Shown: positions 1-64,000 of the stretch, piece by piece
Layout: the number at the start of each line of letters is the position of its first letter
Numbering within the stretch: position 1 is the first letter of the stretch
Source of the DNA: Catellatospora methionotrophica
GTDB taxonomy: Bacteria; Actinomycetota; Actinomycetes; Mycobacteriales; Micromonosporaceae
Assembly (NCBI RefSeq): GCF_011297335.1
Contig: NZ_JAAOTJ010000020.1
Location: 1 to 64,000, forward strand
Direction: 5' to 3'
Length of the DNA: 64,000 bases
Program-made: the position numbers and the translations under genes
The notes under the pieces: generated by a model
What the model was told of the DNA's origin: nothing
Databases searched by the model: none
Seen by the model: only the letters and a program-made list of their open reading frames with translations

Positions 1-29
1 GCACCCGCCCCCACCCGCCCCCCACCTGC

Positions 30-90
30 GCAACTCTTAAAGACTTGGGCCCACCGCACACGCGGGAGGGCCCAAGTCTTTAAGAGTTGC
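30..90. repeat. Intergenic hairpin, family A copy 1
   Basis: Positions 30-52 and 68-90 are a perfect 23-bp inverted repeat around a 15-base loop. The stem contains the AT-rich core CTCTTAAAGACTTG. A second element with the same stem and loop lengths and a related core lies at 47016-47076. It sits beyond the 3' end of the DUF7455 gene. A role as a bidirectional terminator or a dispersed palindromic repeat is an inference. Confidence 0.75.
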
Positions 91-124
91 GGCTCGATCG
101 GGGTGGCGGGGGTGGGTGGGTACG

Positions 125-159
125 CCGAAGGGGGCCCGCTGGTTGCGGGCCCCCTTCGG
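125..159 (-). terminator. Terminator hairpin after the DUF7455 gene
   Basis: A perfect 15-bp stem (125-139 with 145-159) closes a 5-base loop 15 bases beyond the stop of the minus-strand gene at 174-407. It has no T-run, as is common in high-GC actinomycetes. Confidence 0.75.
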
Positions 160-173
160 GTCAGGCTTGTTGG

Positions 174-407
174 TTACTTGGCCATCATGTCGGCGCCCCG
201 CCAGGTGAACTCGGGGTCCGCCGCCACTTCCACGGCAATCTTGACAAGGTCGTCGGCGTACTTGTTGGCGTGGTGTCCGCAGAACACCAGCTCGCCCCCA
301 CCGGCCAGCTTCACACGCAATTTGCCCGCCGCGTTACAGCGGTCGCACCGTTCATCGGCGGCTGGGGCAGCCACCGTTTCCGGCGGCGGCGTGAGGGTCT
401 GGGTCAT
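174..407 (-). CDS. DUF7455 family small protein (probable zinc-binding)
   Basis: The product has 77 residues and unknown function. A central CDRCNAAGK motif and a later FCGHHANKY motif supply two Cys, then one Cys and two His, in zinc-ribbon-like spacing. This pattern is typical of the small DUF7455 proteins found beside the principal sigma factor in actinobacteria. The start at 407 was chosen because a strong GAGGAGG Shine-Dalgarno sequence precedes it by the right spacing. A frame 33 codons longer is open upstream but lacks such a site. It is transcribed in the same direction as sigA, which ends 380 bases upstream, and it ends in a strong hairpin. Metal binding is inferred from the motifs only. 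Confidence 0.8.
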   Translation of the reverse strand: MTQTLTPPPETVAAPAADERCDRCNAAGKLRVKLAGGGELVFCGHHANKYADDLVKIAVEVAADPEFTWRGADMMAK

Positions 408-787
408 CGCCTTCCTCCTCTGGTCGTCACCGATGCTGATATCCATCGTCGATCCGCCGAGTCCAGCAGCGCCGAACCCGCCATTGTCATTCAGCTCGTT
501 GCCCATGAAGCCTCCAACACCGGCCGCGCCGGAGGGCTTCCCGGTTGGGGCCTCGGGGGGACCGGGGTCACAGCCGGTGAGCGTTCGAGCCTACCTGGTC
601 AGACGGGCTATCGGGGAGATGACCCGTCCTGCACAGTGTGCCGTTCCACCAGAGTGCCACGTCAACGATCGCGCGTCGAACAGAAACAGAGCGCCTACCC
701 GTGTATGTACGCACGGTGACCAACTCTGTACGTTCGGTGGATGGTAAATGTCCGATACGCGATGAATGTCGACTTGACTAGCTGGTG
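408..787. other. Intergenic region between sigA and the DUF7455 gene
   Basis: This 380-base stretch separates two minus-strand genes. I see no supported coding frame and no long hairpin after sigA. It presumably carries the promoter of the DUF7455 gene. Reading the minus strand there is a TAGGCT hexamer near 590, but no convincing -35 partner. Confidence 0.5.
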
Positions 788-2467
<1,680 letters not shown>

Positions 2468-2702
2468 GGACGACCTTCCGGAGGCGAGTATCAAACAAGA
2501 ATCTGCGGCATCGGCCGCGTCGCATGGCGCGTCGCGGTAGGTCAGCCAGTGTGATGTGTGGATGCCCTCGCGCCTTCGGCACGTGGCAGGCGTGAATTGT
2601 AGCGCCGTACCCGGCGATCATCTCGGCGCGCACGCCGCAGGAGGTCCGCGAGCGGGCTCCGGGGCCTTGGCAGGATGGCACCAGGTGACGAGGAGGACGG
2701 TC

Positions 2703-3503
2703 GTGAACGAGCTGGAATTGCTGGATATCGCGGTGCAGGTGGCCGCTGACGCGGCCGACACCGCTCGCCGTATGCGTAACGAGGCGATCAACGATGTCGG
2801 CACGAAATCCACCGCGACGGACGTCGTGACGGCCGCGGACCGCGCGGTCGAGCAACAGGTGATCGCCGCGCTGGCGGCGCGGCGTCCGGGTGACACGGTA
2901 CTCGGCGAGGAGTTCGGCGGCGCGGGAATTGCCGGTGCGGGCGGCGTCCGCTGGATCGTGGATCCGATCGACGGGACGGTCAACTACCTCTACGGGCTGG
3001 CCCAGTACGCCGTGTCGATCGCGGCGGAGGTGGACGGGCAGGTCGTGGCCGGGGTGGTGCGCAACGCGGCGACCGGGGACACCTGGACCGCGGCGCGGGG
3101 CCACGGAGCGTGGCGCGACGGGCGGCGGCTGACCGGCTCGACGGCCACCGAGCTGGCCCTGTCGCTGGTCGGCACGGGCTTCGGCTACGCCCGGGAGCGG
3201 CGCGCCCATCAGGCGGGCGTGGTGGCCCAGGTGCTGCCACTGGTACGCGACATCCGGCGGATGGGGGCGGCCGCGCTGGACCTGTGCGCGGCGGCCGAGG
3301 GGATGCTCGACGCGTACTACGAGAAGGGCCTGGCGGAGTGGGACCTGGCCGCCGGCGGCCTGATCGCGCACGAGGCCGGGTTGCTGGTCACCGGCCTGTC
3401 CGGCCGCCCGGCAGGCACCGCGATGGTGCTGGCCGCGCCGCCTGCCCTGCACGCCTCACTGGACTCCCTGCTCAGCGGGCTGCTGGCGGACGGCGGCCCG
3501 TAG
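2703..3503 (+). CDS. Inositol monophosphatase family protein
   Basis: The product is a 266-residue Mg-dependent sugar or inositol phosphate phosphatase of the SuhB/IMPase fold. The metal-binding signatures are clear: GEEFGG, then WIVDPIDGTVNY, and near the C-terminus EWDLAAGG. The likely substrate is myo-inositol-1-phosphate, or in actinomycetes another phosphorylated polyol; the sequence does not decide this. The GTG start at 2703 follows a GAGGAGG site by 6 bases, while the longer upstream frame has no such site. The gene diverges from sigA, an arrangement conserved in many actinobacteria, and ends in a strong bidirectional hairpin shared with the convergent LytR_C gene. Confidence 0.93.
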   Translation: MNELELLDIAVQVAADAADTARRMRNEAINDVGTKSTATDVVTAADRAVEQQVIAALAARRPGDTVLGEEFGGAGIAGAGGVRWIVDPIDGTVNYLYGLAQYAVSIAAEVDGQVVAGVVRNAATGDTWTAARGHGAWRDGRRLTGSTATELALSLVGTGFGYARERRAHQAGVVAQVLPLVRDIRRMGAAALDLCAAAEGMLDAYYEKGLAEWDLAAGGLIAHEAGLLVTGLSGRPAGTAMVLAAPPALHASLDSLLSGLLADGGP

Positions 3504-3530
3504 GCCTCAGCGGGGTGACCAGGAACGACC

Positions 3531-3573
3531 GAAGGCTCCGTCCGGCCGCGTACAGCGGCCGGACGGAGCCTTC
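3531..3573. terminator. Bidirectional terminator hairpin
   Basis: A perfect 19-bp stem (3531-3549 with 3555-3573) and a 5-base loop lie between the convergent phosphatase and LytR_C genes. The stem begins GAAGGCTCCGTCC. It can serve both transcripts. Confidence 0.88.
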
Positions 3574-3608
3574 CTCGCTCAGGGTGGGGCGACCCGGGGT
3601 GCGATAGG

Positions 3609-4139
3609 TCAGGGCTTCTCCGCGCAGGTGCCCTCGGGCAGCACGGGACGGCCCAGCGCGGCGACCGCCTGGCGCATCTCGGTGGGCGTGGCGAGCTGCT
3701 TGAACTGCCCGCCGATGATCACGTCGATGGTGTCGTTGTCACGCTTGATGTCGAACACCGGCTCGACGTCGTTGAGGAAGTACGCCTTGAGCAGCTGGGC
3801 CGCGCCGACCGTCTTGGGGCCGTAGCGCAGCTCGGCGACGATCTCGGGCTGGGCCTTCTTCTCGTTGCCGGTCTTCTCCACCTTGAACTTGCGGTTGGTG
3901 AAGTCCGCGGCCACGTTACGGGCGAGGTCGACCGTGGTCGTGGCGTTGTAGACGTTGATCTTCACGTCGCTCTCGGAATCGGGCAGCGTGTTGTCGACGG
4001 GCACGTAGCCCGCCGGACAGCTCTGGACCACCGGAGCGTCACTCTGCGTGTCACGATTGAGCGTGATCACGGCCAGGGTGATACCGATGATCGCCAGGGT
4101 GCTGATGATGGCGATCGCCCGAATTCGTGCTAGTTGCAT
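3609..4139 (-). CDS. LytR_C domain membrane-anchored protein
   Basis: The product has 176 residues. A single N-terminal membrane segment (about 6-27, rich in I, A and L) is followed by an extracytoplasmic domain of the LytR_C type, recognisable by the segment KINVYNATT and the following helix. In LytR-CpsA-Psr proteins this domain accompanies the ligase that attaches polymers to the cell wall. Here it stands alone, so a cell-envelope role is inferred rather than shown. Two Cys residues, one after the anchor (SCPAG) and one near the C-terminus (EGTCAEK), could form a disulfide. ATG at 4139 is preferred because GGGGAG lies 10 bases upstream and the anchor would then begin almost at once. Confidence 0.85.
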   Translation of the reverse strand: MQLARIRAIAIISTLAIIGITLAVITLNRDTQSDAPVVQSCPAGYVPVDNTLPDSESDVKINVYNATTTVDLARNVAADFTNRKFKVEKTGNEKKAQPEIVAELRYGPKTVGAAQLLKAYFLNDVEPVFDIKRDNDTIDVIIGGQFKQLATPTEMRQAVAALGRPVLPEGTCAEKP

Positions 4140-4482
4140 CTCGGTGCCGCTCCCCGTGAGCCAGAGGTCCGCTGCCGCCACTTGACGGCATAGGGCCAGA
4201 GATTATCGGTTGACCGGCCCGCCGGGGGCCGCGACCCGACAGACGGCCGGAATTGGCCGGACGTTCCCGGCGCGCCGACCGTGATCGGCGGGCGGCTGCC
4301 CCTACCTTGGTCTCGCCTGACCCGGCGGCCCCATAACGCTGTCGGCTCAGTCACATCGGGAACAACTTCGCGTGCGGGAGCGTACAACTCCCACACGGGC
4401 GCGCTAAAGTACCGCGCTCGTCGAGAGTGACGACGCCGCGTACGCATGACGGACAAGACACAAATTGGGAGTGTGACAATCG
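4140..4482. other. Divergent promoter region LytR_C / DUF4193
   Basis: This region of about 340 bases lies between divergently transcribed genes. No coding frame is supported. A plausible -10 element (TAAAGT at 4405-4410) lies upstream of the DUF4193 gene, but a matching -35 is not obvious. No long hairpin is present. Confidence 0.45.
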
Positions 4483-4779
4483 ATGGCCACCGACTACGAC
4501 GCGCCGCGCCGTGACGAGGCCGACCTCGGTGAGGACAGCCTCGAGGAGCTGAAGGCCAGGCGTGTCGACACACAGTCGGGCAGCGTGGACGTGGACGACA
4601 CCGACCTCGGCGAGAACTTCGAACTGCCCGGCGGCGACCTCGCCGACGAGGAGCTGACGGTGAAGGTCGTGCCGATGCAGGCCGACGAGTTCCGCTGCTC
4701 GCGCTGTTTCCTGGTGCACCACCGCAGCCAGCTGGCAGGCGAGCGCAACGGCGAGCCGATCTGCCGCGAGTGCGCCTGA
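4483..4779 (+). CDS. DUF4193 family protein
   Basis: This 98-residue acidic protein belongs to a family conserved in essentially all actinobacteria between the sigA and dut genes. Its biochemical function is unknown. The N-terminal half is charged and probably disordered. The C-terminal half carries FRCSRCFLVHH and ICRECA, two CxxC knuckles that make a four-Cys zinc ribbon likely. Length and motif spacing match the family. It is followed by a hairpin at 4860-4887, so it is probably monocistronic. Metal binding is an inference from the cysteines. Confidence 0.93.
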   Translation: MATDYDAPRRDEADLGEDSLEELKARRVDTQSGSVDVDDTDLGENFELPGGDLADEELTVKVVPMQADEFRCSRCFLVHHRSQLAGERNGEPICRECA

Positions 4780-4859
4780 CCGCGGGTGCCTTCCGGACGA
4801 TTCCGGGGCTTGACGCGATGGGGTGAGATGGCGCAGAACATCTGGGTACACCGATCGTA

Positions 4860-4887
4860 GGCACGCCGCCATCGGACGCGGCGTGCC
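4860..4887 (+). terminator. Terminator hairpin after DUF4193
   Basis: A 10-bp perfect stem (4860-4869 with 4878-4887, beginning GGCACGCCG) closes an 8-base loop about 80 bases after the DUF4193 stop. Confidence 0.6.
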
Positions 4888-4962
4888 GCACGGGCCTGAT
4901 ACCGGGTGGCCGTGACGACCGTCGCGAACACCGGGCGCCATCTCAGCTGACAGGAGCCTGCC

Positions 4963-5784
4963 ATGACCCCCAGCCCCGACCAGGTGCCCGACGAGACCTC
5001 GTCGGGCCCTGCCGCGCCCGGCGCCGGACGGCCGGACGAACTGGCGCTCGCGGTGGGGGCGCTGGCCGACGAGGACCTGGACAAGGCCGGACGGCGCAAA
5101 CTGCTCGGGCGCATGCTGGTGGGCCTGCGCGAGCGCGGGGTCAAGGAAGTCTTCATGCCCCGCAAGGCGATCAACTGGATCACCGAGGCGGTCTCCGACC
5201 TGGCCCCGCACGTGCCGGTCCGCAACCTGGAGACGCTGCGGCGGCACTACCCGGGCCTCAGCGACGACGCCCTGGCCGAGCGGCTGATCCGCAACGCGGC
5301 CCGCGCCGCCGCGGGTGTCGGCGCGGTCGGCGGCGGCATGGCCTCCATCGAATGGGCGGTGCCGCCCACCCTGCTGTCCACGCCGGTGCTGCTGGCGACG
5401 GAGACGGTCGGGGTCGTCGGCATCGAGCTCAAGCTCATCGGCGAGCTGCACGAGGTGTACGGCCAGCCGGTTATCGGCACGCCGTCACAGCGGGCCGTCA
5501 GCCTCATGCAGGCCTGGGCCAGCCACCGCGGCATCAGCCCGATGCTGCCCGGCGCGGCCGCGGCCACGGTGCTCGGCACGGCCACCCGCAAGCAGTTGCG
5601 CGACATGGTGCTCAAGCGGTTCGGGCGCAACCTGACCACGCTGGGCCCGCTGCTGACCGGCGCGGCCATCGCCAGCTACCTCAACCGCAAGGCCACCCGC
5701 CGGCTGGGCAACGACATCCGCAACGACCTGCGGCTCAAGCTTCCCCGTCCGGTGCTGCCGCCGGGATCAGCCGACGCGGCGTAG
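4963..5784 (+). CDS. Hypothetical protein with a hydrophobic Gly/Ala-rich core (possibly EcsC-like)
   Basis: The product has 273 residues. A disordered Pro/Ser/Asp N-terminus (1-30) precedes a helical region and then a Gly/Ala-rich hydrophobic segment (about 115-160, including GVGAVGGGMAS and LLSTPVLLATETVGVVG). A second hydrophobic patch lies near 225-240. The glycine-rich turn followed by amphipathic helices recalls EcsC-family proteins, but I cannot confirm that membership. ATG at 4963 follows an AGGAG site. The end of the gene overlaps the end of the convergent DUF3093 gene by 18 bases. Function is unknown; association with the membrane is likely. Confidence 0.8.
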   Translation: MTPSPDQVPDETSSGPAAPGAGRPDELALAVGALADEDLDKAGRRKLLGRMLVGLRERGVKEVFMPRKAINWITEAVSDLAPHVPVRNLETLRRHYPGLSDDALAERLIRNAARAAAGVGAVGGGMASIEWAVPPTLLSTPVLLATETVGVVGIELKLIGELHEVYGQPVIGTPSQRAVSLMQAWASHRGISPMLPGAAAATVLGTATRKQLRDMVLKRFGRNLTTLGPLLTGAAIASYLNRKATRRLGNDIRNDLRLKLPRPVLPPGSADAA

Positions 5785-6276
5785 CGCGCGGGCGAGGTCC
5801 TCGGGCCGGCGGCTGCTGATCACCCAGTACGGCGTGACGTCGTCGGGGTCGTCGAGCACCACCTGCACCGCGCCGGGGACCCACGGCCGCTGCACGACGA
5901 ACGCCATCGGATCGGCGCTGGGCCCGAGCAGCTCGCGCTTGGTCTCGGCGTCCAGCGGGATGACCTGCGCGATGTGGCGCAGCGGCAGCCGGGCGTCGTC
6001 GACCAGGAACTCGTCGCCGGTCACACTGATCCTGATCCGGCCGAGCCGCCACAGGCCGACCACCACCAGGGTCAGCACTACCGGGTACGCCACCCAGCCA
6101 CGGGGACCGGCCGCGCCCAAACCGACCTGCGCCGCCAACACGGCTCCCACCAGCAAGGACGGCAGCCACAGCCACCATGGCACGGACAGGCGCTCGGTGT
6201 GACCGGACACAGGCCGTGCCGCACCGGCCCCTGTCGCCGTTGTGCCTGAGGATGCCGTGCCGCCGGGATGTGTCAC
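5767..6276 (-). CDS. DUF3093 family membrane protein
   Basis: This 169-residue protein has two closely spaced membrane segments (about 34-52 and 60-77) and a C-terminal soluble domain. It matches the DUF3093 family by layout, by the WRLGRIRIS...FLVDDARLPL region after the second helix, and by its place between DUF4193 and dut. That neighbourhood is conserved in actinobacteria. Its function is unknown. The gene is convergent with the preceding hydrophobic protein, overlapping it by 18 bases, and divergent from dut. Confidence 0.88.
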   Translation of the reverse strand: MTHPGGTASSGTTATGAGAARPVSGHTERLSVPWWLWLPSLLVGAVLAAQVGLGAAGPRGWVAYPVVLTLVVVGLWRLGRIRISVTGDEFLVDDARLPLRHIAQVIPLDAETKRELLGPSADPMAFVVQRPWVPGAVQVVLDDPDDVTPYWVISSRRPEDLARALRRVG

Positions 6277-6386
6277 AGCATCGAGGGTAGGGCCCGCCGG
6301 GTCGATCAGGCGCGGCAGGATAGAGGCAAGAGACGCAGCTCCCGTCGCGGGCGCGCGTCAGGCACTTCCCCCCGGAGGTTTGACCG

Positions 6387-6842
6387 TTGTATCCCCCTGC
6401 GACCCCGCCCGTCGTGGTGCCGATCCGGCGGCTCGACCCGGACCTGCCCCCGCCGTCGTACGCCCATCCGGGCGACGCCGGCGCCGACCTGTACGCCGCC
6501 GAGGATGCGGTGCTCGCGCCGGGCGAGCGCCGGCTCGTGCCGACGGGGGTGGCGATAGCCCTGCCGGACGGGTTCGTGGGATTGGTCCACCCCCGGTCCG
6601 GTCTGGCCGCCAAGATGGGGGTGACCGTGCTCAACGCGCCCGGCACCGTGGACGCGGGCTACCGGGGCGAGATCCTGGTCCAGCTGATCAACCATGACCG
6701 GGCGAACACCGCCAAGATCTCTCGCGGCGACCGCATCGCGCAACTTGTCGTGCAGCGGGTGGAGCGGGCACACTTCCACGACGTCGCCGAACTGCCGGAA
6801 TCCGTACGGGGCACCGGCGGGCACGGCTCGACGGGGAAATGA
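6387..6842 (+). CDS. dut: Deoxyuridine 5'-triphosphate nucleotidohydrolase (dUTPase)
   Basis: The enzyme hydrolyses dUTP to dUMP and pyrophosphate, which keeps uracil out of DNA and feeds dTMP synthesis. The 151 residues show all five motifs of the homotrimeric family: [11 protein letters not shown], then [10 protein letters not shown], then [14 protein letters not shown] with the catalytic Asp, then [10 protein letters not shown], and the C-terminal [10 protein letters not shown] arm. His rather than Phe in the last motif is normal in actinobacteria. The start appears to be TTG at 6387, placed 8 bases after GGAGG; a GTG about nine codons inside is the alternative. It lies upstream of the DUF3710 gene with a 9-base gap, so the two are probably cotranscribed. 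Confidence 0.96.
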
Positions 6843-6851
6843 GGAGGAACA

Positions 6852-7814
6852 GTGATCTTCTCGCGACGACGTGCGGCCACGGGTGGCCGGCACGCCAAGG
6901 CGGAGGAGCCGAAGTTCGTGGACGCCCGCGCCGCCCGGCGCGCCGCGCTGCTCGGCGAGGACTGGCAGCCCGAGGAGGCTGACCGTCCCACCGCTCCGGC
7001 CGCCAACGGCGCCCTTTCCCCCGAGCCCTCGATCTTCGGCGACGACGGCCCGTACGACGAGTACGACGCGCCCGACGCCCCCCGGCTGGACCTGGGCAGC
7101 CTGCTGCTGCCCGCGGTCGACGGGGTCGAGATCCGGGTGCAGGCCGGTGAGCAGGGCGTGATCCAGCAGATCGCGCTCGTGCACGGCCCCAACGCGCTCC
7201 AGCTGGGCGTCTTCGCCGCGCCGCGGACCGAGGGCATCTGGGACGAGGTGCGCGAGGAGATCCGCAAGTCCCTGTTCGCCGACGGCGTCGGGGCCGAGGA
7301 GGTGACCGGGCGCTGGGGCATCGAGCTGCGGGCCCGGATCCGTACCCCCGAGGGCTTCAACGACCTGCGCTTCATCGGCGTCGACGGGCCGCGCTGGATG
7401 GTCCGTGCGGTGTTCCAGGGCCCGGCCGCGGTCGACGTGACCGAGGCCGGACCGCTGACCCTGGTGCTGACCGGCCTCGCGGTGCGCCGCGACGACACGG
7501 CCCGCCCGGTCCGCGAGGCGCTGCCGTTGCGCCTGCCCGCGAACATGGCCGAGGAGGCCGCGGCCCGCAAGGCCGCCGCCGAGGCTCCGGCCGAGCCGCC
7601 CGTCGAGCAGCCCCGCCAGCAGCAGTACGGCGAGAACGCCTACGGCGACCCGTACGGCGGCTCCGGCAACCAGCTGGTGCCCGGCCGGGTGCCGCCGCCG
7701 CCCGCGCCGACCCCGTTCGGCTCGATCGCGCCGGCGGGCGTCAACGGCACTGCGGCCCCGGCCGCCGGTGACGTGCCGCGCCGCAAGCCCTCACCGCGCC
7801 CGCGCCGCGACTGA
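6852..7814 (+). CDS. DUF3710 domain-containing protein
   Basis: The product has 320 residues. An N-terminal charged and disordered part (1-75) precedes the folded DUF3710 domain (about 80-230), which contains the segment EGIWDEVREEIR. A Pro/Gln/Gly-rich disordered tail (about 240-320) follows. The function is unknown. The family always lies near dut in actinobacteria. The GTG start at 6852 follows GAGGAGGA closely, and the gene is 9 bases from dut, so translational coupling or a shared mRNA is likely. Confidence 0.92.
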   Translation: MIFSRRRAATGGRHAKAEEPKFVDARAARRAALLGEDWQPEEADRPTAPAANGALSPEPSIFGDDGPYDEYDAPDAPRLDLGSLLLPAVDGVEIRVQAGEQGVIQQIALVHGPNALQLGVFAAPRTEGIWDEVREEIRKSLFADGVGAEEVTGRWGIELRARIRTPEGFNDLRFIGVDGPRWMVRAVFQGPAAVDVTEAGPLTLVLTGLAVRRDDTARPVREALPLRLPANMAEEAAARKAAAEAPAEPPVEQPRQQQYGENAYGDPYGGSGNQLVPGRVPPPPAPTPFGSIAPAGVNGTAAPAAGDVPRRKPSPRPRRD

Positions 7815-7979
7815 CCTCGGCCGCACTGTGCGCCCCGGCGCGCGCCCCGTTCGCGCGGCGCGCGCCGCCCGCCCGTGTTGTTCGGCCCGGGGTGTCCCCA
7901 CCCGGGGCGGCCCGCAGTAGGCTGGCTTGATACGCGCCGTTCGGGGACCTCGCCCCGGCGGGGAAGGATGAAGCAGGTC

Positions 7980-8369
7980 ATGTCGACCGACGAAGCCCGA
8001 TCACGGCACAAGGGGCTGCGTGGCATGCTCCACCGGCTCACGGCCTCCGACTCCGAGCTGGAGTCCGAGGAACTGCGCCGGGACACCCAGCTGGCGGGCT
8101 GCGTCTGCGCGGACACCGTGCACCGTGGCGATCTCGTCAACGTCAGCGGCCGCCTGCGCACCGTGGTCTATACGCCGCGCACCAACCTGCCGACGCTGGA
8201 AGCCGACCTCTACGACGGCACCGACCTGATCACCCTGGTCTTCCTCGGCCGCCGCCACATCAACGGCATCGAACCGGGTCGCGGGGTGCACGTGCGGGGG
8301 CGCGTCGCCGTACGGGACGGCCGCAAGGTCATCTACAACCCTTACTACGAGCTGGAAGCGGCCGCGTGA
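7980..8369 (+). CDS. OB-fold nucleic acid binding domain protein
   Basis: This 129-residue protein has a helical N-terminus and one OB-fold (about 40-125). The strands are recognisable in DLVNVSGRLRTVVY, LEADLYDGTDLITLVFLGRR and GVHVRGRVAVRDGRKVIYNP. It resembles the tRNA_anti-like domain seen after DUF3710 in actinobacteria. Single-stranded nucleic acid binding is expected from the fold but not shown. ATG at 7980 was chosen over an in-frame ATG four codons upstream because the earlier one lies too close to GGGAAGG. A TAGGCT hexamer at about 7918 may be the promoter. Confidence 0.85.
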   Translation: MSTDEARSRHKGLRGMLHRLTASDSELESEELRRDTQLAGCVCADTVHRGDLVNVSGRLRTVVYTPRTNLPTLEADLYDGTDLITLVFLGRRHINGIEPGRGVHVRGRVAVRDGRKVIYNPYYELEAAA

Positions 8370-8401
8370 GCGAGCGATCCGCGCGCAGCGAGGAGCAGAT
8401 C

Positions 8402-9130
8402 ATGAGCGAGCCTGTCAGCGACCGTGACCGTGCCCTGACCAAGAGCGACCGTGACCGTGCCCTGACCAAGGACGATCCCGAGGAGCTCCCGCCGTTCGCC
8501 GAACAGGTCGCCCAGCAGCTGGGCGGCTGGCGGGGGATGACCGAGGCGGCCATTCCCGTCATCGTGTTCGTGCTGACCAACATCGTGCTGGGCTTCTGGT
8601 TCCCGGCCGAGGAGTCGCGCATCGCGCTGCAGTCCGCGATCGGCGCGTCCGCGGCGGTGGCGATCGTGGTCGCCGTGGTCCGGCTGGCCCAGAAGCGGCC
8701 GGTCCGGTTCGCGTTGAACGGGCTGTTCGGCATCGCCCTGGGGGCGTGGATGGCCTGGGACTCCGGCAAGGAGGTCGACTTCTACCTGCCGGGTATCTGG
8801 ATCACGATGGGGCAGATCGTGGTGCTGCTGGGCTCGATCGCGCTGCGCCACCCGATGGTGGGCTGGTTCTGGTCGGTGATCGCCAACGGCGGCCGCAACG
8901 ACTGGCGCGGCGACGACCGCCTGGTGCGCGCCTTCTCGCTGCTGACCGCGCTGTGGGCGGCCGTGTTCGCGATCAAGGTGGTGGTCCAGGGCTGGCTGTG
9001 GATGGCCGAGCAGGGCACCGCGCTCGGCATCGCCCGCATCGCGATGGGCACGCCACTGTTCGCCCTGCTCGTCGTGATCAGCTTCGGGGTCGTCCGCCGC
9101 GTACGCCGCGAGGAACCCCGCCCCGCCTGA
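8402..9130 (+). CDS. DUF3159 domain-containing membrane protein
   Basis: The product has 242 residues with about six hydrophobic helices from residue 45 onward and a charged C-terminus. It matches DUF3159, a membrane family of unknown function that follows the OB-fold gene in actinobacteria; some members are annotated as intracellular septation-like. ATG at 8402 follows GGAG with 7-base spacing. An in-frame GTG at 8366 would overlap the stop of the OB-fold gene by 4 bases and is possible. The N-terminus carries a duplicated nine-residue unit (SDRDRALTK) encoded by a perfect 27-bp tandem repeat. Confidence 0.88.
   Translation: MSEPVSDRDRALTKSDRDRALTKDDPEELPPFAEQVAQQLGGWRGMTEAAIPVIVFVLTNIVLGFWFPAEESRIALQSAIGASAAVAIVVAVVRLAQKRPVRFALNGLFGIALGAWMAWDSGKEVDFYLPGIWITMGQIVVLLGSIALRHPMVGWFWSVIANGGRNDWRGDDRLVRAFSLLTALWAAVFAIKVVVQGWLWMAEQGTALGIARIAMGTPLFALLVVISFGVVRRVRREEPRPA
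8417..8470 (+). repeat. 27-bp perfect tandem duplication inside the DUF3159 gene
   Basis: Positions 8417-8443 and 8444-8470 are identical. The repeat is in frame and duplicates the peptide SDRDRALTK in the N-terminal cytoplasmic tail. Perfect identity suggests a recent slippage event. Confidence 0.9.
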
Positions 9131-9150
9131 CGCGGCTGATTTTCACGGGG

Positions 9151-9843
9151 TCAGCGGCGACGGGAGCGGGTCTTCTCGACGCTGTCGGCGCCGAGCATGA
9201 CCGAGCGGACCTGCTCCTCGACCTCGACGGTGCAGACGAAGACCAGCTCGTCGCCGACCTCCACCGGGTCGTCGGGGGTCGGGGCGAGCACGCGGCGGCC
9301 GCGCACGATGGCGACCAGCGCGCTGTCGGGCGGCAGCGGGATGGAGCGGACCGGCAGGCCGACGTGCGGCGCGTCCTCGGGCAGGGTGATCTCGACGAGG
9401 TTGGCCTCGCCGTGCCGGAAGGTCATCAGCCGGACCAGGTCGCCGACGGTGACGGCCTCCTCGACCAGCGCCGCCATCACGCGCGGCTTGGAGACGGAGA
9501 CGTCCACGCCCCACTGCTCGGTGAACAGCCACTCGTTCTCGGCCCGGTTGACCCGGGCGACCACGCGCGGGACCGCGAACTCGGTCTTGGCCAGCAGCGA
9601 CACCACCAGGTTGACCTTGTCGTCACCGGTGGCGGCGACGACGACGTCGCAGGCGGCGAGGTTGATCTCCTGGAGGCTGGACAGCTCGCAGGCGTCGGCG
9701 AGCACCCAGTCGGCGGCGGGCACCCGCTCGGGGCGCAGCATGCGCGGCTGGCGCTCCAGCAGCATGACCTGGTGGCCGTTCTCGATCAGCTCCTGGGCGA
9801 TGGAGCGCCCGACGTTGCCCGCACCGGCGATGGCGACCCGCAT
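9151..9843 (-). CDS. TrkA family K+ channel/transporter regulatory protein (second copy)
   Basis: The product has 230 residues. An N-terminal Rossmann RCK/TrkA_N domain begins at once with VAIAGAGNVGRSIAQ and LLER, the dinucleotide-binding glycine motif and acidic strand end. A TrkA_C ligand-binding domain occupies about 140-215. Such proteins gate potassium uptake in response to NAD(H) or other nucleotides. The ATG at 9843 follows an AGGAGG site. The gene lies 11 bases downstream of a paralogous TrkA gene, and the two probably form a hetero-oligomeric regulator, as in the CeoB/CeoC pairs of actinobacteria. No membrane subunit of Trk type is adjacent; the nearest transporter is the divergent APC permease. 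Confidence 0.93.
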   Translation of the reverse strand: MRVAIAGAGNVGRSIAQELIENGHQVMLLERQPRMLRPERVPAADWVLADACELSSLQEINLAACDVVVAATGDDKVNLVVSLLAKTEFAVPRVVARVNRAENEWLFTEQWGVDVSVSKPRVMAALVEEAVTVGDLVRLMTFRHGEANLVEITLPEDAPHVGLPVRSIPLPPDSALVAIVRGRRVLAPTPDDPVEVGDELVFVCTVEVEEQVRSVMLGADSVEKTRSRRR

Positions 9844-9854
9844 GGTGACTCCTC

Positions 9855-10517
9855 CTAGGCCGCGGCCGGCGGCGCGGCGGCGATCTTGGTGACGGTTTCC
9901 GCGATGTCGTCGGTGACCAGCATGAACACCTGGTCGCCGTCCTGCAGCACGGTCGATGAGGTGGTCAGCGCGCCGAGGCCGAAGCGCATCAGGAAGGCAG
10001 TCCGGGTGCCGGTCGCGTCCTCCAGCGCCTGCAGCGGGTGGCCGATCCAGGCGGGGTTCACCGGGGTTTCGATGATGGCGACGGTGCTGGTGGGGTCGCG
10101 GTAGAGCTCGGTGGCGCCCTCGGGCACCAGGTGCCGCACGATGCGGTCGGCGGTCCAGCGCACGGTCGCGACGGTGGGGATGCCCAGCCGCTCGTACACC
10201 TCGGCGCGGCGCTGGTCGTAGATGCGGGCCACGACGCGCTGCACGCCGAACGTCTCGCGGGCCAGCCGCGCGGAGATGATGTTGGAGTTGTCGCCGCTGG
10301 AGACCGCGGCGAACGCGTCGGCGCGTTCGATGCCGGCCTGCACGAGGACTTCGCGGTCGAAGCCGACCCCGGTGACCGTGGTGCCCGCGAAGTCGGGGGA
10401 CAGGCGGCGGAACGCGTCGGCGTCCTGATCGATGATCGAGACGGAGTGGCCGCGCGCCTCCAGGCTGTGCGCGAGCGTCGAGCCGACCCGGCCGCACCCC
10501 ATGATCACAACGTGCAC
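9855..10517 (-). CDS. TrkA family K+ channel/transporter regulatory protein (first copy)
   Basis: The product has 220 residues with the same layout as its downstream neighbour: a Rossmann domain starting HVVIMGCGRVGSTLA and a TrkA_C domain (about 140-210). The start is GTG at 10517, because GGAAGG lies 7 bases upstream and because the glycine-rich loop then begins at residue 6; the open frame extends 38 codons further without a supporting ribosome site. It is the first gene of a two-gene minus-strand operon. The promoter lies in the 182 bases shared with the divergent permease gene. Confidence 0.93.
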   Translation of the reverse strand: MHVVIMGCGRVGSTLAHSLEARGHSVSIIDQDADAFRRLSPDFAGTTVTGVGFDREVLVQAGIERADAFAAVSSGDNSNIISARLARETFGVQRVVARIYDQRRAEVYERLGIPTVATVRWTADRIVRHLVPEGATELYRDPTSTVAIIETPVNPAWIGHPLQALEDATGTRTAFLMRFGLGALTTSSTVLQDGDQVFMLVTDDIAETVTKIAAAPPAAA

Positions 10518-10686
10518 GTCACGTCCTTCCGGCAATGCCGTCGTCCGGCCCCGCGTCAGCGGCTCGTCCCGGGCGGGCCGCCGGTGGGCGGCGCGCGTCG
10601 CGGGGACTTCCCACGTCGCCCAGCCTGCCATGCGCGCTAACGGCGCGCGACATCAGAGTGCCACGTGGCTTCGCGCCCGGGCGTCG

Positions 10687-10692
10687 TAGGCT
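10687..10692 (+). promoter_or_regulatory. -10 element of the APC permease gene (leaderless)
   Basis: TAGGCT lies 7 bases before the GTG start at 10700. Transcription would begin at or beside the start codon. There is no Shine-Dalgarno sequence, which supports a leaderless mRNA. Confidence 0.6.
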
Positions 10693-10699
10693 CCCACAT

Positions 10700-12706
10700 G
10701 TGGCGAGACCTACCTCCCTGCTGAAGCGCCTCCTGCTCGGCAGGCCGTTCCGTTCCGACCGACTGCAGCACACCCTGCTGCCCAAGCGCATCGCACTACC
10801 GATCTTCGCCTCCGACGCGCTGTCCAGCGTCGCCTACGCGCCGAACGAGATCCTGCTGACCCTGTCGATCGCGGGCGCGGCCGCCTACGTGTACTCCCCG
10901 TGGGTGGCGCTGGCGGTCGTGGTGGTCATGCTGACCGTCGTCGCCAGCTACCGGCAGAATGTGCATGCCTACCCGTCCGGTGGTGGCGACTACGAGGTCG
11001 CGACCGTCAACCTGGGTTCCAAGTCCGGTCTGGCCGTCGGCAGCGCGCTGCTGGTCGACTACGTGCTCACGGTGGCGGTGTCGATCTCGTCGGGCGTGGA
11101 GAACCTCGGCGCGGCGATCCCGCTGATCGGCCGGCACGAGGTGGTCACCGCGGTGGTGCTGATCGCGCTGCTGGCCGCCGTGAACCTGCGCGGCCTGCGC
11201 GAGTCGGGTTTCATGTTCGCCATCCCGACCTACCTGTTCATGCTGGCGATGCTCGGCCTGATCGGCTGGGGTGTGGTCCGGATCTTCGTGCTGGGCGAGG
11301 ACCTGAAGGCCCCGAGCGCGGACCTGACCATCCTGCCCGAGCACGGCCTGCAGGTCGGTGCGAGCTTCGCCTTCGCCTTCCTGCTGGTGCGCGCGTTCTC
11401 GTCGGGCTGCGCGGCACTCACCGGTGTCGAGGCGATCTCCAACGGGGTGCCCGCGTTCAAGCCGCCCAAGAGCAGGAACGCGGCCACCACACTGCTGATG
11501 CTCGGCCTGCTGTCGATCATCATGCTGGTCTCGATCATCGCGCTGAGCCTCAAGACCGGGCTGCAGTACGTCGAGAACCCGGCGGAGCAGATCGTGGACG
11601 TCGCGCCGAACTACGTGCAGCCGACCGTGATCGCACAGCTCGCGTCGACGATCTTCGACCACTTCCCGGTCGGCTTCTACCTGGTGATCGCGGTGACCGC
11701 GCTCATCCTGGTGCTGGCCGCCAACACCGCGTTCAACGGCTTCCCGGTGCTGGGCTCGATCCTGGCGCAGGACCGGTACCTGCCGCGCCAGTTGCACACC
11801 CGCGGCGACCGGCTGGCGTTCTCCAACGGCATCCTGCTGCTGGCCGTCTTCGCGGCGATCCTGGTCGTCGCGTTCCAGGCGGAGACCACGCGGCTGATCC
11901 AGCTGTACATCGTCGGGGTGTTCGTGTCGTTCACCCTGTCGCAGATCGGCATGCTGCGGCACTGGAACCGGCTGCTGCGCACCGAGCGCGACCAGGCGAC
12001 CCGGCGGCGCATGAAGCGGTCCCGGGTGATCAACGGCTTCGGCGCGGTGCTGACCGGCTTCGTGCTGATCCTGGTGCTGCTGACCAAGTTCACCCACGGC
12101 GCGTGGATCTCGATCGCCGCGATGGCGGTGATCTACGCGGTGATGGTCGGCATCCGCAAGCACTACGACACGGTCGCCCGCGAACTGGTCCCGTCGGAGG
12201 AACGGCCGGTGCTGCCCGCCCGCAACCACGCGATCGTGCTGGTCAGCAAGCTGCACCTGCCGACCATGCGAGCGCTGGCCTACGCGAAGGCGACCCGGCC
12301 GGACACGCTGACCGCGCTGACGGTCAACGTGGACGTCGCCGACACCCGCGCCATCCAGGCCGAATGGGAGCGGCGCGGCATCAACACGCCGCTGACCGTG
12401 GTCGACTCCCCCTACCGGGAGATCAGCCGCCCCATCATCGACTACGTGAAGTCGCTGCGCCGGGCCTCGCCGCGCGACGTGGTGACGGTCTACATCCCGG
12501 AGTACGTGGTGGGCCGCTGGTGGGAGCACATCCTGCACAACCAGTCGGCGCTGCGGATCAAGGGCCGGCTGCTGTACGAGCCGGGCGTCATGGTCACCAG
12601 CGTGCCCTGGCAGCTGGCCTCGACCAACAGCACCGACCTGGACCGGCTGGACCGCGACCTGGTACGCAGCCCGGCCCGTGGCCCGCGCGCGGGGGAGGAC
12701 GCCTGA
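10700..12706 (+). CDS. APC superfamily amino-acid/polyamine-type permease
   Basis: The product has 668 residues. About twelve membrane helices cover residues 30-480; the first carries the conserved ASDALSSVAYAPNEI segment, followed by SGGGDYEV. A cytoplasmic C-terminal domain of about 150 residues (about 510-660) resembles a UspA-like fold. Large APC proteins of this type occur beside trkA and trmA genes across actinobacteria. The substrate is unknown; amino acids, or K+ by analogy with KimA-type APC proteins, are both possible. The adjacent TrkA pair makes K+ worth considering. The start is a probably leaderless GTG. The stop overlaps the next gene by one base. Confidence 0.92.
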   Translation: MARPTSLLKRLLLGRPFRSDRLQHTLLPKRIALPIFASDALSSVAYAPNEILLTLSIAGAAAYVYSPWVALAVVVVMLTVVASYRQNVHAYPSGGGDYEVATVNLGSKSGLAVGSALLVDYVLTVAVSISSGVENLGAAIPLIGRHEVVTAVVLIALLAAVNLRGLRESGFMFAIPTYLFMLAMLGLIGWGVVRIFVLGEDLKAPSADLTILPEHGLQVGASFAFAFLLVRAFSSGCAALTGVEAISNGVPAFKPPKSRNAATTLLMLGLLSIIMLVSIIALSLKTGLQYVENPAEQIVDVAPNYVQPTVIAQLASTIFDHFPVGFYLVIAVTALILVLAANTAFNGFPVLGSILAQDRYLPRQLHTRGDRLAFSNGILLLAVFAAILVVAFQAETTRLIQLYIVGVFVSFTLSQIGMLRHWNRLLRTERDQATRRRMKRSRVINGFGAVLTGFVLILVLLTKFTHGAWISIAAMAVIYAVMVGIRKHYDTVARELVPSEERPVLPARNHAIVLVSKLHLPTMRALAYAKATRPDTLTALTVNVDVADTRAIQAEWERRGINTPLTVVDSPYREISRPIIDYVKSLRRASPRDVVTVYIPEYVVGRWWEHILHNQSALRIKGRLLYEPGVMVTSVPWQLASTNSTDLDRLDRDLVRSPARGPRAGEDA

Positions 12707-13911
12707 TGGCAGCCGTGACAGAGCTCTACGAGGGCGACAAGGTCGAGGTGACCGTCGGGCCGATCGCGCACGGCGGGCACTGCGTGGCCCGGCACGAGGG
12801 CCAGGTGATCTTCGTACGGCACGCGCTGCCCGGTGAGCGGGTGGTCGTGGAGATCACCGAGCTGCACAAGGCCTACCTGCGCGGCGACTGCGTCGAGGTG
12901 ATCGAGGCGGCGGCCGACCGGATCACCCCGCGCTGCCCGTACGCCCATGCCGACGGCTGCGGAGGCTGCGACCTGCAGCATGTCGCGTCCCCCGCGCAGC
13001 GGGAGTGGAAGGCGGCCGTGGTGCGCGAGCAGCTGGAGCGCCTGGGCAAGCTCGACGCGGCCGAGGTCGCGGCGCTGGGCGTCACGGTCGAGGCGCTGCC
13101 CGGCGGCGACGAGGGGTGGCGCACCCGCGTCCGCTACCGCGCGGACGCGCTCGGGCGGCCCGGTCTGCTCAAGCACCGGTCGAACGAGGTGGTGGCGATC
13201 GACCGCTGCCGTATCGCGCACCCGGAGATCCAGCAGCTCGACGTGCTGGGGAGGCGCTGGCCGGACACCGACCTGATCGACGTGGTCAAGCCGTCGGCCG
13301 GGCCCGCGCAGCTGGTCCAGGACCCGCCGCAGCAGATCGTGGAGCGGGCCGCCGGGCACGGGTTCACGATCTCCGCGGGCGGGTTCTGGCAGGTCCACCC
13401 CGCCTCGGCGGAGACGCTGGTGCAGGCGGTGCTGGCGATGCTGGACCCGCAGCCCGGCGAGCACGCCTGGGACCTGTACGGCGGCGCGGGGCTGTTCGGC
13501 GCCGCGCTGGCCGACCGGGTCGGGGTGACCGGCGCGGTGACCCTGGTCGAGTCGGCCCGCGACGGGGTTGTCGCGGCCCGGAACAACCTGGCCGCGCTGC
13601 CGGTGCGCGTCATCGAGGCGACGGTCGAGCGGGCGCTGCACCGCGACCGGCGGCCCAAGGAGCGGCTGCCGCACCCCGACGTGGTGGTGCTGGACCCGCC
13701 GCGCACCGGGGCCGGGGCGGCCGTGGTGCGCGCCATCACAGCGGCCCGCCCACGCGCGGTGGCATACGTGGCCTGCGATCCGGCCGCACTGGGCCGTGAC
13801 GTGCGCACCTTCCGTGAACAAGGCTGGGAACTGCGGGAACTGCGGGCCTTCGACTGCTTCCCGCAGACCCATCACGTCGAGTGCGTGGCCCTGCTGACCC
13901 CGCGGGGGTGA
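12706..13911 (+). CDS. TrmA/RlmD-type class I SAM-dependent RNA (uracil-C5) methyltransferase
   Basis: The 401-residue enzyme has an N-terminal TRAM domain (about 5-65) for RNA binding. A Fe-S cluster motif follows with Cys at 77, 85 and 88, and a probable fourth ligand at Cys168. The C-terminal SAM domain contains DLYGGAGLFG and VVLDPPRTGAG. The catalytic nucleophile is Cys357 in ACDPAALGRD. The family makes m5U in 23S rRNA or tRNA; the sequence does not settle which. The gene starts on the last base of the permease stop codon, so the two are translationally coupled. It precedes dxs, a conserved order in actinobacteria. Confidence 0.93.
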   Translation: MAAVTELYEGDKVEVTVGPIAHGGHCVARHEGQVIFVRHALPGERVVVEITELHKAYLRGDCVEVIEAAADRITPRCPYAHADGCGGCDLQHVASPAQREWKAAVVREQLERLGKLDAAEVAALGVTVEALPGGDEGWRTRVRYRADALGRPGLLKHRSNEVVAIDRCRIAHPEIQQLDVLGRRWPDTDLIDVVKPSAGPAQLVQDPPQQIVERAAGHGFTISAGGFWQVHPASAETLVQAVLAMLDPQPGEHAWDLYGGAGLFGAALADRVGVTGAVTLVESARDGVVAARNNLAALPVRVIEATVERALHRDRRPKERLPHPDVVVLDPPRTGAGAAVVRAITAARPRAVAYVACDPAALGRDVRTFREQGWELRELRAFDCFPQTHHVECVALLTPRG

Positions 13912-14010
13912 ATTCCCAGCACCGCACGGGGAGCAGGGGTGAGTGAAGGTCGTGTGAAGGGGTGGCGAGCCGGTGAGCGGCCGTGCGTGCTGCCGATAGA
14001 CTTCCCGGAC

Positions 14011-14139
14011 ATGGGTAAGCGGTACGCAGAGCACTCCCACCGGAGTGCCGCACGGACCGGCGGTGAGAGCGCGGCGAGGGCATTGGGCGGGGCTGGTGTG
14101 CTTCAGGCCGCCGACGAGCGCAGCGAGGAGAAGGCATGA
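14011..14139 (+). CDS. Candidate small leader ORF before dxs
   Basis: A 42-codon frame starts with ATG at 14011, 8 bases after a TAGACT hexamer (13997-14002), and its TGA overlaps the dxs ATG by 4 bases. The peptide begins [13 protein letters not shown] and ends DERSEEKA. It matches no family I know. The leaderless layout and the ATGA overlap suggest that it is translated and couples dxs translation to its own. It could equally be untranslated 5' leader. Confidence 0.35.
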
Positions 14140-16073
14140 ATGAGGGCGCGACCCTGCTGAGTTCCGTCAAGGGACCGCAGGATCTCAAGACCCTGTCCCC
14201 GGAGCAGCTGACCGGCCTGGCGGCCGAGATCCGCGACTTCCTGATCGCGAAGGTCGCGCGCACCGGCGGGCACATCGGCCCGAACCTCGGTGTGGTGGAG
14301 CTCACTCTCGCGATGCACCGGGTGTTCGACTCCCCGGCCGACCGCTTCATCTTCGACACCGGCCACCAGGCATACGTGCACAAGATGGTCACCGGCCGGA
14401 TGGACGGCTTCGACCAGCTGCGCCAGCGCGGTGGCCTCACCGGCTACCCGAGCCAGGCCGAGAGCGAGCACGACCTGGTCGAGAACTGCCACGCCTCGAC
14501 CGCCCTCTCCTACGCCGACGGCATGGCCAAGGGATACGCCCAGCGCGGGGAGAAGCGCCACGTCGTCGCGGTCGTCGGGGACGGCGCGCTGACCGGCGGC
14601 ATGTGCTGGGAGGCGCTGAACAACATCGCCGCCACGGACAACCCGTTGGTGATCATCGTCAACGACAACGGCCGCTCGTACGCGCCGACGATCGGCGGCC
14701 TGGCCGACCACCTCGCCACGCTGCGCCTGAACCCGGGGTACGAGAAGGTCCTGGACCTGGTCAAGGACGCGTTGGAGAAGACCCCGCTGGTCGGCAAGCC
14801 GCTGTTCGACGCCCTGCACGCGGTCAAGAAGGGCATCAAGGACGCGGTCGCGCCGCAGGCGATGTTCGAGGACCTGGGCCTGAAGTACATCGGGCCGGTC
14901 GACGGGCACGACCAGGCCGCGCTGGAGTCCGCGCTGGGCCGGGCGCGCCGCTTCGGCGGACCGGTGATCGTGCACGCGGTCACCGCCAAGGGCTACGGCT
15001 ACCAGCCGGCCCTCAACGACGAGGCCGACCGCTTCCACGCGCCGAGCGCGTTCGACCCGGAGACCGGCCGCCTGCTGGCCGCGCCCAGCCTCAAGTGGAC
15101 CAAGGTGTTCGCCGAGGAGCTGGTCGAGATCGCGGGCGAGCGGCCCGACGTCGTCGGCATCACCGCCGCGATGCCCGAGTCCACCGGCATCGACAAGCTC
15201 GCCGCGGCGTTCCCCGGCCGGGCGTACGACGTGGGCATCGCCGAGCAGCACGCGACCACCTCGGCGGCGGGCCTGGCGCTGGCCGGGCTGCACCCGGTGG
15301 TGGCGATCTACGCGACGTTCCTCAACCGCGCCTTCGACCAGGTCCTGCTGGACGTGGCGCTGCACCGGCTGCCGGTCACGTTCGTGCTGGACCGGGCGGG
15401 CATCACCGGCCCGGACGGCCCGAGTCACTACGGCATCTGGGACATGTCGGTGTTCGGCGTGGTGCCCGGCCTGCGCATCGCGGCCCCGCGCGACGCCGAG
15501 ACGCTGCGCGAGGAGCTGCGCGAGGCGATCGGCGTCGACGACGGCCCGACCATCGTGCGCTTCCCGACCGGCGCGGTGCCCGCGGCGCTGCCCGCGCTGC
15601 GCCGGGTCGGCGGCTCGGACGGGCTCGGCGGCCTGGACGTGCTGGCCGAGACCGACCGCAAGGACGTGCTGCTGGTCTCGGTGGGCGCGTTCGCGCACCT
15701 GTCGGTGCAGGTCGCCGCGAAGCTGGCCGAGCGCGGCTTCGGCGTCACCGTGGTCGACCCCCGCTGGGTGCGCCCGGCCCCGGTCGACCTGGTGCCCCTG
15801 GCCCGCGAGCACAAGCTGGTGGTGACGCTGGAGGACGGCGTACGCGCCGGTGGCGTCGGCGACGCCGTGTCCAAGCTGCTGCGCGACAACGAGGTGGACG
15901 TGCCGCTGCGTGACCTGGGCGTGCCGTCGACGTGGATCGACCACGGCACCCGCGCCGAGATCCTCGCCGAGATCGGGCTCACCGTTCCCGAGATCACCGA
16001 GCGGGTCACCAAGTGGGCCTCGGCGGTGACCTCCGCCGCCCCGTCGCCACTGGTGACCTCGGTGCGCGGCTGA
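14136..16073 (+). CDS. dxs: 1-deoxy-D-xylulose-5-phosphate synthase
   Basis: The enzyme condenses pyruvate and glyceraldehyde-3-phosphate with thiamine diphosphate to give DXP, the first step of the MEP isoprenoid pathway, and also feeds thiamine and pyridoxal synthesis. At 645 residues it has the usual length. The ThDP motif GDGALTGGM followed by NDN lies at about 148-177, and the transketolase pyrimidine-binding domain is recognisable from VGIAEQHA with the conserved Glu-Gln-His. The C-terminal transketolase domain follows. ATG at 14136 follows GAGGAG. The stop is followed by a strong terminator. A candidate small leader ORF overlaps the start. Confidence 0.97.
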
Positions 16074-16090
16074 CCGACCGCTGGATCCGG

Positions 16091-16118
16091 AGCCGCCGAC
16101 GACAACCCGTCGGCGGCT
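16091..16118 (+). terminator. Terminator hairpin after dxs
   Basis: A perfect 11-bp stem (16091-16101 with 16108-16118) closes a 6-base loop, 17 bases after the dxs stop. Confidence 0.8.
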
Positions 16119-16217
16119 TCGGCGCGTCTGAGCACGCGAAGCCCCACGGGCCACGCTGGACGGCCGCCGCCGACCGTGCGGACGGACCGTGGGCGGAACG
16201 CGTGAGGTGGTACGGGC

Positions 16218-17516
16218 GTGGTGCGTGAGTCTGGCGCTGTCACGGTCATCGACCTCGGTGTGCTGCCGAGCGAGGAGCCGGGCGAGCCTCCGGCGCGGAT
16301 CGACCTGCTGCTGTGGGGACGCCGGCTGGCCGCGGTGTTCACCGTCGCCGCCGTGCTGGCCGGGGTCACCGCGGCCGCCCCGCTGCCACGGCACCGGCTG
16401 TCCACGCTGGCCGTGCTGCCGTCGTCGGCCGGGGTCGCGCGGGTGGTCGACGCCGGGCTGGTGATGGTGTTCGAGAACCAGCGCGCGGTCGCGTACGACC
16501 CGGACGGCTGGCGGGCGCTGTGGTCCGTGCAGGGCAGCGCGTTCGTCCACGCGGTCGCGTACCAGGATCTGGTGCTGCTGTTCCGCGGTGACGCGATGAA
16601 CGAGCCCGCCGCGCAGCGCCCCGAGTGGGCCCGTGCCGTGGACCGGGCGACCGGGCTGCTGCGCTGGAGCAGCGATCGGCAGGTGGAACTGCAGGGCGAC
16701 GTCATGACGGTGTACGTGGTCGCCGACCTGGAGCAGCGGGTCGAGTTCCACGATCCCCGCACGAACGAGCTGCGCTGGCGGCTGCCGTCCTCGCTCACCT
16801 GGGTGAGTGACCAGCGGCGTTCGGCGCTGTGGCGCATCGCGCCCGACGGCGCGCTGGTCGAGCACGATCTGCTGACGGGTGCGGTGCGCCGCACCGAGCG
16901 CGTACGCCTTCCCGACAAGGGCGAGAACCTGAACCTGCGGGTCGCCCGCGGCGCACTGGGCATCGCGTCGTTCGGCGAGCGCGGCTACAGCGAGCCGACG
17001 CTCTGGTACGACACCACGAGCCTGGCCGGGATCAGCGGCGTCGGCCAGTGGAGCTGGGAGCACGACTGTGGCCGTGGCCTGCACTGCGCGTACTCGCTGG
17101 ACGGTGAGCGGGTCTACCTGGTCGACCCGGCCACCGGTGCGGTGATCCGGTCCGTGGCCGACGGCCGGGCCTTCGGCAGCCCGCTGGGCCTGCTGGTGGT
17201 CGGGCCGCAGGACAGCGGCACCTCCTTCAGCCTGCCGACCGTCGGCGCGGTGCTGGACCCGAGCACGGCCGTGCAGCGAGCCGACCTGAAGGGCTGGCGG
17301 GTGCTCGGGATGGACGACAGCATAGTGCGCGTGCTCGCCCACTACGACGTGCCGCACAAGCTGACCTACCTGGCCGAGCTGACCGACCGGGAGGCGGTGC
17401 GGCTCGGCCCGGTGCCGCACCTGCTGCGGGAGTGCACGACCGCCGGGCGGGCCCTGGTCTGCGCCACCATGGCCGGTGACATCGTGGTGCTGCGGATCGA
17501 ACAGGACCGCCCGTGA
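16218..17516 (+). CDS. Membrane-anchored PQQ-like beta-propeller protein (paralogue 1)
   Basis: This 432-residue protein has a short cytoplasmic N-terminus containing VIDLGVLPSEE, one membrane helix (about 35-55) and a long extracytoplasmic region of blade-like repeats resembling PQQ-binding beta-propellers (YDPDGWRALWSV, VDRATGLLRW, VDPATGAVIR). No catalytic residues are recognisable, so binding or scaffolding is more likely than catalysis. Two cysteine pairs, CGRGLHC and one near the C-terminus, are shared with the next two paralogues and suggest disulfides outside the cell. GTG at 16218 follows GAGGTGG. The stop overlaps the next start by 4 bases. The function is unknown. Confidence 0.8.
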   Translation: MVRESGAVTVIDLGVLPSEEPGEPPARIDLLLWGRRLAAVFTVAAVLAGVTAAAPLPRHRLSTLAVLPSSAGVARVVDAGLVMVFENQRAVAYDPDGWRALWSVQGSAFVHAVAYQDLVLLFRGDAMNEPAAQRPEWARAVDRATGLLRWSSDRQVELQGDVMTVYVVADLEQRVEFHDPRTNELRWRLPSSLTWVSDQRRSALWRIAPDGALVEHDLLTGAVRRTERVRLPDKGENLNLRVARGALGIASFGERGYSEPTLWYDTTSLAGISGVGQWSWEHDCGRGLHCAYSLDGERVYLVDPATGAVIRSVADGRAFGSPLGLLVVGPQDSGTSFSLPTVGAVLDPSTAVQRADLKGWRVLGMDDSIVRVLAHYDVPHKLTYLAELTDREAVRLGPVPHLLRECTTAGRALVCATMAGDIVVLRIEQDRP

Positions 17517-18802
17517 CGGCCGTGCTCATCGACCTCGGCGACGACTGGGGGACCGGCCGGGCCCCGGAGCCCGAGCCGCCCGCGGGACGACGCGGGCCGC
17601 TGCGGCGGGCCGCCATGCTGGCGTGCGCGGTCCTCTGCGCGCTGACCGTGACCGCCGCCGCCCCCGCGCCGCCGCGCCGGCTCACCGAGCTGGCCCGCTG
17701 GTTCCAGCCGGTAGCCGCGATATCGGCGGTGGGTTCGGACACCTTCCTGGTCAACGCCATGGACGGGGTCGCGGCCTACGGCGCGACCGACGGCCGCCTC
17801 CGGTGGCGGATCGCGGGCGGTCTCATCGACTGGGTGCAGGACACCGGCGACGTCGTCGTGCTCGGGTTCGCCCAGCCGGAGAGCACGTCGTCGCAGCCCC
17901 GGCTGCCGCTCGCGGACGCGGTGGCCGTCGACCGGCGGACCGGGCGGGTGCTCTGGCGGACGCAGGCCTACCTGGAGCAGGTCGCGGGCCTGCTGGTCAG
18001 CTATGCCGGCGATCCCGATCGGCCGGCGGTCGAGGTGCGCGACCCGGCGACGTTCGGGCTGCGCTGGCGGGTGCCGGGGGCGCGGTCGTTCGCCCTGGAC
18101 CGCTGGGGCACCGGGCTGTGGGAGCTGGCGGCCGACGGCAAACTCGTCGAGCACGACCTGGCCAGCGGCGCGGTGCGCCGCAGCGCGCGGGTGCCGCTGC
18201 CGCCGGGGGACAAGGTGTCCGTCGTGGTCAGCCGCGACGCGGTCGGCATCGCCGGACGCCGGTTCGACGCGGACGGTTTCGAGCGGACCACGGACACGCT
18301 GTGGTACGCCCGCGCCGATCTGGCCCCCGTCGGCGGGGAGAACCGTTGGCCCTGGGTCGTCGACTGCGGCGCGGGGACGTCCTGCGCCTACCCGCTCGAC
18401 CGGGGAAAGCCCCAGCTGATCGACACCGCGACGGGCACCCCGATCCGGCCACTGGAGGACACCCGGCACGTCGGCAGTCCGGCGGGGTTGCTGCTGTTCG
18501 AGGCCGGTGACGAGGTCGGGAGCAAGATCCGGGCACGCGTGGAGCCGATGCGCCACCAGGAGCGCACCGACGTGGCGGGCTGGCAGGTCCTGTCCGTCAC
18601 GGAACAGGTGGCGCACGTCCTCGGCCGGGTGGACCAGGCCCGGACCGCCACCCACCTGGCAGAGCTGACGGCGGACGGGATGCGCCCGCTCGGACGGCAG
18701 CCGTACGTGCTGATGCAGTGCGTGTCGGTGCCGCACGCCCTGCTCTGCACGACCACGGGCGGCGACGTCGTCATCTGGCGGGTCGGGCGGGAACGGGCCT
18801 GA
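17513..18802 (+). CDS. Membrane-anchored PQQ-like beta-propeller protein (paralogue 2)
   Basis: The 429-residue product has the same plan as its upstream neighbour: a cytoplasmic tip with VLIDLGDDWG, a membrane helix at about 37-56, and propeller blades such as GATDGRLRWRI and VDRRTGRVLW. The shared cysteines recur in CGAGTSC and in QCVSVPHALLC near the end. The GTG start overlaps the stop of paralogue 1 (GTGA), so the two are translationally coupled. A 7-bp hairpin directly follows the stop. The function is unknown; no enzymatic motif is visible. Confidence 0.8.
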   Translation: MTAVLIDLGDDWGTGRAPEPEPPAGRRGPLRRAAMLACAVLCALTVTAAAPAPPRRLTELARWFQPVAAISAVGSDTFLVNAMDGVAAYGATDGRLRWRIAGGLIDWVQDTGDVVVLGFAQPESTSSQPRLPLADAVAVDRRTGRVLWRTQAYLEQVAGLLVSYAGDPDRPAVEVRDPATFGLRWRVPGARSFALDRWGTGLWELAADGKLVEHDLASGAVRRSARVPLPPGDKVSVVVSRDAVGIAGRRFDADGFERTTDTLWYARADLAPVGGENRWPWVVDCGAGTSCAYPLDRGKPQLIDTATGTPIRPLEDTRHVGSPAGLLLFEAGDEVGSKIRARVEPMRHQERTDVAGWQVLSVTEQVAHVLGRVDQARTATHLAELTADGMRPLGRQPYVLMQCVSVPHALLCTTTGGDVVIWRVGRERA

Positions 18803-18803
18803 G

Positions 18804-18825
18804 GCCCGCCACGGGGACGGCGGGC
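18804..18825 (+). terminator. Short hairpin after propeller paralogue 2
   Basis: A 7-bp GC stem (18804-18810 with 18819-18825) closes an 8-base loop immediately after the stop codon. It may terminate or attenuate transcription before paralogue 3. Confidence 0.45.
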
Positions 18826-18971
18826 GGCGCGGCCAGGCAGTCCTGGCGCAGCCGCCCGCGGATGTGCGACGGTGTGCCTTCGGGCAGTGGACCCTGCTCC
18901 GCACGCACGCCGGCGACCGGGTGACCCCCCGGGGCGGCCGCGCGACTGGATCAGGTGCCGCAGGAGGCAGG

Positions 18972-20249
18972 GTGACCGTCCTCATCGACCTCGGCGACCC
19001 GCGCGGCGTCGACGACGACGAGCCCGGTGACGGCCCGCGGCTGTCCCGCACCGGGCGGCGGGCGGCGGCGCTGCTGGCCGTCGTGCTCGCCGGGTTGCTG
19101 TCCTGCGCCGGTTCGGCGCCCGCGACGCCCTGGCCGCTGCGCCGGATCGCCCAGCTCGCGCCGCCGCTGTCCGCGCCCGTCGTGTTCGCGGGCGGCCTGG
19201 TGCTGGTGGTGCACCGGGCCGAGGCAGCCCGGGAGCTGGTCGCCGTCGGGGACGCCGACGGCGCGGTGCGCTGGCGGGTGCCGCTGGCCGGGCGGTCCAC
19301 CGAGGTGCACGAGGCCCGGCAGGTCGGCGCGACGCTGCTGGTCACCGTGCTGGACACGGCGGCGGCCGACGAGCCGTGGACCACGTACGCGCTGGATCCG
19401 GCGACCGGGCGGCGGCTGTGGCAGGAACGCGCCTACCAGCTGGGCGTCGCGTCGGGCACCGTCGTGCTGACCGGCATGTCCGCGGCGGCCGACTGGTACG
19501 GCGGCTGGGACGTGGCGACCGGGCGGCGGCTGTGGCGGCACACCCTGGACGCGTCCTACCGGCTGTCGCCGTACCTGGCGGACGGGGAGCTGGCAGGGCT
19601 GGTGCTGGTCGAGGACGCCGACGGCGACCGGGTGCGGCTGGTGGGCCTCGACGGGCAGCTGGGCGACGTGCACCCGCTGCCCGCTCCGACCACCGCCGTG
19701 CAGGTGGTCGGCAGCCTGGTGGTGGCGGCATACGAGCGAGACGGCCGCCGCCGGGTCACCGCGCTGCGGCTGCCCACGCTGGCCACCGCGTGGGACGTCG
19801 CGCCCGCGTTCGGCAGCCGCCACGTCTACCTGACCGCGTGCGCGCCGCTGGTATGCGCCAGCGCGGCCGACGAGGTCTGGCTGCTCGACCCGGTCGGCGG
19901 CACGGTGCGCTGGCAGGGCCGGGTCGGCGGGTTCACGCCGCTCGGGCCGGACCGGGTGCTGACCGGCACCGACGAGCGCCCCCAGGCCGGGGTGCTTCGC
20001 GACACCACGACCGGCGCGGAGTTGCTGCGTATGGACGAGTGGACGCCGGCCGGGACCGACGGCCGCAGGCTGGTGCTGACCCGTACGGATGGGCAGCGGA
20101 CCTGGTTCGGGGTGGTCGAGCTGGCCCGGCCGGACCGGATCAGGCTGATCGGCATCGGCGGGATCACGCTGGACCGCTGCTGGCTGGGCGGCTCGTCGCT
20201 GGTCTGCCAGTCGCTGGTCGGCCTGGACGTCTACCGCGTCGCGGACTGA
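18972..20249 (+). CDS. Membrane-anchored PQQ-like beta-propeller protein (paralogue 3)
   Basis: This 425-residue protein begins VTVLIDLGDPRG, the same N-terminal motif as the two upstream paralogues. It has a membrane helix at about 32-50 and propeller-type repeats (LDPATGRRLWQE, DVATGRRLWRH, LDPVGGTVRWQG). Cysteine pairs equivalent to those of the paralogues are present (CAPLVC and CWLGGSSLVC). The GTG at 18972 was chosen over a longer frame because GGAGG sits 5 bases upstream. It is separated from paralogue 2 by 169 bases with a short hairpin. The next gene is convergent with only a 7-base gap. Confidence 0.8.
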   Translation: MTVLIDLGDPRGVDDDEPGDGPRLSRTGRRAAALLAVVLAGLLSCAGSAPATPWPLRRIAQLAPPLSAPVVFAGGLVLVVHRAEAARELVAVGDADGAVRWRVPLAGRSTEVHEARQVGATLLVTVLDTAAADEPWTTYALDPATGRRLWQERAYQLGVASGTVVLTGMSAAADWYGGWDVATGRRLWRHTLDASYRLSPYLADGELAGLVLVEDADGDRVRLVGLDGQLGDVHPLPAPTTAVQVVGSLVVAAYERDGRRRVTALRLPTLATAWDVAPAFGSRHVYLTACAPLVCASAADEVWLLDPVGGTVRWQGRVGGFTPLGPDRVLTGTDERPQAGVLRDTTTGAELLRMDEWTPAGTDGRRLVLTRTDGQRTWFGVVELARPDRIRLIGIGGITLDRCWLGGSSLVCQSLVGLDVYRVAD

Positions 20250-20256
20250 CCGGCGG

Positions 20257-21513
20257 TCACCAGTTGGCCTGTCCGGGCGGGGCAGGCAGCGGCACCGACG
20301 CGGGGTGGATCACGTAGACCACGCCCCGGCTGCTGTCGAGCCAGGCGGCCTCCCACGCGGCGCGGCCGACCGTCTTGCGCACCGCGGCGTTGTCCGGCGA
20401 GTTCGGGTCGTTGAGCACCGGATCCCCGTCGGCGGTGAAGCCGACCAGCGCCACCAGGTGGCCCCTGGTGTCGTAGTCCAGCCCGGGGATCTGGCCCTTG
20501 CGGTAGGAGGCCGACGCGATCAGCGGGATGCCCGCGGCGATGAAGCGCTCAGCCTCGTTCAGCGAGCGCAGCCGGGTGACGAAGGCGCGCAGCCCGAACC
20601 GGCCCGCGTACGCGGTGTTGAAGGGCCAGTTGCCGCAGCCGGAGAAGGCGAGGTCGTAGGTGTGCCGGGCGGCGAAGTCGACCCACGGGTCGGCGTGGCC
20701 GGGCGCGACCCAGGCGTAGTCGGCCGGGGCGGGGCCCGCGCCCCAGTAGGCCAGCACCATCGAGGTGGAGGCCGGGCTGCACCAGGCCTCCCCGCCGTTG
20801 TCCCACTGCGGGTGCTCGCCCCGGTGCAGTTGCTGGGAGTAGGGCGGCACGTCCAGCACCAGGCCCTGCGCGGCGAGCGGGACGCTCGGGGCGAGGCTGC
20901 CGGGCGCGGGCAGCGCGGAGGCGACCGCGCCCAGCGTGCGCAGCACCGGGGTGTCCGTGCTGCCGACCGGGCGCAGCAGGGTCGCCCGCAGCCGCCAGGA
21001 GGTCAGGGCGCGCCCGTCGGCGGCGGTGTAGGTGTCGGCATGCACGGTGCCGTCCTCGTCGGCCTGGCCGCGTACGGAGGTGCGCCGGAAGGCCGTGTCG
21101 TCGGCGGCCCAGTCGCCGAGCCGGAACCACGTCGTGGTGGTGCCCGCTGCGGTGGTGCCGCTCAGCTCGACGCGGACGAAGCTGCCGCCCGGGGTGTCGG
21201 CCGTCCAGGACGGGATCACCTCGGTCGCGGCGAAGCCGGCGGCGGTGGCCGGGCCGGTCCACGTCGCGGTCTCGTAGTCCGCGGTCAGCCCGGTCACCGG
21301 ATCGGTGTGCGACGCGGTCGCGGTCGCGGTGGCCAGGGTGAGCCCGCCGGTGCCGGCGAAGACGCCGCTGCCGGTGCCCTCGGCCCAGCGCTGTGGGCTG
21401 TCCCACCGGCGGAACACGATGTCGCGGCCCGCGGAGCCCGGCTCGGCGGCCGGCTGACCGGCGGGCGGCGCGTCCTGGTCGATGGTCGTGGGCAGCGCCT
21501 CGCGCCGGTTCAT
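20257..21513 (-). CDS. Peptidase C39-like family protein
   Basis: The product has 418 residues. The first two thirds are a beta-rich region (about 30-240). The C-terminal third is a papain-like C39 domain with the nucleophile in EAWCSPASTSM, the His in GHLVALVGF and a following NDPNSPD Asn/Asp site. Homologues are usually secreted cell-envelope or protein hydrolases. This copy begins MNRREALP but then runs directly into a Pro/Ala/Asp-rich stretch; I see no hydrophobic signal core. ATG at 21513 follows GGGAGG. An AT-rich divergent region separates it from the two-component system. The substrate is unknown. Confidence 0.83.
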   Translation of the reverse strand: MNRREALPTTIDQDAPPAGQPAAEPGSAGRDIVFRRWDSPQRWAEGTGSGVFAGTGGLTLATATATASHTDPVTGLTADYETATWTGPATAAGFAATEVIPSWTADTPGGSFVRVELSGTTAAGTTTTWFRLGDWAADDTAFRRTSVRGQADEDGTVHADTYTAADGRALTSWRLRATLLRPVGSTDTPVLRTLGAVASALPAPGSLAPSVPLAAQGLVLDVPPYSQQLHRGEHPQWDNGGEAWCSPASTSMVLAYWGAGPAPADYAWVAPGHADPWVDFAARHTYDLAFSGCGNWPFNTAYAGRFGLRAFVTRLRSLNEAERFIAAGIPLIASASYRKGQIPGLDYDTRGHLVALVGFTADGDPVLNDPNSPDNAAVRKTVGRAAWEAAWLDSSRGVVYVIHPASVPLPAPPGQANW

Positions 21514-21665
21514 CGGTGCCTCCCGTGCGTCGCCCGACCCATGGCATTTCTCTGCGATGAGGCTTCTATACGCGAAGATTTTTTGCAATGGCCCGGGGGC
21601 TCTATCTTCGTGGCAGACACGCTCGCCGGTTGGCGATGGTAAGCGGTCGCGAGAGGGGAACAGAC

Positions 21666-22346
21666 GTGCGGGTGCTGGTGGTGGAGGACGAGCGGCACTT
21701 GGCCGATGCGATCGCCCGCGGGCTGCGCCGGCACGGGCTGGCCGTGGACGTCGCCTACGACGGCAGCGTGGGGCACGAGATGGCCTTCGTCACCCGGTAC
21801 GACGTGGTCGTGCTGGACCGGGACCTGCCCGGCATGCACGGCGACCAGCTGTGCGCCGCGCTGGTCGGCTCCGGCGCGCTGACCCGCGTGCTGATGCTGA
21901 CCGCCAGTGGCAGCGTCGCCGAGCGCGTCGAGGGGCTGCGGCTGGGCGCGGACGACTACCTGCCCAAGCCGTTCGCCTTCGACGAGCTGGTGGCGCGGGT
22001 GCAGGCGCTGGGCCGCCGGGCCACCCCGGTCACCCCGCCCGTGCTGCGCGCCGGGGATCTCGAACTCGACCCGGCCAAGCGCTCGGTGACCCGGGGCGGC
22101 GTGCTGATCGACCTGACCAACAAGGAGTTCGGCGTACTGGAGGAGCTGCTGCGGGCCCGGGGCGGCGTGGTCTCCACCGAGGAACTGCTGGAGCGGGTCT
22201 GGGACGCCAACACCGACCCGTTCACGACCATAGTGCGGGTCACCATGCGTACGCTGCGCATGAAGATCGGCCAGCCCGCGCTCATCGAGACGCTGGTCGG
22301 CGCGGGCTACCGCATCCCGTCGGCGGCTCAGGACGGTGCCGCGTGA
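21666..22346 (+). CDS. OmpR/PhoB family response regulator
   Basis: The 226-residue transcription factor has an N-terminal receiver domain with acidic residues in VVEDE, the phospho-acceptor Asp51 in VVLDRDLPG and the conserved Lys in LPKPF. A C-terminal winged-helix domain (about 130-220) carries LTNKEFGVLEELL and the wing GAGYRIP. It is activated by the adjacent histidine kinase. GTG at 21666 is preceded by GAGGGG at 9 bases. The gene is the first of a three-gene overlapping unit with the kinase and a VOC protein. Targets are unknown; the flanking C39 peptidase is an obvious candidate. Confidence 0.95.
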   Translation: MRVLVVEDERHLADAIARGLRRHGLAVDVAYDGSVGHEMAFVTRYDVVVLDRDLPGMHGDQLCAALVGSGALTRVLMLTASGSVAERVEGLRLGADDYLPKPFAFDELVARVQALGRRATPVTPPVLRAGDLELDPAKRSVTRGGVLIDLTNKEFGVLEELLRARGGVVSTEELLERVWDANTDPFTTIVRVTMRTLRMKIGQPALIETLVGAGYRIPSAAQDGAA

Positions 22347-23503
22347 TGACCCGGCCGGTGCGCGTGCCCCGCCGCGGCCTGCGGCCCACCCTGCGCCTGC
22401 GGCTCACCCTGCTCAACGGGGTGCTGCTGGTCGGCGCGGGCGTCCTGCTGATGCTGGTCGCGTGGCTGGTCGTCAGCGCCGTGCTGCACCCGGCCGACGA
22501 GCTGGCCGCGGGCACCGTGGTCCGGCTCGCCGACGGCCAGCAGCTCGACGCCCGCCACTGGCAGGAGGCGGTGCGCGCCGCGGCGCAGACCGAGCTGACC
22601 GTCAAGGGACTGGTCGCGGTGCTGGCGATCAGCGTGGTGGGCGTTCTCGGGGCGTACGCCGTCGTCGGCCGCGCCCTGCGACCGCTGCACCAGGTCACCG
22701 CGACCGCCCGCAAGCTCGGCGGAGAGACCCTCGACCAGCGCATCCGCTACACCGGCGCGGACGACGAGGTCGCCGAGCTGGCCGACACGTTCGACGCGAT
22801 GCTGGACCGGCTCGGCGCGGCCTTCACCGCCCAGCAGCGCTTCGTCGCCAACGCCTCGCACGAGCTGCGCACCCCGCTGGCGGTCATGCGCACCGAGATC
22901 GACGTGACGCTGTCCGATCCGGCCGTGGACATCGCCGAACTGCGGCGCATGGCCACCGTGGTGCGCGACGCCTCCGAGCGGGCCAACGCGCTGGTCGACG
23001 CGCTGCTGATGCTGGCCCGCAGCGAGGGACGCACCGGGTTGCGCAACGAGCCGGTCGATCTCGGCGCGGGCGTGCTCGGCGCGCTGTCGGCGATGGAGCG
23101 CGAGGTGCACCGCATCAAGATCGCGGTCGACACGCAACTGCACCCCGCTCCCGTCATCGGCGACCCGAGCCTGCTGGACCGGCTCGCGGGCAACCTCATC
23201 GAGAACGCGGTCCGCTACAACCACCTGGGCGGGCAGATCTGGGTGGAGAGCCGCCACGACGGCGAGTACGCCCGCCTCATGGTCGGCAACACCGGGTTCA
23301 AGGTGGACCAGGCCGACGTGCCAGGCCTGTTCGAGCCGTTCCGCCGCGGCGGGCGCGAGCGCACCGGAGCGCGGGGCTCCGGCCTGGGCCTGTCCATCGT
23401 GCGCGCGGTCTGCGTGGCCCACGGCGGCACGGTCGGCGCGGTGGCGCTGCCCGGTGGAGGTATGGAGGTCACCATCGCGTTGCCTCTAGCATCGGTGAAA
23501 TGA
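22346..23503 (+). CDS. Sensor histidine kinase
   Basis: This 385-residue membrane kinase has two transmembrane helices (about 22-45 and 89-108). Between them is a small extracytoplasmic loop of about 43 residues, and HAMP follows (about 110-160). The HisKA box SHELRTPLA has the phospho-accepting His172. The HATPase domain has NLIENAVRYN and GSGLGLSIVRAV. The short loop leaves little room for a ligand-binding domain, so it may sense membrane state or another protein. The ATG overlaps the regulator stop by one base; an in-frame GTG one codon earlier would overlap by 4. It ends overlapping the VOC gene. Confidence 0.95.
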   Translation: MTRPVRVPRRGLRPTLRLRLTLLNGVLLVGAGVLLMLVAWLVVSAVLHPADELAAGTVVRLADGQQLDARHWQEAVRAAAQTELTVKGLVAVLAISVVGVLGAYAVVGRALRPLHQVTATARKLGGETLDQRIRYTGADDEVAELADTFDAMLDRLGAAFTAQQRFVANASHELRTPLAVMRTEIDVTLSDPAVDIAELRRMATVVRDASERANALVDALLMLARSEGRTGLRNEPVDLGAGVLGALSAMEREVHRIKIAVDTQLHPAPVIGDPSLLDRLAGNLIENAVRYNHLGGQIWVESRHDGEYARLMVGNTGFKVDQADVPGLFEPFRRGGRERTGARGSGLGLSIVRAVCVAHGGTVGAVALPGGGMEVTIALPLASVK

Positions 23504-23889
23504 CCTCCCTCATCCGGCACATCACCGTGGACTGCACCGACCCGTACGCGCTGGCGGGCTTCTGGAGTGAGGTCACCGGCAACCCGCGCCACCCCGACGA
23601 CAAGCCCGACGACACGGCGGCGCTGGTGATGTCGCCCGACGACGGGCCGAGCCTGCTGTTCATCGCCGTGCCCGAGGGCAAGACCGCCAAGAACCGGCTG
23701 CACCTGGACCTGCAGCCGAGCGGCTGCACCCGGGACGCCGAGGTCGAGCGGCTGCTCGCCCTCGGCGCGAGCCTGGTCGCCGACCTGCGCAACCCGGACG
23801 GCACCGGCTGGGCGGTCATGGCCGACCCGGAGGGCAACGAGTTCTGCGTCGAACGCTCCGCCGCCGAACGCGCCACGGCCGCCGTCTGA
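23500..23889 (+). CDS. VOC family protein (glyoxalase-like)
   Basis: The 129-residue product has the two beta-alpha-beta-beta-beta modules of the vicinal oxygen chelate fold. The first runs from IRHITVDCTDPYALAGFW and the second ends in ADPEGNEFCVE, with metal-ligand-like His and Glu. It is close to the glyoxalase_6 subgroup, whose members include resistance and housekeeping proteins of unknown substrate. The ATG overlaps the kinase stop by 4 bases, so it is cotranslated with the two-component system. The region that follows holds a family B hairpin shared with the convergent fadB. Confidence 0.88.
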   Translation: MTSLIRHITVDCTDPYALAGFWSEVTGNPRHPDDKPDDTAALVMSPDDGPSLLFIAVPEGKTAKNRLHLDLQPSGCTRDAEVERLLALGASLVADLRNPDGTGWAVMADPEGNEFCVERSAAERATAAV

Positions 23890-23908
23890 GCGCGGACCCC
23901 GGAAACGG

Positions 23909-23977
23909 CGATGATCGCTGTCTCGGGTCAGGAAGTGGGGTGATACCCCAGCTCTCGACCTGAGACAGCGATCATCG
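23909..23977. repeat. Intergenic hairpin, family B copy 1
   Basis: A perfect 16-bp inverted repeat (23909-23924 with 23962-23977, arm beginning CGATGATCGCTGTCTC) encloses a smaller 6-bp hairpin with TGGGGT and ACCCCA arms. It lies between convergent gene ends, 18 bases from fadB. Related elements are at 36507-36571 and 52735-52799. Terminator function is inferred. Confidence 0.8.
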
Positions 23978-23994
23978 AACGGCCTGCGGGCGCG

Positions 23995-26022
23995 TCAGGC
24001 GAAGCGGCGGCCCGTCACGGACTCCGAGACGCCAGCGCGGTCCAGGTACGGGGTGATGCCGCCGAGGTGGAAGGGCCAGCCCGCGCCGAGGATCATGCAC
24101 AGGTCGATGTCGGCGGCCTCGGCCACCACGCCCTCGTCCAGCATCAGCCGGATCTCCTGGGCCAGCGCGGCCAGGGCCTTCTCGCGGACCTGCTCACCGG
24201 TCAGCGGGGCGTCGCCCTGCACCAGCAGCGCCTCGACCTCCGGGTTGAGCCGCTCGTCGACCAGCAGCGGCAGGCCCGACTTCGCGATCGCGACCAGGTT
24301 GGGGCTGGCCGAGAAGCGGTCCGGGAACGCCTCGTGCAGGGTGCCGCCCACGTGCGCGGCCACGGCCGGACCGACCAGGGACAGCAGGGCCATCGGCCGC
24401 ATCGGCAGACCCAGCGGGTCCAGCGCGCGGTCGGCGGTCTTGAGCGGGGTGCCCGCGTCGACGGCGTTCCAGATCTCGCCCAGGAAGCGGGTGAGGATCC
24501 GGTTGACCACGAACGCCGGGGCGTCCTTGACCAGCACGCAACTCTTCTTGAGCTGCCTGCCGACGGCGAACGCGGTGGCCAGCGTGGCGTCGTCGGTGGC
24601 CTCGCCACGCACGATCTCCAGCAGCGGCATCATCGCGACCGGGTTGAAGAAGTGGAAGCCCACCACCCGCTCGGGGTGCGCCAGGTCGGCGGCCATCGCG
24701 GTGACCGACAGCGACGAGGTGTTGGTGGCCAGCACCGTCTCCGGCTTGACGATCTGCTCCAGCTCGGCCCAGACCGCCTTCTTGACCGACAGCTCCTCGA
24801 ACACGGCCTCGATGACCAGGTCGGCGTCGGCGAACACGGACTTGTCGACCGAGCCGCTGACCAGACCGCGCAGCTTCGCCGCGGTGCCCACGGACATGCG
24901 GCCCTTGCTGACGGCCTTGTCGATCTCGGCGTGTACGTAGCCCACGCCCTTGTCGACCCGGGCCTGGTCGAGGTCGGTCATGACGACCGGGACCTCGAGG
25001 CGCTTGGCGAACAGCAGTGCGAGCTGGGAGGCCATCAGGCCCGCGCCGACGACGCCGACCTTGGTGATCTTGCGAGCCAGTGCCTTGTCCGGCGCGCCGG
25101 CGGGGCGCTTGGCCCGCCGCTGCACCAGGTCGAAGGCGTACAGGCCGCTGCGCAGCTCCGGCGTCACGGCGAGGTCGGCCAACGCCTGGATCTCGGACTC
25201 GATGCCCTCGGCGGTGACGCCGTCCTTGGCCAGCAGCAGCAGGTCCAGCGCCTTCGACGCGGCCGGGACCGCACCGTGCAGGCGCTTGTCCAGCTCGCCG
25301 CGGGCGAAGCCGACGACGGCGTCCCACATCTCCGAGCGGTCCACCTCGGCCCGGTTCACCGTGACGGTGCCGCCGACGACCCCGGCCGCCCACTCCAGCG
25401 AGCGCTCCAGGAAGTCGGCGGGCTCGAGCAGGGCGTCGGCGATGCCCATCTCGTACGCCTGCTTCGGCTTGAGCATCTTGTTCATCATCAGCGGGTTCTG
25501 CACCACGACCTGGGCGGCGGGCACGATGCCGATGAGGTTCGGCAGCACCTGCGAGCCGCCCCAGCCGGGGATGAGACCCAGCGAGACCTCGGGCAGCGCC
25601 AGCGCGGCGGCACCCGTGGACAGGGTCCGGTAGTGGCAGTGCAGCGCCACCTCCAGGCCGCCGCCCATCGCCGCGCCGTTGACGAACGCGAACGTCGGCA
25701 CGCTGCTCTCGCGCAGCTTGGCGAAGGTCGCGTGACCCAGCCGCCCGATCTCGACGACCTGCTCACGCGAGGTCATCGCGGAGAAGCCGGTCAGGTCCGC
25801 GCCGACACAGAAGATGTACGGCTTGCCGGTGACCGCGATGAACGACGGCTGCGCGGCGTGGGCCTCGTCGATCGCCTGCGAGAGCGAGGTCAGACCGCTG
25901 GGTCCGAACGTGTTGGGTTTGGTGTGGTCCAGCCCGTTGTCCAGGGTGATCAGCGCGGCGGGCCGGTCCAGCCCGGGTACGGCGACCAGCCGCAGCTTCG
26001 CGTGGGTGACGATCTCGCTCAC
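23995..26022 (-). CDS. fadB: 3-hydroxyacyl-CoA dehydrogenase / enoyl-CoA hydratase (FadB/FadJ-type)
   Basis: This 675-residue bifunctional enzyme carries out hydration of enoyl-CoA and NAD-dependent oxidation of 3-hydroxyacyl-CoA in beta-oxidation. The N-terminal crotonase domain (about 1-280) contains the oxyanion-hole segment GAAMGGGLEVAL and LIPGWGGSQ. The dehydrogenase domain begins VGVVGAGLMASQLA, the NAD site, and is followed by VGFHFFNPV with the catalytic His and a C-terminal helical domain. Ala replaces the usual Gly in GAGxMG. The GTG at 26022 overlaps the fadA stop by 4 bases, so the two form one operon with fadA first. The larger open frame upstream belongs to a shadow frame of fadA. 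Confidence 0.95.
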   Translation of the reverse strand: MSEIVTHAKLRLVAVPGLDRPAALITLDNGLDHTKPNTFGPSGLTSLSQAIDEAHAAQPSFIAVTGKPYIFCVGADLTGFSAMTSREQVVEIGRLGHATFAKLRESSVPTFAFVNGAAMGGGLEVALHCHYRTLSTGAAALALPEVSLGLIPGWGGSQVLPNLIGIVPAAQVVVQNPLMMNKMLKPKQAYEMGIADALLEPADFLERSLEWAAGVVGGTVTVNRAEVDRSEMWDAVVGFARGELDKRLHGAVPAASKALDLLLLAKDGVTAEGIESEIQALADLAVTPELRSGLYAFDLVQRRAKRPAGAPDKALARKITKVGVVGAGLMASQLALLFAKRLEVPVVMTDLDQARVDKGVGYVHAEIDKAVSKGRMSVGTAAKLRGLVSGSVDKSVFADADLVIEAVFEELSVKKAVWAELEQIVKPETVLATNTSSLSVTAMAADLAHPERVVGFHFFNPVAMMPLLEIVRGEATDDATLATAFAVGRQLKKSCVLVKDAPAFVVNRILTRFLGEIWNAVDAGTPLKTADRALDPLGLPMRPMALLSLVGPAVAAHVGGTLHEAFPDRFSASPNLVAIAKSGLPLLVDERLNPEVEALLVQGDAPLTGEQVREKALAALAQEIRLMLDEGVVAEAADIDLCMILGAGWPFHLGGITPYLDRAGVSESVTGRRFA

Positions 26023-27215
26023 TTGGCACCCTTCCAGTTCGGGTTCTCCCAGATGACGGTCCCGCCCATGCCGATGCCGATGCACATGGCGGTCAGGCCG
26101 TAGCGCACCTCGGGGTGCTCGGCGAACTGGCGTGCCAGCTGCGTCATCAGCCGTACGCCCGAGGAGGCCAGCGGGTGGCCGACGGCGATCGCGCCGCCCC
26201 ACGGGTTGACCCGCGGGTCGTCGTCGGCGATGCCGAAGTGGTCGAGGAACGCCAGCACCTGCACCGCGAACGCCTCGTTCAGCTCGAACAGGCCGATGTC
26301 GCCGATGGTCAGGCCGCCCAGGCGCAGCGCGCGCTCGGTCGACGGGATCGGGCCGACGCCCATGACCTCGGGCTCGACGCCCACGAAGCCGTACGAGACC
26401 AGCCGCATCGCGATGGGCAGGCCCAGCTCGCGAGCGGTGTCCTCGGCGGCCAGCAGGCAGCTCGTCGCACCGTCGTTGAGGCCCGCCGCGTTGCCCGCGG
26501 TGACCTTGCCGTGCGGGCGGAACGGGGTCTTCAGCCCGGCCAGCTTCTCCAGCGTGGTCTCGCGCGGTGCCTCGTCGGCGGTGGCCAGGCCCCAGCCGGT
26601 CTCCGGGTCGCGGGTGGCCACGGTGACCAGGTCGCCCTGCAGCTTTCCGGCGGCGTACGCCGCGGCGGTCTTCTGCTGGCTGGCCAGGCCGAACGCGTCG
26701 GCCCGCTGCTTGGTGATCTGCGGCAGCCGGTCGTGCAGGTTCTCCGCCGTCGCGCCCATGACCAGCGCGGACGGGTCGACGATCTTCTCGGCGAGGAAGC
26801 GCGGGTTCGGGTCGACGCCCTCGCCCATCGGGTGGCGGCCCATGTGCTCGACGCCGCCCGCGATCGCGACGTCGTACGCCCCGACCGCGATGCCGGAGGC
26901 GACCGTGGTGACGGCTGTCATCGCGCCCGCGCACATGCGGTCGATCGCGAACCCGGGGACCGTCTTGGGCAGACCGGCCAGCAGCGCGGCGGTGCGGCCG
27001 ATGGTCAGGCCCTGGTCGCCGATCTGGGTGGTGGCGGCGATGGCCACCTCGTCGACGCGCTCCGGCGGCAGCTGCGGGTTGCGGCGCAGCAGCTCGCGGA
27101 TGCAGCGCACGACGAGATCGTCGGCGCGGGTGTTGGCGTAGATGCCTCCGTTCGCCTTGCCGAACGGGGTGCGCACGCCGTCGACGAAGACGACGTCGCG
27201 GACTTCACGGGGCAC
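26019..27215 (-). CDS. fadA: Acetyl-CoA acyltransferase (thiolase, FadA-type)
   Basis: The 398-residue enzyme cleaves 3-ketoacyl-CoA to acetyl-CoA and a shortened acyl-CoA, the last step of beta-oxidation. The nucleophile is Cys95 in DRMCAGAM. The other catalytic motifs are NEAFA, GHPLASSG and the C-terminal MCIGIGMGG with the second Cys. The GTG at 27215 is preceded by GGAGG with good spacing. It is the first gene of the fadA-fadB pair. Upstream at 27254-27265 lies a 12-bp palindrome that could be the operator of a fatty-acid-responsive repressor. Confidence 0.95.
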   Translation of the reverse strand: MPREVRDVVFVDGVRTPFGKANGGIYANTRADDLVVRCIRELLRRNPQLPPERVDEVAIAATTQIGDQGLTIGRTAALLAGLPKTVPGFAIDRMCAGAMTAVTTVASGIAVGAYDVAIAGGVEHMGRHPMGEGVDPNPRFLAEKIVDPSALVMGATAENLHDRLPQITKQRADAFGLASQQKTAAAYAAGKLQGDLVTVATRDPETGWGLATADEAPRETTLEKLAGLKTPFRPHGKVTAGNAAGLNDGATSCLLAAEDTARELGLPIAMRLVSYGFVGVEPEVMGVGPIPSTERALRLGGLTIGDIGLFELNEAFAVQVLAFLDHFGIADDDPRVNPWGGAIAVGHPLASSGVRLMTQLARQFAEHPEVRYGLTAMCIGIGMGGTVIWENPNWKGAK

Positions 27216-27253
27216 GGTCTGCCTCCTTGCAGATAGGGAGCTGCCCCGGATGC

Positions 27254-27265
27254 TACTCGCGAGTA
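27254..27265. promoter_or_regulatory. Palindromic candidate operator upstream of fadAB
   Basis: TACTCGCGAGTA is a perfect 12-bp palindrome about 40 bases upstream of the fadA start. Position and symmetry suit a TetR- or GntR-type dimeric regulator of beta-oxidation; which one is unknown. Confidence 0.5.
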
Positions 27266-27325
27266 ACTAGTCCGGTGAAGTGAAGCGCTGTGGCTTGACT
27301 CACAAACCCCACCGCCACCGTCGAG

Positions 27326-28732
27326 TCAGGCGGCGGGGCCGTCCGTTGCGGGGTCCGGCCCGGACGGCTGCCCGGTGGAACCGTCCGGCTCGGCCGCGGC
27401 CGGTTCGGCCCCAGCGGTTGCTGTCTCGGCGGGTTCGGGTTCGGCCGGGACGGCGATCAGCGCCTGTGCCAGCTCCTCGACCAGCAGGCCGCATTGCCAC
27501 GGACGGGCGCCCAGGTCGCTGAGCAGCTTGGTGACCGTGGCCGGGTCCGGCTCGGCGGGCGGCTCCCAGGCCAGCCGCCGGACGAACTCCGGGGTGATCA
27601 GGTTCTCCGGTGGCAGGTGGTGCTGCTCGGCGATCCTGGTGACCACCTCACGGCAGCGGGCCAGCCGCGCGGCGGCCTCAGGGTCCTTGTCGGCCCACCG
27701 GTGCGGCGGGGGCGGCCCCTCGAACACGGGCGTGGTGGGCAGCGCGTCGTCGGGCAGGGCGCGCGCCTCGTCGAGCGCCTCCAGCCACGTCGTCGCCAGG
27801 CGGCGTACCGACCGGCCACCGAAACCCGGCAGCAGCAGCAGCTCGCGCTCGGTCTTGGGGTTCATCTCCGCCGCCGCGACGATCGCCGCGTCGGGCAGCA
27901 CCCGTCCCGGAGCGGTGTCCCGGCGGATCGCGATGGTGTCCCGGGCGTACCACAACGCGCGCACCCGCGACTGGGCCCGCGCGCCGCGCACCCGGTGCAT
28001 GCCGGAGGTGCGCCGCCACGGGTCGGTCCGCTGCTTGGGCGGGCGGGCGCCGCTCGCGACCAGGGCCGCGAACTCCTCGGCGGCCCAGGCGGACTTGCCC
28101 TGGCGGTCCAGCTCCTCGGCGAGCGCGTCACGCAGCTCCACGAGCAGCTCGACATCCAGCGCGGCGTAGGTCAGCCAGTCCTGGGGGAGCGGACGGGTGG
28201 ACCAGTCGGCCGCAGAGTGATGCTTCTCCAGGGTGCGTCCCATTAGCTGTTCGGTCAGCGCGGCCAGGCCGACCCGCTCGAAGTCGGCCAGACGGGCGGC
28301 CAATTCCGTGTCGAACAGCCGCCGCGGCCGCAGACCCACCTCGGCCAGGCACGGCAGGTCCTGGCTGGCCGCGTGAAGCACCCACTCGGTGTCCGCGAGC
28401 GCCTCGTCCAAGGCGGACAGATCACCCAGCGGTACGGGGTCGATGAGTGCCGTGCCGGCCCCGCGGCGGCGCAGCTGGACCAGGTACGCACGCTGGCTGT
28501 AACGGAAGCCGGAGGCCCGTTCGGCGTCGACGGCGACCGGGCCCGTGCCGGCGGCGAACCTCGCCACGACCTCGGCGAACTCGGCGGGGGTGACCACCGG
28601 TTCGGGGGTGCCGTCGGCAGGCTCGGTCAGCAGTGTCGGCCCACCGCCGTCGGGTGTCGCGTCCGGCGCGCCGTCGCCTGTCGGCGTGCGATGGCGGGTC
28701 CGACGGCGCAGTGGTGCGTCCTCGTCGGTCAT
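27326..28732 (-). CDS. rnd: Ribonuclease D family 3'-5' exonuclease
   Basis: The 468-residue protein has an RNase D catalytic domain (about 45-220) with the DEDD acidic residues: Asp69 and Glu71 in VAVDAERASG, an Asp in HAASQDL and the YAALDVELL site. An HRDC-type helical domain follows (about 260-345), and the C-terminus is Pro/Ala/Glu-rich. The family trims stable RNA 3' ends. Ala between the first two acids is usual for the actinobacterial branch. A TACGGT hexamer at 28739-28744 lies 6 bases before the ATG, so the mRNA is probably leaderless. It commonly sits near DUF3000 and hemE in actinobacteria, as it does here. Confidence 0.92.
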   Translation of the reverse strand: MTDEDAPLRRRTRHRTPTGDGAPDATPDGGGPTLLTEPADGTPEPVVTPAEFAEVVARFAAGTGPVAVDAERASGFRYSQRAYLVQLRRRGAGTALIDPVPLGDLSALDEALADTEWVLHAASQDLPCLAEVGLRPRRLFDTELAARLADFERVGLAALTEQLMGRTLEKHHSAADWSTRPLPQDWLTYAALDVELLVELRDALAEELDRQGKSAWAAEEFAALVASGARPPKQRTDPWRRTSGMHRVRGARAQSRVRALWYARDTIAIRRDTAPGRVLPDAAIVAAAEMNPKTERELLLLPGFGGRSVRRLATTWLEALDEARALPDDALPTTPVFEGPPPPHRWADKDPEAAARLARCREVVTRIAEQHHLPPENLITPEFVRRLAWEPPAEPDPATVTKLLSDLGARPWQCGLLVEELAQALIAVPAEPEPAETATAGAEPAAAEPDGSTGQPSGPDPATDGPAA

Positions 28733-28926
28733 GGTCACACCGTACGGCCAGCCGGTCGGCGATGACGGCAGCACCCCGGGTATGGCGCGTCGGTGACGGT
28801 TGGGACAGGTGTGACGGACCTGTGTACGTCGTGCGCAGAGGCTTGCGAACGGGGGTGATGGAAGTCGACGGCACCCAGTATGGTGTGCCAGCCGATCGCA
28901 CATGAGCGGCGCACGGGGAGGAATAC

Positions 28927-30186
28927 ATGAGCACGGGTCCGCAGCCCGGCGCGTCGCAGGGCGCTGCCCCGCAGGGCGTGCCCGCACCGCATCCCGGTGC
29001 CCCCATCCCGGCCCAGCCGGTTCCGACACAGCACGTTCCGGCCCAGCCGGTTCCGGCACAGCACGTTCCAGCCCAGCCGGTTCCGGTCCAGCCGCAGACG
29101 GTTCCGGTCCAGCCGCAGCCCGTCCAGGGTTACCCGGTCCCGAGTCAGCCCGTTCCGGTCCAGGCGCGGCCGGTCGCGGGGCCCTACCCGCCCGTTCCGG
29201 CCGGACCGGTGCCCGGTGCGCAGGGTCTGCCGGGGGGTCACCTTCCGCCGGTGCCGCCCGGTCACCAGCCGGGGCCGTACCCGCCCGCGGGTCAGCCGCC
29301 GCAGCCGTGGCAGCCGCAGCCCGCGCCGGTCGCCTACGCGCTGCCCCCGCATCCCGCCTCCGGTGTGCCGGTGCCGCCCGCCCCGCCCAGGTCCGGCGGC
29401 CTGCTGCGCCGGGTGCTGCGCTTCAACACGGTGCTCGTCGTGCTGCTGGCCGTGCTGATCGGCATGGTGGCCTGGCAGAGCGTGCGGATCGGCGAGCTGA
29501 GCACCGCGCTGCGGGGTGCCGACCAGCGCCTGTCCGACCTGCAGAAAGAGGACGCCAGCCGCCTGGACGAGGCCGACGCCCGGCTCGGCGCGCTGGAGAA
29601 GGAGGTCGGCGGGGCCTTCAACGTGGAGAAGCTCGCCGCGGCCGTGCTGCCCAGCGTCTTCCGCGTGGAGGCCGGTCCGTACACGGGCACGGCGTTCGCG
29701 GTCGGGCCCAAGGCCGGCGACGGCGGCACCAACCTGTTCACGAACTTCCACGTCGTCGAGGCGCTGTACAAGGACGGCGGCCGCACCGTGAAAATCACGC
29801 GAGACGGCCAGCGGTTCGATGCGAAGATCGTCGCGGTCAACAAGCTCCGTGATGTGGCACATCTGCACACCACGGCCAAGTTCACCGGTCTCACGGTCAC
29901 CAAGACGCCCGCCAAGCCCGGCCAGCAGATCATCGCGGTCGGCGCTCCGCTGGGCCTCACCGACACCGTCACCAGCGGCGTCATCAGCGCGATCCGGGAG
30001 ACCGGCTACGAAGAGGGCCCGATGGTGCAGTTCGACGCCGCCATCAACCCCGGCAACTCCGGCGGCCCGGTGATCAACGGGCAGCAGCAGGTCGTCGGCA
30101 TCACCGTCGCCGGATACCTCAACGCCGAAGGCCTCGGCCTGGCGATCCCGATCGCCGACGCCTGCAAGCTCTTCACCATCTGCTGA
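28927..30186 (+). CDS. Membrane-anchored trypsin-like serine protease
   Basis: The product has 419 residues. Residues 1-155 are a cytoplasmic Pro/Gln/Val-rich repeat (units like AQPVP). Next come one transmembrane helix (about 168-183), a heptad-rich stalk (186-230) and an S1/HtrA-like protease domain. The catalytic triad is visible: His275 in TNFHVV, Asp309 in KLRDVAHL and Ser378 in NPGNSGGP. No PDZ domain follows, so it is shorter than HtrA. ATG at 28927 follows GGGGAGG. The next gene, 48 bases downstream, encodes a protein of the same plan without a protease domain. A role in envelope protein quality control or regulated proteolysis is inferred. Confidence 0.88.
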   Translation: MSTGPQPGASQGAAPQGVPAPHPGAPIPAQPVPTQHVPAQPVPAQHVPAQPVPVQPQTVPVQPQPVQGYPVPSQPVPVQARPVAGPYPPVPAGPVPGAQGLPGGHLPPVPPGHQPGPYPPAGQPPQPWQPQPAPVAYALPPHPASGVPVPPAPPRSGGLLRRVLRFNTVLVVLLAVLIGMVAWQSVRIGELSTALRGADQRLSDLQKEDASRLDEADARLGALEKEVGGAFNVEKLAAAVLPSVFRVEAGPYTGTAFAVGPKAGDGGTNLFTNFHVVEALYKDGGRTVKITRDGQRFDAKIVAVNKLRDVAHLHTTAKFTGLTVTKTPAKPGQQIIAVGAPLGLTDTVTSGVISAIRETGYEEGPMVQFDAAINPGNSGGPVINGQQQVVGITVAGYLNAEGLGLAIPIADACKLFTIC

Positions 30187-30234
30187 CCGGAACCCCTTCG
30201 GCTCGGCATGCACCACCACACGGAGGAAACAGTC

Positions 30235-31176
30235 ATGACCCACCCCGCGTCCCCGGCCGACGAGGCTCCCGCCGCGGCAGTGCCCGCGCAGACGCCCGCT
30301 CTCCCGGAGACCGCTCCCGCCACGCAGCCCGTGGCGGTCACCCCCGCCCCGGTGGCCCCGGCCTACCCCGCCGCCGCGGACGCCACCGTCGCGCAGCCGA
30401 CCGCCGCGCTGCCCGCGGACGCGTACGCCGCCGCCGCGCAGCCGGTCTCCGGCTACCCGGCAACCGCTCCGCAGCAGGCCGCCGGTTACCCGGCCGCCGC
30501 AGCGCAGCCCGTCGCGGGCTACCCGGCCGTGCCGCAGCAGGCCGCCGGCTACCCCGCCGCGCAGCCGGTCTCCGGTTACCCCGCCGCTGCCCCGCAGGCC
30601 GCTTACCCGGCCACTGCCCCGCAGGCCGCTTACCCGGCCACGGCTGCGCAGCCGGGTGCGTACCCGGCCGCGCCGGCGCCCGCGCAGGCGGGTTACCCGG
30701 CGGGTTACCCGGCCATCCCGGCGCAGCCTGAGGGCTACCCGGTGTCGGCGGTGCCGGTGTCGGCGTACCCGACCTCGGGCTACGGTTACCCGGCTCCCGT
30801 CCCGGCACCGGTCAAGAAGTCCAAGGCCACGCTGGTGCTGGGTATCCTGACCGGTCTGCTCGTGCTGGCCACCGGCGTGATGACCACGCTGTTCGTGCTC
30901 AAGTCCGGCGAGCTGAACGACACCAGGACGACGCTGACCCAGCAGGTCGCCGACCGCGACAAGAGCATCAAGTCCAAGGACGGCGAGATCTCCTCGGGCA
31001 AGTCGCAGCTGGAGAGCACCAAGGACGAGCTGGCGAAGTCCAAGCAGGACCTCGAGGGCGTACAGAACGAGAACAAGGCGATGGTGGCCTGCCTCGACAA
31101 GCTCGACGCGTTCTTCAGCGCCCCGTCCGAGGCGCGGGCCAAGGCCCTCGACAAGGCCTGCAAGGCCTACCTCTGA
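30235..31176 (+). CDS. Pro/Ala-rich single-pass membrane protein with coiled-coil domain
   Basis: The 313-residue protein has an N-terminal low-complexity region (about 1-190) built on GYPA/AYPA repeats, one membrane helix (about 200-223) and an extracytoplasmic coiled coil of about 60 residues. A short C-terminal helical tail has two cysteines (MVACLDK and KACKAYL). It has no recognisable enzymatic domain. ATG at 30235 follows GGAGG with 8-base spacing. It lies directly downstream of the protease gene and shares the order cytoplasmic repeat, helix, coiled coil. The two products probably associate, but this is inference. Confidence 0.85.
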   Translation: MTHPASPADEAPAAAVPAQTPALPETAPATQPVAVTPAPVAPAYPAAADATVAQPTAALPADAYAAAAQPVSGYPATAPQQAAGYPAAAAQPVAGYPAVPQQAAGYPAAQPVSGYPAAAPQAAYPATAPQAAYPATAAQPGAYPAAPAPAQAGYPAGYPAIPAQPEGYPVSAVPVSAYPTSGYGYPAPVPAPVKKSKATLVLGILTGLLVLATGVMTTLFVLKSGELNDTRTTLTQQVADRDKSIKSKDGEISSGKSQLESTKDELAKSKQDLEGVQNENKAMVACLDKLDAFFSAPSEARAKALDKACKAYL

Positions 31177-31265
31177 CGCTCGCTTGACGCTCGCCCGAGG
31201 GCACGTACCCACCGCCACCCGCCCGACGGCCGCCTCGCCCCGCGCCGCCCCTGCGGCTCGACACA

Positions 31266-31324
31266 GACGCTGGCCTATCTGGATGACAAAGTCGTGATCG
31301 ACTTCATCCAGATAGGCCAGCGTC
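31266..31324. repeat. Intergenic hairpin, family C copy 1
   Basis: A perfect 21-bp inverted repeat (31266-31286 with 31304-31324) starts with GACGCTGGCCTATCT. A 5-bp inner stem (AGTCG/CGACT) lies in the loop. It sits between convergent gene ends. The same 15-base outer arm recurs at 62345-62403. Confidence 0.82.
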
Positions 31325-31367
31325 GATTCAAAGCGGGTGCGGAAGCGGTGGCTGGTGGCCGGAGGTG

Positions 31368-31940
31368 TCAGCGCTGTTCGACGCGGCGCAGCGGCAGGGC
31401 GGAGACGCCGACCGGGGGCAGTCCCGCGGTCGAGGCGAGCAGCGCGCACCAGGCCGCGACGTGGCCTTCCAGGTTCAGGTCCAGCGGCGTCCAGGAGGCG
31501 CGCAGCTCCAGGTCGGTGGTCGCGGGGCCGTCGGCGGCCAGTGCGCCGAAGCGGCTGGAGATGGTCTGTGTCACCGTGCCGCCGATCGCGGCGTATCCGG
31601 AGCTGTGCGCGTCGAGCGCGTCGACCAGCCAGCTCCAGCCCACCTGGGGCAGCAGCGGGTCGGTGGCCAGCTCGGGTTCCAGTTCCGCGGTGACGTACGT
31701 GACGAGCCTCGTGTCGCCCTCCCACGCCTCGTGGCCTGCCGGGTCGTGCAGCAGGATGAGGCGCCCGGTGGTGACCTCCTCGTCGCGGCGCAGCACGGTC
31801 GCGCCGAGGGCGAAGGCGTACGGGGCGAGCCGGCTCGGGGCCGGCACCTCTTCCAGCGCTATCTCGCTCCGGGGGTGGGCGGCACGCAGCGCGGTGACGG
31901 CGCGCGTGAACGTCTCGGGGAGTGCCGTCGTGAGCGCCAT
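31368..31940 (-). CDS. DUF3000 domain-containing protein
   Basis: The 190-residue product spans the whole DUF3000 family, a soluble actinobacterial protein of unknown function. Recognisable conserved parts are the LGATVLRRDEEVTTGRLILL region and the TPLDLNLEGHVAAWCALLAS segment. It is usually encoded next to hemE and RNase D, as here. A TAGGGT hexamer at 31947-31952 lies 6 bases before the ATG and there is no Shine-Dalgarno sequence, so the transcript is probably leaderless. It diverges from hemE. Confidence 0.9.
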   Translation of the reverse strand: MALTTALPETFTRAVTALRAAHPRSEIALEEVPAPSRLAPYAFALGATVLRRDEEVTTGRLILLHDPAGHEAWEGDTRLVTYVTAELEPELATDPLLPQVGWSWLVDALDAHSSGYAAIGGTVTQTISSRFGALAADGPATTDLELRASWTPLDLNLEGHVAAWCALLASTAGLPPVGVSALPLRRVEQR

Positions 31941-32044
31941 AGCCGTACCCTAGGGCGCTTCGGGACCGTTGTCGTGGTTCGGCGCGCCGATACGGCTCAC
32001 ATCAGCGCCACCCGTTCGGAGATCGTTATCTGACCGGTGGCACG

Positions 32045-33115
32045 ATGGCCGGGATGAGCAGCGCAGAGCAGACCAGTCCCGCGGACCGCCCGACGGCCGG
32101 TTCCGCTTTCGTCCGCGCGTGCCGGGGCGAGTCCGTCCCGCATACCCCCGTGTGGTTCATGCGGCAGGCGGGGCGTTCCCTGCCGGAGTACCGCGAGCTG
32201 CGCGCCGGGGTCCGCATGCTGGAGTCCTGCCGGCGGCCGGACCTGGTCACCGAGATAACCCTGCAGCCGGTGCGCCGCCACGGCGTGGACGCGGCCATCT
32301 TCTTCAGCGACATCATGGTGCCGCTGGACGCCGCCGGGATCGACCTGGACATCGTCGCGGGGACCGGGCCGGTCGTCGCCGAGCCGGTGCGTACGCTCGC
32401 CGACCTGGACCGGGTGCGCCCGCTGGACCCGGCTGCCGTGTCCTACGTGGACGAGGCCGTCCGGCTGCTGACCGCCGAACTCGGCGCGACCCCGCTGATC
32501 GGCTTCGCGGGCGCGCCGTTCACGCTGGCCAGCTACCTGGTCGAGGGCGGCCCGTCGCGCAACCACACCCAGACCAAGGCCCTGATGTACGGCGACCCGC
32601 AGCTCTGGCACGCGCTGCTGGACCGGCTGGCCGACATCACGCTGACCTTCCTGCGGGTGCAGATCGCCGCGGGCGTCAGCGCCGTGCAGCTGTTCGACTC
32701 GTGGGTCGGCGCGCTGTCCGAAGCGGACTACCGCGAGTACGTGCAGCCGCACTCCCGCAAGGTGCTGTCCGGTCTGGCCGACGCCGGGCTGCCGCGCATC
32801 CACTTCGGCGTGGGCACCGGCCTGCTGCTGCCCGCGATGGCGCAGGCGGGCGCGGACGTGGTCGGCGTCGACTGGCGCACCCCGCTGGACCAGGCGGCCA
32901 AGCTGGTGCCGGGGCACCCGGTGCAGGGCAACCTCGACCCGGCCGTGCTGTTCGCGCCGTGGGAGGTCGTCGAGCGCGAGGTGCGCCGCGTGCTCGCCGA
33001 AGGCCGCAACACCCCCGGCCACATCTTCAACCTCGGCCACGGCGTGCTGCCCGAGACCGATCCCACCGTGCTCACCCGCGTCGTAGAGCTGGTGCACACG
33101 CTCAGCGCCCGATGA
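32045..33115 (+). CDS. hemE: Uroporphyrinogen decarboxylase
   Basis: The 356-residue enzyme removes four carboxyl groups from uroporphyrinogen III to give coproporphyrinogen III. The signature [16 protein letters not shown] near the N-terminus and the [12 protein letters not shown] motif are both present, as are the active-site Asp in SDIMVPLDA and the late [12 protein letters not shown]. Length is normal. The start is either ATG at 32045 or ATG at 32054; neither has a clear ribosome site. The gene is followed by hemG and hemQ on the same strand, a heme biosynthesis operon of the Gram-positive type. Confidence 0.96.
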
Positions 33116-33170
33116 GCGAGCAGACCGTGACCCCTCGCCGCGCCGTCGGCGAGCGCGGCGAGGAGCGGGC

Positions 33171-34562
33171 ATGAACAAGCACACCGTCGTCGTCGGGGGC
33201 GGGATCGCCGGGCTGGCGGCCGCGCTGCGGCTGTCGGGCGCGGGCGGCCGGGTGACCCTGGTGGAGCAGTCCGCCCGGTTGGGCGGCCGGATCAGCACCC
33301 GGCCCGACGGCGTCGACACCGGCGCGGAGCAGTTCCTGATGCGCGACCCGGCCGGTGGCCCGAGCGGCGCGAAGCGGCTGGTCGACGAGCTGGGGCTGGG
33401 GGAGCGGCTGGTCCACCCGGCGGTTTCCGGGGCCGGGCTGTGGCTGGGCGGGCGGCTGCGCCCGCTGCCCGGCGGCACCGTGATGGGCGTGCCCGGCCCG
33501 CAGGCGGCACTCGACGGCATCGCCGCGATCGACGACCACGACGCGGACCGCGGCGTCCCGGTGCTGCCCGTGGGCGAGGACCGGTCCGTGGGCGCGCTGG
33601 TCCGCGAGCGCCTCGGCGGCGAGGTCGTCACGCACCTGGTCGATCCGCTGCTCGGCGGCGTGTACGCGGGCAGCGCCGACGGCCTGTCGCTGGCCGCCAC
33701 GGTGCCCGCACTGCACCGGCTGCTCGCCACCGAGCACACGCTGCGCGGCGCGGTGGCGCTGACCGCGGCCGCGAGCCGGGCACACCAGCCCGGCAGCCCC
33801 GTGTTCGGCACGCTGCGCGGCGGCCTCGGCAGCCTTGTCGACGCCGCAGTAGCCGAGCTGCGCCGACGCGGGGTGACCGTGCTGACCGGCGTGCCGGTGC
33901 GGCGGCTGGAGCGCCACGGCGCGGGCTGGGCGCTCGCGGTCGGTGCGGCCGCGCCCGACGCCCCCGAGAGCGTGCGCGCGCAGCGCGTCGAGTGCGACGC
34001 GGTGGTGCTGGCGGTGCCCGCCCGCCCGGCGTCGCGGCTGCTGCACGAGGAGTTCCCGGACGCGGCGGGCCTGGTCGGCACGCTCGACTACGCCAGCGTC
34101 GGGCTGGTGACGCTCGAACTGGCCGGGGTCGACCTGCCGACGCTGACCGGCTTCCTGGTCCCGGCCGACCAGGGGCTCACCATCAAGGCGGCCACCTTCT
34201 TCAGCACCAAGTGGGCCCACCACGCCCGCCCGGACGGCCGGGTGCTGCTGCGCGCCAGCGTCGGCCGGCACGGCGAGCAGGCCACACTCCAGCGGCCCGA
34301 TGCGGAGCTGGTGCGTACGGTGCTCGCCGATCTGGGCACGGTGCTCGGCACGGCGCTGCCCGCGCCCGTCGCGGCGGAGGTGACCCGCTGGGGCGGCGGG
34401 CTGCCGCAGTACGCCCCCGGGCATGTGGACCGGGTCGCCCAGGCCCGCACCCTGCTGGCCGACCTGCCGCTGGCGCTGGCCGGCGCGGCCTTCGACGGCG
34501 TGGGCATCCCCGCCTGCGTCACGTCCGCGGAGCAGGCCGCCGACCGGATTCTGGAAGGATGA
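33171..34562 (+). CDS. hemG: Oxygen-dependent coproporphyrinogen/protoporphyrinogen oxidase (HemY/CgoX type)
   Basis: This 463-residue FAD enzyme has the N-terminal dinucleotide motif [14 protein letters not shown] followed by LGGRI, and a C-terminal FAD-contact region ([21 protein letters not shown], about 440-460). In actinobacteria that carry HemQ/ChdC, this oxidase is expected to turn coproporphyrinogen III into coproporphyrin III rather than act on protoporphyrinogen. The neighbouring hemQ supports that reading. ATG at 33171 follows AGGAG. The stop overlaps an ATG near the start of hemQ, which indicates coupling. Confidence 0.93.
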
Positions 34563-34567
34563 CCGGC

Positions 34568-35269
34568 ATGACCGAACAGACCAACGCGGCCCGGCTGCGC
34601 GAGCTCAACGACACCATCCGGTACACGATGTGGTCGGTGTTCCGGGTCAAGGGCCCGCTGCCCTCGATCCGGTCTGAGGTGTCCGGCGAGGTCGAGGGGC
34701 TGTTCGCCCAGCTCGCCGACAGGGACGTCACGGTGCGCGGCGTCTACGACGTGGCTGGCCTGCGGGCGGACGCGGACGTGATGATCTGGTGGCACTCGGG
34801 CTCGTCGGACGCGCTGCAGGACGCGTACGGGCTGTTCCGCCGGACGGCGCTGGGCAAGTGCCTGACCCCGGTGTGGTCGCAGGCCGCGCTGCACCGGCCC
34901 GCCGAGTTCAACAAGAGCCACATCCCGGCCTTCCTGGCCGGTGAGGAGGCCCGCCGGTACATCTGCGTGTACCCGTTCGTGCGCTCGTACGAGTGGTACC
35001 TGCTGCCCGACGAGGAGCGGCGGGAGATGCTGGCCGAGCACGGCAAGATGGCGCGCGGCTACCCGGACGTGCGGGCCAACACCGTGGCCTCGTTCGCGCT
35101 GGGCGACTACGAGTGGATGCTGGCGTTCGAGGCCGACGAACTGCACCGGATCGTGGACCTGATGCGGGACCTGCGCGCCTCGTCCGCGCGGCGCCATGTT
35201 CGCGAGGAGGTTCCGTTCTACACGGGCCGCCGCCGGTCGGTGGAGGACATCGTCGCGGCCCTGCCGTAG
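34568..35269 (+). CDS. hemQ: Coproheme decarboxylase HemQ/ChdC
   Basis: The enzyme oxidatively decarboxylates coproheme to heme b, the last step of the coproporphyrin-dependent pathway. The 233-residue actinobacterial-type protein has the expected catalytic Tyr135 (ICVYPF), the proximal heme ligand His158 (LAEHGK) and the distal His118 (KSHIPA). From memory these numbers coincide with those reported for the Corynebacterium diphtheriae enzyme. The start at 34568 gives this numbering and lies 9 bases after GGAAGG. An ATG at 34559 overlapping the hemG stop is the alternative. It is the last gene of hemE-hemG-hemQ. Confidence 0.95.
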
Positions 35270-35351
35270 GGGAGCGCTCCCGGCGCGGCGTCGTCTCCAG
35301 CAGGCCCGGAGAAAGTTCTGCAAACTGTAGGGCAACCCATGCAACTTATTT

Positions 35352-35371
35352 GCACGATCGTGCCCTACACT
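35352..35371 (+). promoter_or_regulatory. Promoter and candidate operator of the first LacI gene
   Basis: A perfect 12-bp palindrome GCACGATCGTGC (35352-35363) is followed by the -10 hexamer TACACT (35366-35371), 8 bases before the ATG at 35380. The palindrome lies between -10 and -35, where a repressor would block polymerase. Autoregulation is inferred. Confidence 0.55.
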
Positions 35372-35379
35372 TGCGTACC

Positions 35380-36399
35380 ATGACGCGCAGACTCGCCGAA
35401 GTGGCGAAGTACGTGGGAGTGAGCACGGCAACCGTGAGCAGAGTGCTCAACGGCCGCCCCGGCATCTCCGAGGCCACCCGAACGGCCGTGCTCACCGCGC
35501 TGGACGTGCTCGGCTACGAGCGGCCCACCAAGCTGCGCGGCGAACGGGCCCGGCTGGTCGGCCTCGTGCTGCCCGAGTTGCAGAACCCCATCTTCCCGGC
35601 GTTCGCCGAGGTCGTGGCCGGAGCACTGGCCAAGCGCGGGTTCACCCCGGTGCTGTGCACCCGCACCGCCGACGGCGTGGCCGAGTCCGACTACGTGGAC
35701 ATGCTGCTGGAGCAGCAGGTCTCCGGCGTGATCTTCGCGGGCGGCAACTACGCCCAGGCCGACGCCGACCACGAGCACTACCGGCGGCTGCTCGACCGGG
35801 GACTGCCCGCGATACTGGTCAACGCCGGCATCGACGACCTGGGCTTCCCCCGGGTGTCGGCCGACGACGCGGTGGCCACCGAGCAGGCGTACAACCACCT
35901 GGTGTCGCTGGGCCACGACCGGATCGGCCTGATCCTGGGCCCGCCCGACCACATGCCGTCCTCGCGCAAGCGCCAGGCCTTCCCCGGCGCCGACGACATG
36001 GTCGAGCGCACCATCTTCTCCATGGAGGGCGGCCACGCCGCCGCGGCGCGGCTAATCTCGCGCGGCGTCACCGGCCTGATCTGCGCCTCCGACGTTCTGG
36101 CCCTCGGCGCGGTCCGCGGCGCGCGGCGGCTGGGCCTGTCCGTGCCCGGTGACGTGTCACTGGTCGGCTACGACGACTCGGCCGTGATGACCTGCACCGA
36201 TCCGCCGCTGACCACGGTGCGCCAGCCGATCGAGGCGATGGGCCAGGCCGCGGTGGCCCTGCTGGTCAGCGAGATCGCGGGCAACGTGGTCCCCGCCGAC
36301 GAGCTGCTGTTCGAGACCGAACTCGTGGTACGCGGCTCCACCGCCGCCGTGCCCGCCAGCGCCCGCCTCGTCCCCGCCCAGGCCCGCGCCACCGACTGA
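35380..36399 (+). CDS. LacI family transcriptional regulator (first copy)
   Basis: The 339-residue regulator has an N-terminal helix-turn-helix (RRLAEVAKYVGVSTATVSRV), the hinge helix and a periplasmic-binding-type effector domain (about 60-325). Its first 80 residues differ from those of the second LacI (45945-46943) at only about two positions, while the effector domains diverge; this copy is about four residues shorter near residue 200. It lies upstream of the sugar ABC genes, and an alpha-glucoside or nigero-oligosaccharide effector is inferred from that context. The ATG is probably leaderless. The start was fixed by the family N-terminus. Confidence 0.94.
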   Translation: MTRRLAEVAKYVGVSTATVSRVLNGRPGISEATRTAVLTALDVLGYERPTKLRGERARLVGLVLPELQNPIFPAFAEVVAGALAKRGFTPVLCTRTADGVAESDYVDMLLEQQVSGVIFAGGNYAQADADHEHYRRLLDRGLPAILVNAGIDDLGFPRVSADDAVATEQAYNHLVSLGHDRIGLILGPPDHMPSSRKRQAFPGADDMVERTIFSMEGGHAAAARLISRGVTGLICASDVLALGAVRGARRLGLSVPGDVSLVGYDDSAVMTCTDPPLTTVRQPIEAMGQAAVALLVSEIAGNVVPADELLFETELVVRGSTAAVPASARLVPAQARATD

Positions 36400-36416
36400 C
36401 CCCTCTCCGCCTGACC

Positions 36417-36454
36417 GGCTCCGTCCACCCCGTGCAAACGGTGTGCACGGAGCC
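36417..36454 (+). terminator. Terminator hairpin after the first LacI gene
   Basis: GGCTCCGT (36417-36424) pairs with ACGGAGCC (36447-36454). An alternative inner pairing of CCGTGCA with TGCACGG at 36430-36450 is possible. It starts 18 bases after the stop. Confidence 0.6.
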
Positions 36455-36506
36455 GTCCTCGTTTCCGTTTCCGTCGCCGTCGGGGCGGAGGAGGTAGGTA
36501 GGCGTG

Positions 36507-36571
36507 ATGATCGCTGTCTCGGGTCATGATCTGCGGTCCAACCACACCTTCTGACCCGAAACGGCGATCAT
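36507..36571. repeat. Intergenic hairpin, family B copy 2
   Basis: The arms 36507-36526 and 36552-36571 (20 bases each) pair at 18 positions. The arm contains ATGATCGCTGTCTCGGGTCA, nearly the same as the copy at 23909. Here it lies about 110 bases after the LacI stop, between tandem genes. Confidence 0.78.
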
Positions 36572-36642
36572 GCGCCCCGCCGCCGCGACGCTCCCCTGCC
36601 ACGGCCCGGCCCACCGCACGGCGGCTCCCGAGGGCGCTTGAA

Positions 36643-36657
36643 ACGTTGCGTAAACGT
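36643..36657. promoter_or_regulatory. Candidate LacI operator (distal)
   Basis: ACGTT-N5-AACGT is a perfect inverted repeat that contains TTGCGTAA (36646-36653). The same octamer recurs at 36931-36938, just upstream of the operon promoter. Binding by one of the LacI regulators is inferred. Confidence 0.4.
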
Positions 36658-36930
36658 GACCGCCGTCGGCCACGGTCGGTCCCCTCCCCGCACCGGCTGC
36701 ACCAGCCGCGTCCCAGCTCACCCCCGGATGCCCCCTCCGTTGCCGCCTTTGCGCCCGTGAGCTGCACTTTCATGACTTCTCGGCGATCACAGCGCACACC
36801 ACACCGCAAAGACCTGACCGCCTGGAAGCCAGATTGCGAAACGGTATCGACACATGGCATGTGAACCAGGCCACACGCGTCCCTTCCAGCGCAGACGTCA
36901 GCCGACGCGCGACAACGTTCGGTCGAAAAA

Positions 36931-36980
36931 TTGCGTAACTATCTCGACACCTTGCGGACATGAGTCGCCATCGCTACAGT
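36931..36980 (+). promoter_or_regulatory. Promoter of the sugar ABC operon with proximal operator-like site
   Basis: The -35 TTGCGG (36952-36957) and -10 TACAGT (36975-36980) are separated by 17 bases, a good sigma-A promoter. TTGCGTAA at 36931-36938 lies just upstream. The mRNA would carry a leader of about 125 bases. Confidence 0.65.
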
Positions 36981-37113
36981 GACTTCACCTAAGCCTGACC
37001 TTGGAAAGTGCGAGGCAGGTCACACGGAAGTCAGCGCAATACCAAGAGGCCGCCGCGGCGATCCGTCCTCGCGGCTCCGTAGATCAAGAACTGTTTCCCG
37101 AAGGGATGGACAG

Positions 37114-38493
37114 ATGTCCGTACCGCACTTCCGGAAGGTCGCGGCCATCGCGCTCGCGACCGGCCTGGGACTGGGCCTCGCGGCCTGCTCCACCAAGAGC
37201 GACGATGACACGGATGCTGCCGGCAAGACGATCATCACGGTCGACTGCCAGCCGGTCGGCGCGCAGAAGAACCTGCTGCAGGCGTGGAACGACGACGTCA
37301 AGGCGTTCGAGGCGGCCAACCCCACCATCAAGATTAAGAGTGTTTCGGTCGGCACCCAGTGCGCCAACCCGCCGGACTTCACCGCCCGCCTGCAGGGCGG
37401 CTCGATGACCGACGTGTTCTACGGCTACATGACCGACGTGCAGCAGGTCATCGACTCCGGCCAGGCGATGGACATCACCGCCTACGCCAACAAGGACAAC
37501 ATCCCGAACTGGGACGACGTGCTCGGCGACGCCAAGAACACGTTCACCAAGGACGGCAAGGTCTGGGGCATCCCGACCAAGAACTACTCGATGGGCCTGG
37601 TCTACAACAAGACCCTGTTCACCAAGGCCGGTCTGGACCCGAAGAGCCCGCCGAAGACCTGGGCCGAGGTTCGCGAGGCCGCCAAGAAGATCTCGGCGCT
37701 CGGTGACGGCATCGCCGGCTTCGGCGAGTACAGCTCGGGCAACACCGGCGGCTGGCACTTCACCGCCGAGATCTACTCGCAGGGCGGCGCCCTGGTGACG
37801 GCCGACGGCAAGAAGGCCGACTTCAACAACGACATGGGCAAGAAGGTTCTGCAGAACCTCAAGGACATGCGTTACGGCGACAACAGCATGGGCGCTCGCC
37901 AGCTGCTCGGCTGGGGCGACCTGCTGACCATCGCGGGTGCCGGCAAGGTCGGCATGTTCGTCGGCGCGCCCGACGCGACCACCGCGATCGTCACCCAGTT
38001 CCAGGGCAAGTACGAGGACTGGGCGATGGGCGCCATGCCCGGCCAGGACGGCGCGGCCAAGGGCACCCTCGGCGGCGGTGAGGGCTACTTCTTCAAGAAG
38101 GGCCTGACCGACGACCAGGTCAAGGCCGGTCTGAAGTGGCTCGCCTTCGAGAAGCTGACCGTGGGCAAGGGTCAGTTCGACTACGCCCGGGCCAAGGCTC
38201 AGGGCGAGCAGGTCGGTCTGCCGCAGCCGCAGCTGTTCACCCCGGGCAGCACGTCGCAGAAGGCCGAGTTCGAGCAGCGCAAGGCGAACGGCAACATCTC
38301 GCCGGACGACTTCGCCGCCTTCGAGAACAACCCGGTCACGATCAAGTTCGAGCCGGCCAACGCGCAGGGCATCTACGCGATCCTCGACGGTGCGATGTCG
38401 GCGATCCTGACGAACCCGAACGCGAACGTCGACGCGGAGCTGAAGAAGGCCGAGGAGAAGGTCAACCAGCTCCTCGCCCAGGCCGCCAAGTGA
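37114..38493 (+). CDS. Carbohydrate ABC transporter substrate-binding lipoprotein
   Basis: The 459-residue extracellular sugar-binding protein has a signal peptide and lipobox LAAC with the lipidated Cys at 25, followed by a type I (MalE-like) binding domain. It delivers oligosaccharide to the two permeases encoded downstream. The start at 37114 follows AAGGGA and gives a normal-length signal peptide. The likely ligand is an alpha-gluco-oligosaccharide released by the GH87 enzyme of the same locus; this is inferred from context. A strong hairpin between this gene and the first permease probably raises the level of this protein relative to the membrane subunits. Confidence 0.95.
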   Translation: MSVPHFRKVAAIALATGLGLGLAACSTKSDDDTDAAGKTIITVDCQPVGAQKNLLQAWNDDVKAFEAANPTIKIKSVSVGTQCANPPDFTARLQGGSMTDVFYGYMTDVQQVIDSGQAMDITAYANKDNIPNWDDVLGDAKNTFTKDGKVWGIPTKNYSMGLVYNKTLFTKAGLDPKSPPKTWAEVREAAKKISALGDGIAGFGEYSSGNTGGWHFTAEIYSQGGALVTADGKKADFNNDMGKKVLQNLKDMRYGDNSMGARQLLGWGDLLTIAGAGKVGMFVGAPDATTAIVTQFQGKYEDWAMGAMPGQDGAAKGTLGGGEGYFFKKGLTDDQVKAGLKWLAFEKLTVGKGQFDYARAKAQGEQVGLPQPQLFTPGSTSQKAEFEQRKANGNISPDDFAAFENNPVTIKFEPANAQGIYAILDGAMSAILTNPNANVDAELKKAEEKVNQLLAQAAK

Positions 38494-38499
38494 GTTAGG

Positions 38500-38533
38500 G
38501 ACGGGGAGCCGGGCACCACGCCGGCTCCCCGTC
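38500..38533 (+). terminator. Hairpin between binding protein and permease genes
   Basis: A perfect 13-bp stem (38500-38512 with 38521-38533) closes an 8-base loop 7 bases after the stop. Within an operon this typically attenuates read-through or protects the upstream mRNA, so that the binding protein is made in excess. Confidence 0.7.
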
Positions 38534-38576
38534 CTCGCGCGGACCTGACCCCGCACTTTCCCCCAGGAGTGATGAC

Positions 38577-39530
38577 ATGGCGATCGCCACCGTTCCGGGC
38601 GCCGGCATCGACGTCGGCAGCCAAGCGCCAGCACCCGTCGATCCGCGACGCGCCCGGCGCAACCGCCGCCTCAAGGACAACCTCACCGGTTACGCGTTCC
38701 TGATCGGCGCGGTCATCTGCTTCGCGTTCTTCTCCTGGTACCCGATGGTCCGCGGCGTGGTGATGAGCTTCCAGCGCACCCGTGCGGGCGAGACCACCTG
38801 GGTCGGCTGGGACAACTACGAGCGGATCATCAACGACCCGAGCTTCTGGACGGCCTGGCAGAACACCCTGTACTTCACGGTGCTCGCCCTGGTCGCCGGC
38901 TACGCGATCCCCTTCTTCCTGGCGGTGCTGCTCAACGAGTTCCGGCACGCCAAGGGCTACCTGCGCATCCTGATCTATCTGCCGGTGATGCTTCCCCCGG
39001 CCTCCGCGCTGTTCCTGTTCAAGTACCTCGCGTACGACCCCAGCGACGCCGGCCTGTTCAACTCGATCCTCAAGGGGCTCGGCCTGCCGACCTCGCAGTG
39101 GATGCAGTCGACGGACATGACGATGCCCGCGATGGTGCTCGCCTCGACCTGGATGAACATGGGCGGTGCGGTGCTGATCTACCTCGCCTCGCTGCAGAAC
39201 ATCCCGGGCGAGCTGTACGAGGCAGCCGAGCTCGACGGCGCGGGCCTGTGGCGGCGGATCACCAACGTGACCATCCCGCAGACGAAGCTGATCCTGTCGC
39301 TGATGGCGATGCTCCAGGTGGTGGCGACCATGCAGCTGTTCATCGAGCCGCTGATCCTGGCCAACGGCGCGGGCTCGGAGGACTCGGCCACTTCGGTCGT
39401 GTACCTCATCTACCAGCACGGCTTCTTCCAGAACGACCTCAACGGCGCGGCGGCGCTGGGCGTGATCATGCTCGTGGCGCTGATCGGCTTCTCCGCTGTC
39501 TACGCCCGACTGAACGCGCAACAGGACTAG
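38577..39530 (+). CDS. Sugar ABC transporter permease (MalF-like)
   Basis: The 317-residue integral membrane subunit has six predicted helices. Its EAA loop reads YEAAELDGAGLWRRITNVTIP near residues 218-238 and contacts the ATPase. The N-terminal cytoplasmic tail of about 35 residues is Arg-rich. ATG at 38577 follows AGGAG. The second permease follows after 11 bases. No ATP-binding subunit is encoded nearby; actinomycete sugar importers of this class commonly share a single MsiK-type ATPase encoded elsewhere. Confidence 0.95.
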   Translation: MAIATVPGAGIDVGSQAPAPVDPRRARRNRRLKDNLTGYAFLIGAVICFAFFSWYPMVRGVVMSFQRTRAGETTWVGWDNYERIINDPSFWTAWQNTLYFTVLALVAGYAIPFFLAVLLNEFRHAKGYLRILIYLPVMLPPASALFLFKYLAYDPSDAGLFNSILKGLGLPTSQWMQSTDMTMPAMVLASTWMNMGGAVLIYLASLQNIPGELYEAAELDGAGLWRRITNVTIPQTKLILSLMAMLQVVATMQLFIEPLILANGAGSEDSATSVVYLIYQHGFFQNDLNGAAALGVIMLVALIGFSAVYARLNAQQD

Positions 39531-39541
39531 GGGAACGAGTC

Positions 39542-40429
39542 ATGGCGCACCAATCCGAGACACGCTCACTGGTCTCCTTCGCGCAGCTCCAGCGGGGCCG
39601 CGGCAAGGTGATCTACTGGACCCTGCTCACCGTCGTGGTCATCGCGTTCACGCTCGTCTTCATCGGGCCGCTGTACTGGATGATCACCGGCGCGCTGAAG
39701 TCCAGCCCCGAGCTGGCACAGACCCCGCCGACCCTGTGGCCGGCCGACCCGCAGCCGGAGAACTACTCCGACGCGTGGGAGCGGCTGGACCTGGCCAAGC
39801 TGCTGTTCAACACCTTCTACTACGCGGTCGGCGCGCTGGTGTTCCAGCTCGTGCTGGACACGGCGGCGGCGTACGCGCTGTCGAAGCTGCGGCCGAAGCT
39901 GGGCAACCTGATCCTCGGCATGATGCTGGCGACGCTGATGATCCCGGCGATGGTGCTGATCATCCCGCAGTACGTGACCGTGATCGACCTGCCGATCCTG
40001 CACATCAGCCTGATCGACTCGCCGTTCTCGATCTGGCTGCCGGCGGTCGCCAACGCGTTCAACATCTTCCTGCTGAAGCGGTTCTTCGACTCCATCCCCG
40101 AGGACCTGATGTCGGCGGCGCGGATGGACGGCGCGGGCTCGATGCGCACGCTCTGGTCGATCGTGCTGCCGATCTCCCGGCCGATCCTGGGCGTGGTCTC
40201 GATCTTCGCGGTGACCGCGGTGTGGAAGGACTTCCTCTGGCCGAAGCTGGTCATGCCCTCGCCGGAGACCCGCACCATCAGCGTCGGCATCTACGCCTTC
40301 TCCGGCGGTACGCCGCAGAACGTGGTCGTCGCCGCGGCGGTCATCGCCGCGATCCCGACCATCGTGTTCTTCCTGATCTTCCAGCGCAGCATCATGTCCG
40401 GCCTCACCGCCGGCGGTCTCAAGGAGTAG
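39542..40429 (+). CDS. Sugar ABC transporter permease (MalG-like)
   Basis: The 295-residue second membrane subunit has six helices and the EAA-type loop MSAARMDGAGSMRTLWSIVLP at about residues 188-208. It pairs with the upstream permease. ATG at 39542 has a modest GGGGAA ribosome site. The glucosidase gene begins 76 bases downstream on the same strand, so import and intracellular hydrolysis are probably expressed together. Confidence 0.95.
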   Translation: MAHQSETRSLVSFAQLQRGRGKVIYWTLLTVVVIAFTLVFIGPLYWMITGALKSSPELAQTPPTLWPADPQPENYSDAWERLDLAKLLFNTFYYAVGALVFQLVLDTAAAYALSKLRPKLGNLILGMMLATLMIPAMVLIIPQYVTVIDLPILHISLIDSPFSIWLPAVANAFNIFLLKRFFDSIPEDLMSAARMDGAGSMRTLWSIVLPISRPILGVVSIFAVTAVWKDFLWPKLVMPSPETRTISVGIYAFSGGTPQNVVVAAAVIAAIPTIVFFLIFQRSIMSGLTAGGLKE

Positions 40430-40505
40430 CCGCCAGCGGGCCCCGCCCGCCGCGCCCGCTCCGCTCACGTCCAGTTCGTGTTCCGTAACAGGAAGCAGGT
40501 ATCTC

Positions 40506-42155
40506 GTGGTTGACATCGGAGCCCCCTTGCCGCAGGGGGTGCGCTCGGCGACGGACGCCTGGTGGCGCGATGCCGCCATCTACCAGGTGTATGTCCGCAG
40601 CTTCGCCGACGGCAACGGCGACGGCGTCGGCGACCTGGCCGGTGTCCGGGCGCACCTGACGTACCTGAGGGACCTGGGCATCGACGCCATCTGGTTCAAC
40701 CCCTTCTACGTCTCGCCCCAGGCCGACGGCGGGTACGACGTGAGCGACTACCGCAACATCGACCCGATCTTCGGCGACCTGGCCGAGTGCGAGGAGATGA
40801 TCCGGGAGGCGCACGCGCTGGGCATCCGCGTCATCGTCGACGTGGTCCCCAACCACTGCTCCGACCAGCACCCCTGGTTCCAGGCGGCGCTGGCGGCGGG
40901 CCCCGGCTCGCCCGAGCGCGAGCTGTTCTGGTTCCGGCCGGGCCGCGGCGAGCACGGCGAGCTGCCGCCGACCGAGTGGACGTCGAACTTCGGCGGCGGC
41001 ACCTGGACCCGGGTCGCCGACGGCGAGTGGTACCTGCACCTGTTCGACGGCGCGCAGCCCGACTGGAACTGGGACCACCCGGCGGTGCGCACCGAGCACG
41101 AGAACGTGCTGCGGTTCTGGTTCGACCGGGGCGCCGACGGCATCCGGATCGACTCGGCCGGTCTGCTGATCAAGGACCCGGCCCTGCCCGAGGTCGGCAC
41201 CACCGAGCGGCACCCGTTCGAGGACCTGGACGAGGTGCACGACGTGTACCGCGCCTGGCGGCGCATCGCCGAGGAGTACGGCGGCCGCGCGCTGATCGGC
41301 GAGGTGTGGATGCCCGACGTGCAGCGGTTCACGAACTACCTGCGCCCGGACGAGATGCACACCGCGTTCAACATGAACTTCCTGTGCTCGCCGTGGGACG
41401 CCGCGCTGCTGCGTGATGTCATCGACGACACCCTGAAGTCGCACGCGCCGGTGGACGCCCCCGCGACGTGGGTGCTGTCGAACCACGACGTGACCCGCCA
41501 CGTGAGCCGGTACGGCCGCGCCGACAGCTCGTTCACCTTCAAGGGGCGTACCCACGAGACCCCGGTCGACCTGGAGCTGGGCACCCGCCGGGCGCGCGCC
41601 GCGATCATGCTGGCGCTGGCCCTGCCCGGCTCGGCCTACCTGTACCAGGGCGAGGAGCTGGGCCTGTGGGAGGTCGAGGACATCCCGGCCGAGCTGATGC
41701 AGGACCCGATGTGGCACCGCACCGCGGGCGCCGACCCGGGCCGTGACGGCTGCCGGGTGCCGCTGCCCTGGTCGGGCGCGCAGGCGCCGTTCGGGTTCAG
41801 CCCCGACGGGGCGCAGGCCAAGCCGTGGCTGCCGCAGCCGGCGGCCTGGAAGGCGTACACCGCCGAGGCGCAGACCGGTGACCCGGGCTCGATGCTGGAG
41901 CTGTACCGCCGCTGCCTGAGCCTGCGCCACAGCGAGCCCGCACTCGGCGACGGCCCGATGGCGTGGCTGGACAGCTCCGCGCAGGTCCTGTCGTTCCGCC
42001 GTCCCGCCCCGGACGGCCTCGACCTGATCTGCGTGGTCAACCTCGCCGACCACGCCGTCGACCTGCCCGCGTACGCGCAGGTCCTCGTCTCCAGCGCCCC
42101 GCTGGACGGCAACCGCCTGCCCGCGGACACCGCGGTCTGGATCCGCCCCGCCTGA
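40506..42155 (+). CDS. GH13 family alpha-glucosidase, cytoplasmic
   Basis: The 549-residue enzyme has no signal peptide and all GH13 regions: DVVPNH, the nucleophile Asp216 in GIRIDSAG, the acid/base Glu266 in IGEVW and Asp328 in LSNHD. The second QADGGYDVSDYRNIDP region is typical of oligo-1,6/alpha-glucosidases. It is expected to hydrolyse imported alpha-linked gluco-oligosaccharides to glucose. Linkage preference (1,3, 1,4 or 1,6) cannot be read from the sequence. The GTG start at 40506 follows GCAGGT. It is located between the importer and the secreted GH87 enzyme. Confidence 0.94.
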   Translation: MVDIGAPLPQGVRSATDAWWRDAAIYQVYVRSFADGNGDGVGDLAGVRAHLTYLRDLGIDAIWFNPFYVSPQADGGYDVSDYRNIDPIFGDLAECEEMIREAHALGIRVIVDVVPNHCSDQHPWFQAALAAGPGSPERELFWFRPGRGEHGELPPTEWTSNFGGGTWTRVADGEWYLHLFDGAQPDWNWDHPAVRTEHENVLRFWFDRGADGIRIDSAGLLIKDPALPEVGTTERHPFEDLDEVHDVYRAWRRIAEEYGGRALIGEVWMPDVQRFTNYLRPDEMHTAFNMNFLCSPWDAALLRDVIDDTLKSHAPVDAPATWVLSNHDVTRHVSRYGRADSSFTFKGRTHETPVDLELGTRRARAAIMLALALPGSAYLYQGEELGLWEVEDIPAELMQDPMWHRTAGADPGRDGCRVPLPWSGAQAPFGFSPDGAQAKPWLPQPAAWKAYTAEAQTGDPGSMLELYRRCLSLRHSEPALGDGPMAWLDSSAQVLSFRRPAPDGLDLICVVNLADHAVDLPAYAQVLVSSAPLDGNRLPADTAVWIRPA

Positions 42156-42285
42156 CCCCGTCGCTTGCGGGTCGAAGGAGCCCGCAGCTCTGCATCGCCA
42201 AGGCCGTGGCGGCGCGTCTTCCCCCGAATCGCGCCGCCTCATTCCGCTCCGGTCACCCCGTCCCCACCGGAAGGCAGCACAGGCA

Positions 42286-45200
42286 ATGAACGAGCACAGC
42301 ACCCCACCCGCACCGACGGGCCGCGCGTCAGCGCCCCGCCGCCGCACCGGGCTGGCCGCCGCGGCCGCCAGCTCGCTGCTGGCCGGCGTGGCGCTGGTCG
42401 CCGTGGCCGCGTACGGGACCTCCAGCCCCGACCTGCAGCAGGTCGCGTCGATCTCCCCGTTCTCGATCGCCGGGCGCGGCGCGACCGTCGCGTTCAAGGA
42501 GTTCGAGGCCGAGGAGCAGCCGACCAACGGCACGATCCTGGCCCACACCCGCTACTACGGCCAGCTCGCCTCCGAGGCGTCCGGCCGCCAGGCCGTCGTC
42601 CTCGACGCCGTCGGCGAGTACGTCGAGTTCACCCTCACCGCGCCCGCTGACTCGATCAACTTCCGCTACAGCCTGCCGGACAACGCCGCGGGCACCGGCC
42701 GTGACGCCACCATCGACCTGCGGGTCAACGGGTCGCTGCTGAAGACCGTCCCGGTGACCTCGAAGTACAGCTGGTACTACGGCGGCTACCCGTTCAACAA
42801 CAACCCGGGTGACACCAACCCGCACCACTTCTACGACGAGCAGCGCAGCCTGCTCGGCAGCACGTACCCGGTCGGCACGAAGATCAGGCTGCAGGTGAAC
42901 TCGACGGCGCAGTCGCCGACGTTCACCATCGACCTGGCCGACTTCGAGGTCGTCGGCGGCCCGAAGACGAAGCCCACGAACGCGATCGACGTGGTGGCCG
43001 ACTTCGGGGCCGACCCGAACGCGGGTGCCGCCGACAACACGGCCAAGTTCCAGGCCGCGGTCGACGCGGGCAAGGCGCAGGGCCGGATCGTCTGGATCCC
43101 GGCGGGCACGTACACCGTCTGGGACCACATCGTGGTCGACGGCGTGACCCTGCAGGGCGCGGGTATGTGGCACAGCGTGCTCACCGGCCGCCACCCCACC
43201 CAGCGCAACCGCGCCGTGGGCGTCTACGGCAAGTACGTGCCCAACGGCGGCTACACCGGCCCGGTGCGCTCGCACGAGGCGAACGGCCCGAGCCGCAACG
43301 TCACCCTCAAGGACTTCGCCATCATCGGCGACATCCGCGAGCGCGTCGACGACGACCAGGTCAACGCCATGGGCGGGGCCATGACCAACTCGGTGGTCGA
43401 CCACGTGTGGATGCAGCACACGAAGGTCGGCGCCTGGATGGACGGCCCGATGGACAACTTCGTCATCAAGAACAGCGTGATCCTGGACCAGACCGCCGAC
43501 GGCGTGAACTTCCACACCGGCGTCACCAACTCGACGGTCACCCAGACGTTCGTGCGCAACACCGGTGACGACGGCCTGGCCATGTGGCCGGACCGCATCC
43601 CGAACGTCAACAACACGTTCTCGTTCAACACGGTCGGCGTGACCGTGCTGGCCAACAACATCGTGTCGTACGGCGGCCGGGACATCAAGATCACCGACAA
43701 CGTGGTCGCGGACACCATCACCAACGGCGGCGGCATCCACATCGGCAACCGCTACCCGGGCGTCAACTCCGGGGCGGGCACCGCCGTGGCGGGCACGTTC
43801 ACGGTGTCCCGCAACACCCTGATCCGCACCGGCAACTCCGACTTCAACTGGAACTTCGGCGTCGGCGCGATCTGGTTCTCCGGCCTCAACGAGCCCATCG
43901 CCGGGGCGACCATCAACATCACCGACACCGACATCCTGGACAGCTCGTACGCGGCGCTGCACTGGATCGAGGGCGGGGCCAGCGGCATCCACTTCAAGAA
44001 CGTGCGCATCATCGGCGCGGGCACGTACGCGCTGCAGGTGCAGTCGCAGGGCCAGGCCACGTTCGAGAACGTGACCGCCACCGGCATCGCGCAGAGCAAC
44101 CCGATCCACAACTGCGTGGGCCCGTCGTTCCAGATCACCCAGATCGGCACCAACTCGGGCTGGTTCGCCAACCCGCCCGCGTGCACCGGCATCTGGCCGA
44201 CCCCGGTCTGGACCGGTGGCCCGACGACCCCGCCGAGCAACAGCCCGGCGCCGTCCAACAGCCCCCCGCCGGCCACGGCGCAGCTGAGCCTGAGCACGTC
44301 GAACCTGGTGTTCGGCACGCAGAACGTGGGCACCACCAGCGCCGCGCAGACGGTCACCGTCAGCAACACCGGCACCGTCACCGCGAACCTGAGCGGCGTC
44401 GCCGTCAGCGGCGACTTCGCCCGGACCACGAACTGCGGCACGACGCTGGCGGCCGGTGCGAGCTGCACCGCCTCGGTGACGTTCACGCCGACCGCGACCG
44501 GCACCCGCAACGGGCAGCTGTCCGTGGGCAGCAACGCGCAGGGCAACCCGCACGTGGTGAACCTGACCGGCTCGGGCTTCAACCCCAACGGCAACCTCGC
44601 CGCGGGCCGCCCGACCACGCAGACCAGCCAGACCCAGTCGTACGGCTCGGGCAACGCGGTCGACGGCGACGTGAACACGTACTGGGAGAGCGTCAACAAC
44701 GCCTTCCCTCAGTCGATCACGGTTGACCTCGGCACGGCTGCGACGGTCAACCAGGTCGTGCTGAAGCTGCCGCCGTCGTGGGGCACCCGGACGGAGACCG
44801 TGCAGGTGCTCGGCTCGACGGACGGCTCGAACTTCAGCAGCCTCGCCGGTGCGGCGGGCTACACGTTCAACCCGGCCACCGGCAACAGCGCGACGATCAA
44901 CTTCACCGCCGGATCGCGCCGCTACGTCCGGGTGACGGTCACCGGCAACACCGGCTGGCCCGCGGGCCAGTTCAGCGAGTTCGAGGTGTACGGCAACGGC
45001 ACCCCGCCCCCGCAGACCCCGGCGATCGGTCTGTCCTCGTCGAGCCTGTCGTTCGCGAACCAGACCGTCGGCAGCACCAGCGGCGCGCAGTCGGTGACGG
45101 TGACCAACACCGGCACGGCGGCGGCGACGCTGGGCGCGGTGAACGTCAGCGGCGACTACGCCCGCACCACCACCTGCGGTTCCTCGCTGGCGGCGGGCGC

Positions 45201-45747
45201 GTCCTGCACGATCTCGGTGACGTTCACGCCGACCGCGTCCGGGGCCCGCTCCGGCTCGGTCAGCTTCACCAGCAACGCCACCGGCAGCCCGCACACGATC
45301 AACCTGTCGGGCAACGGCGTCACCACGAACACGAACCTGGCGCTGAACCGCCCGGTGACCGAGAGCGGCCACGCCGACGTCTACGGCGCGGGCAACGCGG
45401 TCGACGGCAACGTCAACTCCTACTGGGAGTCGCTGAACAACGCCTGGCCGCAGACGATCACGGTGGACCTCGGCGCGACGACCTCGGTCTCCCGCGTCGT
45501 GCTCAAGCTCCCGCCGGCCTCGTCCTGGGCCACCCGCACCCAGACCCTGTCGGTCCTGGGCAGCACCAACGGCTCCTCCTTCAGCACGGTCAAGGCTTCG
45601 GCCGGGTATGTCTTCAACCCGTCCTCGGCCAACACCGTCACCATCACGTTCACCGCCACGAGCCAGCGCTACCTGCGGCTGAGCTTCACCGGCAACACGG
45701 GCTGGCCCGCCGGCCAGCTCTCGGAGTACGAGGTCTACGCCTCGTAG
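42286..45747 (+). CDS. Secreted GH87 alpha-1,3-glucanase (mycodextranase family) with tandem ASH and F5/8C domains
   Basis: The 1153-residue extracellular enzyme has a twin-Arg-containing N-terminus and signal helix (about 20-44), a CBM6/35-like beta-sandwich (about 67-225) and a GH87 beta-helix catalytic domain (about 230-640). Its three Asp, 405 in ADGVNFH and 428-429 in TGDDGLA, have the 23-residue spacing I recall for characterised GH87 enzymes. A Pro/Ser linker follows (about 645-665). The C-terminus is two copies of an ASH-like choice-of-anchor domain (about 666-765 and 912-1012), each followed by a discoidin/F5-8C module (about 770-902 and 1015-1153). Substrate is alpha-1,3-glucan or nigeran, as in fungal walls; exact specificity is inferred from the family. 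Confidence 0.92.
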   Translation: MNEHSTPPAPTGRASAPRRRTGLAAAAASSLLAGVALVAVAAYGTSSPDLQQVASISPFSIAGRGATVAFKEFEAEEQPTNGTILAHTRYYGQLASEASGRQAVVLDAVGEYVEFTLTAPADSINFRYSLPDNAAGTGRDATIDLRVNGSLLKTVPVTSKYSWYYGGYPFNNNPGDTNPHHFYDEQRSLLGSTYPVGTKIRLQVNSTAQSPTFTIDLADFEVVGGPKTKPTNAIDVVADFGADPNAGAADNTAKFQAAVDAGKAQGRIVWIPAGTYTVWDHIVVDGVTLQGAGMWHSVLTGRHPTQRNRAVGVYGKYVPNGGYTGPVRSHEANGPSRNVTLKDFAIIGDIRERVDDDQVNAMGGAMTNSVVDHVWMQHTKVGAWMDGPMDNFVIKNSVILDQTADGVNFHTGVTNSTVTQTFVRNTGDDGLAMWPDRIPNVNNTFSFNTVGVTVLANNIVSYGGRDIKITDNVVADTITNGGGIHIGNRYPGVNSGAGTAVAGTFTVSRNTLIRTGNSDFNWNFGVGAIWFSGLNEPIAGATINITDTDILDSSYAALHWIEGGASGIHFKNVRIIGAGTYALQVQSQGQATFENVTATGIAQSNPIHNCVGPSFQITQIGTNSGWFANPPACTGIWPTPVWTGGPTTPPSNSPAPSNSPPPATAQLSLSTSNLVFGTQNVGTTSAAQTVTVSNTGTVTANLSGVAVSGDFARTTNCGTTLAAGASCTASVTFTPTATGTRNGQLSVGSNAQGNPHVVNLTGSGFNPNGNLAAGRPTTQTSQTQSYGSGNAVDGDVNTYWESVNNAFPQSITVDLGTAATVNQVVLKLPPSWGTRTETVQVLGSTDGSNFSSLAGAAGYTFNPATGNSATINFTAGSRRYVRVTVTGNTGWPAGQFSEFEVYGNGTPPPQTPAIGLSSSSLSFANQTVGSTSGAQSVTVTNTGTAAATLGAVNVSGDYARTTTCGSSLAAGASCTISVTFTPTASGARSGSVSFTSNATGSPHTINLSGNGVTTNTNLALNRPVTESGHADVYGAGNAVDGNVNSYWESLNNAWPQTITVDLGATTSVSRVVLKLPPASSWATRTQTLSVLGSTNGSSFSTVKASAGYVFNPSSANTVTITFTATSQRYLRLSFTGNTGWPAGQLSEYEVYAS

Positions 45748-45760
45748 TCCACCCGATCCC

Positions 45761-45791
45761 CGGTGGAGAGGGTGAGCGGCCCTCTCCACCG
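45761..45791 (+). terminator. Terminator hairpin after the GH87 gene
   Basis: A perfect 11-bp stem (45761-45771 with 45781-45791) and a 9-base loop follow the stop by 13 bases. Confidence 0.75.
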
Positions 45792-45803
45792 GTCGAGTGA
45801 AAG

Positions 45804-45847
45804 GAAGGGCACCTTCACATCGTTTCGCGATGGAGAAGGTGCCCTTC
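45804..45847. repeat. Nested intergenic hairpin (family D)
   Basis: GAAGGGCACCTTC at 45804-45816 pairs with its complement at 45835-45847. A 5-bp stem (CATCG/CGATG) lies in the loop, and each arm can fold on itself (GAAGG/CCTTC). It immediately follows the GH87 terminator. Confidence 0.7.
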
Positions 45848-45884
45848 TTAACACCGCCAGGAGGGTCGGCCCTGGCCGATGCGT

Positions 45885-45937
45885 GATCCGGTATACCGGA
45901 TCGCCCGGCCACGGTCACGCGGGCGAACCGCTACAGT
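45885..45937 (+). promoter_or_regulatory. Palindrome and -10 element of the second LacI gene
   Basis: GATCCGGTATACCGGATC (45885-45902) is a perfect 18-bp palindrome about 30 bases upstream of the -10 hexamer TACAGT (45932-45937), which lies 7 bases before the GTG at 45945. The mRNA is probably leaderless and autoregulated; both points are inferred. Confidence 0.55.
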
Positions 45938-45944
45938 GACCGGC

Positions 45945-46943
45945 GTGACGCGCAGACTCGCCGAAGTGGCGAAGTACGTGGGGGTGAGCGAGGCGACGGT
46001 GAGCCGCGTGCTCAACGGCAAGCCCGGCATCTCCGAAGCGACCCGCACCGCCGTACTGACCGCCCTGGACGTGCTCGGCTACGAGCGGCCCACCAAGCTG
46101 CGCGGCGAACGCGCCCGCCTGGTCGGCCTCGTGCTGCCCGAGTTGCAGAACCCGATCTTCCCGGCGTTCGCCGAGATCGTGGCGGGAGCGCTGGCGCAGC
46201 GGGGCTTCACCCCGGTGCTGTGCACCCGCACCGAGGAGGGCGTGGCCGAGTCGGCGTACGTCGACATCATGATGGAGCAGCAGGTCTCCGGCGTGATCTT
46301 CGCGGGTGGGCTGTACGCCCAGGCCGACGCCGAGCACGAGCACTACCACCGGCTGCGCCAGCGCGGCCTGCCCGTGGTGCTGGTGAACGCGGCCATAGAC
46401 GGGCTGGGCTTCCCGGTCGTGGCCGCCGACGACGCGGTCGCGGTCGACCAGGCGTACGGGCACCTCTCGTCGCTGGGGCACACGAAGATCGGGCTGCTGC
46501 TCGGGCCGGTCGACCACGTGCCGTCGGCGCGCAAGCTCGCCGCGTTCCGCAAGCGCACCGGGCAGAAGAACCCGCCGGTCGCGCGCACCATCTACTCGAT
46601 GGAGGCGGCGCAGGCCGCGGCGGTGCGGCTGATCAAGGAAGGCGTGACCGGGCTGGTCTGCGCCTCGGACGTGTTCGCGCTCGGCGCGGTGCGTGCGGTG
46701 CGCCGGATGGGGCTGCGGGTGCCGGAGGACATCTCCGTCGTCGGATACGACGACTCGCTGTTCATGGCCTGCACGGACCCGCCGCTGACGACGGTGCGCC
46801 AGCCCATCGGCGCGATGGGCACCGCCGCCGTGGCCATGCTGGTGTCCCAGGTGGACGGCGGCGAGGTCGCCCCCGACGAATACCTCTTCGACCCCGAACT
46901 GGTCGTCCGCGGCTCCACCGCCGTAGTCCCCACCACCACCTGA
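45945..46943 (+). CDS. LacI family transcriptional regulator (second copy)
   Basis: The 332-residue paralogue of the regulator at 35380-36399 shares its helix-turn-helix (RRLAEVAKYVGVSEATVSRV) and the following 60 residues almost exactly, with changes T to E and R to K. The effector domain has diverged, notably in the pocket region (LYAQADAEHEH, LLGPVDHVPSARK). Shared DNA recognition with different ligands is the simplest interpretation. GTG at 45945 aligns with the ATG of the first copy. It follows the GH87 gene and probably controls it or the whole locus. Confidence 0.94.
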   Translation: MTRRLAEVAKYVGVSEATVSRVLNGKPGISEATRTAVLTALDVLGYERPTKLRGERARLVGLVLPELQNPIFPAFAEIVAGALAQRGFTPVLCTRTEEGVAESAYVDIMMEQQVSGVIFAGGLYAQADAEHEHYHRLRQRGLPVVLVNAAIDGLGFPVVAADDAVAVDQAYGHLSSLGHTKIGLLLGPVDHVPSARKLAAFRKRTGQKNPPVARTIYSMEAAQAAAVRLIKEGVTGLVCASDVFALGAVRAVRRMGLRVPEDISVVGYDDSLFMACTDPPLTTVRQPIGAMGTAAVAMLVSQVDGGEVAPDEYLFDPELVVRGSTAVVPTTT

Positions 46944-47015
46944 CCCACCCCACCCCCAACCCACCCCGCGCGTCTCGCGCCGCCCGCGCGCCGCCCACCC
47001 CGCGCGTCTCGCGCC

Positions 47016-47076
47016 GCAAGTCTTAAAGACTCGCGGCCAGAGCGCATGGGTGAGGCCGCGACTCTTTAAGACTTGC
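47016..47076. repeat. Intergenic hairpin, family A copy 2
   Basis: The arms 47016-47038 and 47054-47076 (23 bases) pair with a single mismatch around a 15-base loop. The core CAAGTCTTAAAGACT and the 23/15/23 geometry match the element at 30-90. It sits between the convergent second LacI and acetyltransferase genes. Confidence 0.78.
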
Positions 47077-47122
47077 GCGACGCGGGGAGACGGCGTTCGC
47101 GCCGCCGCTGGGTGGGTGGGGG

Positions 47123-47560
47123 TTAGGGGCGGCGCATGGGGAGGTGGGGGATGCCGTCTTCGATGAACTCGGGGCCGCTGGGGGCGAAGCCGTATTTGGC
47201 GTAGAACTTCGCGAGGTGGGACTGGGCGTCCAGGACTGCGGGGCGGTCGCCGGCTGCGGCCAGGGCGGCGGTGAGGAGCTGGCCTGCCAGGCCTTCGCCG
47301 CGGGCCTCGGGGGCGGTGACCACGCGGCCGATGCGGCAGATGGTGCCGCCCGGTTCGGTGTCTTCGAGCATGCGCAGGTAGGCCACGGGTCTGCGGTTCA
47401 CCTCGTACCACAGGTGGCGGGTGCCGGGCTCGCCGTCGCGGCCGTCCAGGTCGGGGTAGGGGCAGGCCTGCTCCACGACGAACACGTCGACCCGCAGCTT
47501 CAGCAGGGCGTACAGGGTCGCGGCGTCCAGGTCCTGGAAGCTCGCGGTACGGAAGATCAT
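47123..47560 (-). CDS. GNAT family N-acetyltransferase (ElaA-like)
   Basis: This protein of about 145 residues has the ElaA-type N-terminus (LYALLKLRVDVFVVEQACPYPDLDG) and the acetyl-CoA loop ARGEGLAGQLL. It ends with the FYAKYGFAPSG strand typical of GNAT enzymes. The substrate is unknown. The start is uncertain. ATG at 47560 gives the family N-terminus but lacks a ribosome site. GTG at 47578 lies 6 bases after a TACGAT hexamer and could be a leaderless start. The gene diverges from the ABC-YhgE operon. Confidence 0.85.
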   Translation of the reverse strand: MIFRTASFQDLDAATLYALLKLRVDVFVVEQACPYPDLDGRDGEPGTRHLWYEVNRRPVAYLRMLEDTEPGGTICRIGRVVTAPEARGEGLAGQLLTAALAAAGDRPAVLDAQSHLAKFYAKYGFAPSGPEFIEDGIPHLPMRRP

Positions 47561-47640
47561 TGGCTCGGCCGAGATCACCTCTGGATCGTAGTCGGTGAGA
47601 CGGCTCACCCTCACTTCCGCTCGCGACAGCCTGTGAGTGA

Positions 47641-47670
47641 GTATTTAAACTGACTGGTCGGTTCAAATAC
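47641..47670. promoter_or_regulatory. 30-bp operator-like palindrome before the ABC-YhgE-TetR operon
   Basis: The sequence reads GTATTT at one end and AAATAC at the other, with AAC-GAC and GTC-GTT half sites inside; it is palindromic apart from a few central and flanking positions. It lies 14 bases before the first start codon and next to the ribosome site. It is the natural target of the TetR encoded three genes downstream, though this is inferred. Confidence 0.7.
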
Positions 47671-47684
47671 TTTTGGAGGCGGGC

Positions 47685-48233
47685 GTGGAGGCGGCAGTAC
47701 TGCGGGCCGAAGGGCTCGGGCTGCGTACCCGCCGGGGGTGGGTCTTCCGGGATCTCGACCTGGCGGTCCAACCCGGCGAGCTGGTCACCCTGACCGGACC
47801 TGCTGGCGGCGGCCGGACCAGTGCGCTGCTGGCGCTCGGCGGCCGCTTCCGAACCACCCACGGCTCACTGACCTCCGGGCGTACGGCGTTCGGCCTGGTC
47901 CCGGGCGTCAACGAGCCCGAACCGGCGCTGACCGTCGCCGAGCACGTCGGAGAGCGGCTGCGCCTGCTCGGCCTGACCCGCCCTTGGCAGCGCCGTCATC
48001 CGCTGGTCGTGGGGGAGTCCGGCGACCTGGTCCGCGACCTCGCGCCACTCGACCGCCACCGCCTGATGATCAAGCTCGCCCTGCTGGAGGACCCCGACGT
48101 GCTGCTCGTCGACGACATCGACGTGGGCCTGACCCCCGTCGAGACGCAGACCCTGCTCAGTGACCTTGCCGCGACCGGCCGCGCGGTCGTCGCCGTCCGC
48201 CGCGGCGACAGTGCGCTGGGGGTGGAGCGGTGA
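47685..48233 (+). CDS. Degenerate ABC transporter ATP-binding domain protein
   Basis: The 182-residue product has the length and order of an ABC ATPase core, but its catalytic motifs are altered. The P-loop is GPAGGGRTS with Arg44 in place of the invariant Lys. The signature region reads DLAPLDRHR instead of LSGGQ. Walker B is LLVDDIDVGL with Asp in place of the catalytic Glu. It probably binds nucleotide weakly or not at all and may serve as a partner of the YhgE membrane protein that overlaps it by 4 bases. GTG at 47685 follows GGAGG; a TTG four codons earlier is the alternative. Confidence 0.85.
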   Translation: MEAAVLRAEGLGLRTRRGWVFRDLDLAVQPGELVTLTGPAGGGRTSALLALGGRFRTTHGSLTSGRTAFGLVPGVNEPEPALTVAEHVGERLRLLGLTRPWQRRHPLVVGESGDLVRDLAPLDRHRLMIKLALLEDPDVLLVDDIDVGLTPVETQTLLSDLAATGRAVVAVRRGDSALGVER

Positions 48234-50377
48234 GTCTGGGCAGGCTGGAGCTGCGGCGGTTCCGGCGTCACCGGCTGACCCGCGCCGCGCTGGTGGTGCT
48301 GACACTGGTGCCGCTGCTGTACGGGGCGCTGTACCTGTGGGCGTTCTGGGATCCGTACGGCAACATGCACCGGATCCCGGTGGCGCTGGTCGTCGAGGAC
48401 AGGGCGGCGAGCGACCCGGACGGCGGGCGGGTGCACGCGGGGCAGGATCTGGCCGAGGAGCTGGAGCAGCGGCAGGTCTTCGGCTGGCAGCGGGTGGACG
48501 CGGCGCGGGCGGCCGACGGGCTGCGCGACGGCACCTACCAGCTGGTGCTGCGTATCCCGGCGGACTTCTCGGCCGCGCTGGTCACCGGGCCGGACCCGGC
48601 AGCTACGGCACGGGCCGGGCAGCTCACCGTGGTCAGCGACGACGGGCTCAACTACATCTCCGGGATGCTGGCCCGCAGCGCGTTCACCGAGATCCGGGCG
48701 GCGGCGGCGGAGTCGGCGGCGGCGAAGTACTTCGACGGCATGCTGATCGGGTTCGGCGACGTGAAGTCGGCGCTGGGCGACGCGGCCGACGGCGCGGGCG
48801 AGCTGGCCGGTGGCGCGACCAGCGCCCGCGACGGTGCGGACAAGCTGGCCGACGGCACGACCAGCGCCCAGGCCGGGGCGGGCACGCTGGCCGACGGGCT
48901 GGCGCGGGCCGAGTCCGGCTCCCGCGAGCTGGCCGGGGGCCTGGCCACCCTCGAAGCCGGATCCGCGCAGCTCGCCGACGGCGCGGCACGGGCGGCGGCG
49001 GGCGGGGCGCGGCTGGCGTCCACGGTGGACGGCGTCGCCGACCGGGTCGAACCGGTGCTGCGCGAGCACGCCGGCACCATCGAGCAGGGCGCGAACACCG
49101 TCGCGGCGGCGGCCGACGCCCTCGCCAAGCACCTCGACGCGCTGCCGCAGCTCGCGGACCAGGCGGTGCGGCGTACCGCCGAGGTGGTCACGGCGCTGGA
49201 CACGCTGGCGCGGGAGCATCCGGAACTCGCCGACGACCCGGCGTTCCTGGCCGCGCGCCGGGCCGCCACGGTCGCGGCGGACACCGCGCGGGACCTCGCC
49301 GACCGGCTCGACGACGCGGGACTGCCGCAGGTCAAGGCACAACTCGCCGAGGTCGCGAAGGCTGCCCGCGCGGTGGCGCAGGCCGCCCCGCACCTGGCCG
49401 ACGACGTCGCCGCGGCCCGGCGCAGCGTCGACGAGCTGGCCGCCGGACTCGCAACCCTGTCCACCGGCACGGACCGGCTGCACGGCGGGGTCGCCGACGC
49501 CGCCGCGGGCGCGAAGTCGCTGCACGGAGGCCTGTACCGGCTGTCCACCGGGGCGCGGCAGCTCGACGGCGGCCTGGTCCGGCTCTCCGGGGGCGCGGGT
49601 GACCTGGCCGCCGGGCTGGCCCGGCTCGACGACGGCGCGCACCAGCTCGCCGACGGCCTCACCGACGGGGCCGCGCGGGTGCCCGGCTACGACGCGGACA
49701 GCCGGGCGCAGCGGGCCGGGGTGCTGGCCGCGCCGGTGACCCTGGAACGCGACGTGTGGCACGCCGCCGCGAGCTACGGGGCCGGGTTCGCGCCGTACTT
49801 CCTGGCGCTGGCGATGTGGGTGGGCGCGATGCTGACGTACATGCTGCTGCGGCCGGTGACCCGGCGGCACCTGATGACCGGCGCGCCCGCCTGGCGGGTG
49901 GCGCTGGCCGGCTGGCGGCCCGCCGTCGCGGTCGGCTTCGCCCAGGCCACCGTGCTGTACGCGGTGCTCCTGCTCGCCCTCGGCCTGGCTCCCGCCCACC
50001 CCTGGGGTATGTACGGCTACCTGCTGGCCACCACGCTCGCCTTCACCGCCGTGCTGCAACTGCTCGGCGCCGCCCTGGGCCCGGCGGGCCGCCTGGTCGC
50101 CCTGATCATGCTGATGCTCCAGCTCACCGGCTCGGGCGGCACCTACCCCGTGGCCACCAGCCCCGCCTTCTTCCAGGCGATCCACCCGTACCTGCCGATG
50201 ACCTACGTCGTGGACGGCCTGCGCCGCCTCATCCTCGGCGGCTCCACCACCACCGTCCTCACCGGCATGACAGTCCTGCTGAGCGTCACGGCTCTCGCCC
50301 TGACCCTCACCACCCTCACCGCCGCCCGCTCCCGCCGCCTCACCCCCGACAGACTCCACCCCGCCCTGACCATGTGA
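48230..50377 (+). CDS. YhgE/Pip domain-containing membrane protein
   Basis: This 715-residue protein has one N-terminal membrane helix (about 17-40). A very long extracytoplasmic region of about 480 residues carries repeated heptad-like units (LADG, LAGG, LHGGV) typical of YhgE/Pip proteins. About five C-terminal helices (from about 515) resemble the ABC-2 membrane domain. Family members act in export or as phage and bacteriocin receptors (Pip, EsaA). The GTG start overlaps the degenerate ATPase stop by 4 bases. The TetR follows after 99 bases. Substrate is unknown; drug, lipid or peptide export is possible. Confidence 0.92.
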   Translation: MSLGRLELRRFRRHRLTRAALVVLTLVPLLYGALYLWAFWDPYGNMHRIPVALVVEDRAASDPDGGRVHAGQDLAEELEQRQVFGWQRVDAARAADGLRDGTYQLVLRIPADFSAALVTGPDPAATARAGQLTVVSDDGLNYISGMLARSAFTEIRAAAAESAAAKYFDGMLIGFGDVKSALGDAADGAGELAGGATSARDGADKLADGTTSAQAGAGTLADGLARAESGSRELAGGLATLEAGSAQLADGAARAAAGGARLASTVDGVADRVEPVLREHAGTIEQGANTVAAAADALAKHLDALPQLADQAVRRTAEVVTALDTLAREHPELADDPAFLAARRAATVAADTARDLADRLDDAGLPQVKAQLAEVAKAARAVAQAAPHLADDVAAARRSVDELAAGLATLSTGTDRLHGGVADAAAGAKSLHGGLYRLSTGARQLDGGLVRLSGGAGDLAAGLARLDDGAHQLADGLTDGAARVPGYDADSRAQRAGVLAAPVTLERDVWHAAASYGAGFAPYFLALAMWVGAMLTYMLLRPVTRRHLMTGAPAWRVALAGWRPAVAVGFAQATVLYAVLLLALGLAPAHPWGMYGYLLATTLAFTAVLQLLGAALGPAGRLVALIMLMLQLTGSGGTYPVATSPAFFQAIHPYLPMTYVVDGLRRLILGGSTTTVLTGMTVLLSVTALALTLTTLTAARSRRLTPDRLHPALTM

Positions 50378-50476
50378 CGCAGTTTCGGGGAAAGTGCTTG
50401 AATCGGTGCGCCGATGGCGGCGGCTTCCCCGACGCTGCAGGCCGTGAGCCATGATCGAGTGAGGGGAGGGGGCGGG

Positions 50477-51100
50477 ATGGACGGGCGGGTTGCCAGGCGG
50501 GATGTGACGCGGCAGAAGCTGTTCGAGGCGACCATGGCGCTGATCGCGGAGCAGGGGTTCTCGGATACGACGGTGGACCAGATCGCCGAGCGGGCCGGGG
50601 TGGCCAAGGGGACCGTCTACTACAACTTCGCCTCCAAGAGCGTGCTGTTCGAGGAGCTGCTGCGCTACGGGGTCGGCCTGCTCACGGCCGACTTCCAGGC
50701 CGCGGTCGACGGGCGGGAGCCGAAGGCGGCCGTCGAGGCGCTGGTCCGTGCGGAGCTGGCGTTCATCCAGCGCTACCGGTCGTTCGCGCAGCTGCTGCTG
50801 TCGGAGATGTGGCGGACGAACCGTGACTGGCAGCAGACGCTGCGCCTGCTGCGCGAGGAGGCGGTCGCCGTCATCGCCGCGACGCTGCGGGCCGGCGTGG
50901 ACAGCGGCGACTTCGCCCCGGACCTCGACGTACGCCTGTCCGCCTCGGCGCTGTTCGGGGTGTGCCTGGTGGTGGCGCTGGACTGGCTGGTGTTCACCCC
51001 CGAGCAGCCGATCGCGCAGGTCGAGGCGGCGGTGCTGGCCATCGTGCGCAGCCGCGCCGCCGTCAACGCGCCCGCTGACTGGCATACTCGCCGGTTATGA
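50477..51100 (+). CDS. TetR/AcrR family transcriptional regulator
   Basis: The 207-residue repressor has an N-terminal helix-turn-helix (TTVDQIAERAGVAKGTVYYNFASK) and an all-helical C-terminal ligand domain. The ATG at 50477 follows GAGGGGAGG closely; the 21 codons upstream lack a site. It lies downstream of the degenerate ATPase and YhgE genes in the same direction, and the 30-bp palindrome at 47641-47670 is the likely operator. A small SCO4848-like membrane protein follows with a 4-base overlap. Confidence 0.94.
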   Translation: MDGRVARRDVTRQKLFEATMALIAEQGFSDTTVDQIAERAGVAKGTVYYNFASKSVLFEELLRYGVGLLTADFQAAVDGREPKAAVEALVRAELAFIQRYRSFAQLLLSEMWRTNRDWQQTLRLLREEAVAVIAATLRAGVDSGDFAPDLDVRLSASALFGVCLVVALDWLVFTPEQPIAQVEAAVLAIVRSRAAVNAPADWHTRRL

Positions 51101-51345
51101 GGTTGTCGCGCGGCTGGTCGCTGTTCCTGATCGGGGTCGGCGTGTGGACCTGGCTGATCTGGCCGCGGTTCGCCCTGGCGATCTGGGACGACCCGCGCGC
51201 CTGGGCGAGCGGCGTGTCCGGCGACGGCTCGCCGACCGCCTTCCTCTGGGTGCACGCGCTGCTGATCGGGGCCTCGCTGGCCATCGGGACCACCGTCGGC
51301 GTGCTCGGCATCCGGGGCGTGCTGGCCTCGCGCCGCCAGGACTGA
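51097..51345 (+). CDS. SCO4848-like small membrane protein
   Basis: The 82-residue protein has two membrane helices (about 7-26 and 48-72) joined by an acidic WDDPRAWASG loop. It matches the SCO4848 family of actinobacterial membrane proteins of unknown function. The ATG overlaps the TetR stop by 4 bases, so it is probably part of the same operon. Nothing follows it closely; the next gene is convergent. Confidence 0.85.
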   Translation: MRLSRGWSLFLIGVGVWTWLIWPRFALAIWDDPRAWASGVSGDGSPTAFLWVHALLIGASLAIGTTVGVLGIRGVLASRRQD

Positions 51346-51412
51346 GCCGCCCCCTCCGCAGCCGCGACCGGCGACAGGACCTCGCGGGCGGGACGGGCAC
51401 ACCCGCGCCCGG

Positions 51413-51781
51413 TCAGCCGGGCAGGTGGCAGACCGCCTCGACGTTGTTGCCGTCGCGGTCGCGGACGAACGCACCGAAGTAGTGCTCGTGGTACTCCGGC
51501 CAGATCCGCGGCTCGTGCAGCACCTCCGCTCCGGAGCCGACGGCGGCCTCGAAGAACGCGGTGACCGCGGCCCGGTCGGCGGCCACGAAGGCGATGTGCG
51601 CCTCACGCGCGACCCCGTCGGTGGTGACCGGGCCGAGCCAGAACACCGGCCGGTCGACGCCGTAGCCGACGACGTCGCCGAACTCCAGGATGCGCCGCCC
51701 GCCGAGCGGGGCCAGCGCGGTGTCGTAGAACTGGGCGGCCGACGCGACGTCGGCGACCTGGATCGACAGGTGATCGAGCAT
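51413..51781 (-). CDS. VOC family protein (glyoxalase/bleomycin resistance-like)
   Basis: The 122-residue protein has two VOC half-modules, starting MLDHLSIQVADVASAAQFYD and ending FVRDRDGNNVEAVCH, with His, Glu and similar ligands expected for a metal site. The substrate is unknown. A TAGATT hexamer at 51789-51794 (minus strand) lies 7 bases before the ATG, so the mRNA is probably leaderless. The longer open frame upstream is a shadow of the neighbouring hydrolase. Confidence 0.88.
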   Translation of the reverse strand: MLDHLSIQVADVASAAQFYDTALAPLGGRRILEFGDVVGYGVDRPVFWLGPVTTDGVAREAHIAFVAADRAAVTAFFEAAVGSGAEVLHEPRIWPEYHEHYFGAFVRDRDGNNVEAVCHLPG

Positions 51782-51822
51782 GCCTGCCAATCTAGCGGCG
51801 GCCGCCGCCGCGGACCCTCGCC

Positions 51823-52677
51823 CTACCGGCGCGTCCGGTCCAGGAATCCGGCGATCAGCGGGGCGATCTCGGGCAGGCACTCCTCCAGAGCGAAGTGGCC
51901 GGTCGGGAAGAGGTGCAGTTCGGCGTCCGGCAGGTCGCGCAGGTAGGCGTGCGCGCCTGCGGGCAGGAAGAACGCGTCGCCGGTGCCCCACAGGACCAGG
52001 GCCGGCGGCCGGTGTTCGCGCAGCCAGCGCTGCCAGGCCGGATACAGCGCGACGTTGGTGTGGTAGTCCAGCATCAGGTCGACCTGGGCGTCCTTGCGGC
52101 CGGGCAGGTCCAGGTAGTGCTGGTCCAGGGTCCAGCCGTCGGGCGCGACGAGTGCCGGGTCGCCGGTGCCGCCCTCGTACTGGCCACGGGTCACCGGCAG
52201 CACCAGGATCTCGGCGGCCGCCTCCCGTGCGCCGGGCAGGCCGGGCCGGTGCCCGGTCAGGCCACGGGCGAGGTCGGACAGGCCTTCGTCGTACGCGTTG
52301 GCGTTCTGCACGATCAGCCCCGCGATCCACTCCGGACGCCGGGTGGCCAGCCGCATGCCGACCGGCCCGCCGTAGTCGAAGACGTACAGCGTGAACGGGG
52401 CCAGCCCGAGCCGCTCGGCGAAGGCCTCGACGACGTCGGCCAGCCGCTCGAACGTGTACGCGAACCCCGCCGGAGCCTCGGTCTGCCCGAACCCGGGAAA
52501 GTCCGGCGCGACGACGTGCCAGCGCCCGCCGAGCGCGTCGATCAGCCTGCGGAACTGCGCCGACGAACTCGGAAACCCGTGCAGCAGCAACACCGTCGGC
52601 GCACCGGTCTCCCCGGCCTCGCGATAGAACACGCGCACCCCGTCGACGTCGACGGACCGGTGCGCCACCCTCGGCAT
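51823..52677 (-). CDS. Alpha/beta hydrolase (epoxide hydrolase / haloalkane dehalogenase-like)
   Basis: This 284-residue enzyme has the oxyanion motif HGFPSSS and the nucleophile Asp101 in YVFDYGGPVG. The charge-relay acid is probably Asp234 in GTGDAFFLP and the base is His261 in PTGHFALEE. An Asp rather than Ser nucleophile places it with epoxide hydrolases and dehalogenases. A cap domain occupies about 130-215. The true substrate is unknown. The ATG at 52677 abuts a GGAG; a GTG two codons upstream is a possible alternative. A family B hairpin lies between it and the DAHP synthase gene upstream. Confidence 0.9.
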   Translation of the reverse strand: MPRVAHRSVDVDGVRVFYREAGETGAPTVLLLHGFPSSSAQFRRLIDALGGRWHVVAPDFPGFGQTEAPAGFAYTFERLADVVEAFAERLGLAPFTLYVFDYGGPVGMRLATRRPEWIAGLIVQNANAYDEGLSDLARGLTGHRPGLPGAREAAAEILVLPVTRGQYEGGTGDPALVAPDGWTLDQHYLDLPGRKDAQVDLMLDYHTNVALYPAWQRWLREHRPPALVLWGTGDAFFLPAGAHAYLRDLPDAELHLFPTGHFALEECLPEIAPLIAGFLDRTRR

Positions 52678-52734
52678 CTCCACACCCTGCCGAACTCCCC
52701 GCCTGCCGCTCGGGACACGGCCACGCCGGACGTG

Positions 52735-52799
52735 AAGATCGCCGTTTGCGGTCAGAACATGCGGTGTGACCCGAGGTTCTGACCACAAACGGCGATCTT
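52735..52799. repeat. Intergenic hairpin, family B copy 3
   Basis: The arms 52735-52758 and 52776-52799 (24 bases) pair at 23 positions. The arm AAGATCGCCGTTTGCGGTCA is related to the copies at 23909 and 36507. It follows the end of the DAHP synthase gene by about 40 bases. Confidence 0.82.
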
Positions 52800-52841
52800 G
52801 CCGCGAGGCGCGCGCCACCGCGGGGCGCGGGGCGCGGGGCG

Positions 52842-53900
52842 TCAGACGGTGGCGCGGCGGGCGGTGACGGAGCGGGCCAGGGTGGCCAGGGTCTGCTCGG
52901 TGGTTTCCCAGCTCATGCAGGCGTCGGTGACGGACTGGCCGTAGGTGAGGGGGTGGCCGGTGTCGAGGTCCTGGCGGCCCGCGACGATGAAGGACTCCAG
53001 CATGACGCCGGCGATGCCGGACTGGCCGCCCGCGATCTGCGCCGCGATCTCGTCGGAGACGACGGCCTGACGCTCGTGGCTCTTGCCGCTGTTGCCGTGG
53101 CTGGCGTCGATGACCAGGCGGTGCTTCAGTCCCGCCTTCTCCGTCATGCCCAGCGTCGAGGCCACCGACTCGGGGCCGTAGTTCGGGCCGCTGCGGCCGC
53201 CGCGCAGGATCACGTGGCAGTCGTCGTTGCCGGTGGTGGTGACGATCGCGGCCCGGCCGTCGTGGTCCACGCCGAAGAAGACATGGCTGTTGCGGCCCAC
53301 CTCGCAGGCGTCGATCGCACCCTGTACGCCGCCGTCGGTGGTGTTCTTGAACCCGACCGGCATGGACAGGCCCGACGCCAGCTGGCGGTGCACCTGGCTC
53401 TCGATGGTCCGCGCGCCGATCGCGCCCCAGGTCACCGCGTCGGCGATGTACTGCGGGCTGGTCGGGTCGAGGAACTCGCAGCCCACCGGCACCCCCAGGT
53501 CCAGGATGTCGAGCAGCAGCGCCCGCGCGGTACGCAGCCCGCGGTGCACGTCGTAGGTCCCGTCCAGGCCCGGGTCGTTGATGAGGCCCTTCCAGCCGAT
53601 CGTGGTGCGCGGCTTCTCGAAGTAGACGCGCATCACCACGCACAGCTCACGGGAGTGCTGCTTGGCCGCCTCGGCCAGCCGCCGGGCGTAGTCCATGGCC
53701 GCCTCGGTGTCGTGCACCGAACACGGGCCGACCACCACCAGCAGCCGGTCGTCGCGACCGGTGAGCACGTCGCGCACCTCCTGGCGGGACCGTTCCACCA
53801 GCGCGGCGCGATGATCACCGAGCGGCAGTTCGGTGAGCAATTCGCGCGGCGGGCGCAGCGGCTCGAAGGACAGGACGTGGACGTCGTTGGTCTGGGTCAT
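52842..53900 (-). CDS. aroG: 3-deoxy-7-phosphoheptulonate (DAHP) synthase, class I
   Basis: The 352-residue enzyme condenses phosphoenolpyruvate and erythrose-4-phosphate in the first step of aromatic amino-acid synthesis. It is of the AroF/G/H type: VVVGPCSVHDTEAAM, the metal- and substrate-binding RVYFEKPRTTIGWKG, and a late VIDASHGNSGK with the conserved His. Many actinomycetes rely on a class II enzyme instead. ATG at 53900 follows GGGAG. The upstream leader contains a short aromatic-rich peptide and two strong hairpins, so transcription is likely controlled by attenuation. Confidence 0.95.
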   Translation of the reverse strand: MTQTNDVHVLSFEPLRPPRELLTELPLGDHRAALVERSRQEVRDVLTGRDDRLLVVVGPCSVHDTEAAMDYARRLAEAAKQHSRELCVVMRVYFEKPRTTIGWKGLINDPGLDGTYDVHRGLRTARALLLDILDLGVPVGCEFLDPTSPQYIADAVTWGAIGARTIESQVHRQLASGLSMPVGFKNTTDGGVQGAIDACEVGRNSHVFFGVDHDGRAAIVTTTGNDDCHVILRGGRSGPNYGPESVASTLGMTEKAGLKHRLVIDASHGNSGKSHERQAVVSDEIAAQIAGGQSGIAGVMLESFIVAGRQDLDTGHPLTYGQSVTDACMSWETTEQTLATLARSVTARRATV

Positions 53901-53979
53901 CGGAGCGTCTCCCGTTCCGTGGGGGGACGGGCCCCGCACCTCGGAAAGTCCCAGGCCAGCCCGTCCATGACATGGCAAA

Positions 53980-54062
53980 GGGCGAAGACGAGACGTCTTC
54001 GCCCTGCTGGCTCTGGGTGGACTCGCGGTCAGCGCAATGAACCGCCGGCTCCACCCAGAGCC
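53980..54062 (-). promoter_or_regulatory. Attenuator of the DAHP synthase gene
   Basis: On the minus strand a perfect 13-bp stem (54050-54062 with 54009-54021, containing an inner 5-bp stem) is followed by a perfect 11-bp stem with a 3-base loop (53994-54004 with 53980-53990). The second stem ends in TTT, as an intrinsic terminator does. Both lie between the leader peptide and the gene. Confidence 0.72.
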
Positions 54063-54091
54063 AGCGTAAAGCGCCAATACATGCGAACCAC
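54029..54091 (-). CDS. Leader peptide of the DAHP synthase attenuator
   Basis: A 20-residue frame starts at GTG 54091, 7 bases after the -10 hexamer TAAGCT (54099-54104). An ATG at 54082 is in frame. It encodes Met-Tyr-Trp-Arg-Phe early on, one codon for each aromatic amino acid. The stop lies inside the first hairpin's loop. A ribosome stalled at these codons would cover the 5' arm of that hairpin. The frame is too short for ordinary gene finding. Confidence 0.6.
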   Translation of the reverse strand: MVRMYWRFTLALGGAGGSLR

Positions 54092-54269
54092 AGCACGAAG
54101 CTTACCCCATGTGCTCGTATCGATCCAGACCGCTGTATCCGAAAATCGGACACGGGGGCGGAGAGCGCCGCACCTGGGAGCGTGGCTGTGGTGATGGACT
54201 CATGGCAGCCGTCACGTCGATACGTTTACTGTGGGCGCTCGGAACGGACACGACGAGGGGAGGCGGCCG

Positions 54270-54932
54270 GTGCCCGCAGCGCAGGATCTGCCCGCCGAAC
54301 CCATGCACGCCACCCGGACGCTGTCCGACAACGTGTACCGGTGGCTGCGCGACCAGATCGTGCTCGGCAAGATCGGCCCCAACGAGCCGCTGGTCGAGGC
54401 GGTGATCGCGGAGAAGCTCCAGGTCAGCCGTACGCCCATCCGGGAGAGCCTGCAGCGGCTGGCCGCCGACGGCCTGATCGTGTCGCACCGCCGCCGCTGG
54501 ATCGTGCGCCAGCACGACCGCGACGAGATCGTGGCCATCTACGAGGTACGCATGGCGCTGGAGTCGTTCGCCGCCCGCTTCGCCTGCCAGCGCGCCACCG
54601 ACGCCGAACTCGCCGCGATCGCCGCCCACTGCGACAGCTGGTCCACCGGTGGGCCGCCGGACGCGTTCGTGGTCTTCAACGACCGCTTCCACCACCTGAT
54701 CGTCGAGGCCGCCCACAACCCCCGCCTGGCCCGCGTCATCGAGCAGAACCACCTGTACTCCTTCAACGAGCAGGTCGCCGCCCAGTACCGTCCCGACGAG
54801 ATCACCGCCTCCCAGTCCGAGCACCAGGACCTCGTCACCGCGCTGCGCGCCCGCGACGCCGACCGCGCCGCCGACCTCTCCCGCCGTCACGCCGAGGAAG
54901 CGCTCGGTCTGATCCTGACCCGCCTCTTCTGA
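54270..54932 (+). CDS. GntR family transcriptional regulator (FCD-type)
   Basis: The 220-residue regulator has an N-terminal winged helix (about 15-80, with LQVSRTPIRESLQRLAADGL) and an FCD ligand domain with metal-type residues in DRFHHLIVEAAHN and SEHQDLVTAL. The GTG at 54270 follows GGGAGG; a longer frame from 54231 is open but lacks a site. It is divergent from the DAHP synthase attenuator and followed by an MBL hydrolase. The effector is unknown, probably a small organic acid. Confidence 0.92.
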   Translation: MPAAQDLPAEPMHATRTLSDNVYRWLRDQIVLGKIGPNEPLVEAVIAEKLQVSRTPIRESLQRLAADGLIVSHRRRWIVRQHDRDEIVAIYEVRMALESFAARFACQRATDAELAAIAAHCDSWSTGGPPDAFVVFNDRFHHLIVEAAHNPRLARVIEQNHLYSFNEQVAAQYRPDEITASQSEHQDLVTALRARDADRAADLSRRHAEEALGLILTRLF

Positions 54933-54959
54933 CCCCCGTTCCGGGGTTAGGGTGCGAGG

Positions 54960-55613
54960 GTGGTCTACACCGGAGAAGTGAGCCGCGGCGCGGCAGCCGA
55001 GGTCCGTGAACTCGACGAACTGGTCATCAGCAAGGTGTCCGTCGGTCCGCACGACAACAACGCCTACCTGCTGCGCTGCCGGAGCACCGGCGAGCAGCTG
55101 CTGATCGACGCCGCCAACGACGCGGACACCCTGCTGGCGCTCATCGGCGACGGGGGCCTGGCCACCGTCGTGACCACGCACCGGCACGGCGACCACTGGC
55201 AGGCGCTTGCCGAGGTCGTCGAGCGGACCGGGGCCGTCGCGTTCGCGCACCCCGACGACGCCGAGGAACTGCCGGTCAAGGCGCAGACCGTCGCGGAAGG
55301 ACAGACGGTCCGGGTCGGTCAGGCCGAGCTGGAGGTAATCCACCTGGTCGGGCACACCCCGGGCTCGATCGCGCTGCTGTATCGCGACCCGCACGGCCAC
55401 CCGCACCTGTTCACCGGGGACTCGCTGTTCCCGGGCGGGGTCGGCAACACCTGGGGCGACCCGCAGGCGTTCGCGTCCCTGCTGCACGACGTCGAGACGA
55501 AGCTGTTCGCCCGGCTGCCGGACGAGACGTGGTTCTACCCCGGCCACGGCAAGGACAGCACCCTGGGCCGCGAGCGCCCCTCCGTGCCGGAGTGGCACGC
55601 CCGCGGCTGGTGA
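54960..55613 (+). CDS. MBL fold metallo-hydrolase (glyoxalase II-like)
   Basis: This 217-residue enzyme has the dinuclear zinc motif HRHGDHW, HLVGHTPGS, a bridging Asp in FTGDSLFPGG and a final His in YPGHGKDS. This is the glyoxalase II-like subgroup; hydrolysis of a thioester or similar substrate is expected. A TAGGGT hexamer at 54948-54953 lies 6 bases before the GTG, so the mRNA is probably leaderless. The spacing to the GntR gene (27 bases) still allows read-through. Confidence 0.93.
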   Translation: MVYTGEVSRGAAAEVRELDELVISKVSVGPHDNNAYLLRCRSTGEQLLIDAANDADTLLALIGDGGLATVVTTHRHGDHWQALAEVVERTGAVAFAHPDDAEELPVKAQTVAEGQTVRVGQAELEVIHLVGHTPGSIALLYRDPHGHPHLFTGDSLFPGGVGNTWGDPQAFASLLHDVETKLFARLPDETWFYPGHGKDSTLGRERPSVPEWHARGW

Positions 55614-55634
55614 GGTCGTGCCCCGGGGCCAGCG

Positions 55635-55859
55635 TCAGGACGTTTCCACGCGAGCGAGGCGCAGCGCCGTCTGCACCACGGCGGCGCTGCATCCCAGCTG
55701 CTCGGCGATGCGCCGGATCGACATACCCGCTTGGTGGGCTGCCATGATCGCGCCTCGCCGGGCCCTGGCGTGCTCAAGCATCGAAATCCTGGCCTCCTCG
55801 GCGAGGTCGGCATGCCGCCGCGCGGCGACCAGCGCATCGGTCGCCCGATCGCCGGTCAT
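55635..55859 (-). CDS. Small helix-turn-helix protein
   Basis: The 74-residue protein has an N-terminal helix (MTGDRATDALVAARRHADL) and a C-terminal helix-turn-helix of the type MSIRRIAEQLGCSAAVVQ, resembling a resolvase or sigma-like recognition domain. It is the last gene of a three-gene minus-strand unit and overlaps the nucleotidyltransferase-like gene by 4 bases. A DNA-binding repressor or antitoxin role is inferred from size and context only. Confidence 0.75.
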   Translation of the reverse strand: MTGDRATDALVAARRHADLAEEARISMLEHARARRGAIMAAHQAGMSIRRIAEQLGCSAAVVQTALRLARVETS

Positions 55860-56407
55860 CGGCCGGGTTCCCCGGCATCGGCCTCACGCAGCGCCTCGAC
55901 GATCTCGCCGAGCAGGAACTGCGTCTTAGGTTCGACGGGCCGTCCCAGATAGACGCTCTCGACCAGGTCCAGTCCTTCTTCGACCGTGGTGAATCCCAGC
56001 TGACGGTACAGAAACATGATGTCGTCAGCGTCGTTCTCGACGCGGGCCGAGAAGAGTTTCATCGCGAGCAGATAGCGCGCGGATGCCACATCCACGTTCA
56101 GCGAAGCACTGGCGTAGAAACGTAAGGACTCAGGGTCGGGTCCGGGCAGGAAACCCTTCACCGCGTCGTTGAGCCAGTCGGCGACCAGGCCTCTGCGCTC
56201 GGCGACGGCAGCGGCGGCCTCCCGGACGACGTCGGTGGGCAGGAAGACCGCGTCGAGATCCCTTGTCGACCGAGCCTCGTCATAGGCGACGGCGATGGCC
56301 GCACCACCTACCAGGAACAGATCAGCACGCGCGCCACGGGAAGCCAGTTCAGCGCTGAGATCGTCGAGCAGCGCACGGATGTCGGCGCGCCCGAGCCCGA
56401 CACTCAC
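55856..56407 (-). CDS. Nucleotidyltransferase-fold protein (DUF6036/AbiEii-like)
   Basis: The 183-residue protein has a polymerase-beta-type nucleotidyltransferase signature. LVGGAAIAVAYDEARSTRDLDAVF supplies the Gly-Gly and, about 14 residues later, the Asp-x-Asp pair. The rest, with SARYLLAMKLFSAR and a helical end, resembles the DUF6036 group. Such proteins occur as toxins or antitoxin partners (AbiEii, MenT families). The GTG at 56407 overlaps the upstream stop by 4 bases, and its own stop overlaps the HTH gene by 4. Enzyme activity and target are unknown. Confidence 0.8.
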   Translation of the reverse strand: MSVGLGRADIRALLDDLSAELASRGARADLFLVGGAAIAVAYDEARSTRDLDAVFLPTDVVREAAAAVAERRGLVADWLNDAVKGFLPGPDPESLRFYASASLNVDVASARYLLAMKLFSARVENDADDIMFLYRQLGFTTVEEGLDLVESVYLGRPVEPKTQFLLGEIVEALREADAGEPGR

Positions 56408-56823
56408 GCTCGCTCCAGGGCGCCGAGGGTGATGAACACGCCCCGACGCCGAAACGACGAGGGGGACTCGACCAGCGCGCGTGGCCGCAGGCCCTGAAGA
56501 TCGGTGACGAACCACCAGGGCAGCGCCTCCCGTAGCGGATCGCGGGCCCAGGACGGAACCGGCCAGCCGTCTCGGCGTCCCAGGTGCTCTGCCATGGCCG
56601 CGAAGGCGGCGTCGACCCGTACGTCACCAGTGGGCGAGGGGCATTCCTGCCACATACGCGCGGCCGCATCGCGGCCACTGTTCCGAAGTGCGCTCATGTA
56701 GTCGTCAAGCATCTGGGTCAGCGCAAACCGCCACACCCGGCTCAGCCGTTCGCCAGACAGCAGCATCCGGGCAGCGGTCGCGGCTGCGTCATCGACCGTA
56801 CGAAACGACGTCACGGAAGCCAT
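56404..56823 (-). CDS. Hypothetical protein, first gene of the nucleotidyltransferase unit
   Basis: The 139-residue, mainly helical protein shows no motif that I recognise. It is rich in Arg, Trp and Ala (FALTQMLDDYMSAL, PWWFVTDLQGL). It is the first of three genes whose starts and stops overlap by 4 bases, which ties it to the nucleotidyltransferase-like protein. A TACCAT hexamer at 56830-56835 lies 6 bases before the ATG, so the operon mRNA is probably leaderless. A CCGTA/TACGG inverted repeat spans that hexamer (56826-56846) and could be an operator. Confidence 0.72.
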   Translation of the reverse strand: MASVTSFRTVDDAAATAARMLLSGERLSRVWRFALTQMLDDYMSALRNSGRDAAARMWQECPSPTGDVRVDAAFAAMAEHLGRRDGWPVPSWARDPLREALPWWFVTDLQGLRPRALVESPSSFRRRGVFITLGALERA

Positions 56824-56986
56824 GTCCGTATGGTACCCCCGTACGGCTCCGCAGGCCTGGCCGAGCAGACGGCCTGGATCAGCCGACTGCCGCTCGTGAT
56901 CGCAACCGCCGCCGGGGTCACCGCCCCCATGGCAACGGCGGACGTGGCAGGCTGAACGCCGTTTGCGTAGTGATCAGGAGTGACAT

Positions 56987-57559
56987 ATGCGGCGTCTTGT
57001 AGTCTCAGCGGTCCTCGGTGTGGCCGTCCTGGCCACCGCGGCCTGCGGCGGCAACCCGACGAGGAACGACGCGGCACCCTCGCCGGGAGCCGTCGTGACC
57101 TCGGCGGGAACCGTGCCGGGCGCGACGGCTCCCGCCTCGGCGGCCCCGTCAGGCCAGGCCGCCGCCCCTTCGGGTGCGGCCGCCCGGTTGCCCGCCTCCG
57201 ATCAGGCGATCTGCTCCGGCCGCGCGGAGGCCTACGCCGCGATCACCACCCACGACCTGCGGTACCTCGGGCTGGTCGACGGCCGCTACCAGGGTGGGGA
57301 GCCCGCCAAGCGCGACGAGCTGGCCAAGCTGAAGCAGGCGCTCGGGGACTACCGCGACCACCTCGCCCGGCGGGTGGGCGCCGCCGTCGACAAGCAGCTC
57401 GCCGGGGCGATGCGGGCCGACATCGTCTACGTCAACAAGCGGCTCACCGAGCTGAAGGCGGCGGGGACCGACTACGACGGCAAGGTGTTCCGGGTGGCGG
57501 ACGCGATCAACAAGGGCATGGCCAGGGACCAGCGCGTACCCGGGGTGTGCGGGCGCTGA
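56987..57559 (+). CDS. Putative lipoprotein
   Basis: The 190-residue protein has a signal peptide ending in the lipobox LATAAC, an Ala/Pro/Ser-rich disordered linker (about 25-68) and a helical domain (about 72-185). The domain has two cysteines, near its beginning (AICSGR) and end (GVCGR), which could form a disulfide. It matches no family that I recognise. ATG at 56987 follows AGGAG. It is not obviously part of an operon; the ECF sigma gene that follows is convergent. Confidence 0.82.
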   Translation: MRRLVVSAVLGVAVLATAACGGNPTRNDAAPSPGAVVTSAGTVPGATAPASAAPSGQAAAPSGAAARLPASDQAICSGRAEAYAAITTHDLRYLGLVDGRYQGGEPAKRDELAKLKQALGDYRDHLARRVGAAVDKQLAGAMRADIVYVNKRLTELKAAGTDYDGKVFRVADAINKGMARDQRVPGVCGR

Positions 57560-57634
57560 CCCGGCGGCCCGCAGACGTCGATCTTGGTTGGGAGCAGGTT
57601 CGCCAAGCTCTGCAACGCGCCAGGCCAGTGAGGT

Positions 57635-58840
57635 TCACCGGCGCAGTGTGCTGCGGCGTTCCCGCAGGAAGGCACGCTCGGCCTCGTTACCGGCGGCGGT
57701 GATCGCCGCCCGGTAGGCCTCGTCGGCCTCGGCGACCCGGCCCAGGCGGCGCAGCAGGTCGGCGCGGACCGCGTGGTACACGTGGTGGCCGTCCAGGTCC
57801 AGCCGGTCCAGCAGGGCCAACGCGGCGGCGGGGCCGTCCACTTCGGCCACCGCCACCGCGCGGTGCAGCGCCACGACCGGGGTGGGCGTCAGCGCGAGCA
57901 GGCGGTCGTACAGGGCCAGCACGCGCGGCCAGTCGGTGGCCGCGGCGTCGGGTGCGGCGGCGTGTACGGCGCTGATCGCGGCCTGCAGCTGGTACGGCCC
58001 GAGCTGCCGCCGCCGCAGGCACCGGCCGACCAGGGTCAGCCCCTCGGCGATCAGGGCCTGGTCCCAGCGGCCGCGATCCTGCTCGGGCAGGGGCACGAGC
58101 TGCCCGGTGGCGGTGGTGCGCGCGGCCCGGCGGGACTCGGTGAGCAGCATCAGGGCGAGCAGGCCCAGCGCTTCCGGCTCGTCGGGCATCAGCTCGGCGA
58201 GCAGCCGTCCCAGCCGGATCGCCTCCGTGCACAGGTCCGCGCGCACCAGCGCGTTCCCGGAGCTGGCCGTGTAGCCCTCGTTGAAGACGAGGTAGATCAC
58301 GGCGAGCACGGACCGCAGGCGCGCGGGCAGGTCGGCGTCGCGGGGGACCCGATACGGGATGCCCGCGCCCTTGATCTTGTTCTTGGCGCGGACCAGCCGT
58401 TGTGCCATGGTCGCCTCGGGGACCAGGAACGCGTGCGCGATCTCGGTGGTGGTGAGGCCGCCGAGCAGGCGCAGGGTCAGCGCCACCTGGGCGGTGACCG
58501 CGAGCGCGGGATGGCAGCAGGTGAAGATCAGGCGGAGCCGGTCGTCGGGCACGGGACCCTCCTCGGCGGGTGGCTCCGCCGCGAGCAGCAGGGCGGCCTG
58601 CGCGTGCCGGTCGTCACGGCCGGCCTCGCGGCGCAGCCGGTCCACGGCCCGGTTGCGGGCCGTGGTGATGATCCAGCCGGCCGGGCTGGGCGGCACGCCG
58701 TCGTCCGGCCAGCGCCGCACCGCCTCGGCGAACGCGTCCTGCACCGCCTCCTCGGCGAGGTCGATGTCGCCGAAGGCGCGCACCAGGACGGCGACCGCGC
58801 GGCCGTACTCCGCCCGGAAGACGCCGCCGACGTCGGCCAC
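57635..58840 (-). CDS. ECF42-type RNA polymerase sigma factor with C-terminal TPR-like extension
   Basis: The 401-residue protein has sigma region 2 (about 5-70, with [22 protein letters not shown] and [10 protein letters not shown]) and region 4 (about 105-165). A C-terminal domain of about 200 residues (DUF6596 plus TPR-like helices) includes [13 protein letters not shown]. This layout defines the ECF42 group, which is known to be paired with DGPF/YciI proteins instead of a classical anti-sigma factor. Here that partner is encoded immediately upstream, with a one-base gap. The start is GTG at 58840. Confidence 0.94.
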
Positions 58841-58841
58841 C

Positions 58842-59189
58842 TCAGGCCTCGGCGTGCAGGGGGCGCACCTCGATCGGCAGGGTGACCGCGCGGGCCGCCT
58901 TGGCCGCCCACTCCAGCGCCGCGTCGAGATCCGGCACCTTGATGATCCAGAAGCCGCCGACGTGCTCCTTGCCTTCCAGATACGGGCCGTCGGTGAGCAG
59001 GACGTCGTCGCCCTTGGCGCGTACGACGGTGGCCGTCTCGGGTGGCAGCAGGCCGTTGCGCAGGACGGTCACCCCGGCCGCGTCGAGTTCGGCGTTCAGC
59101 GCGTCCAGGGCCCGCATCACCGGGTCCAGGACCTCGGGCGGCGGTGGCCCGCCAGCGGGCTGGTAGATGCTGAGCAGGTACTGCTTCAT
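58842..59189 (-). CDS. YciI/DGPF domain protein (ECF42 partner)
   Basis: The 115-residue protein of the YCII fold carries the DGPF-type signature [20 protein letters not shown] in its middle. The family is linked to ECF42 sigma factors by conserved neighbourhood. Its biochemical role is not settled. ATG at 59189 follows GGAG. It is the first gene of the pair and diverges from the reductase-like gene at 59399. Confidence 0.93.
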
Positions 59190-59398
59190 GCCGGTTCTCC
59201 CATGGTCGAGGATCACTCTCACCCTCTATACGAACACCCGCCCCCGAAATCGACAGTGCGTCCGTGCGATCTGCCGCCCGCCACGTCACCGCCGACCTGA
59301 CGTTCCTGGAGGACGTGGGGGCCGCACTGCTCACCTGAGGCGGACCGCGCCGTGACAGCATGGACACGCATTCATGCCGCTCGACGGAGAGGACCGCG

Positions 59399-59971
59399 AT
59401 GGCCCGGGTGATCGCGCACGTGACGATGTCGCTCGACGGCTTCATGGCCGGTCCCGACGTGGGCACGGCGTTTCCGATGGGCCGGGGCGGGGAGAGCCTG
59501 CACCAGTGGATCTTCGACGGGTCGAGCGAGGTGGACGCCGCAGCCGTGCGGCAGCAGTTCGCGCTCACCGGCGCGGTCCTGCTCGGGCGGCGTACGTTCG
59601 ACGTCGGGGTGGACGTCTGGGGCGACACGCCGTACCCGGTGCCCTGCTTCGTGCTGACGCACCGGCCGGAGCCGGTCCGGACCGCGCGCAGCGGCACCTT
59701 CACCTTCGTGCACACCGGCCTGTCCGACGCGGTGGAGCAGGCGATCGCGGCGGCGGGCGAGCGGGCGGTGACGCTGATGGGCGCGGAGGTCGTGCAGCAG
59801 GTGCTGCGGGCGGGCCTGCTCGACGAGATCCACCTGCAGCTGGCGCCGGTGCTGCTGGGCGGCGGGCGGCGGCTGTTCGAGCACCTGGGGACCGGCCACA
59901 TCGCACTCGAACAGCTCGCGTCCGAGAAGTCGCCGCACGTCACGCACCTGCGCTACCGAGTCGTGAAATAG
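59399..59971 (+). CDS. Dihydrofolate reductase family protein (RibD C-terminal type)
   Basis: This 190-residue protein has the fold and the motifs MSLDGFMAGPD, GAVLLGRRTFD and GGGRRLFEHLG of RibD_C/DHFR-like reductases, which use NADPH. Substrates of stand-alone members are unknown. ATG at 59399 follows GGAGAGG. It diverges from the DGPF-ECF42 pair, an association seen for several ECF42 loci, so a regulatory link is possible. Confidence 0.9.
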   Translation: MARVIAHVTMSLDGFMAGPDVGTAFPMGRGGESLHQWIFDGSSEVDAAAVRQQFALTGAVLLGRRTFDVGVDVWGDTPYPVPCFVLTHRPEPVRTARSGTFTFVHTGLSDAVEQAIAAAGERAVTLMGAEVVQQVLRAGLLDEIHLQLAPVLLGGGRRLFEHLGTGHIALEQLASEKSPHVTHLRYRVVK

Positions 59972-60020
59972 CAACGCCCGTCACTGGCCCCGGCGCGGCG
60001 CAGCGGCTACCTTCGGTCGC

Positions 60021-60293
60021 ATGTCTGCCGGTGAGGTCGTGCTCTGGGTGCTGCTCGGCCTGGCCGCGCTGGCGGTCCTGGCATTCACCGGCATCGTGGC
60101 GAAGTTCGTGTTCAAGGCCGCCCTGTCGTATTCCCGGCGCAAGCCCGTGCAGGCGGCCGGGTTCTTCGCCGTCCCGGGCGGGCTGGCCACCTTCGTGGCG
60201 ACCTTCTTCGGGGCGGACCTGCCGCTGGCGATGGGCATCGGTTTGGTCACCGGCCTGGCGGTATTCCTGCTCGTCGCGATGGAGCTGGGTTAG
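60021..60293 (+). CDS. Small membrane protein
   Basis: The 90-residue protein has three hydrophobic helices (about 5-27, 43-64 and 68-87) separated by a basic YSRRKPVQ turn. I do not recognise the family. A TACCTT hexamer at 60008-60013 lies 7 bases before the ATG, so it is probably leaderless. Confidence 0.75.
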   Translation: MSAGEVVLWVLLGLAALAVLAFTGIVAKFVFKAALSYSRRKPVQAAGFFAVPGGLATFVATFFGADLPLAMGIGLVTGLAVFLLVAMELG

Positions 60294-60506
60294 CCAGGAC
60301 ACACCGGCCCGGACCCGGCACACCGGCCCGAAGGTGATCTGACGTGTATGGTGGAGAGACAGTTTCTTGTTTGTGGTTGCTTCACCTGCCTGGTTTCAGT
60401 ACACCGGGATCGGTTCTCCTTTCGGATCGCCGCTGGTCTACCGCTGCTCGAGACGGCCCATCCGGGCCTCGCAGCTGAGCGTGGCCCCATCCGTTAGGAG
60501 AACAAC

Positions 60507-60710
60507 ATGGCTTCTGGTGTCGTGAAGTGGTTCAATGCCGACAAGGGCTTCGGCTTCATCACCGTCGACGGCGGTGGCGCTGACGTCTTCGTCCACCACT
60601 CGGTCATCCAGCTCGACGGCTTCCGTGAGCTGCGCGAGAACGAGCGCGTCGAGTTCGAGATCGTGCAGGGCCCGAAGGGCCCGCAGGCCGAGGCCGTACG
60701 CCTCGTCTGA
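60507..60710 (+). CDS. cspA: Cold shock protein (CspA family)
   Basis: The 67-residue nucleic acid chaperone is a complete cold-shock domain with RNP1 (KGFGFI) and RNP2 (VFVHHS). It binds single-stranded RNA and DNA and relieves structure. ATG at 60507 follows AGGAG. The 213 bases upstream contain no gene and probably form a long 5' leader, as is usual for cold-shock genes. A DEAD-box helicase gene follows after two hairpins. Confidence 0.96.
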
Positions 60711-60716
60711 ACTGCC

Positions 60717-60738
60717 CGCCACGCCCCTGAGCGTGGCG
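60717..60738 (+). terminator. Terminator hairpin after cspA
   Basis: An 8-bp stem (60717-60724 with 60731-60738) closes a 6-base loop, 6 bases after the stop. Confidence 0.7.
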
Positions 60739-60753
60739 CGTATGCCTTACTGT

Positions 60754-60784
60754 CCGGTTCCGCGGCGACACGTCGCGGAACCGG
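60754..60784. terminator. Second hairpin between cspA and the helicase gene
   Basis: An 11-bp perfect stem (60754-60764 with 60774-60784, CCGGTTCCGCG arm) closes a 9-base loop. It may be a second terminator of cspA or a structured part of the helicase leader. Confidence 0.5.
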
Positions 60785-60883
60785 TTGCAACACCCCACCA
60801 TTCGGTTCGTTACCTGTTGACTCTCCCCGGGCCTCCCGGGTCGAGAGCCTTCGCGCGGCGTGCCGACAGCGAGAGGCTCCAAT

Positions 60884-62296
60884 TTGACCACCGCAGTACA
60901 CAACTCGTCGGCTCACCCCGTGCGCCGTCGTCCCCGTCGCCGCCCCACGCAGAACGGCCAGCAGGCCGCCGTGAAGGCCACCCCCACCCCGGCGCCCGTG
61001 GCGCCGGAGCCGGAGTTCACCGGCCCGGTGGCGACGAGCTTCACCGAACTGCCGCTCCACCCCTCGCTGGCCGGTGTGCTGGCCAAGCAGGGTCTCACCG
61101 TGCCGTCGCCGATCCAGGCGCGCACCATCGCCGACGCCGTCGCCGGACGTGACGTGCTCGGCCGTGCCCGCACCGGTTCCGGCAAGACGCTCGCTTTCGG
61201 GCTGCCGATGCTGACCCGCCTCGCGGGCCGCCGCGCCCGCTCCCGTCAGCCGCTGGCCCTGGTGCTGGTCCCCACCCGGGAACTGGCAGCCCAGGTCGCC
61301 GCCGCGCTGACCCCGTACGCCGCCGCGCTGAACCTGCGCACCGTCACCGTCGTCGGCGGGCTGTCCCTGGGCCGCCAGGCCGACCAGGTGCGGGCCGGGG
61401 CGGAGATCGTCATCGCCACCCCGGGCCGTCTCAACGACCTGCTGGACCGCGGTGACTGCAAGCTCGACCAGGTCGACATCACGGTGCTCGACGAGGCCGA
61501 CCAGATGGCCGACATGGGCTTCCTGCCCCAGGTCACCTCACTGCTGACGGCCACCGCGCCGGGCGGGCAGCGCATGCTGTTCTCGGCGACCCTCGACGGC
61601 GACGTCGACCGGCTGGTCCGGCGCTTCCTGAGCGACCCGGCCCGGCACTCGGTGGACCCGCCGGCCGGTGCGGTCACCACCATGGAGCACCACCTGCTGC
61701 ACGTCGACGCCGCGGACAAGGACACCGCCACGGCGCACATCGGCGCGCGCGACGGCCGGGTGATCATGTTCGTGAAGACGAAGCACCGCGCGGACCGGGT
61801 CGCCAGGCGGCTGCTGGCCAGCGGCGTCACCGCCGCCGCGCTGCACGGCGGCAAGTCGCAGCCCCAGCGCACCCGCATCCTGGACCAGTTCAAGTCGGGC
61901 CAGGTCAACGCACTGATCGCGACCGACCTCGCGGCGCGGGGCATCCACATCGACGACCTCGACCTGGTCGTGAACTACGACCCGCCGAACGACGCCAAGG
62001 ACTACCTGCACCGCGGTGGCCGCACCGCCCGCGCCGGTCGCACCGGCACGGTCGTCACCCTGGTGGTGGCCGAGGAGCGCCGGGAGACCGCACGGCTGAT
62101 CGCCGCCGCGGGTGTCGCCGCGCGCACCACCGCCGTCCGCCCGCACGACCAGGAGCTGGCCCGGATCACCGGCGCCCGCACCCCGTCGGGCACCCCGGCC
62201 GTCCTCCCGGCCCCGCCTGCCGTGGCGACCCGGACCAGCGAGGGCCAGCCCGCCAGCCGCTCCAGCCGTTCCCGCCGAGGCCGCCGTTCGCGCTGA
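60884..62296 (+). CDS. DEAD/DEAH box RNA helicase
   Basis: The 470-residue ATP-dependent RNA helicase has the Q motif (PSPIQARTI), Walker A (ARTGSGKT), PTRELA, TPGR, DEAD-type DEADQMADMGF and SAT. The C-terminal motifs are FVKTKHRAD, ATDLAARGIH and HRGGRTARAG. An Arg/Ser-rich tail (SRSSRSRRGRRSR) binds RNA. The start is probably TTG at 60884, 7 bases after GAGAGG; GTG at 60860 is the alternative. It follows cspA in the same direction, so cold-related cooperation is likely. Confidence 0.93.
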   Translation: MTTAVHNSSAHPVRRRPRRRPTQNGQQAAVKATPTPAPVAPEPEFTGPVATSFTELPLHPSLAGVLAKQGLTVPSPIQARTIADAVAGRDVLGRARTGSGKTLAFGLPMLTRLAGRRARSRQPLALVLVPTRELAAQVAAALTPYAAALNLRTVTVVGGLSLGRQADQVRAGAEIVIATPGRLNDLLDRGDCKLDQVDITVLDEADQMADMGFLPQVTSLLTATAPGGQRMLFSATLDGDVDRLVRRFLSDPARHSVDPPAGAVTTMEHHLLHVDAADKDTATAHIGARDGRVIMFVKTKHRADRVARRLLASGVTAAALHGGKSQPQRTRILDQFKSGQVNALIATDLAARGIHIDDLDLVVNYDPPNDAKDYLHRGGRTARAGRTGTVVTLVVAEERRETARLIAAAGVAARTTAVRPHDQELARITGARTPSGTPAVLPAPPAVATRTSEGQPASRSSRSRRGRRSR

Positions 62297-62344
62297 CGTC
62301 CGCCCGGCACGCCGAGCGCACTGCGCAAAACCCCGTTTTTAATA

Positions 62345-62403
62345 GACGCTGGCCTATCTCATCGAATTTTCGTGGCTGAAATTCGATGAGATAGGCCAGC
62401 GTC
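62345..62403. repeat. Intergenic hairpin, family C copy 2
   Basis: A perfect 25-bp inverted repeat (62345-62369 with 62379-62403) begins with the same 15 bases as the copy at 31266 (GACGCTGGCCTATCT). The inner stem differs but is still fully paired, which points to selection for structure. It lies about 50 bases after the helicase stop. Confidence 0.84.
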
Positions 62404-62538
62404 GTTACGAAGCGAAGCGAAGCGGGGCGGGGCGGGGCGGGTGGGGCGAAGGTGCGGTCGTTGCGGGTTGTCGTCGGGATGGCGACGTTTCGTGGTCGCG
62501 TTTGGACAGGGCGCATTCGGCTGCTGCACAATGGCCGC

Positions 62539-62802
62539 ATGACCCGCTGGCAGTACGCACGGCTCGAATACCGGTCCGCAGGCACCCTGGGCACCGACCG
62601 CTTCATGGACTGGGACGCGGTCTTCCACGGCCCCGACGGTGTCGAGCGGTGGGGCACCGACGAGCGCTTCGACGACCTGCGCCACCTCAACCGGGCGGGG
62701 GAGGCGGGCTGGCAGGCGTACGACCGGGGTTCGGTGTTCCTGCACACCGAGCCCTACCGCATGCACGCCTGCACCTACTCGTTGCGCCGCCGGCTCGCCT
62801 GA
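62539..62802 (+). CDS. Small conserved hypothetical protein
   Basis: This 87-residue protein begins MTRWQYARLEYRSAG and has a region AGEAGWQAYDRG typical of small uncharacterised actinomycete proteins. No function is known. A CACAAT hexamer at 62527-62532 lies 6 bases before the ATG, consistent with a leaderless transcript. It converges with the methyltransferase gene. Confidence 0.72.
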   Translation: MTRWQYARLEYRSAGTLGTDRFMDWDAVFHGPDGVERWGTDERFDDLRHLNRAGEAGWQAYDRGSVFLHTEPYRMHACTYSLRRRLA

Positions 62803-62819
62803 GCGGTCGCCCCGGCGGC

Positions 62820-63593
62820 TCAGGCCGTGCGGCGGCCCAGGTAGAGCAGCGTCTCCACGGCCAGGGTCACCTTCTCGGGCAGCCGCTGCAGCAGCGCTGT
62901 GAACAGCGCCTCGCGGGTGGCCTCCGGCAGGATGCGGTACGTCGGCTGGGTCGACAGGTACGACACGTAGTCGTCGGCCGACAGCGTGCGCTCCCAGGTG
63001 TAGAGCCGCTCGGTCAGGTCGCCGAACTCGGGCAGCGCGGCCAGGTCGGGTCCGGGCCAGTACGCCGACAGGTCGGTGCCGTCCGAGGGCTCCTCGTCGA
63101 TCATGGCGTGCGGGGCGTAGCCGCTGTGCACCTCGCGGACCAGGGCACGCAGGTCGTCGTCGGCGATACGGTCGAAGTTCCAGAACAGGGCGATCGTGCC
63201 GCCGGGAGCCAGTGCCGCCGCGGCCCGCCGCCAGCGCTGCGAACCGTCCGTCCACTGCCATGCCTGCGCGCAGAACAGCAGGTTGAAGGCGGTGTCGGGC
63301 TCGTACTGCTCCCACAGCGCGACCACGATGCGCACCGCGGAGTGCCCGGCCAGGCGCTCGGACAGCAGGGCGGCCATCTTCGGGTCCGGCTCGATCGCGG
63401 TGATCTGCAGGCCGCGCGCCGCGAAGGCGGTGGTCGCCTTGCCGGTGCCCGCGCCGACCTCCAGCGCCTGCACCCCGATCCCGGTGTACGCGAGCACGTC
63501 GTCGACGAGCCCTTCCGGGTAGCCGGGGCGGATCCGGTCGAACTCCTCGGCTATCTCGCCGAACATGAGGCCCTGGGCGCGCGCGTCACTCAT
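62820..63593 (-). CDS. Class I SAM-dependent methyltransferase
   Basis: The 257-residue protein has a Rossmann-type SAM domain (about 10-150): motif I is ALEVGAGTGKATTAFA, followed by the acidic loop ITAIEPDPKM and the post-motif AQAWQWTDG. The substrate is unknown, probably a small molecule. A TACGCT hexamer at 63601-63606 lies 7 bases before the ATG at 63593, so the mRNA is probably leaderless. The longer frame upstream is not supported. Confidence 0.9.
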   Translation of the reverse strand: MSDARAQGLMFGEIAEEFDRIRPGYPEGLVDDVLAYTGIGVQALEVGAGTGKATTAFAARGLQITAIEPDPKMAALLSERLAGHSAVRIVVALWEQYEPDTAFNLLFCAQAWQWTDGSQRWRRAAAALAPGGTIALFWNFDRIADDDLRALVREVHSGYAPHAMIDEEPSDGTDLSAYWPGPDLAALPEFGDLTERLYTWERTLSADDYVSYLSTQPTYRILPEATREALFTALLQRLPEKVTLAVETLLYLGRRTA

Positions 63594-63660
63594 TCGCGAG
63601 AGCGTAGTGCCATCCGGTCCGGTGCGACAGCCGGGGGAAACGATGTGGACCCGGCGCGGG

Positions 63661-63990
63661 CTAGGGCCAGTCGTCCCCGGCGTCCAGGCGGCGCTGCAGC
63701 AGCGTCTCCAGCGGCATCGACTCGCCGTCGCGAGCACCCCGGCCGACGATCAGCGGCGGGTCCGCGGGCGGCACCTGGGCCCCGAACAGGCGGGCCCGCA
63801 GCGACGAGGACACCCCGAGCACGTAGTAGCGGCCGTCCTCGGTGATCGCCAGGGTGCGGTTGCGGTGCACGTACCAGCCGCGCAGCCCGGTCCGGAAGCG
63901 GCCGCCGCCGTCGTAGGCGAACGCCGTCAGCGCCGTGGTGCGCAGCCCGCGCGCGGCGGCCTCGCGGGCGAACCGGGTCACCAGTTCCAT
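63661..63990 (-). CDS. Hypothetical protein (possibly truncated by the window)
   Basis: The 109-residue frame ends at 63661. The first in-frame ATG is at 63990, but the frame stays open to the window edge, so the true start may lie beyond it. It contains no motif that I recognise apart from a beta-rich GWYVHRNRTLAITEDGRYYVLG region. Confidence 0.6.
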   Translation of the reverse strand: MELVTRFAREAAARGLRTTALTAFAYDGGGRFRTGLRGWYVHRNRTLAITEDGRYYVLGVSSSLRARLFGAQVPPADPPLIVGRGARDGESMPLETLLQRRLDAGDDWP

Positions 63991-64000
63991 CGCCCGCGCC

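Follow-up and report, generated by a model that had tools for sequence, protein, structure and literature searches.

The locus consists of seven genes, all on the plus strand, between positions 35380 and 46943 of the window, that is, of the whole 64,000-nucleotide stretch of Catellatospora methionotrophica DNA that was analysed. The gene order is LacI1, solute-binding protein (SBP), permease A, permease B, GH13, GH87, LacI2 (Table 1). The original prediction had put a GH87 enzyme, an importer and a GH13 enzyme between two LacI genes at this place, and all seven genes are confirmed by Pfam and by reading of the sequence. No GH31_u1 or GH65 domain was found by Pfam among them. The binding protein probably starts at ATG 37114, with the lipobox thereafter, and LacI2 probably starts at GTG 45945 rather than 45879, since its N-terminal residues then agree with those of LacI1. 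The two regulators are 76% identical; for LacI1 and its counterpart in Catellatospora sp. KI3 the figure is 89%. The inverted repeat downstream of LacI2 is possibly a terminator.

Table 1. Genes and candidate regulatory elements of the locus (positions in the window).
Feature	Position	Strand	Evidence or remark
Palindrome TGCAACTTATTTGCA, predicted LacI1 operator	35340..35354	+	Exact YGCAA-N5-TTGCR upstream of LacI1 (start 35380)
LacI1, LacI-family regulator, 339 aa	35380..36399	+	Pfam LacI, Peripla_BP_3
Importer promoter region, intergenic	36400..37113	+	8 TTGCR/YGCAA half-sites; alignment
GCTACAGTGAC element, importer promoter	36973..36983	+	Repeated before LacI2
Solute-binding lipoprotein of carbohydrate ABC importer, 459 aa	37114..38493	+	SBP_bac_1, E 3e-32; lipobox LAAC
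ABC permease A	38577..39530	+	BPD_transp_1
ABC permease B	39542..40429	+	BPD_transp_1
GH13 alpha-glucosidase (predicted)	40506..42155	+	Alpha-amylase, E 1.2e-97; DUF3459
Secreted GH87, 1153 aa	42286..45747	+	CatAgl_D1, E 2.9e-46; CatAgl_D2, 5e-13
Perfect 18-base palindrome GATCCGGTATACCGGATC before LacI2	45885..45902	+	Read from sequence
Second GCTACAGTGAC copy, just before LacI2	45930..45940	+	
LacI2, 332 aa	45945..46943	+	Pfam LacI, Peripla_BP_3
Inverted repeat, 24-nt arms, 96%, 3' of LacI2	47015..47077	+	

The GH87 protein has a signal-like N-terminus, a catalytic part at approximately residues 60–640, two Ig domains of the ASPM/HYDIN type and two F5/8 type C domains. The scores of CatAgl_D1 and CatAgl_D2 (157.8 and 49.1 bits) both pass the curated cut-off of 27. 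The catalytic residues proposed earlier, Asp405, Asp428 and Asp429, are indeed found at these positions, and, among the matches listed, the residues changed from Asp to Ala in chains 6k0p and 6k0q align with Asp405 and Asp428, respectively; the roles of the catalytic Asp residues of GH87 follow PMC10696023 (section 5). The best solved relative is 7c7d (E 9.5e-100, 338 bits), the alpha-1,3-glucanase Agl-ST of Streptomyces thermodiastaticus. It shares the three catalytic Asp residues, but the locus enzyme represents another lineage and carries the Ig and F5/8 domains. In total, the genome has seven divergent GH87 genes, six beyond the locus copy. Recent amplification was rejected as their origin: in a 34-row tree, seven label changes are required to account for the seven copies, and starred branches force at least six of them.

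Of the two GH87 activities considered, alpha-1,3-glucanase (EC 3.2.1.59) is defined by cutting linear alpha-1,3-glucan, and mycodextranase (EC 3.2.1.61) by cutting nigeran and not linear alpha-1,3-glucan, on which mycodextranases are described as inactive in the available part of PMC13421300. It is conceivable, although we lean the other way, that nigeran, in which alpha-1,3 and alpha-1,4 bonds alternate, is the polymer, with GH87 as a mycodextranase cutting the alpha-1,4 bonds and the importer and GH13 acting on mixed-linkage oligosaccharides. Among the 120 GH87 relatives listed, at least 11 (73–77% identity; Micromonospora, Virgisporangium) have the source name mycodextranase, but most of the 120 carry other names, and all names look automatic. 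Further, the locus enzyme lies apart from the 7c7d-type clade, scoring 338 bits against 7c7d compared to 1034 bits for the GH87 adjoining the Streptomyces canus cassette (L094), which is thus closely related to 7c7d. However, the latter also demonstrates that a like cassette may adjoin the known alpha-1,3-glucanase type.

Loci from other genomes were initially classed by SBP identity, class I having at least 37%; it is a group by identity and not necessarily one clade. Tree-based classing moves L081, L086 and L107, all between classes other than I. Outside the C. methionotrophica genome, 33 class I loci, all from actinomycetes, unite the SBP, both permeases and GH13, and for 30 of them the fetched stretch also includes a related LacI. 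GH87 is present in the fetched flank of 21 of these 33 loci and somewhere in the genome for 32, the only class I genome without any GH87 being G025; 12 of all 35 class I loci lack GH87 in the fetched flank. GH87 was not observed next to any member of the mal-like GH13 clade (29 rows) or of the LacI-GH13-SBP clade (18 rows), and six of the 18 class II genomes searched (5/14 and 1/4) have one. Among 30 further genomes, GH87 is found in 16 and the importer in 13, all within the GH87 set, and none of the 14 GH87-less genomes has the importer. The corresponding Fisher p-value (4.8e-6) overstates the association, as these genomes, many of them Streptomyces, are not independent. In nine of the 13 importer-bearing genomes the importer and GH87 are at most 5 kb apart.

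A second cassette, LacI-SBP-PermA-PermB-GH87-GH13-GH87-LacI, lies on contig C24 of the same genome. At the same chromosomal site of the sister strain Catellatospora sp. KI3, a single case, GH13 and both LacI match, whereas the importer and GH87 differ. Over 22 loci, the Mantel correlation with GH87 similarity is highest for GH13 (0.72), ahead of the permeases (0.66 and 0.55), the SBP (0.65) and LacI (0.56), so that these values do not show a special coupling of the importer to GH87. The bracket of two LacI genes, present at the locus itself, does not hold as a general feature: in the fetched stretches of class I loci outside Catellatospora, two related LacI genes are seen only in L077 and L082, and three class I loci have none.

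The exact palindrome preceding LacI1 is found upstream of 31 of 57 homologous lacI genes (the mean in shuffled sequences is 0.18) and in none of 56 SBP upstream regions. At the locus, a TTGC-type inverted repeat at the gene's own promoter is a feature of LacI1 only; before LacI2, YGCAA-N5-TTGCR is absent even if one mismatch is allowed. The exact pattern occurs at seven places in the 8.39 Mb genome, compared to 13 for the reversed control, and thus is not enriched. It precedes none of the other GH87 genes, and upstream of the seven GH87 genes half-sites do not clearly exceed the shuffled counts (the smallest fraction is 0.07). These results do not support a genome-wide regulon shared by the GH87 genes. 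In the importer promoter, the half-site count has a shuffle mean of 3.1 and is reached in 12 of 1000 shuffles, and several of the half-sites sit in blocks conserved in the alignment of three Catellatospora genomes.

The second copy of GCTACAGTGAC belongs, in two relatives, to a palindrome, GCCGGTTACAGTAACCGGC. The generalised pattern, GYTACAGTRAC, picked after the match had been noticed, has three places in the genome, two of them at the locus. The GCTACAGTGAC element could be a −10 promoter element; GYTACAGTRAC is a weak candidate for the LacI2 operator, since two Micromonospora loci with a single LacI carry the element before the SBP gene. The 18-base palindrome GATCCGGTATACCGGATC is imperfect in two aligned relatives. 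Visual inspection of the importer promoter had also suggested a GGTATCGATACC-like palindrome; it was discarded after a scan of nine stretches of the own genome, with one match here (at most two mismatches) and one unrelated match in L020.

The GH13 enzyme, putatively of CAZy subfamily 30, has all three residues of the triad in its Alpha-amylase domain (Asp216, Glu266, Asp328), and no signal peptide is evident by eye. The nearest solved relatives carry the labels alpha-glucosidase, sucrose isomerase and oligo-1,6-glucosidase. We know of no GH13 group with alpha-1,3-glucosidase specificity as its main activity. The nucleophile is directly followed by Ser217. Of 35 class I members, 33 have Ser at this position, whereas all 26 mal-like ones have Val; the classes were assigned by hand from the tree, and five rows were excluded (three with Val, one with Ser and one with Ala), among them L048, which lies in the own genome, and L060.

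This signature bears on an improbable alternative, a general maltodextrin/alpha-glucoside system made up of the importer, GH13 and LacI, to which GH87 would be no more than a neighbour. The locus LacI and GH13 do have a paralogous pair on contig C32 (54% and 59%), and the operator resembles MalR/AcrC sites (PMC5526262). In the available part of that paper, the maltose-type MalR/AcrC systems with malEFG pair a LacI regulator, as here, with an ABC importer for carbohydrates and have a CTTGC(A/T)G-like operator, but the secreted GH87 and the distinct importer and GH13 are on the side of the locus. Both the Ser/Val difference and the fact that the locus importer goes with GH87, while the mal-like clade does not, argue against a general system.

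The importer has the CUT1 carbohydrate ABC components, SBP_bac_1 and two BPD_transp_1 permeases, as assigned by Pfam. The nearest solved relative of the binding protein, 7bvt, is distant (E 1.1e-19, 73.8 bits); it is CMMBP, which binds a cyclic alpha-1,4/1,6 sugar (PMC7676653). The Arthrobacter globiformis CMM cluster also has an SBP, two permeases and a cytoplasmic GH13 alpha-glucosidase, but uptake of cyclic alpha-glucan here is highly improbable, given the distance to 7bvt, the three GH13 enzymes of that cluster against one among the seven locus genes, and no GH87 being named for it in the available part of PMC7676653.

As had been proposed, the ATPase is missing from the locus: none for the importer was found among the locus genes and nine flanking genes of the window, the one ABC_tran match in the flanks (47673–48233) adjoining an ABC-2 exporter gene. 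A candidate partner, an MsiK-like gene, lies on contig C28, with 79% to the probe used. Contrary to the original prediction, the locus is hence not self-contained: it lacks the ATPase, and the genome has the second cassette and six further GH87 genes elsewhere. The core of the predicted pathway (cutting by GH87, import, GH13, LacI control) is nevertheless supported by recurrence, co-occurrence, the S. canus cassette and the operator-like sites.

Judging by gene content, active-site residues, the operator motif and co-occurrence, all read from sequence, this is very probably a catabolic locus for an alpha-1,3-linked glucan, either alpha-1,3-glucan or alternating nigeran. The pathway that we infer, from substrate and import to GH13 linkage, ATPase partner, inducer and the roles of the two LacI proteins, would be as follows. 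Secreted GH87 would hold the insoluble polymer via its F5/8 domains and cut it. Nigero-oligosaccharides would then enter through the importer formed by the lipoprotein and both permeases, with a shared MsiK-type ATPase from elsewhere in the genome supplying the energy, and would be broken to glucose by the cytoplasmic GH13. LacI1 would repress its own gene and, via the TTGC half-sites, the importer promoter until released by the imported sugar or a product, and LacI2 would be a paralogue with a different operator.

The cluster of the Firmicute Lachnoclostridium phytofermentans likewise combines GH87, an ABC transporter and LacI, and was proposed for nigerose degradation, but its cytoplasmic step is GH65 nigerose phosphorylase and GH31_u1 rather than GH13; in the part of PMC9061262 available, this function is a proposal only. 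The predicted GH87/GH97/GH99 locus of Prevotella melaninogenica is also an alpha-glucan locus with GH87, but a Bacteroidota PUL; the authors of that 2026 paper state that they know of no GH87 PUL with experimental characterisation (PMC13421300, as far as available). As judged by gene content, the GH13 in place of GH31/GH65 is new relative to the proposed Firmicutes cluster.

Alpha-1,3-glucan is a major polymer of fungal walls and dental plaque. To our knowledge, little is known about bacterial uptake and final breakdown of its products. We tentatively suggest, as a possibility that we do not favour, a portable actinobacterial alpha-1,3-glucan cassette in which the Ser-marked GH13 would be a dedicated nigero-oligosaccharide alpha-1,3-glucosidase, and pluggable GH87 lineages would join a fixed core, the importer and GH87 being replaceable at one site with GH13 and both LacI retained. 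The locus supplies candidates for an alpha-1,3-specific GH13 and for a nigero-oligosaccharide binding protein, and the recurrence of the actinomycete cassette, with its importer, GH13 and operator-like site, renders the route directly testable with a handful of purified proteins.

The locus under study comprises seven genes and, as the original prediction had it, an importer (a solute-binding lipoprotein, SBP, and the permeases PermA and PermB), a GH13 enzyme and a GH87 enzyme lie between two LacI genes, LacI1 and LacI2. All seven were found, and the main Pfam domain exceeds the curated cut-off in each protein. The SBP sequence carries a lipobox. The GH87 protein (1153 aa) has two catalytic, two Ig-like (ASPM/HYDIN) and two F5/8 type C domains in Pfam; its best solved relative is 7c7d, the alpha-1,3-glucanase of Streptomyces thermodiastaticus (338 bits, E 9.5e-100). 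The proposal that Asp405, Asp428 and Asp429 mark a real catalytic domain is borne out: all three are present, and Asp405 and Asp428 align with the positions changed from Asp to Ala in chains 6k0p and 6k0q. Residue roles follow PMC10696023. The GH13 protein holds Asp216, Glu266 and Asp328, shows no signal peptide on inspection by eye, and has 8yif/8yie, labelled 'alpha-glucosidase', as its best solved match.

Features of the locus and its flanks
Feature	Position	Strand	Remark
YGCAA-N5-TTGCR	35340-35354		before LacI1
LacI1, SBP lipoprotein, two permeases, GH13, GH87, LacI2	35380-46943	+	sequence and Pfam
SBP start	36979 to 37114		probable shift
LacI2 start	45879 to 45945		probable shift
Perfect palindrome	45885-45902		before LacI2
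LacI2 elements, whole span	45885-45940		
Inverted repeat, 24-nt arms	47015-47077		3' of LacI2; possible terminator common with the opposite-strand GNAT gene

Named genomes were scanned with two GH13 sequences, and the best 80 of 590 confirmed loci, plus two from the own genome, were sorted by identity of the adjacent SBP. In this sample class I, a grouping by SBP identity that may not be a single clade, contains 35 loci, 33 of them outside the own genome; a related LacI lies within the fetched stretch in 30 of these 33. GH87 is present in the fetched flank of 23 of the 35 (21 of 33 outside the own genome), and in none of the 19 class II, 14 class III and 14 unassigned loci of the same sample. 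On the tree of 87 GH13 proteins the GH87 label requires 11 changes (shuffle mean 20.5), and no GH87 adjoins the 18-row LacI-GH13-SBP clade or the 29-row clade that we call mal-like, a name taken from its LacI/MalEFG-type surroundings alone.

The association extends to whole genomes. GH87 occurs somewhere in 38 of 49 genomes searched, in 32 of 33 class I genomes versus 5 of 14 class II genomes, L091 being left out; the L060 genome has seven copies, and none was found in the L102 genome. Among 30 further genomes, chosen through a class II, III or unassigned GH13, 16 have GH87, including one of the four remaining class II genomes. The window-type SBP (E <= 1e-60) is found in 13 of the 30, all with GH87, and in none of the 14 GH87-less ones; three (G053, G054, G056) have GH87 without this SBP. 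The Fisher p of 4.8e-6 is inflated by kinship among the genomes. The two genes are at most 5 kb apart on one contig in nine of the 13 genomes and on separate contigs in the other four.

The named relatives nearest to the locus are Catellatospora (Micromonosporaceae). C. vulcania and C. sichuanensis show 93-100% identity across all seven proteins; among the matches listed, GH13 is 81% identical to Catellatospora sp. KI3 and GH87 94% to a record named C. chokoriensis. The nine flanking genes scanned include DUF3000, uroporphyrinogen decarboxylase and an amine-oxidase-type flavoprotein upstream, and GNAT, ABC-2 exporter and TetR genes downstream; two of the nine gave no family. ARAGORN found no tRNA in the 64-kb window. 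At the same site in KI3, the flanking genes (64-91%), LacI1 (89%), GH13 (81%) and LacI2 (91%) match, whereas the importer is divergent (SBP 44%, PermA 53%, PermB 49%), and the KI3 GH87 is 44-45% identical to those of C. vulcania and C. sichuanensis. The KI3 importer is nearest to the type on contig C24 of C. methionotrophica (70-79%), and the window importer to Micromonospora (72-80%), as is its GH87 (77%, among the matches listed). Most simply, the importer and GH87 would have been swapped in one lineage, the GH13 between them being kept. No special importer-GH87 coupling was found over 22 loci.

In the C. methionotrophica genome (8.39 Mb in 56 contigs) GH87 is encoded seven times, the copies occupying seven places in the 34-row GH87 tree; the six outside the window sit on L016, L017, L018 (two), L019 and L020. 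L018 is a second cassette, on C24 (about 31.2-43.8 kb), with the order LacI, SBP, PermA, PermB, GH87, GH13, GH87, LacI, so that two GH87 genes flank GH13 and a related LacI stands at each end; its GH13 is 62% and its SBP 48% identical to those of the window. Further GH13 relatives lie on contigs C42 and C32, the latter adjoining a related LacI. Contig C28 encodes a putative MsiK-like ATPase, matched with a probe sequence.

The exact motif YGCAA-N5-TTGCR precedes 31 of 57 homologous lacI genes, against an average of 0.18 and at most 1 in 50 shuffles; it is absent from all 56 SBP upstream regions. The own genome has it in seven places, versus 13 for the reversed control; besides LacI1, one is before the C24 LacI. 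The stretch from LacI to SBP is enriched in half-sites: 34 class I regions hold 96 of them (shuffle mean 45, maximum 64 in 200). Motif and half-sites resemble the MalR/AcrC site CTTGC(A/T)G (PMC5526262). The full motif was not found before LacI2, which is preceded by the 11-mer GCTACAGTGAC, common to the importer promoter. Its pattern occurs at three genome places, versus five for the reversed control. Since this pattern was picked after the match had been noticed and also occurs at two loci in Micromonospora where there is just one LacI, GCTACAGTGAC is only a lead as a putative regulatory element before LacI2.

At GH13 position 217, adjoining the nucleophile, Ser occurs in 33 of 35 class I members and in every one of the 18 class II members, and Val in all 26 mal-like and two class I members; the count leaves out five rows (Val in three, Ser in one, Ala in one). 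Sister loci with the order LacI-GH13-SBP-permeases, from Microbacteriaceae among others (L052, L057, L058, L067-L070, L075, L080, L089, L091, L095, L096, L098), have the same Ser and no adjoining GH87. The position next to the GH13 nucleophile bears on linkage preference. No passage tying this residue to linkage was found in the literature searched; one concerns the residues three and four places past the nucleophile. Ser217 may point to a different GH13 linkage preference; class II, which lacks an adjoining GH87, has Ser there too.

A like design has been proposed for L. phytofermentans, but with GH31_u1 and GH65 (PMC9061262). Growth of Streptomyces on mutan is already known, and the cassette was not found described for these strains in the available text of PMC11475409. 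Nor was a description found in titles and abstract openings of open-licence literature on GH87, mutanase, nigeran and nigerose, or among the matches listed for GH87 with LacI, ABC transporter, Streptomyces or Micromonospora.

The Streptomyces canus cassette (L094) adjoins a GH87 with 1034 bits to 7c7d, and this GH87 forms a clade with those of eleven other cassette loci. Because 7C7D is the mutanase of S. thermodiastaticus (PMC11475409), a cassette of this kind is predicted to serve an enzyme closely related to a known alpha-1,3-glucanase. The GH87 of the window belongs to a different lineage, with 338 bits to 7c7d. At least 11 of the 120 listed relatives of the window GH87 are named mycodextranase at source, and mycodextranases do not attack linear alpha-1,3 chains (PMC13421300); therefore the substrate may be nigeran. 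The predicted alpha-1,3-glucan or nigeran pathway is supported in that the locus recurs, goes with GH87 and, in S. canus, adjoins a 7c7d relative. On genomic evidence, this is a real and recurrent utilisation locus of the alpha-1,3-glucan type, with its substrate detail, GH13 linkage and control as predictions.
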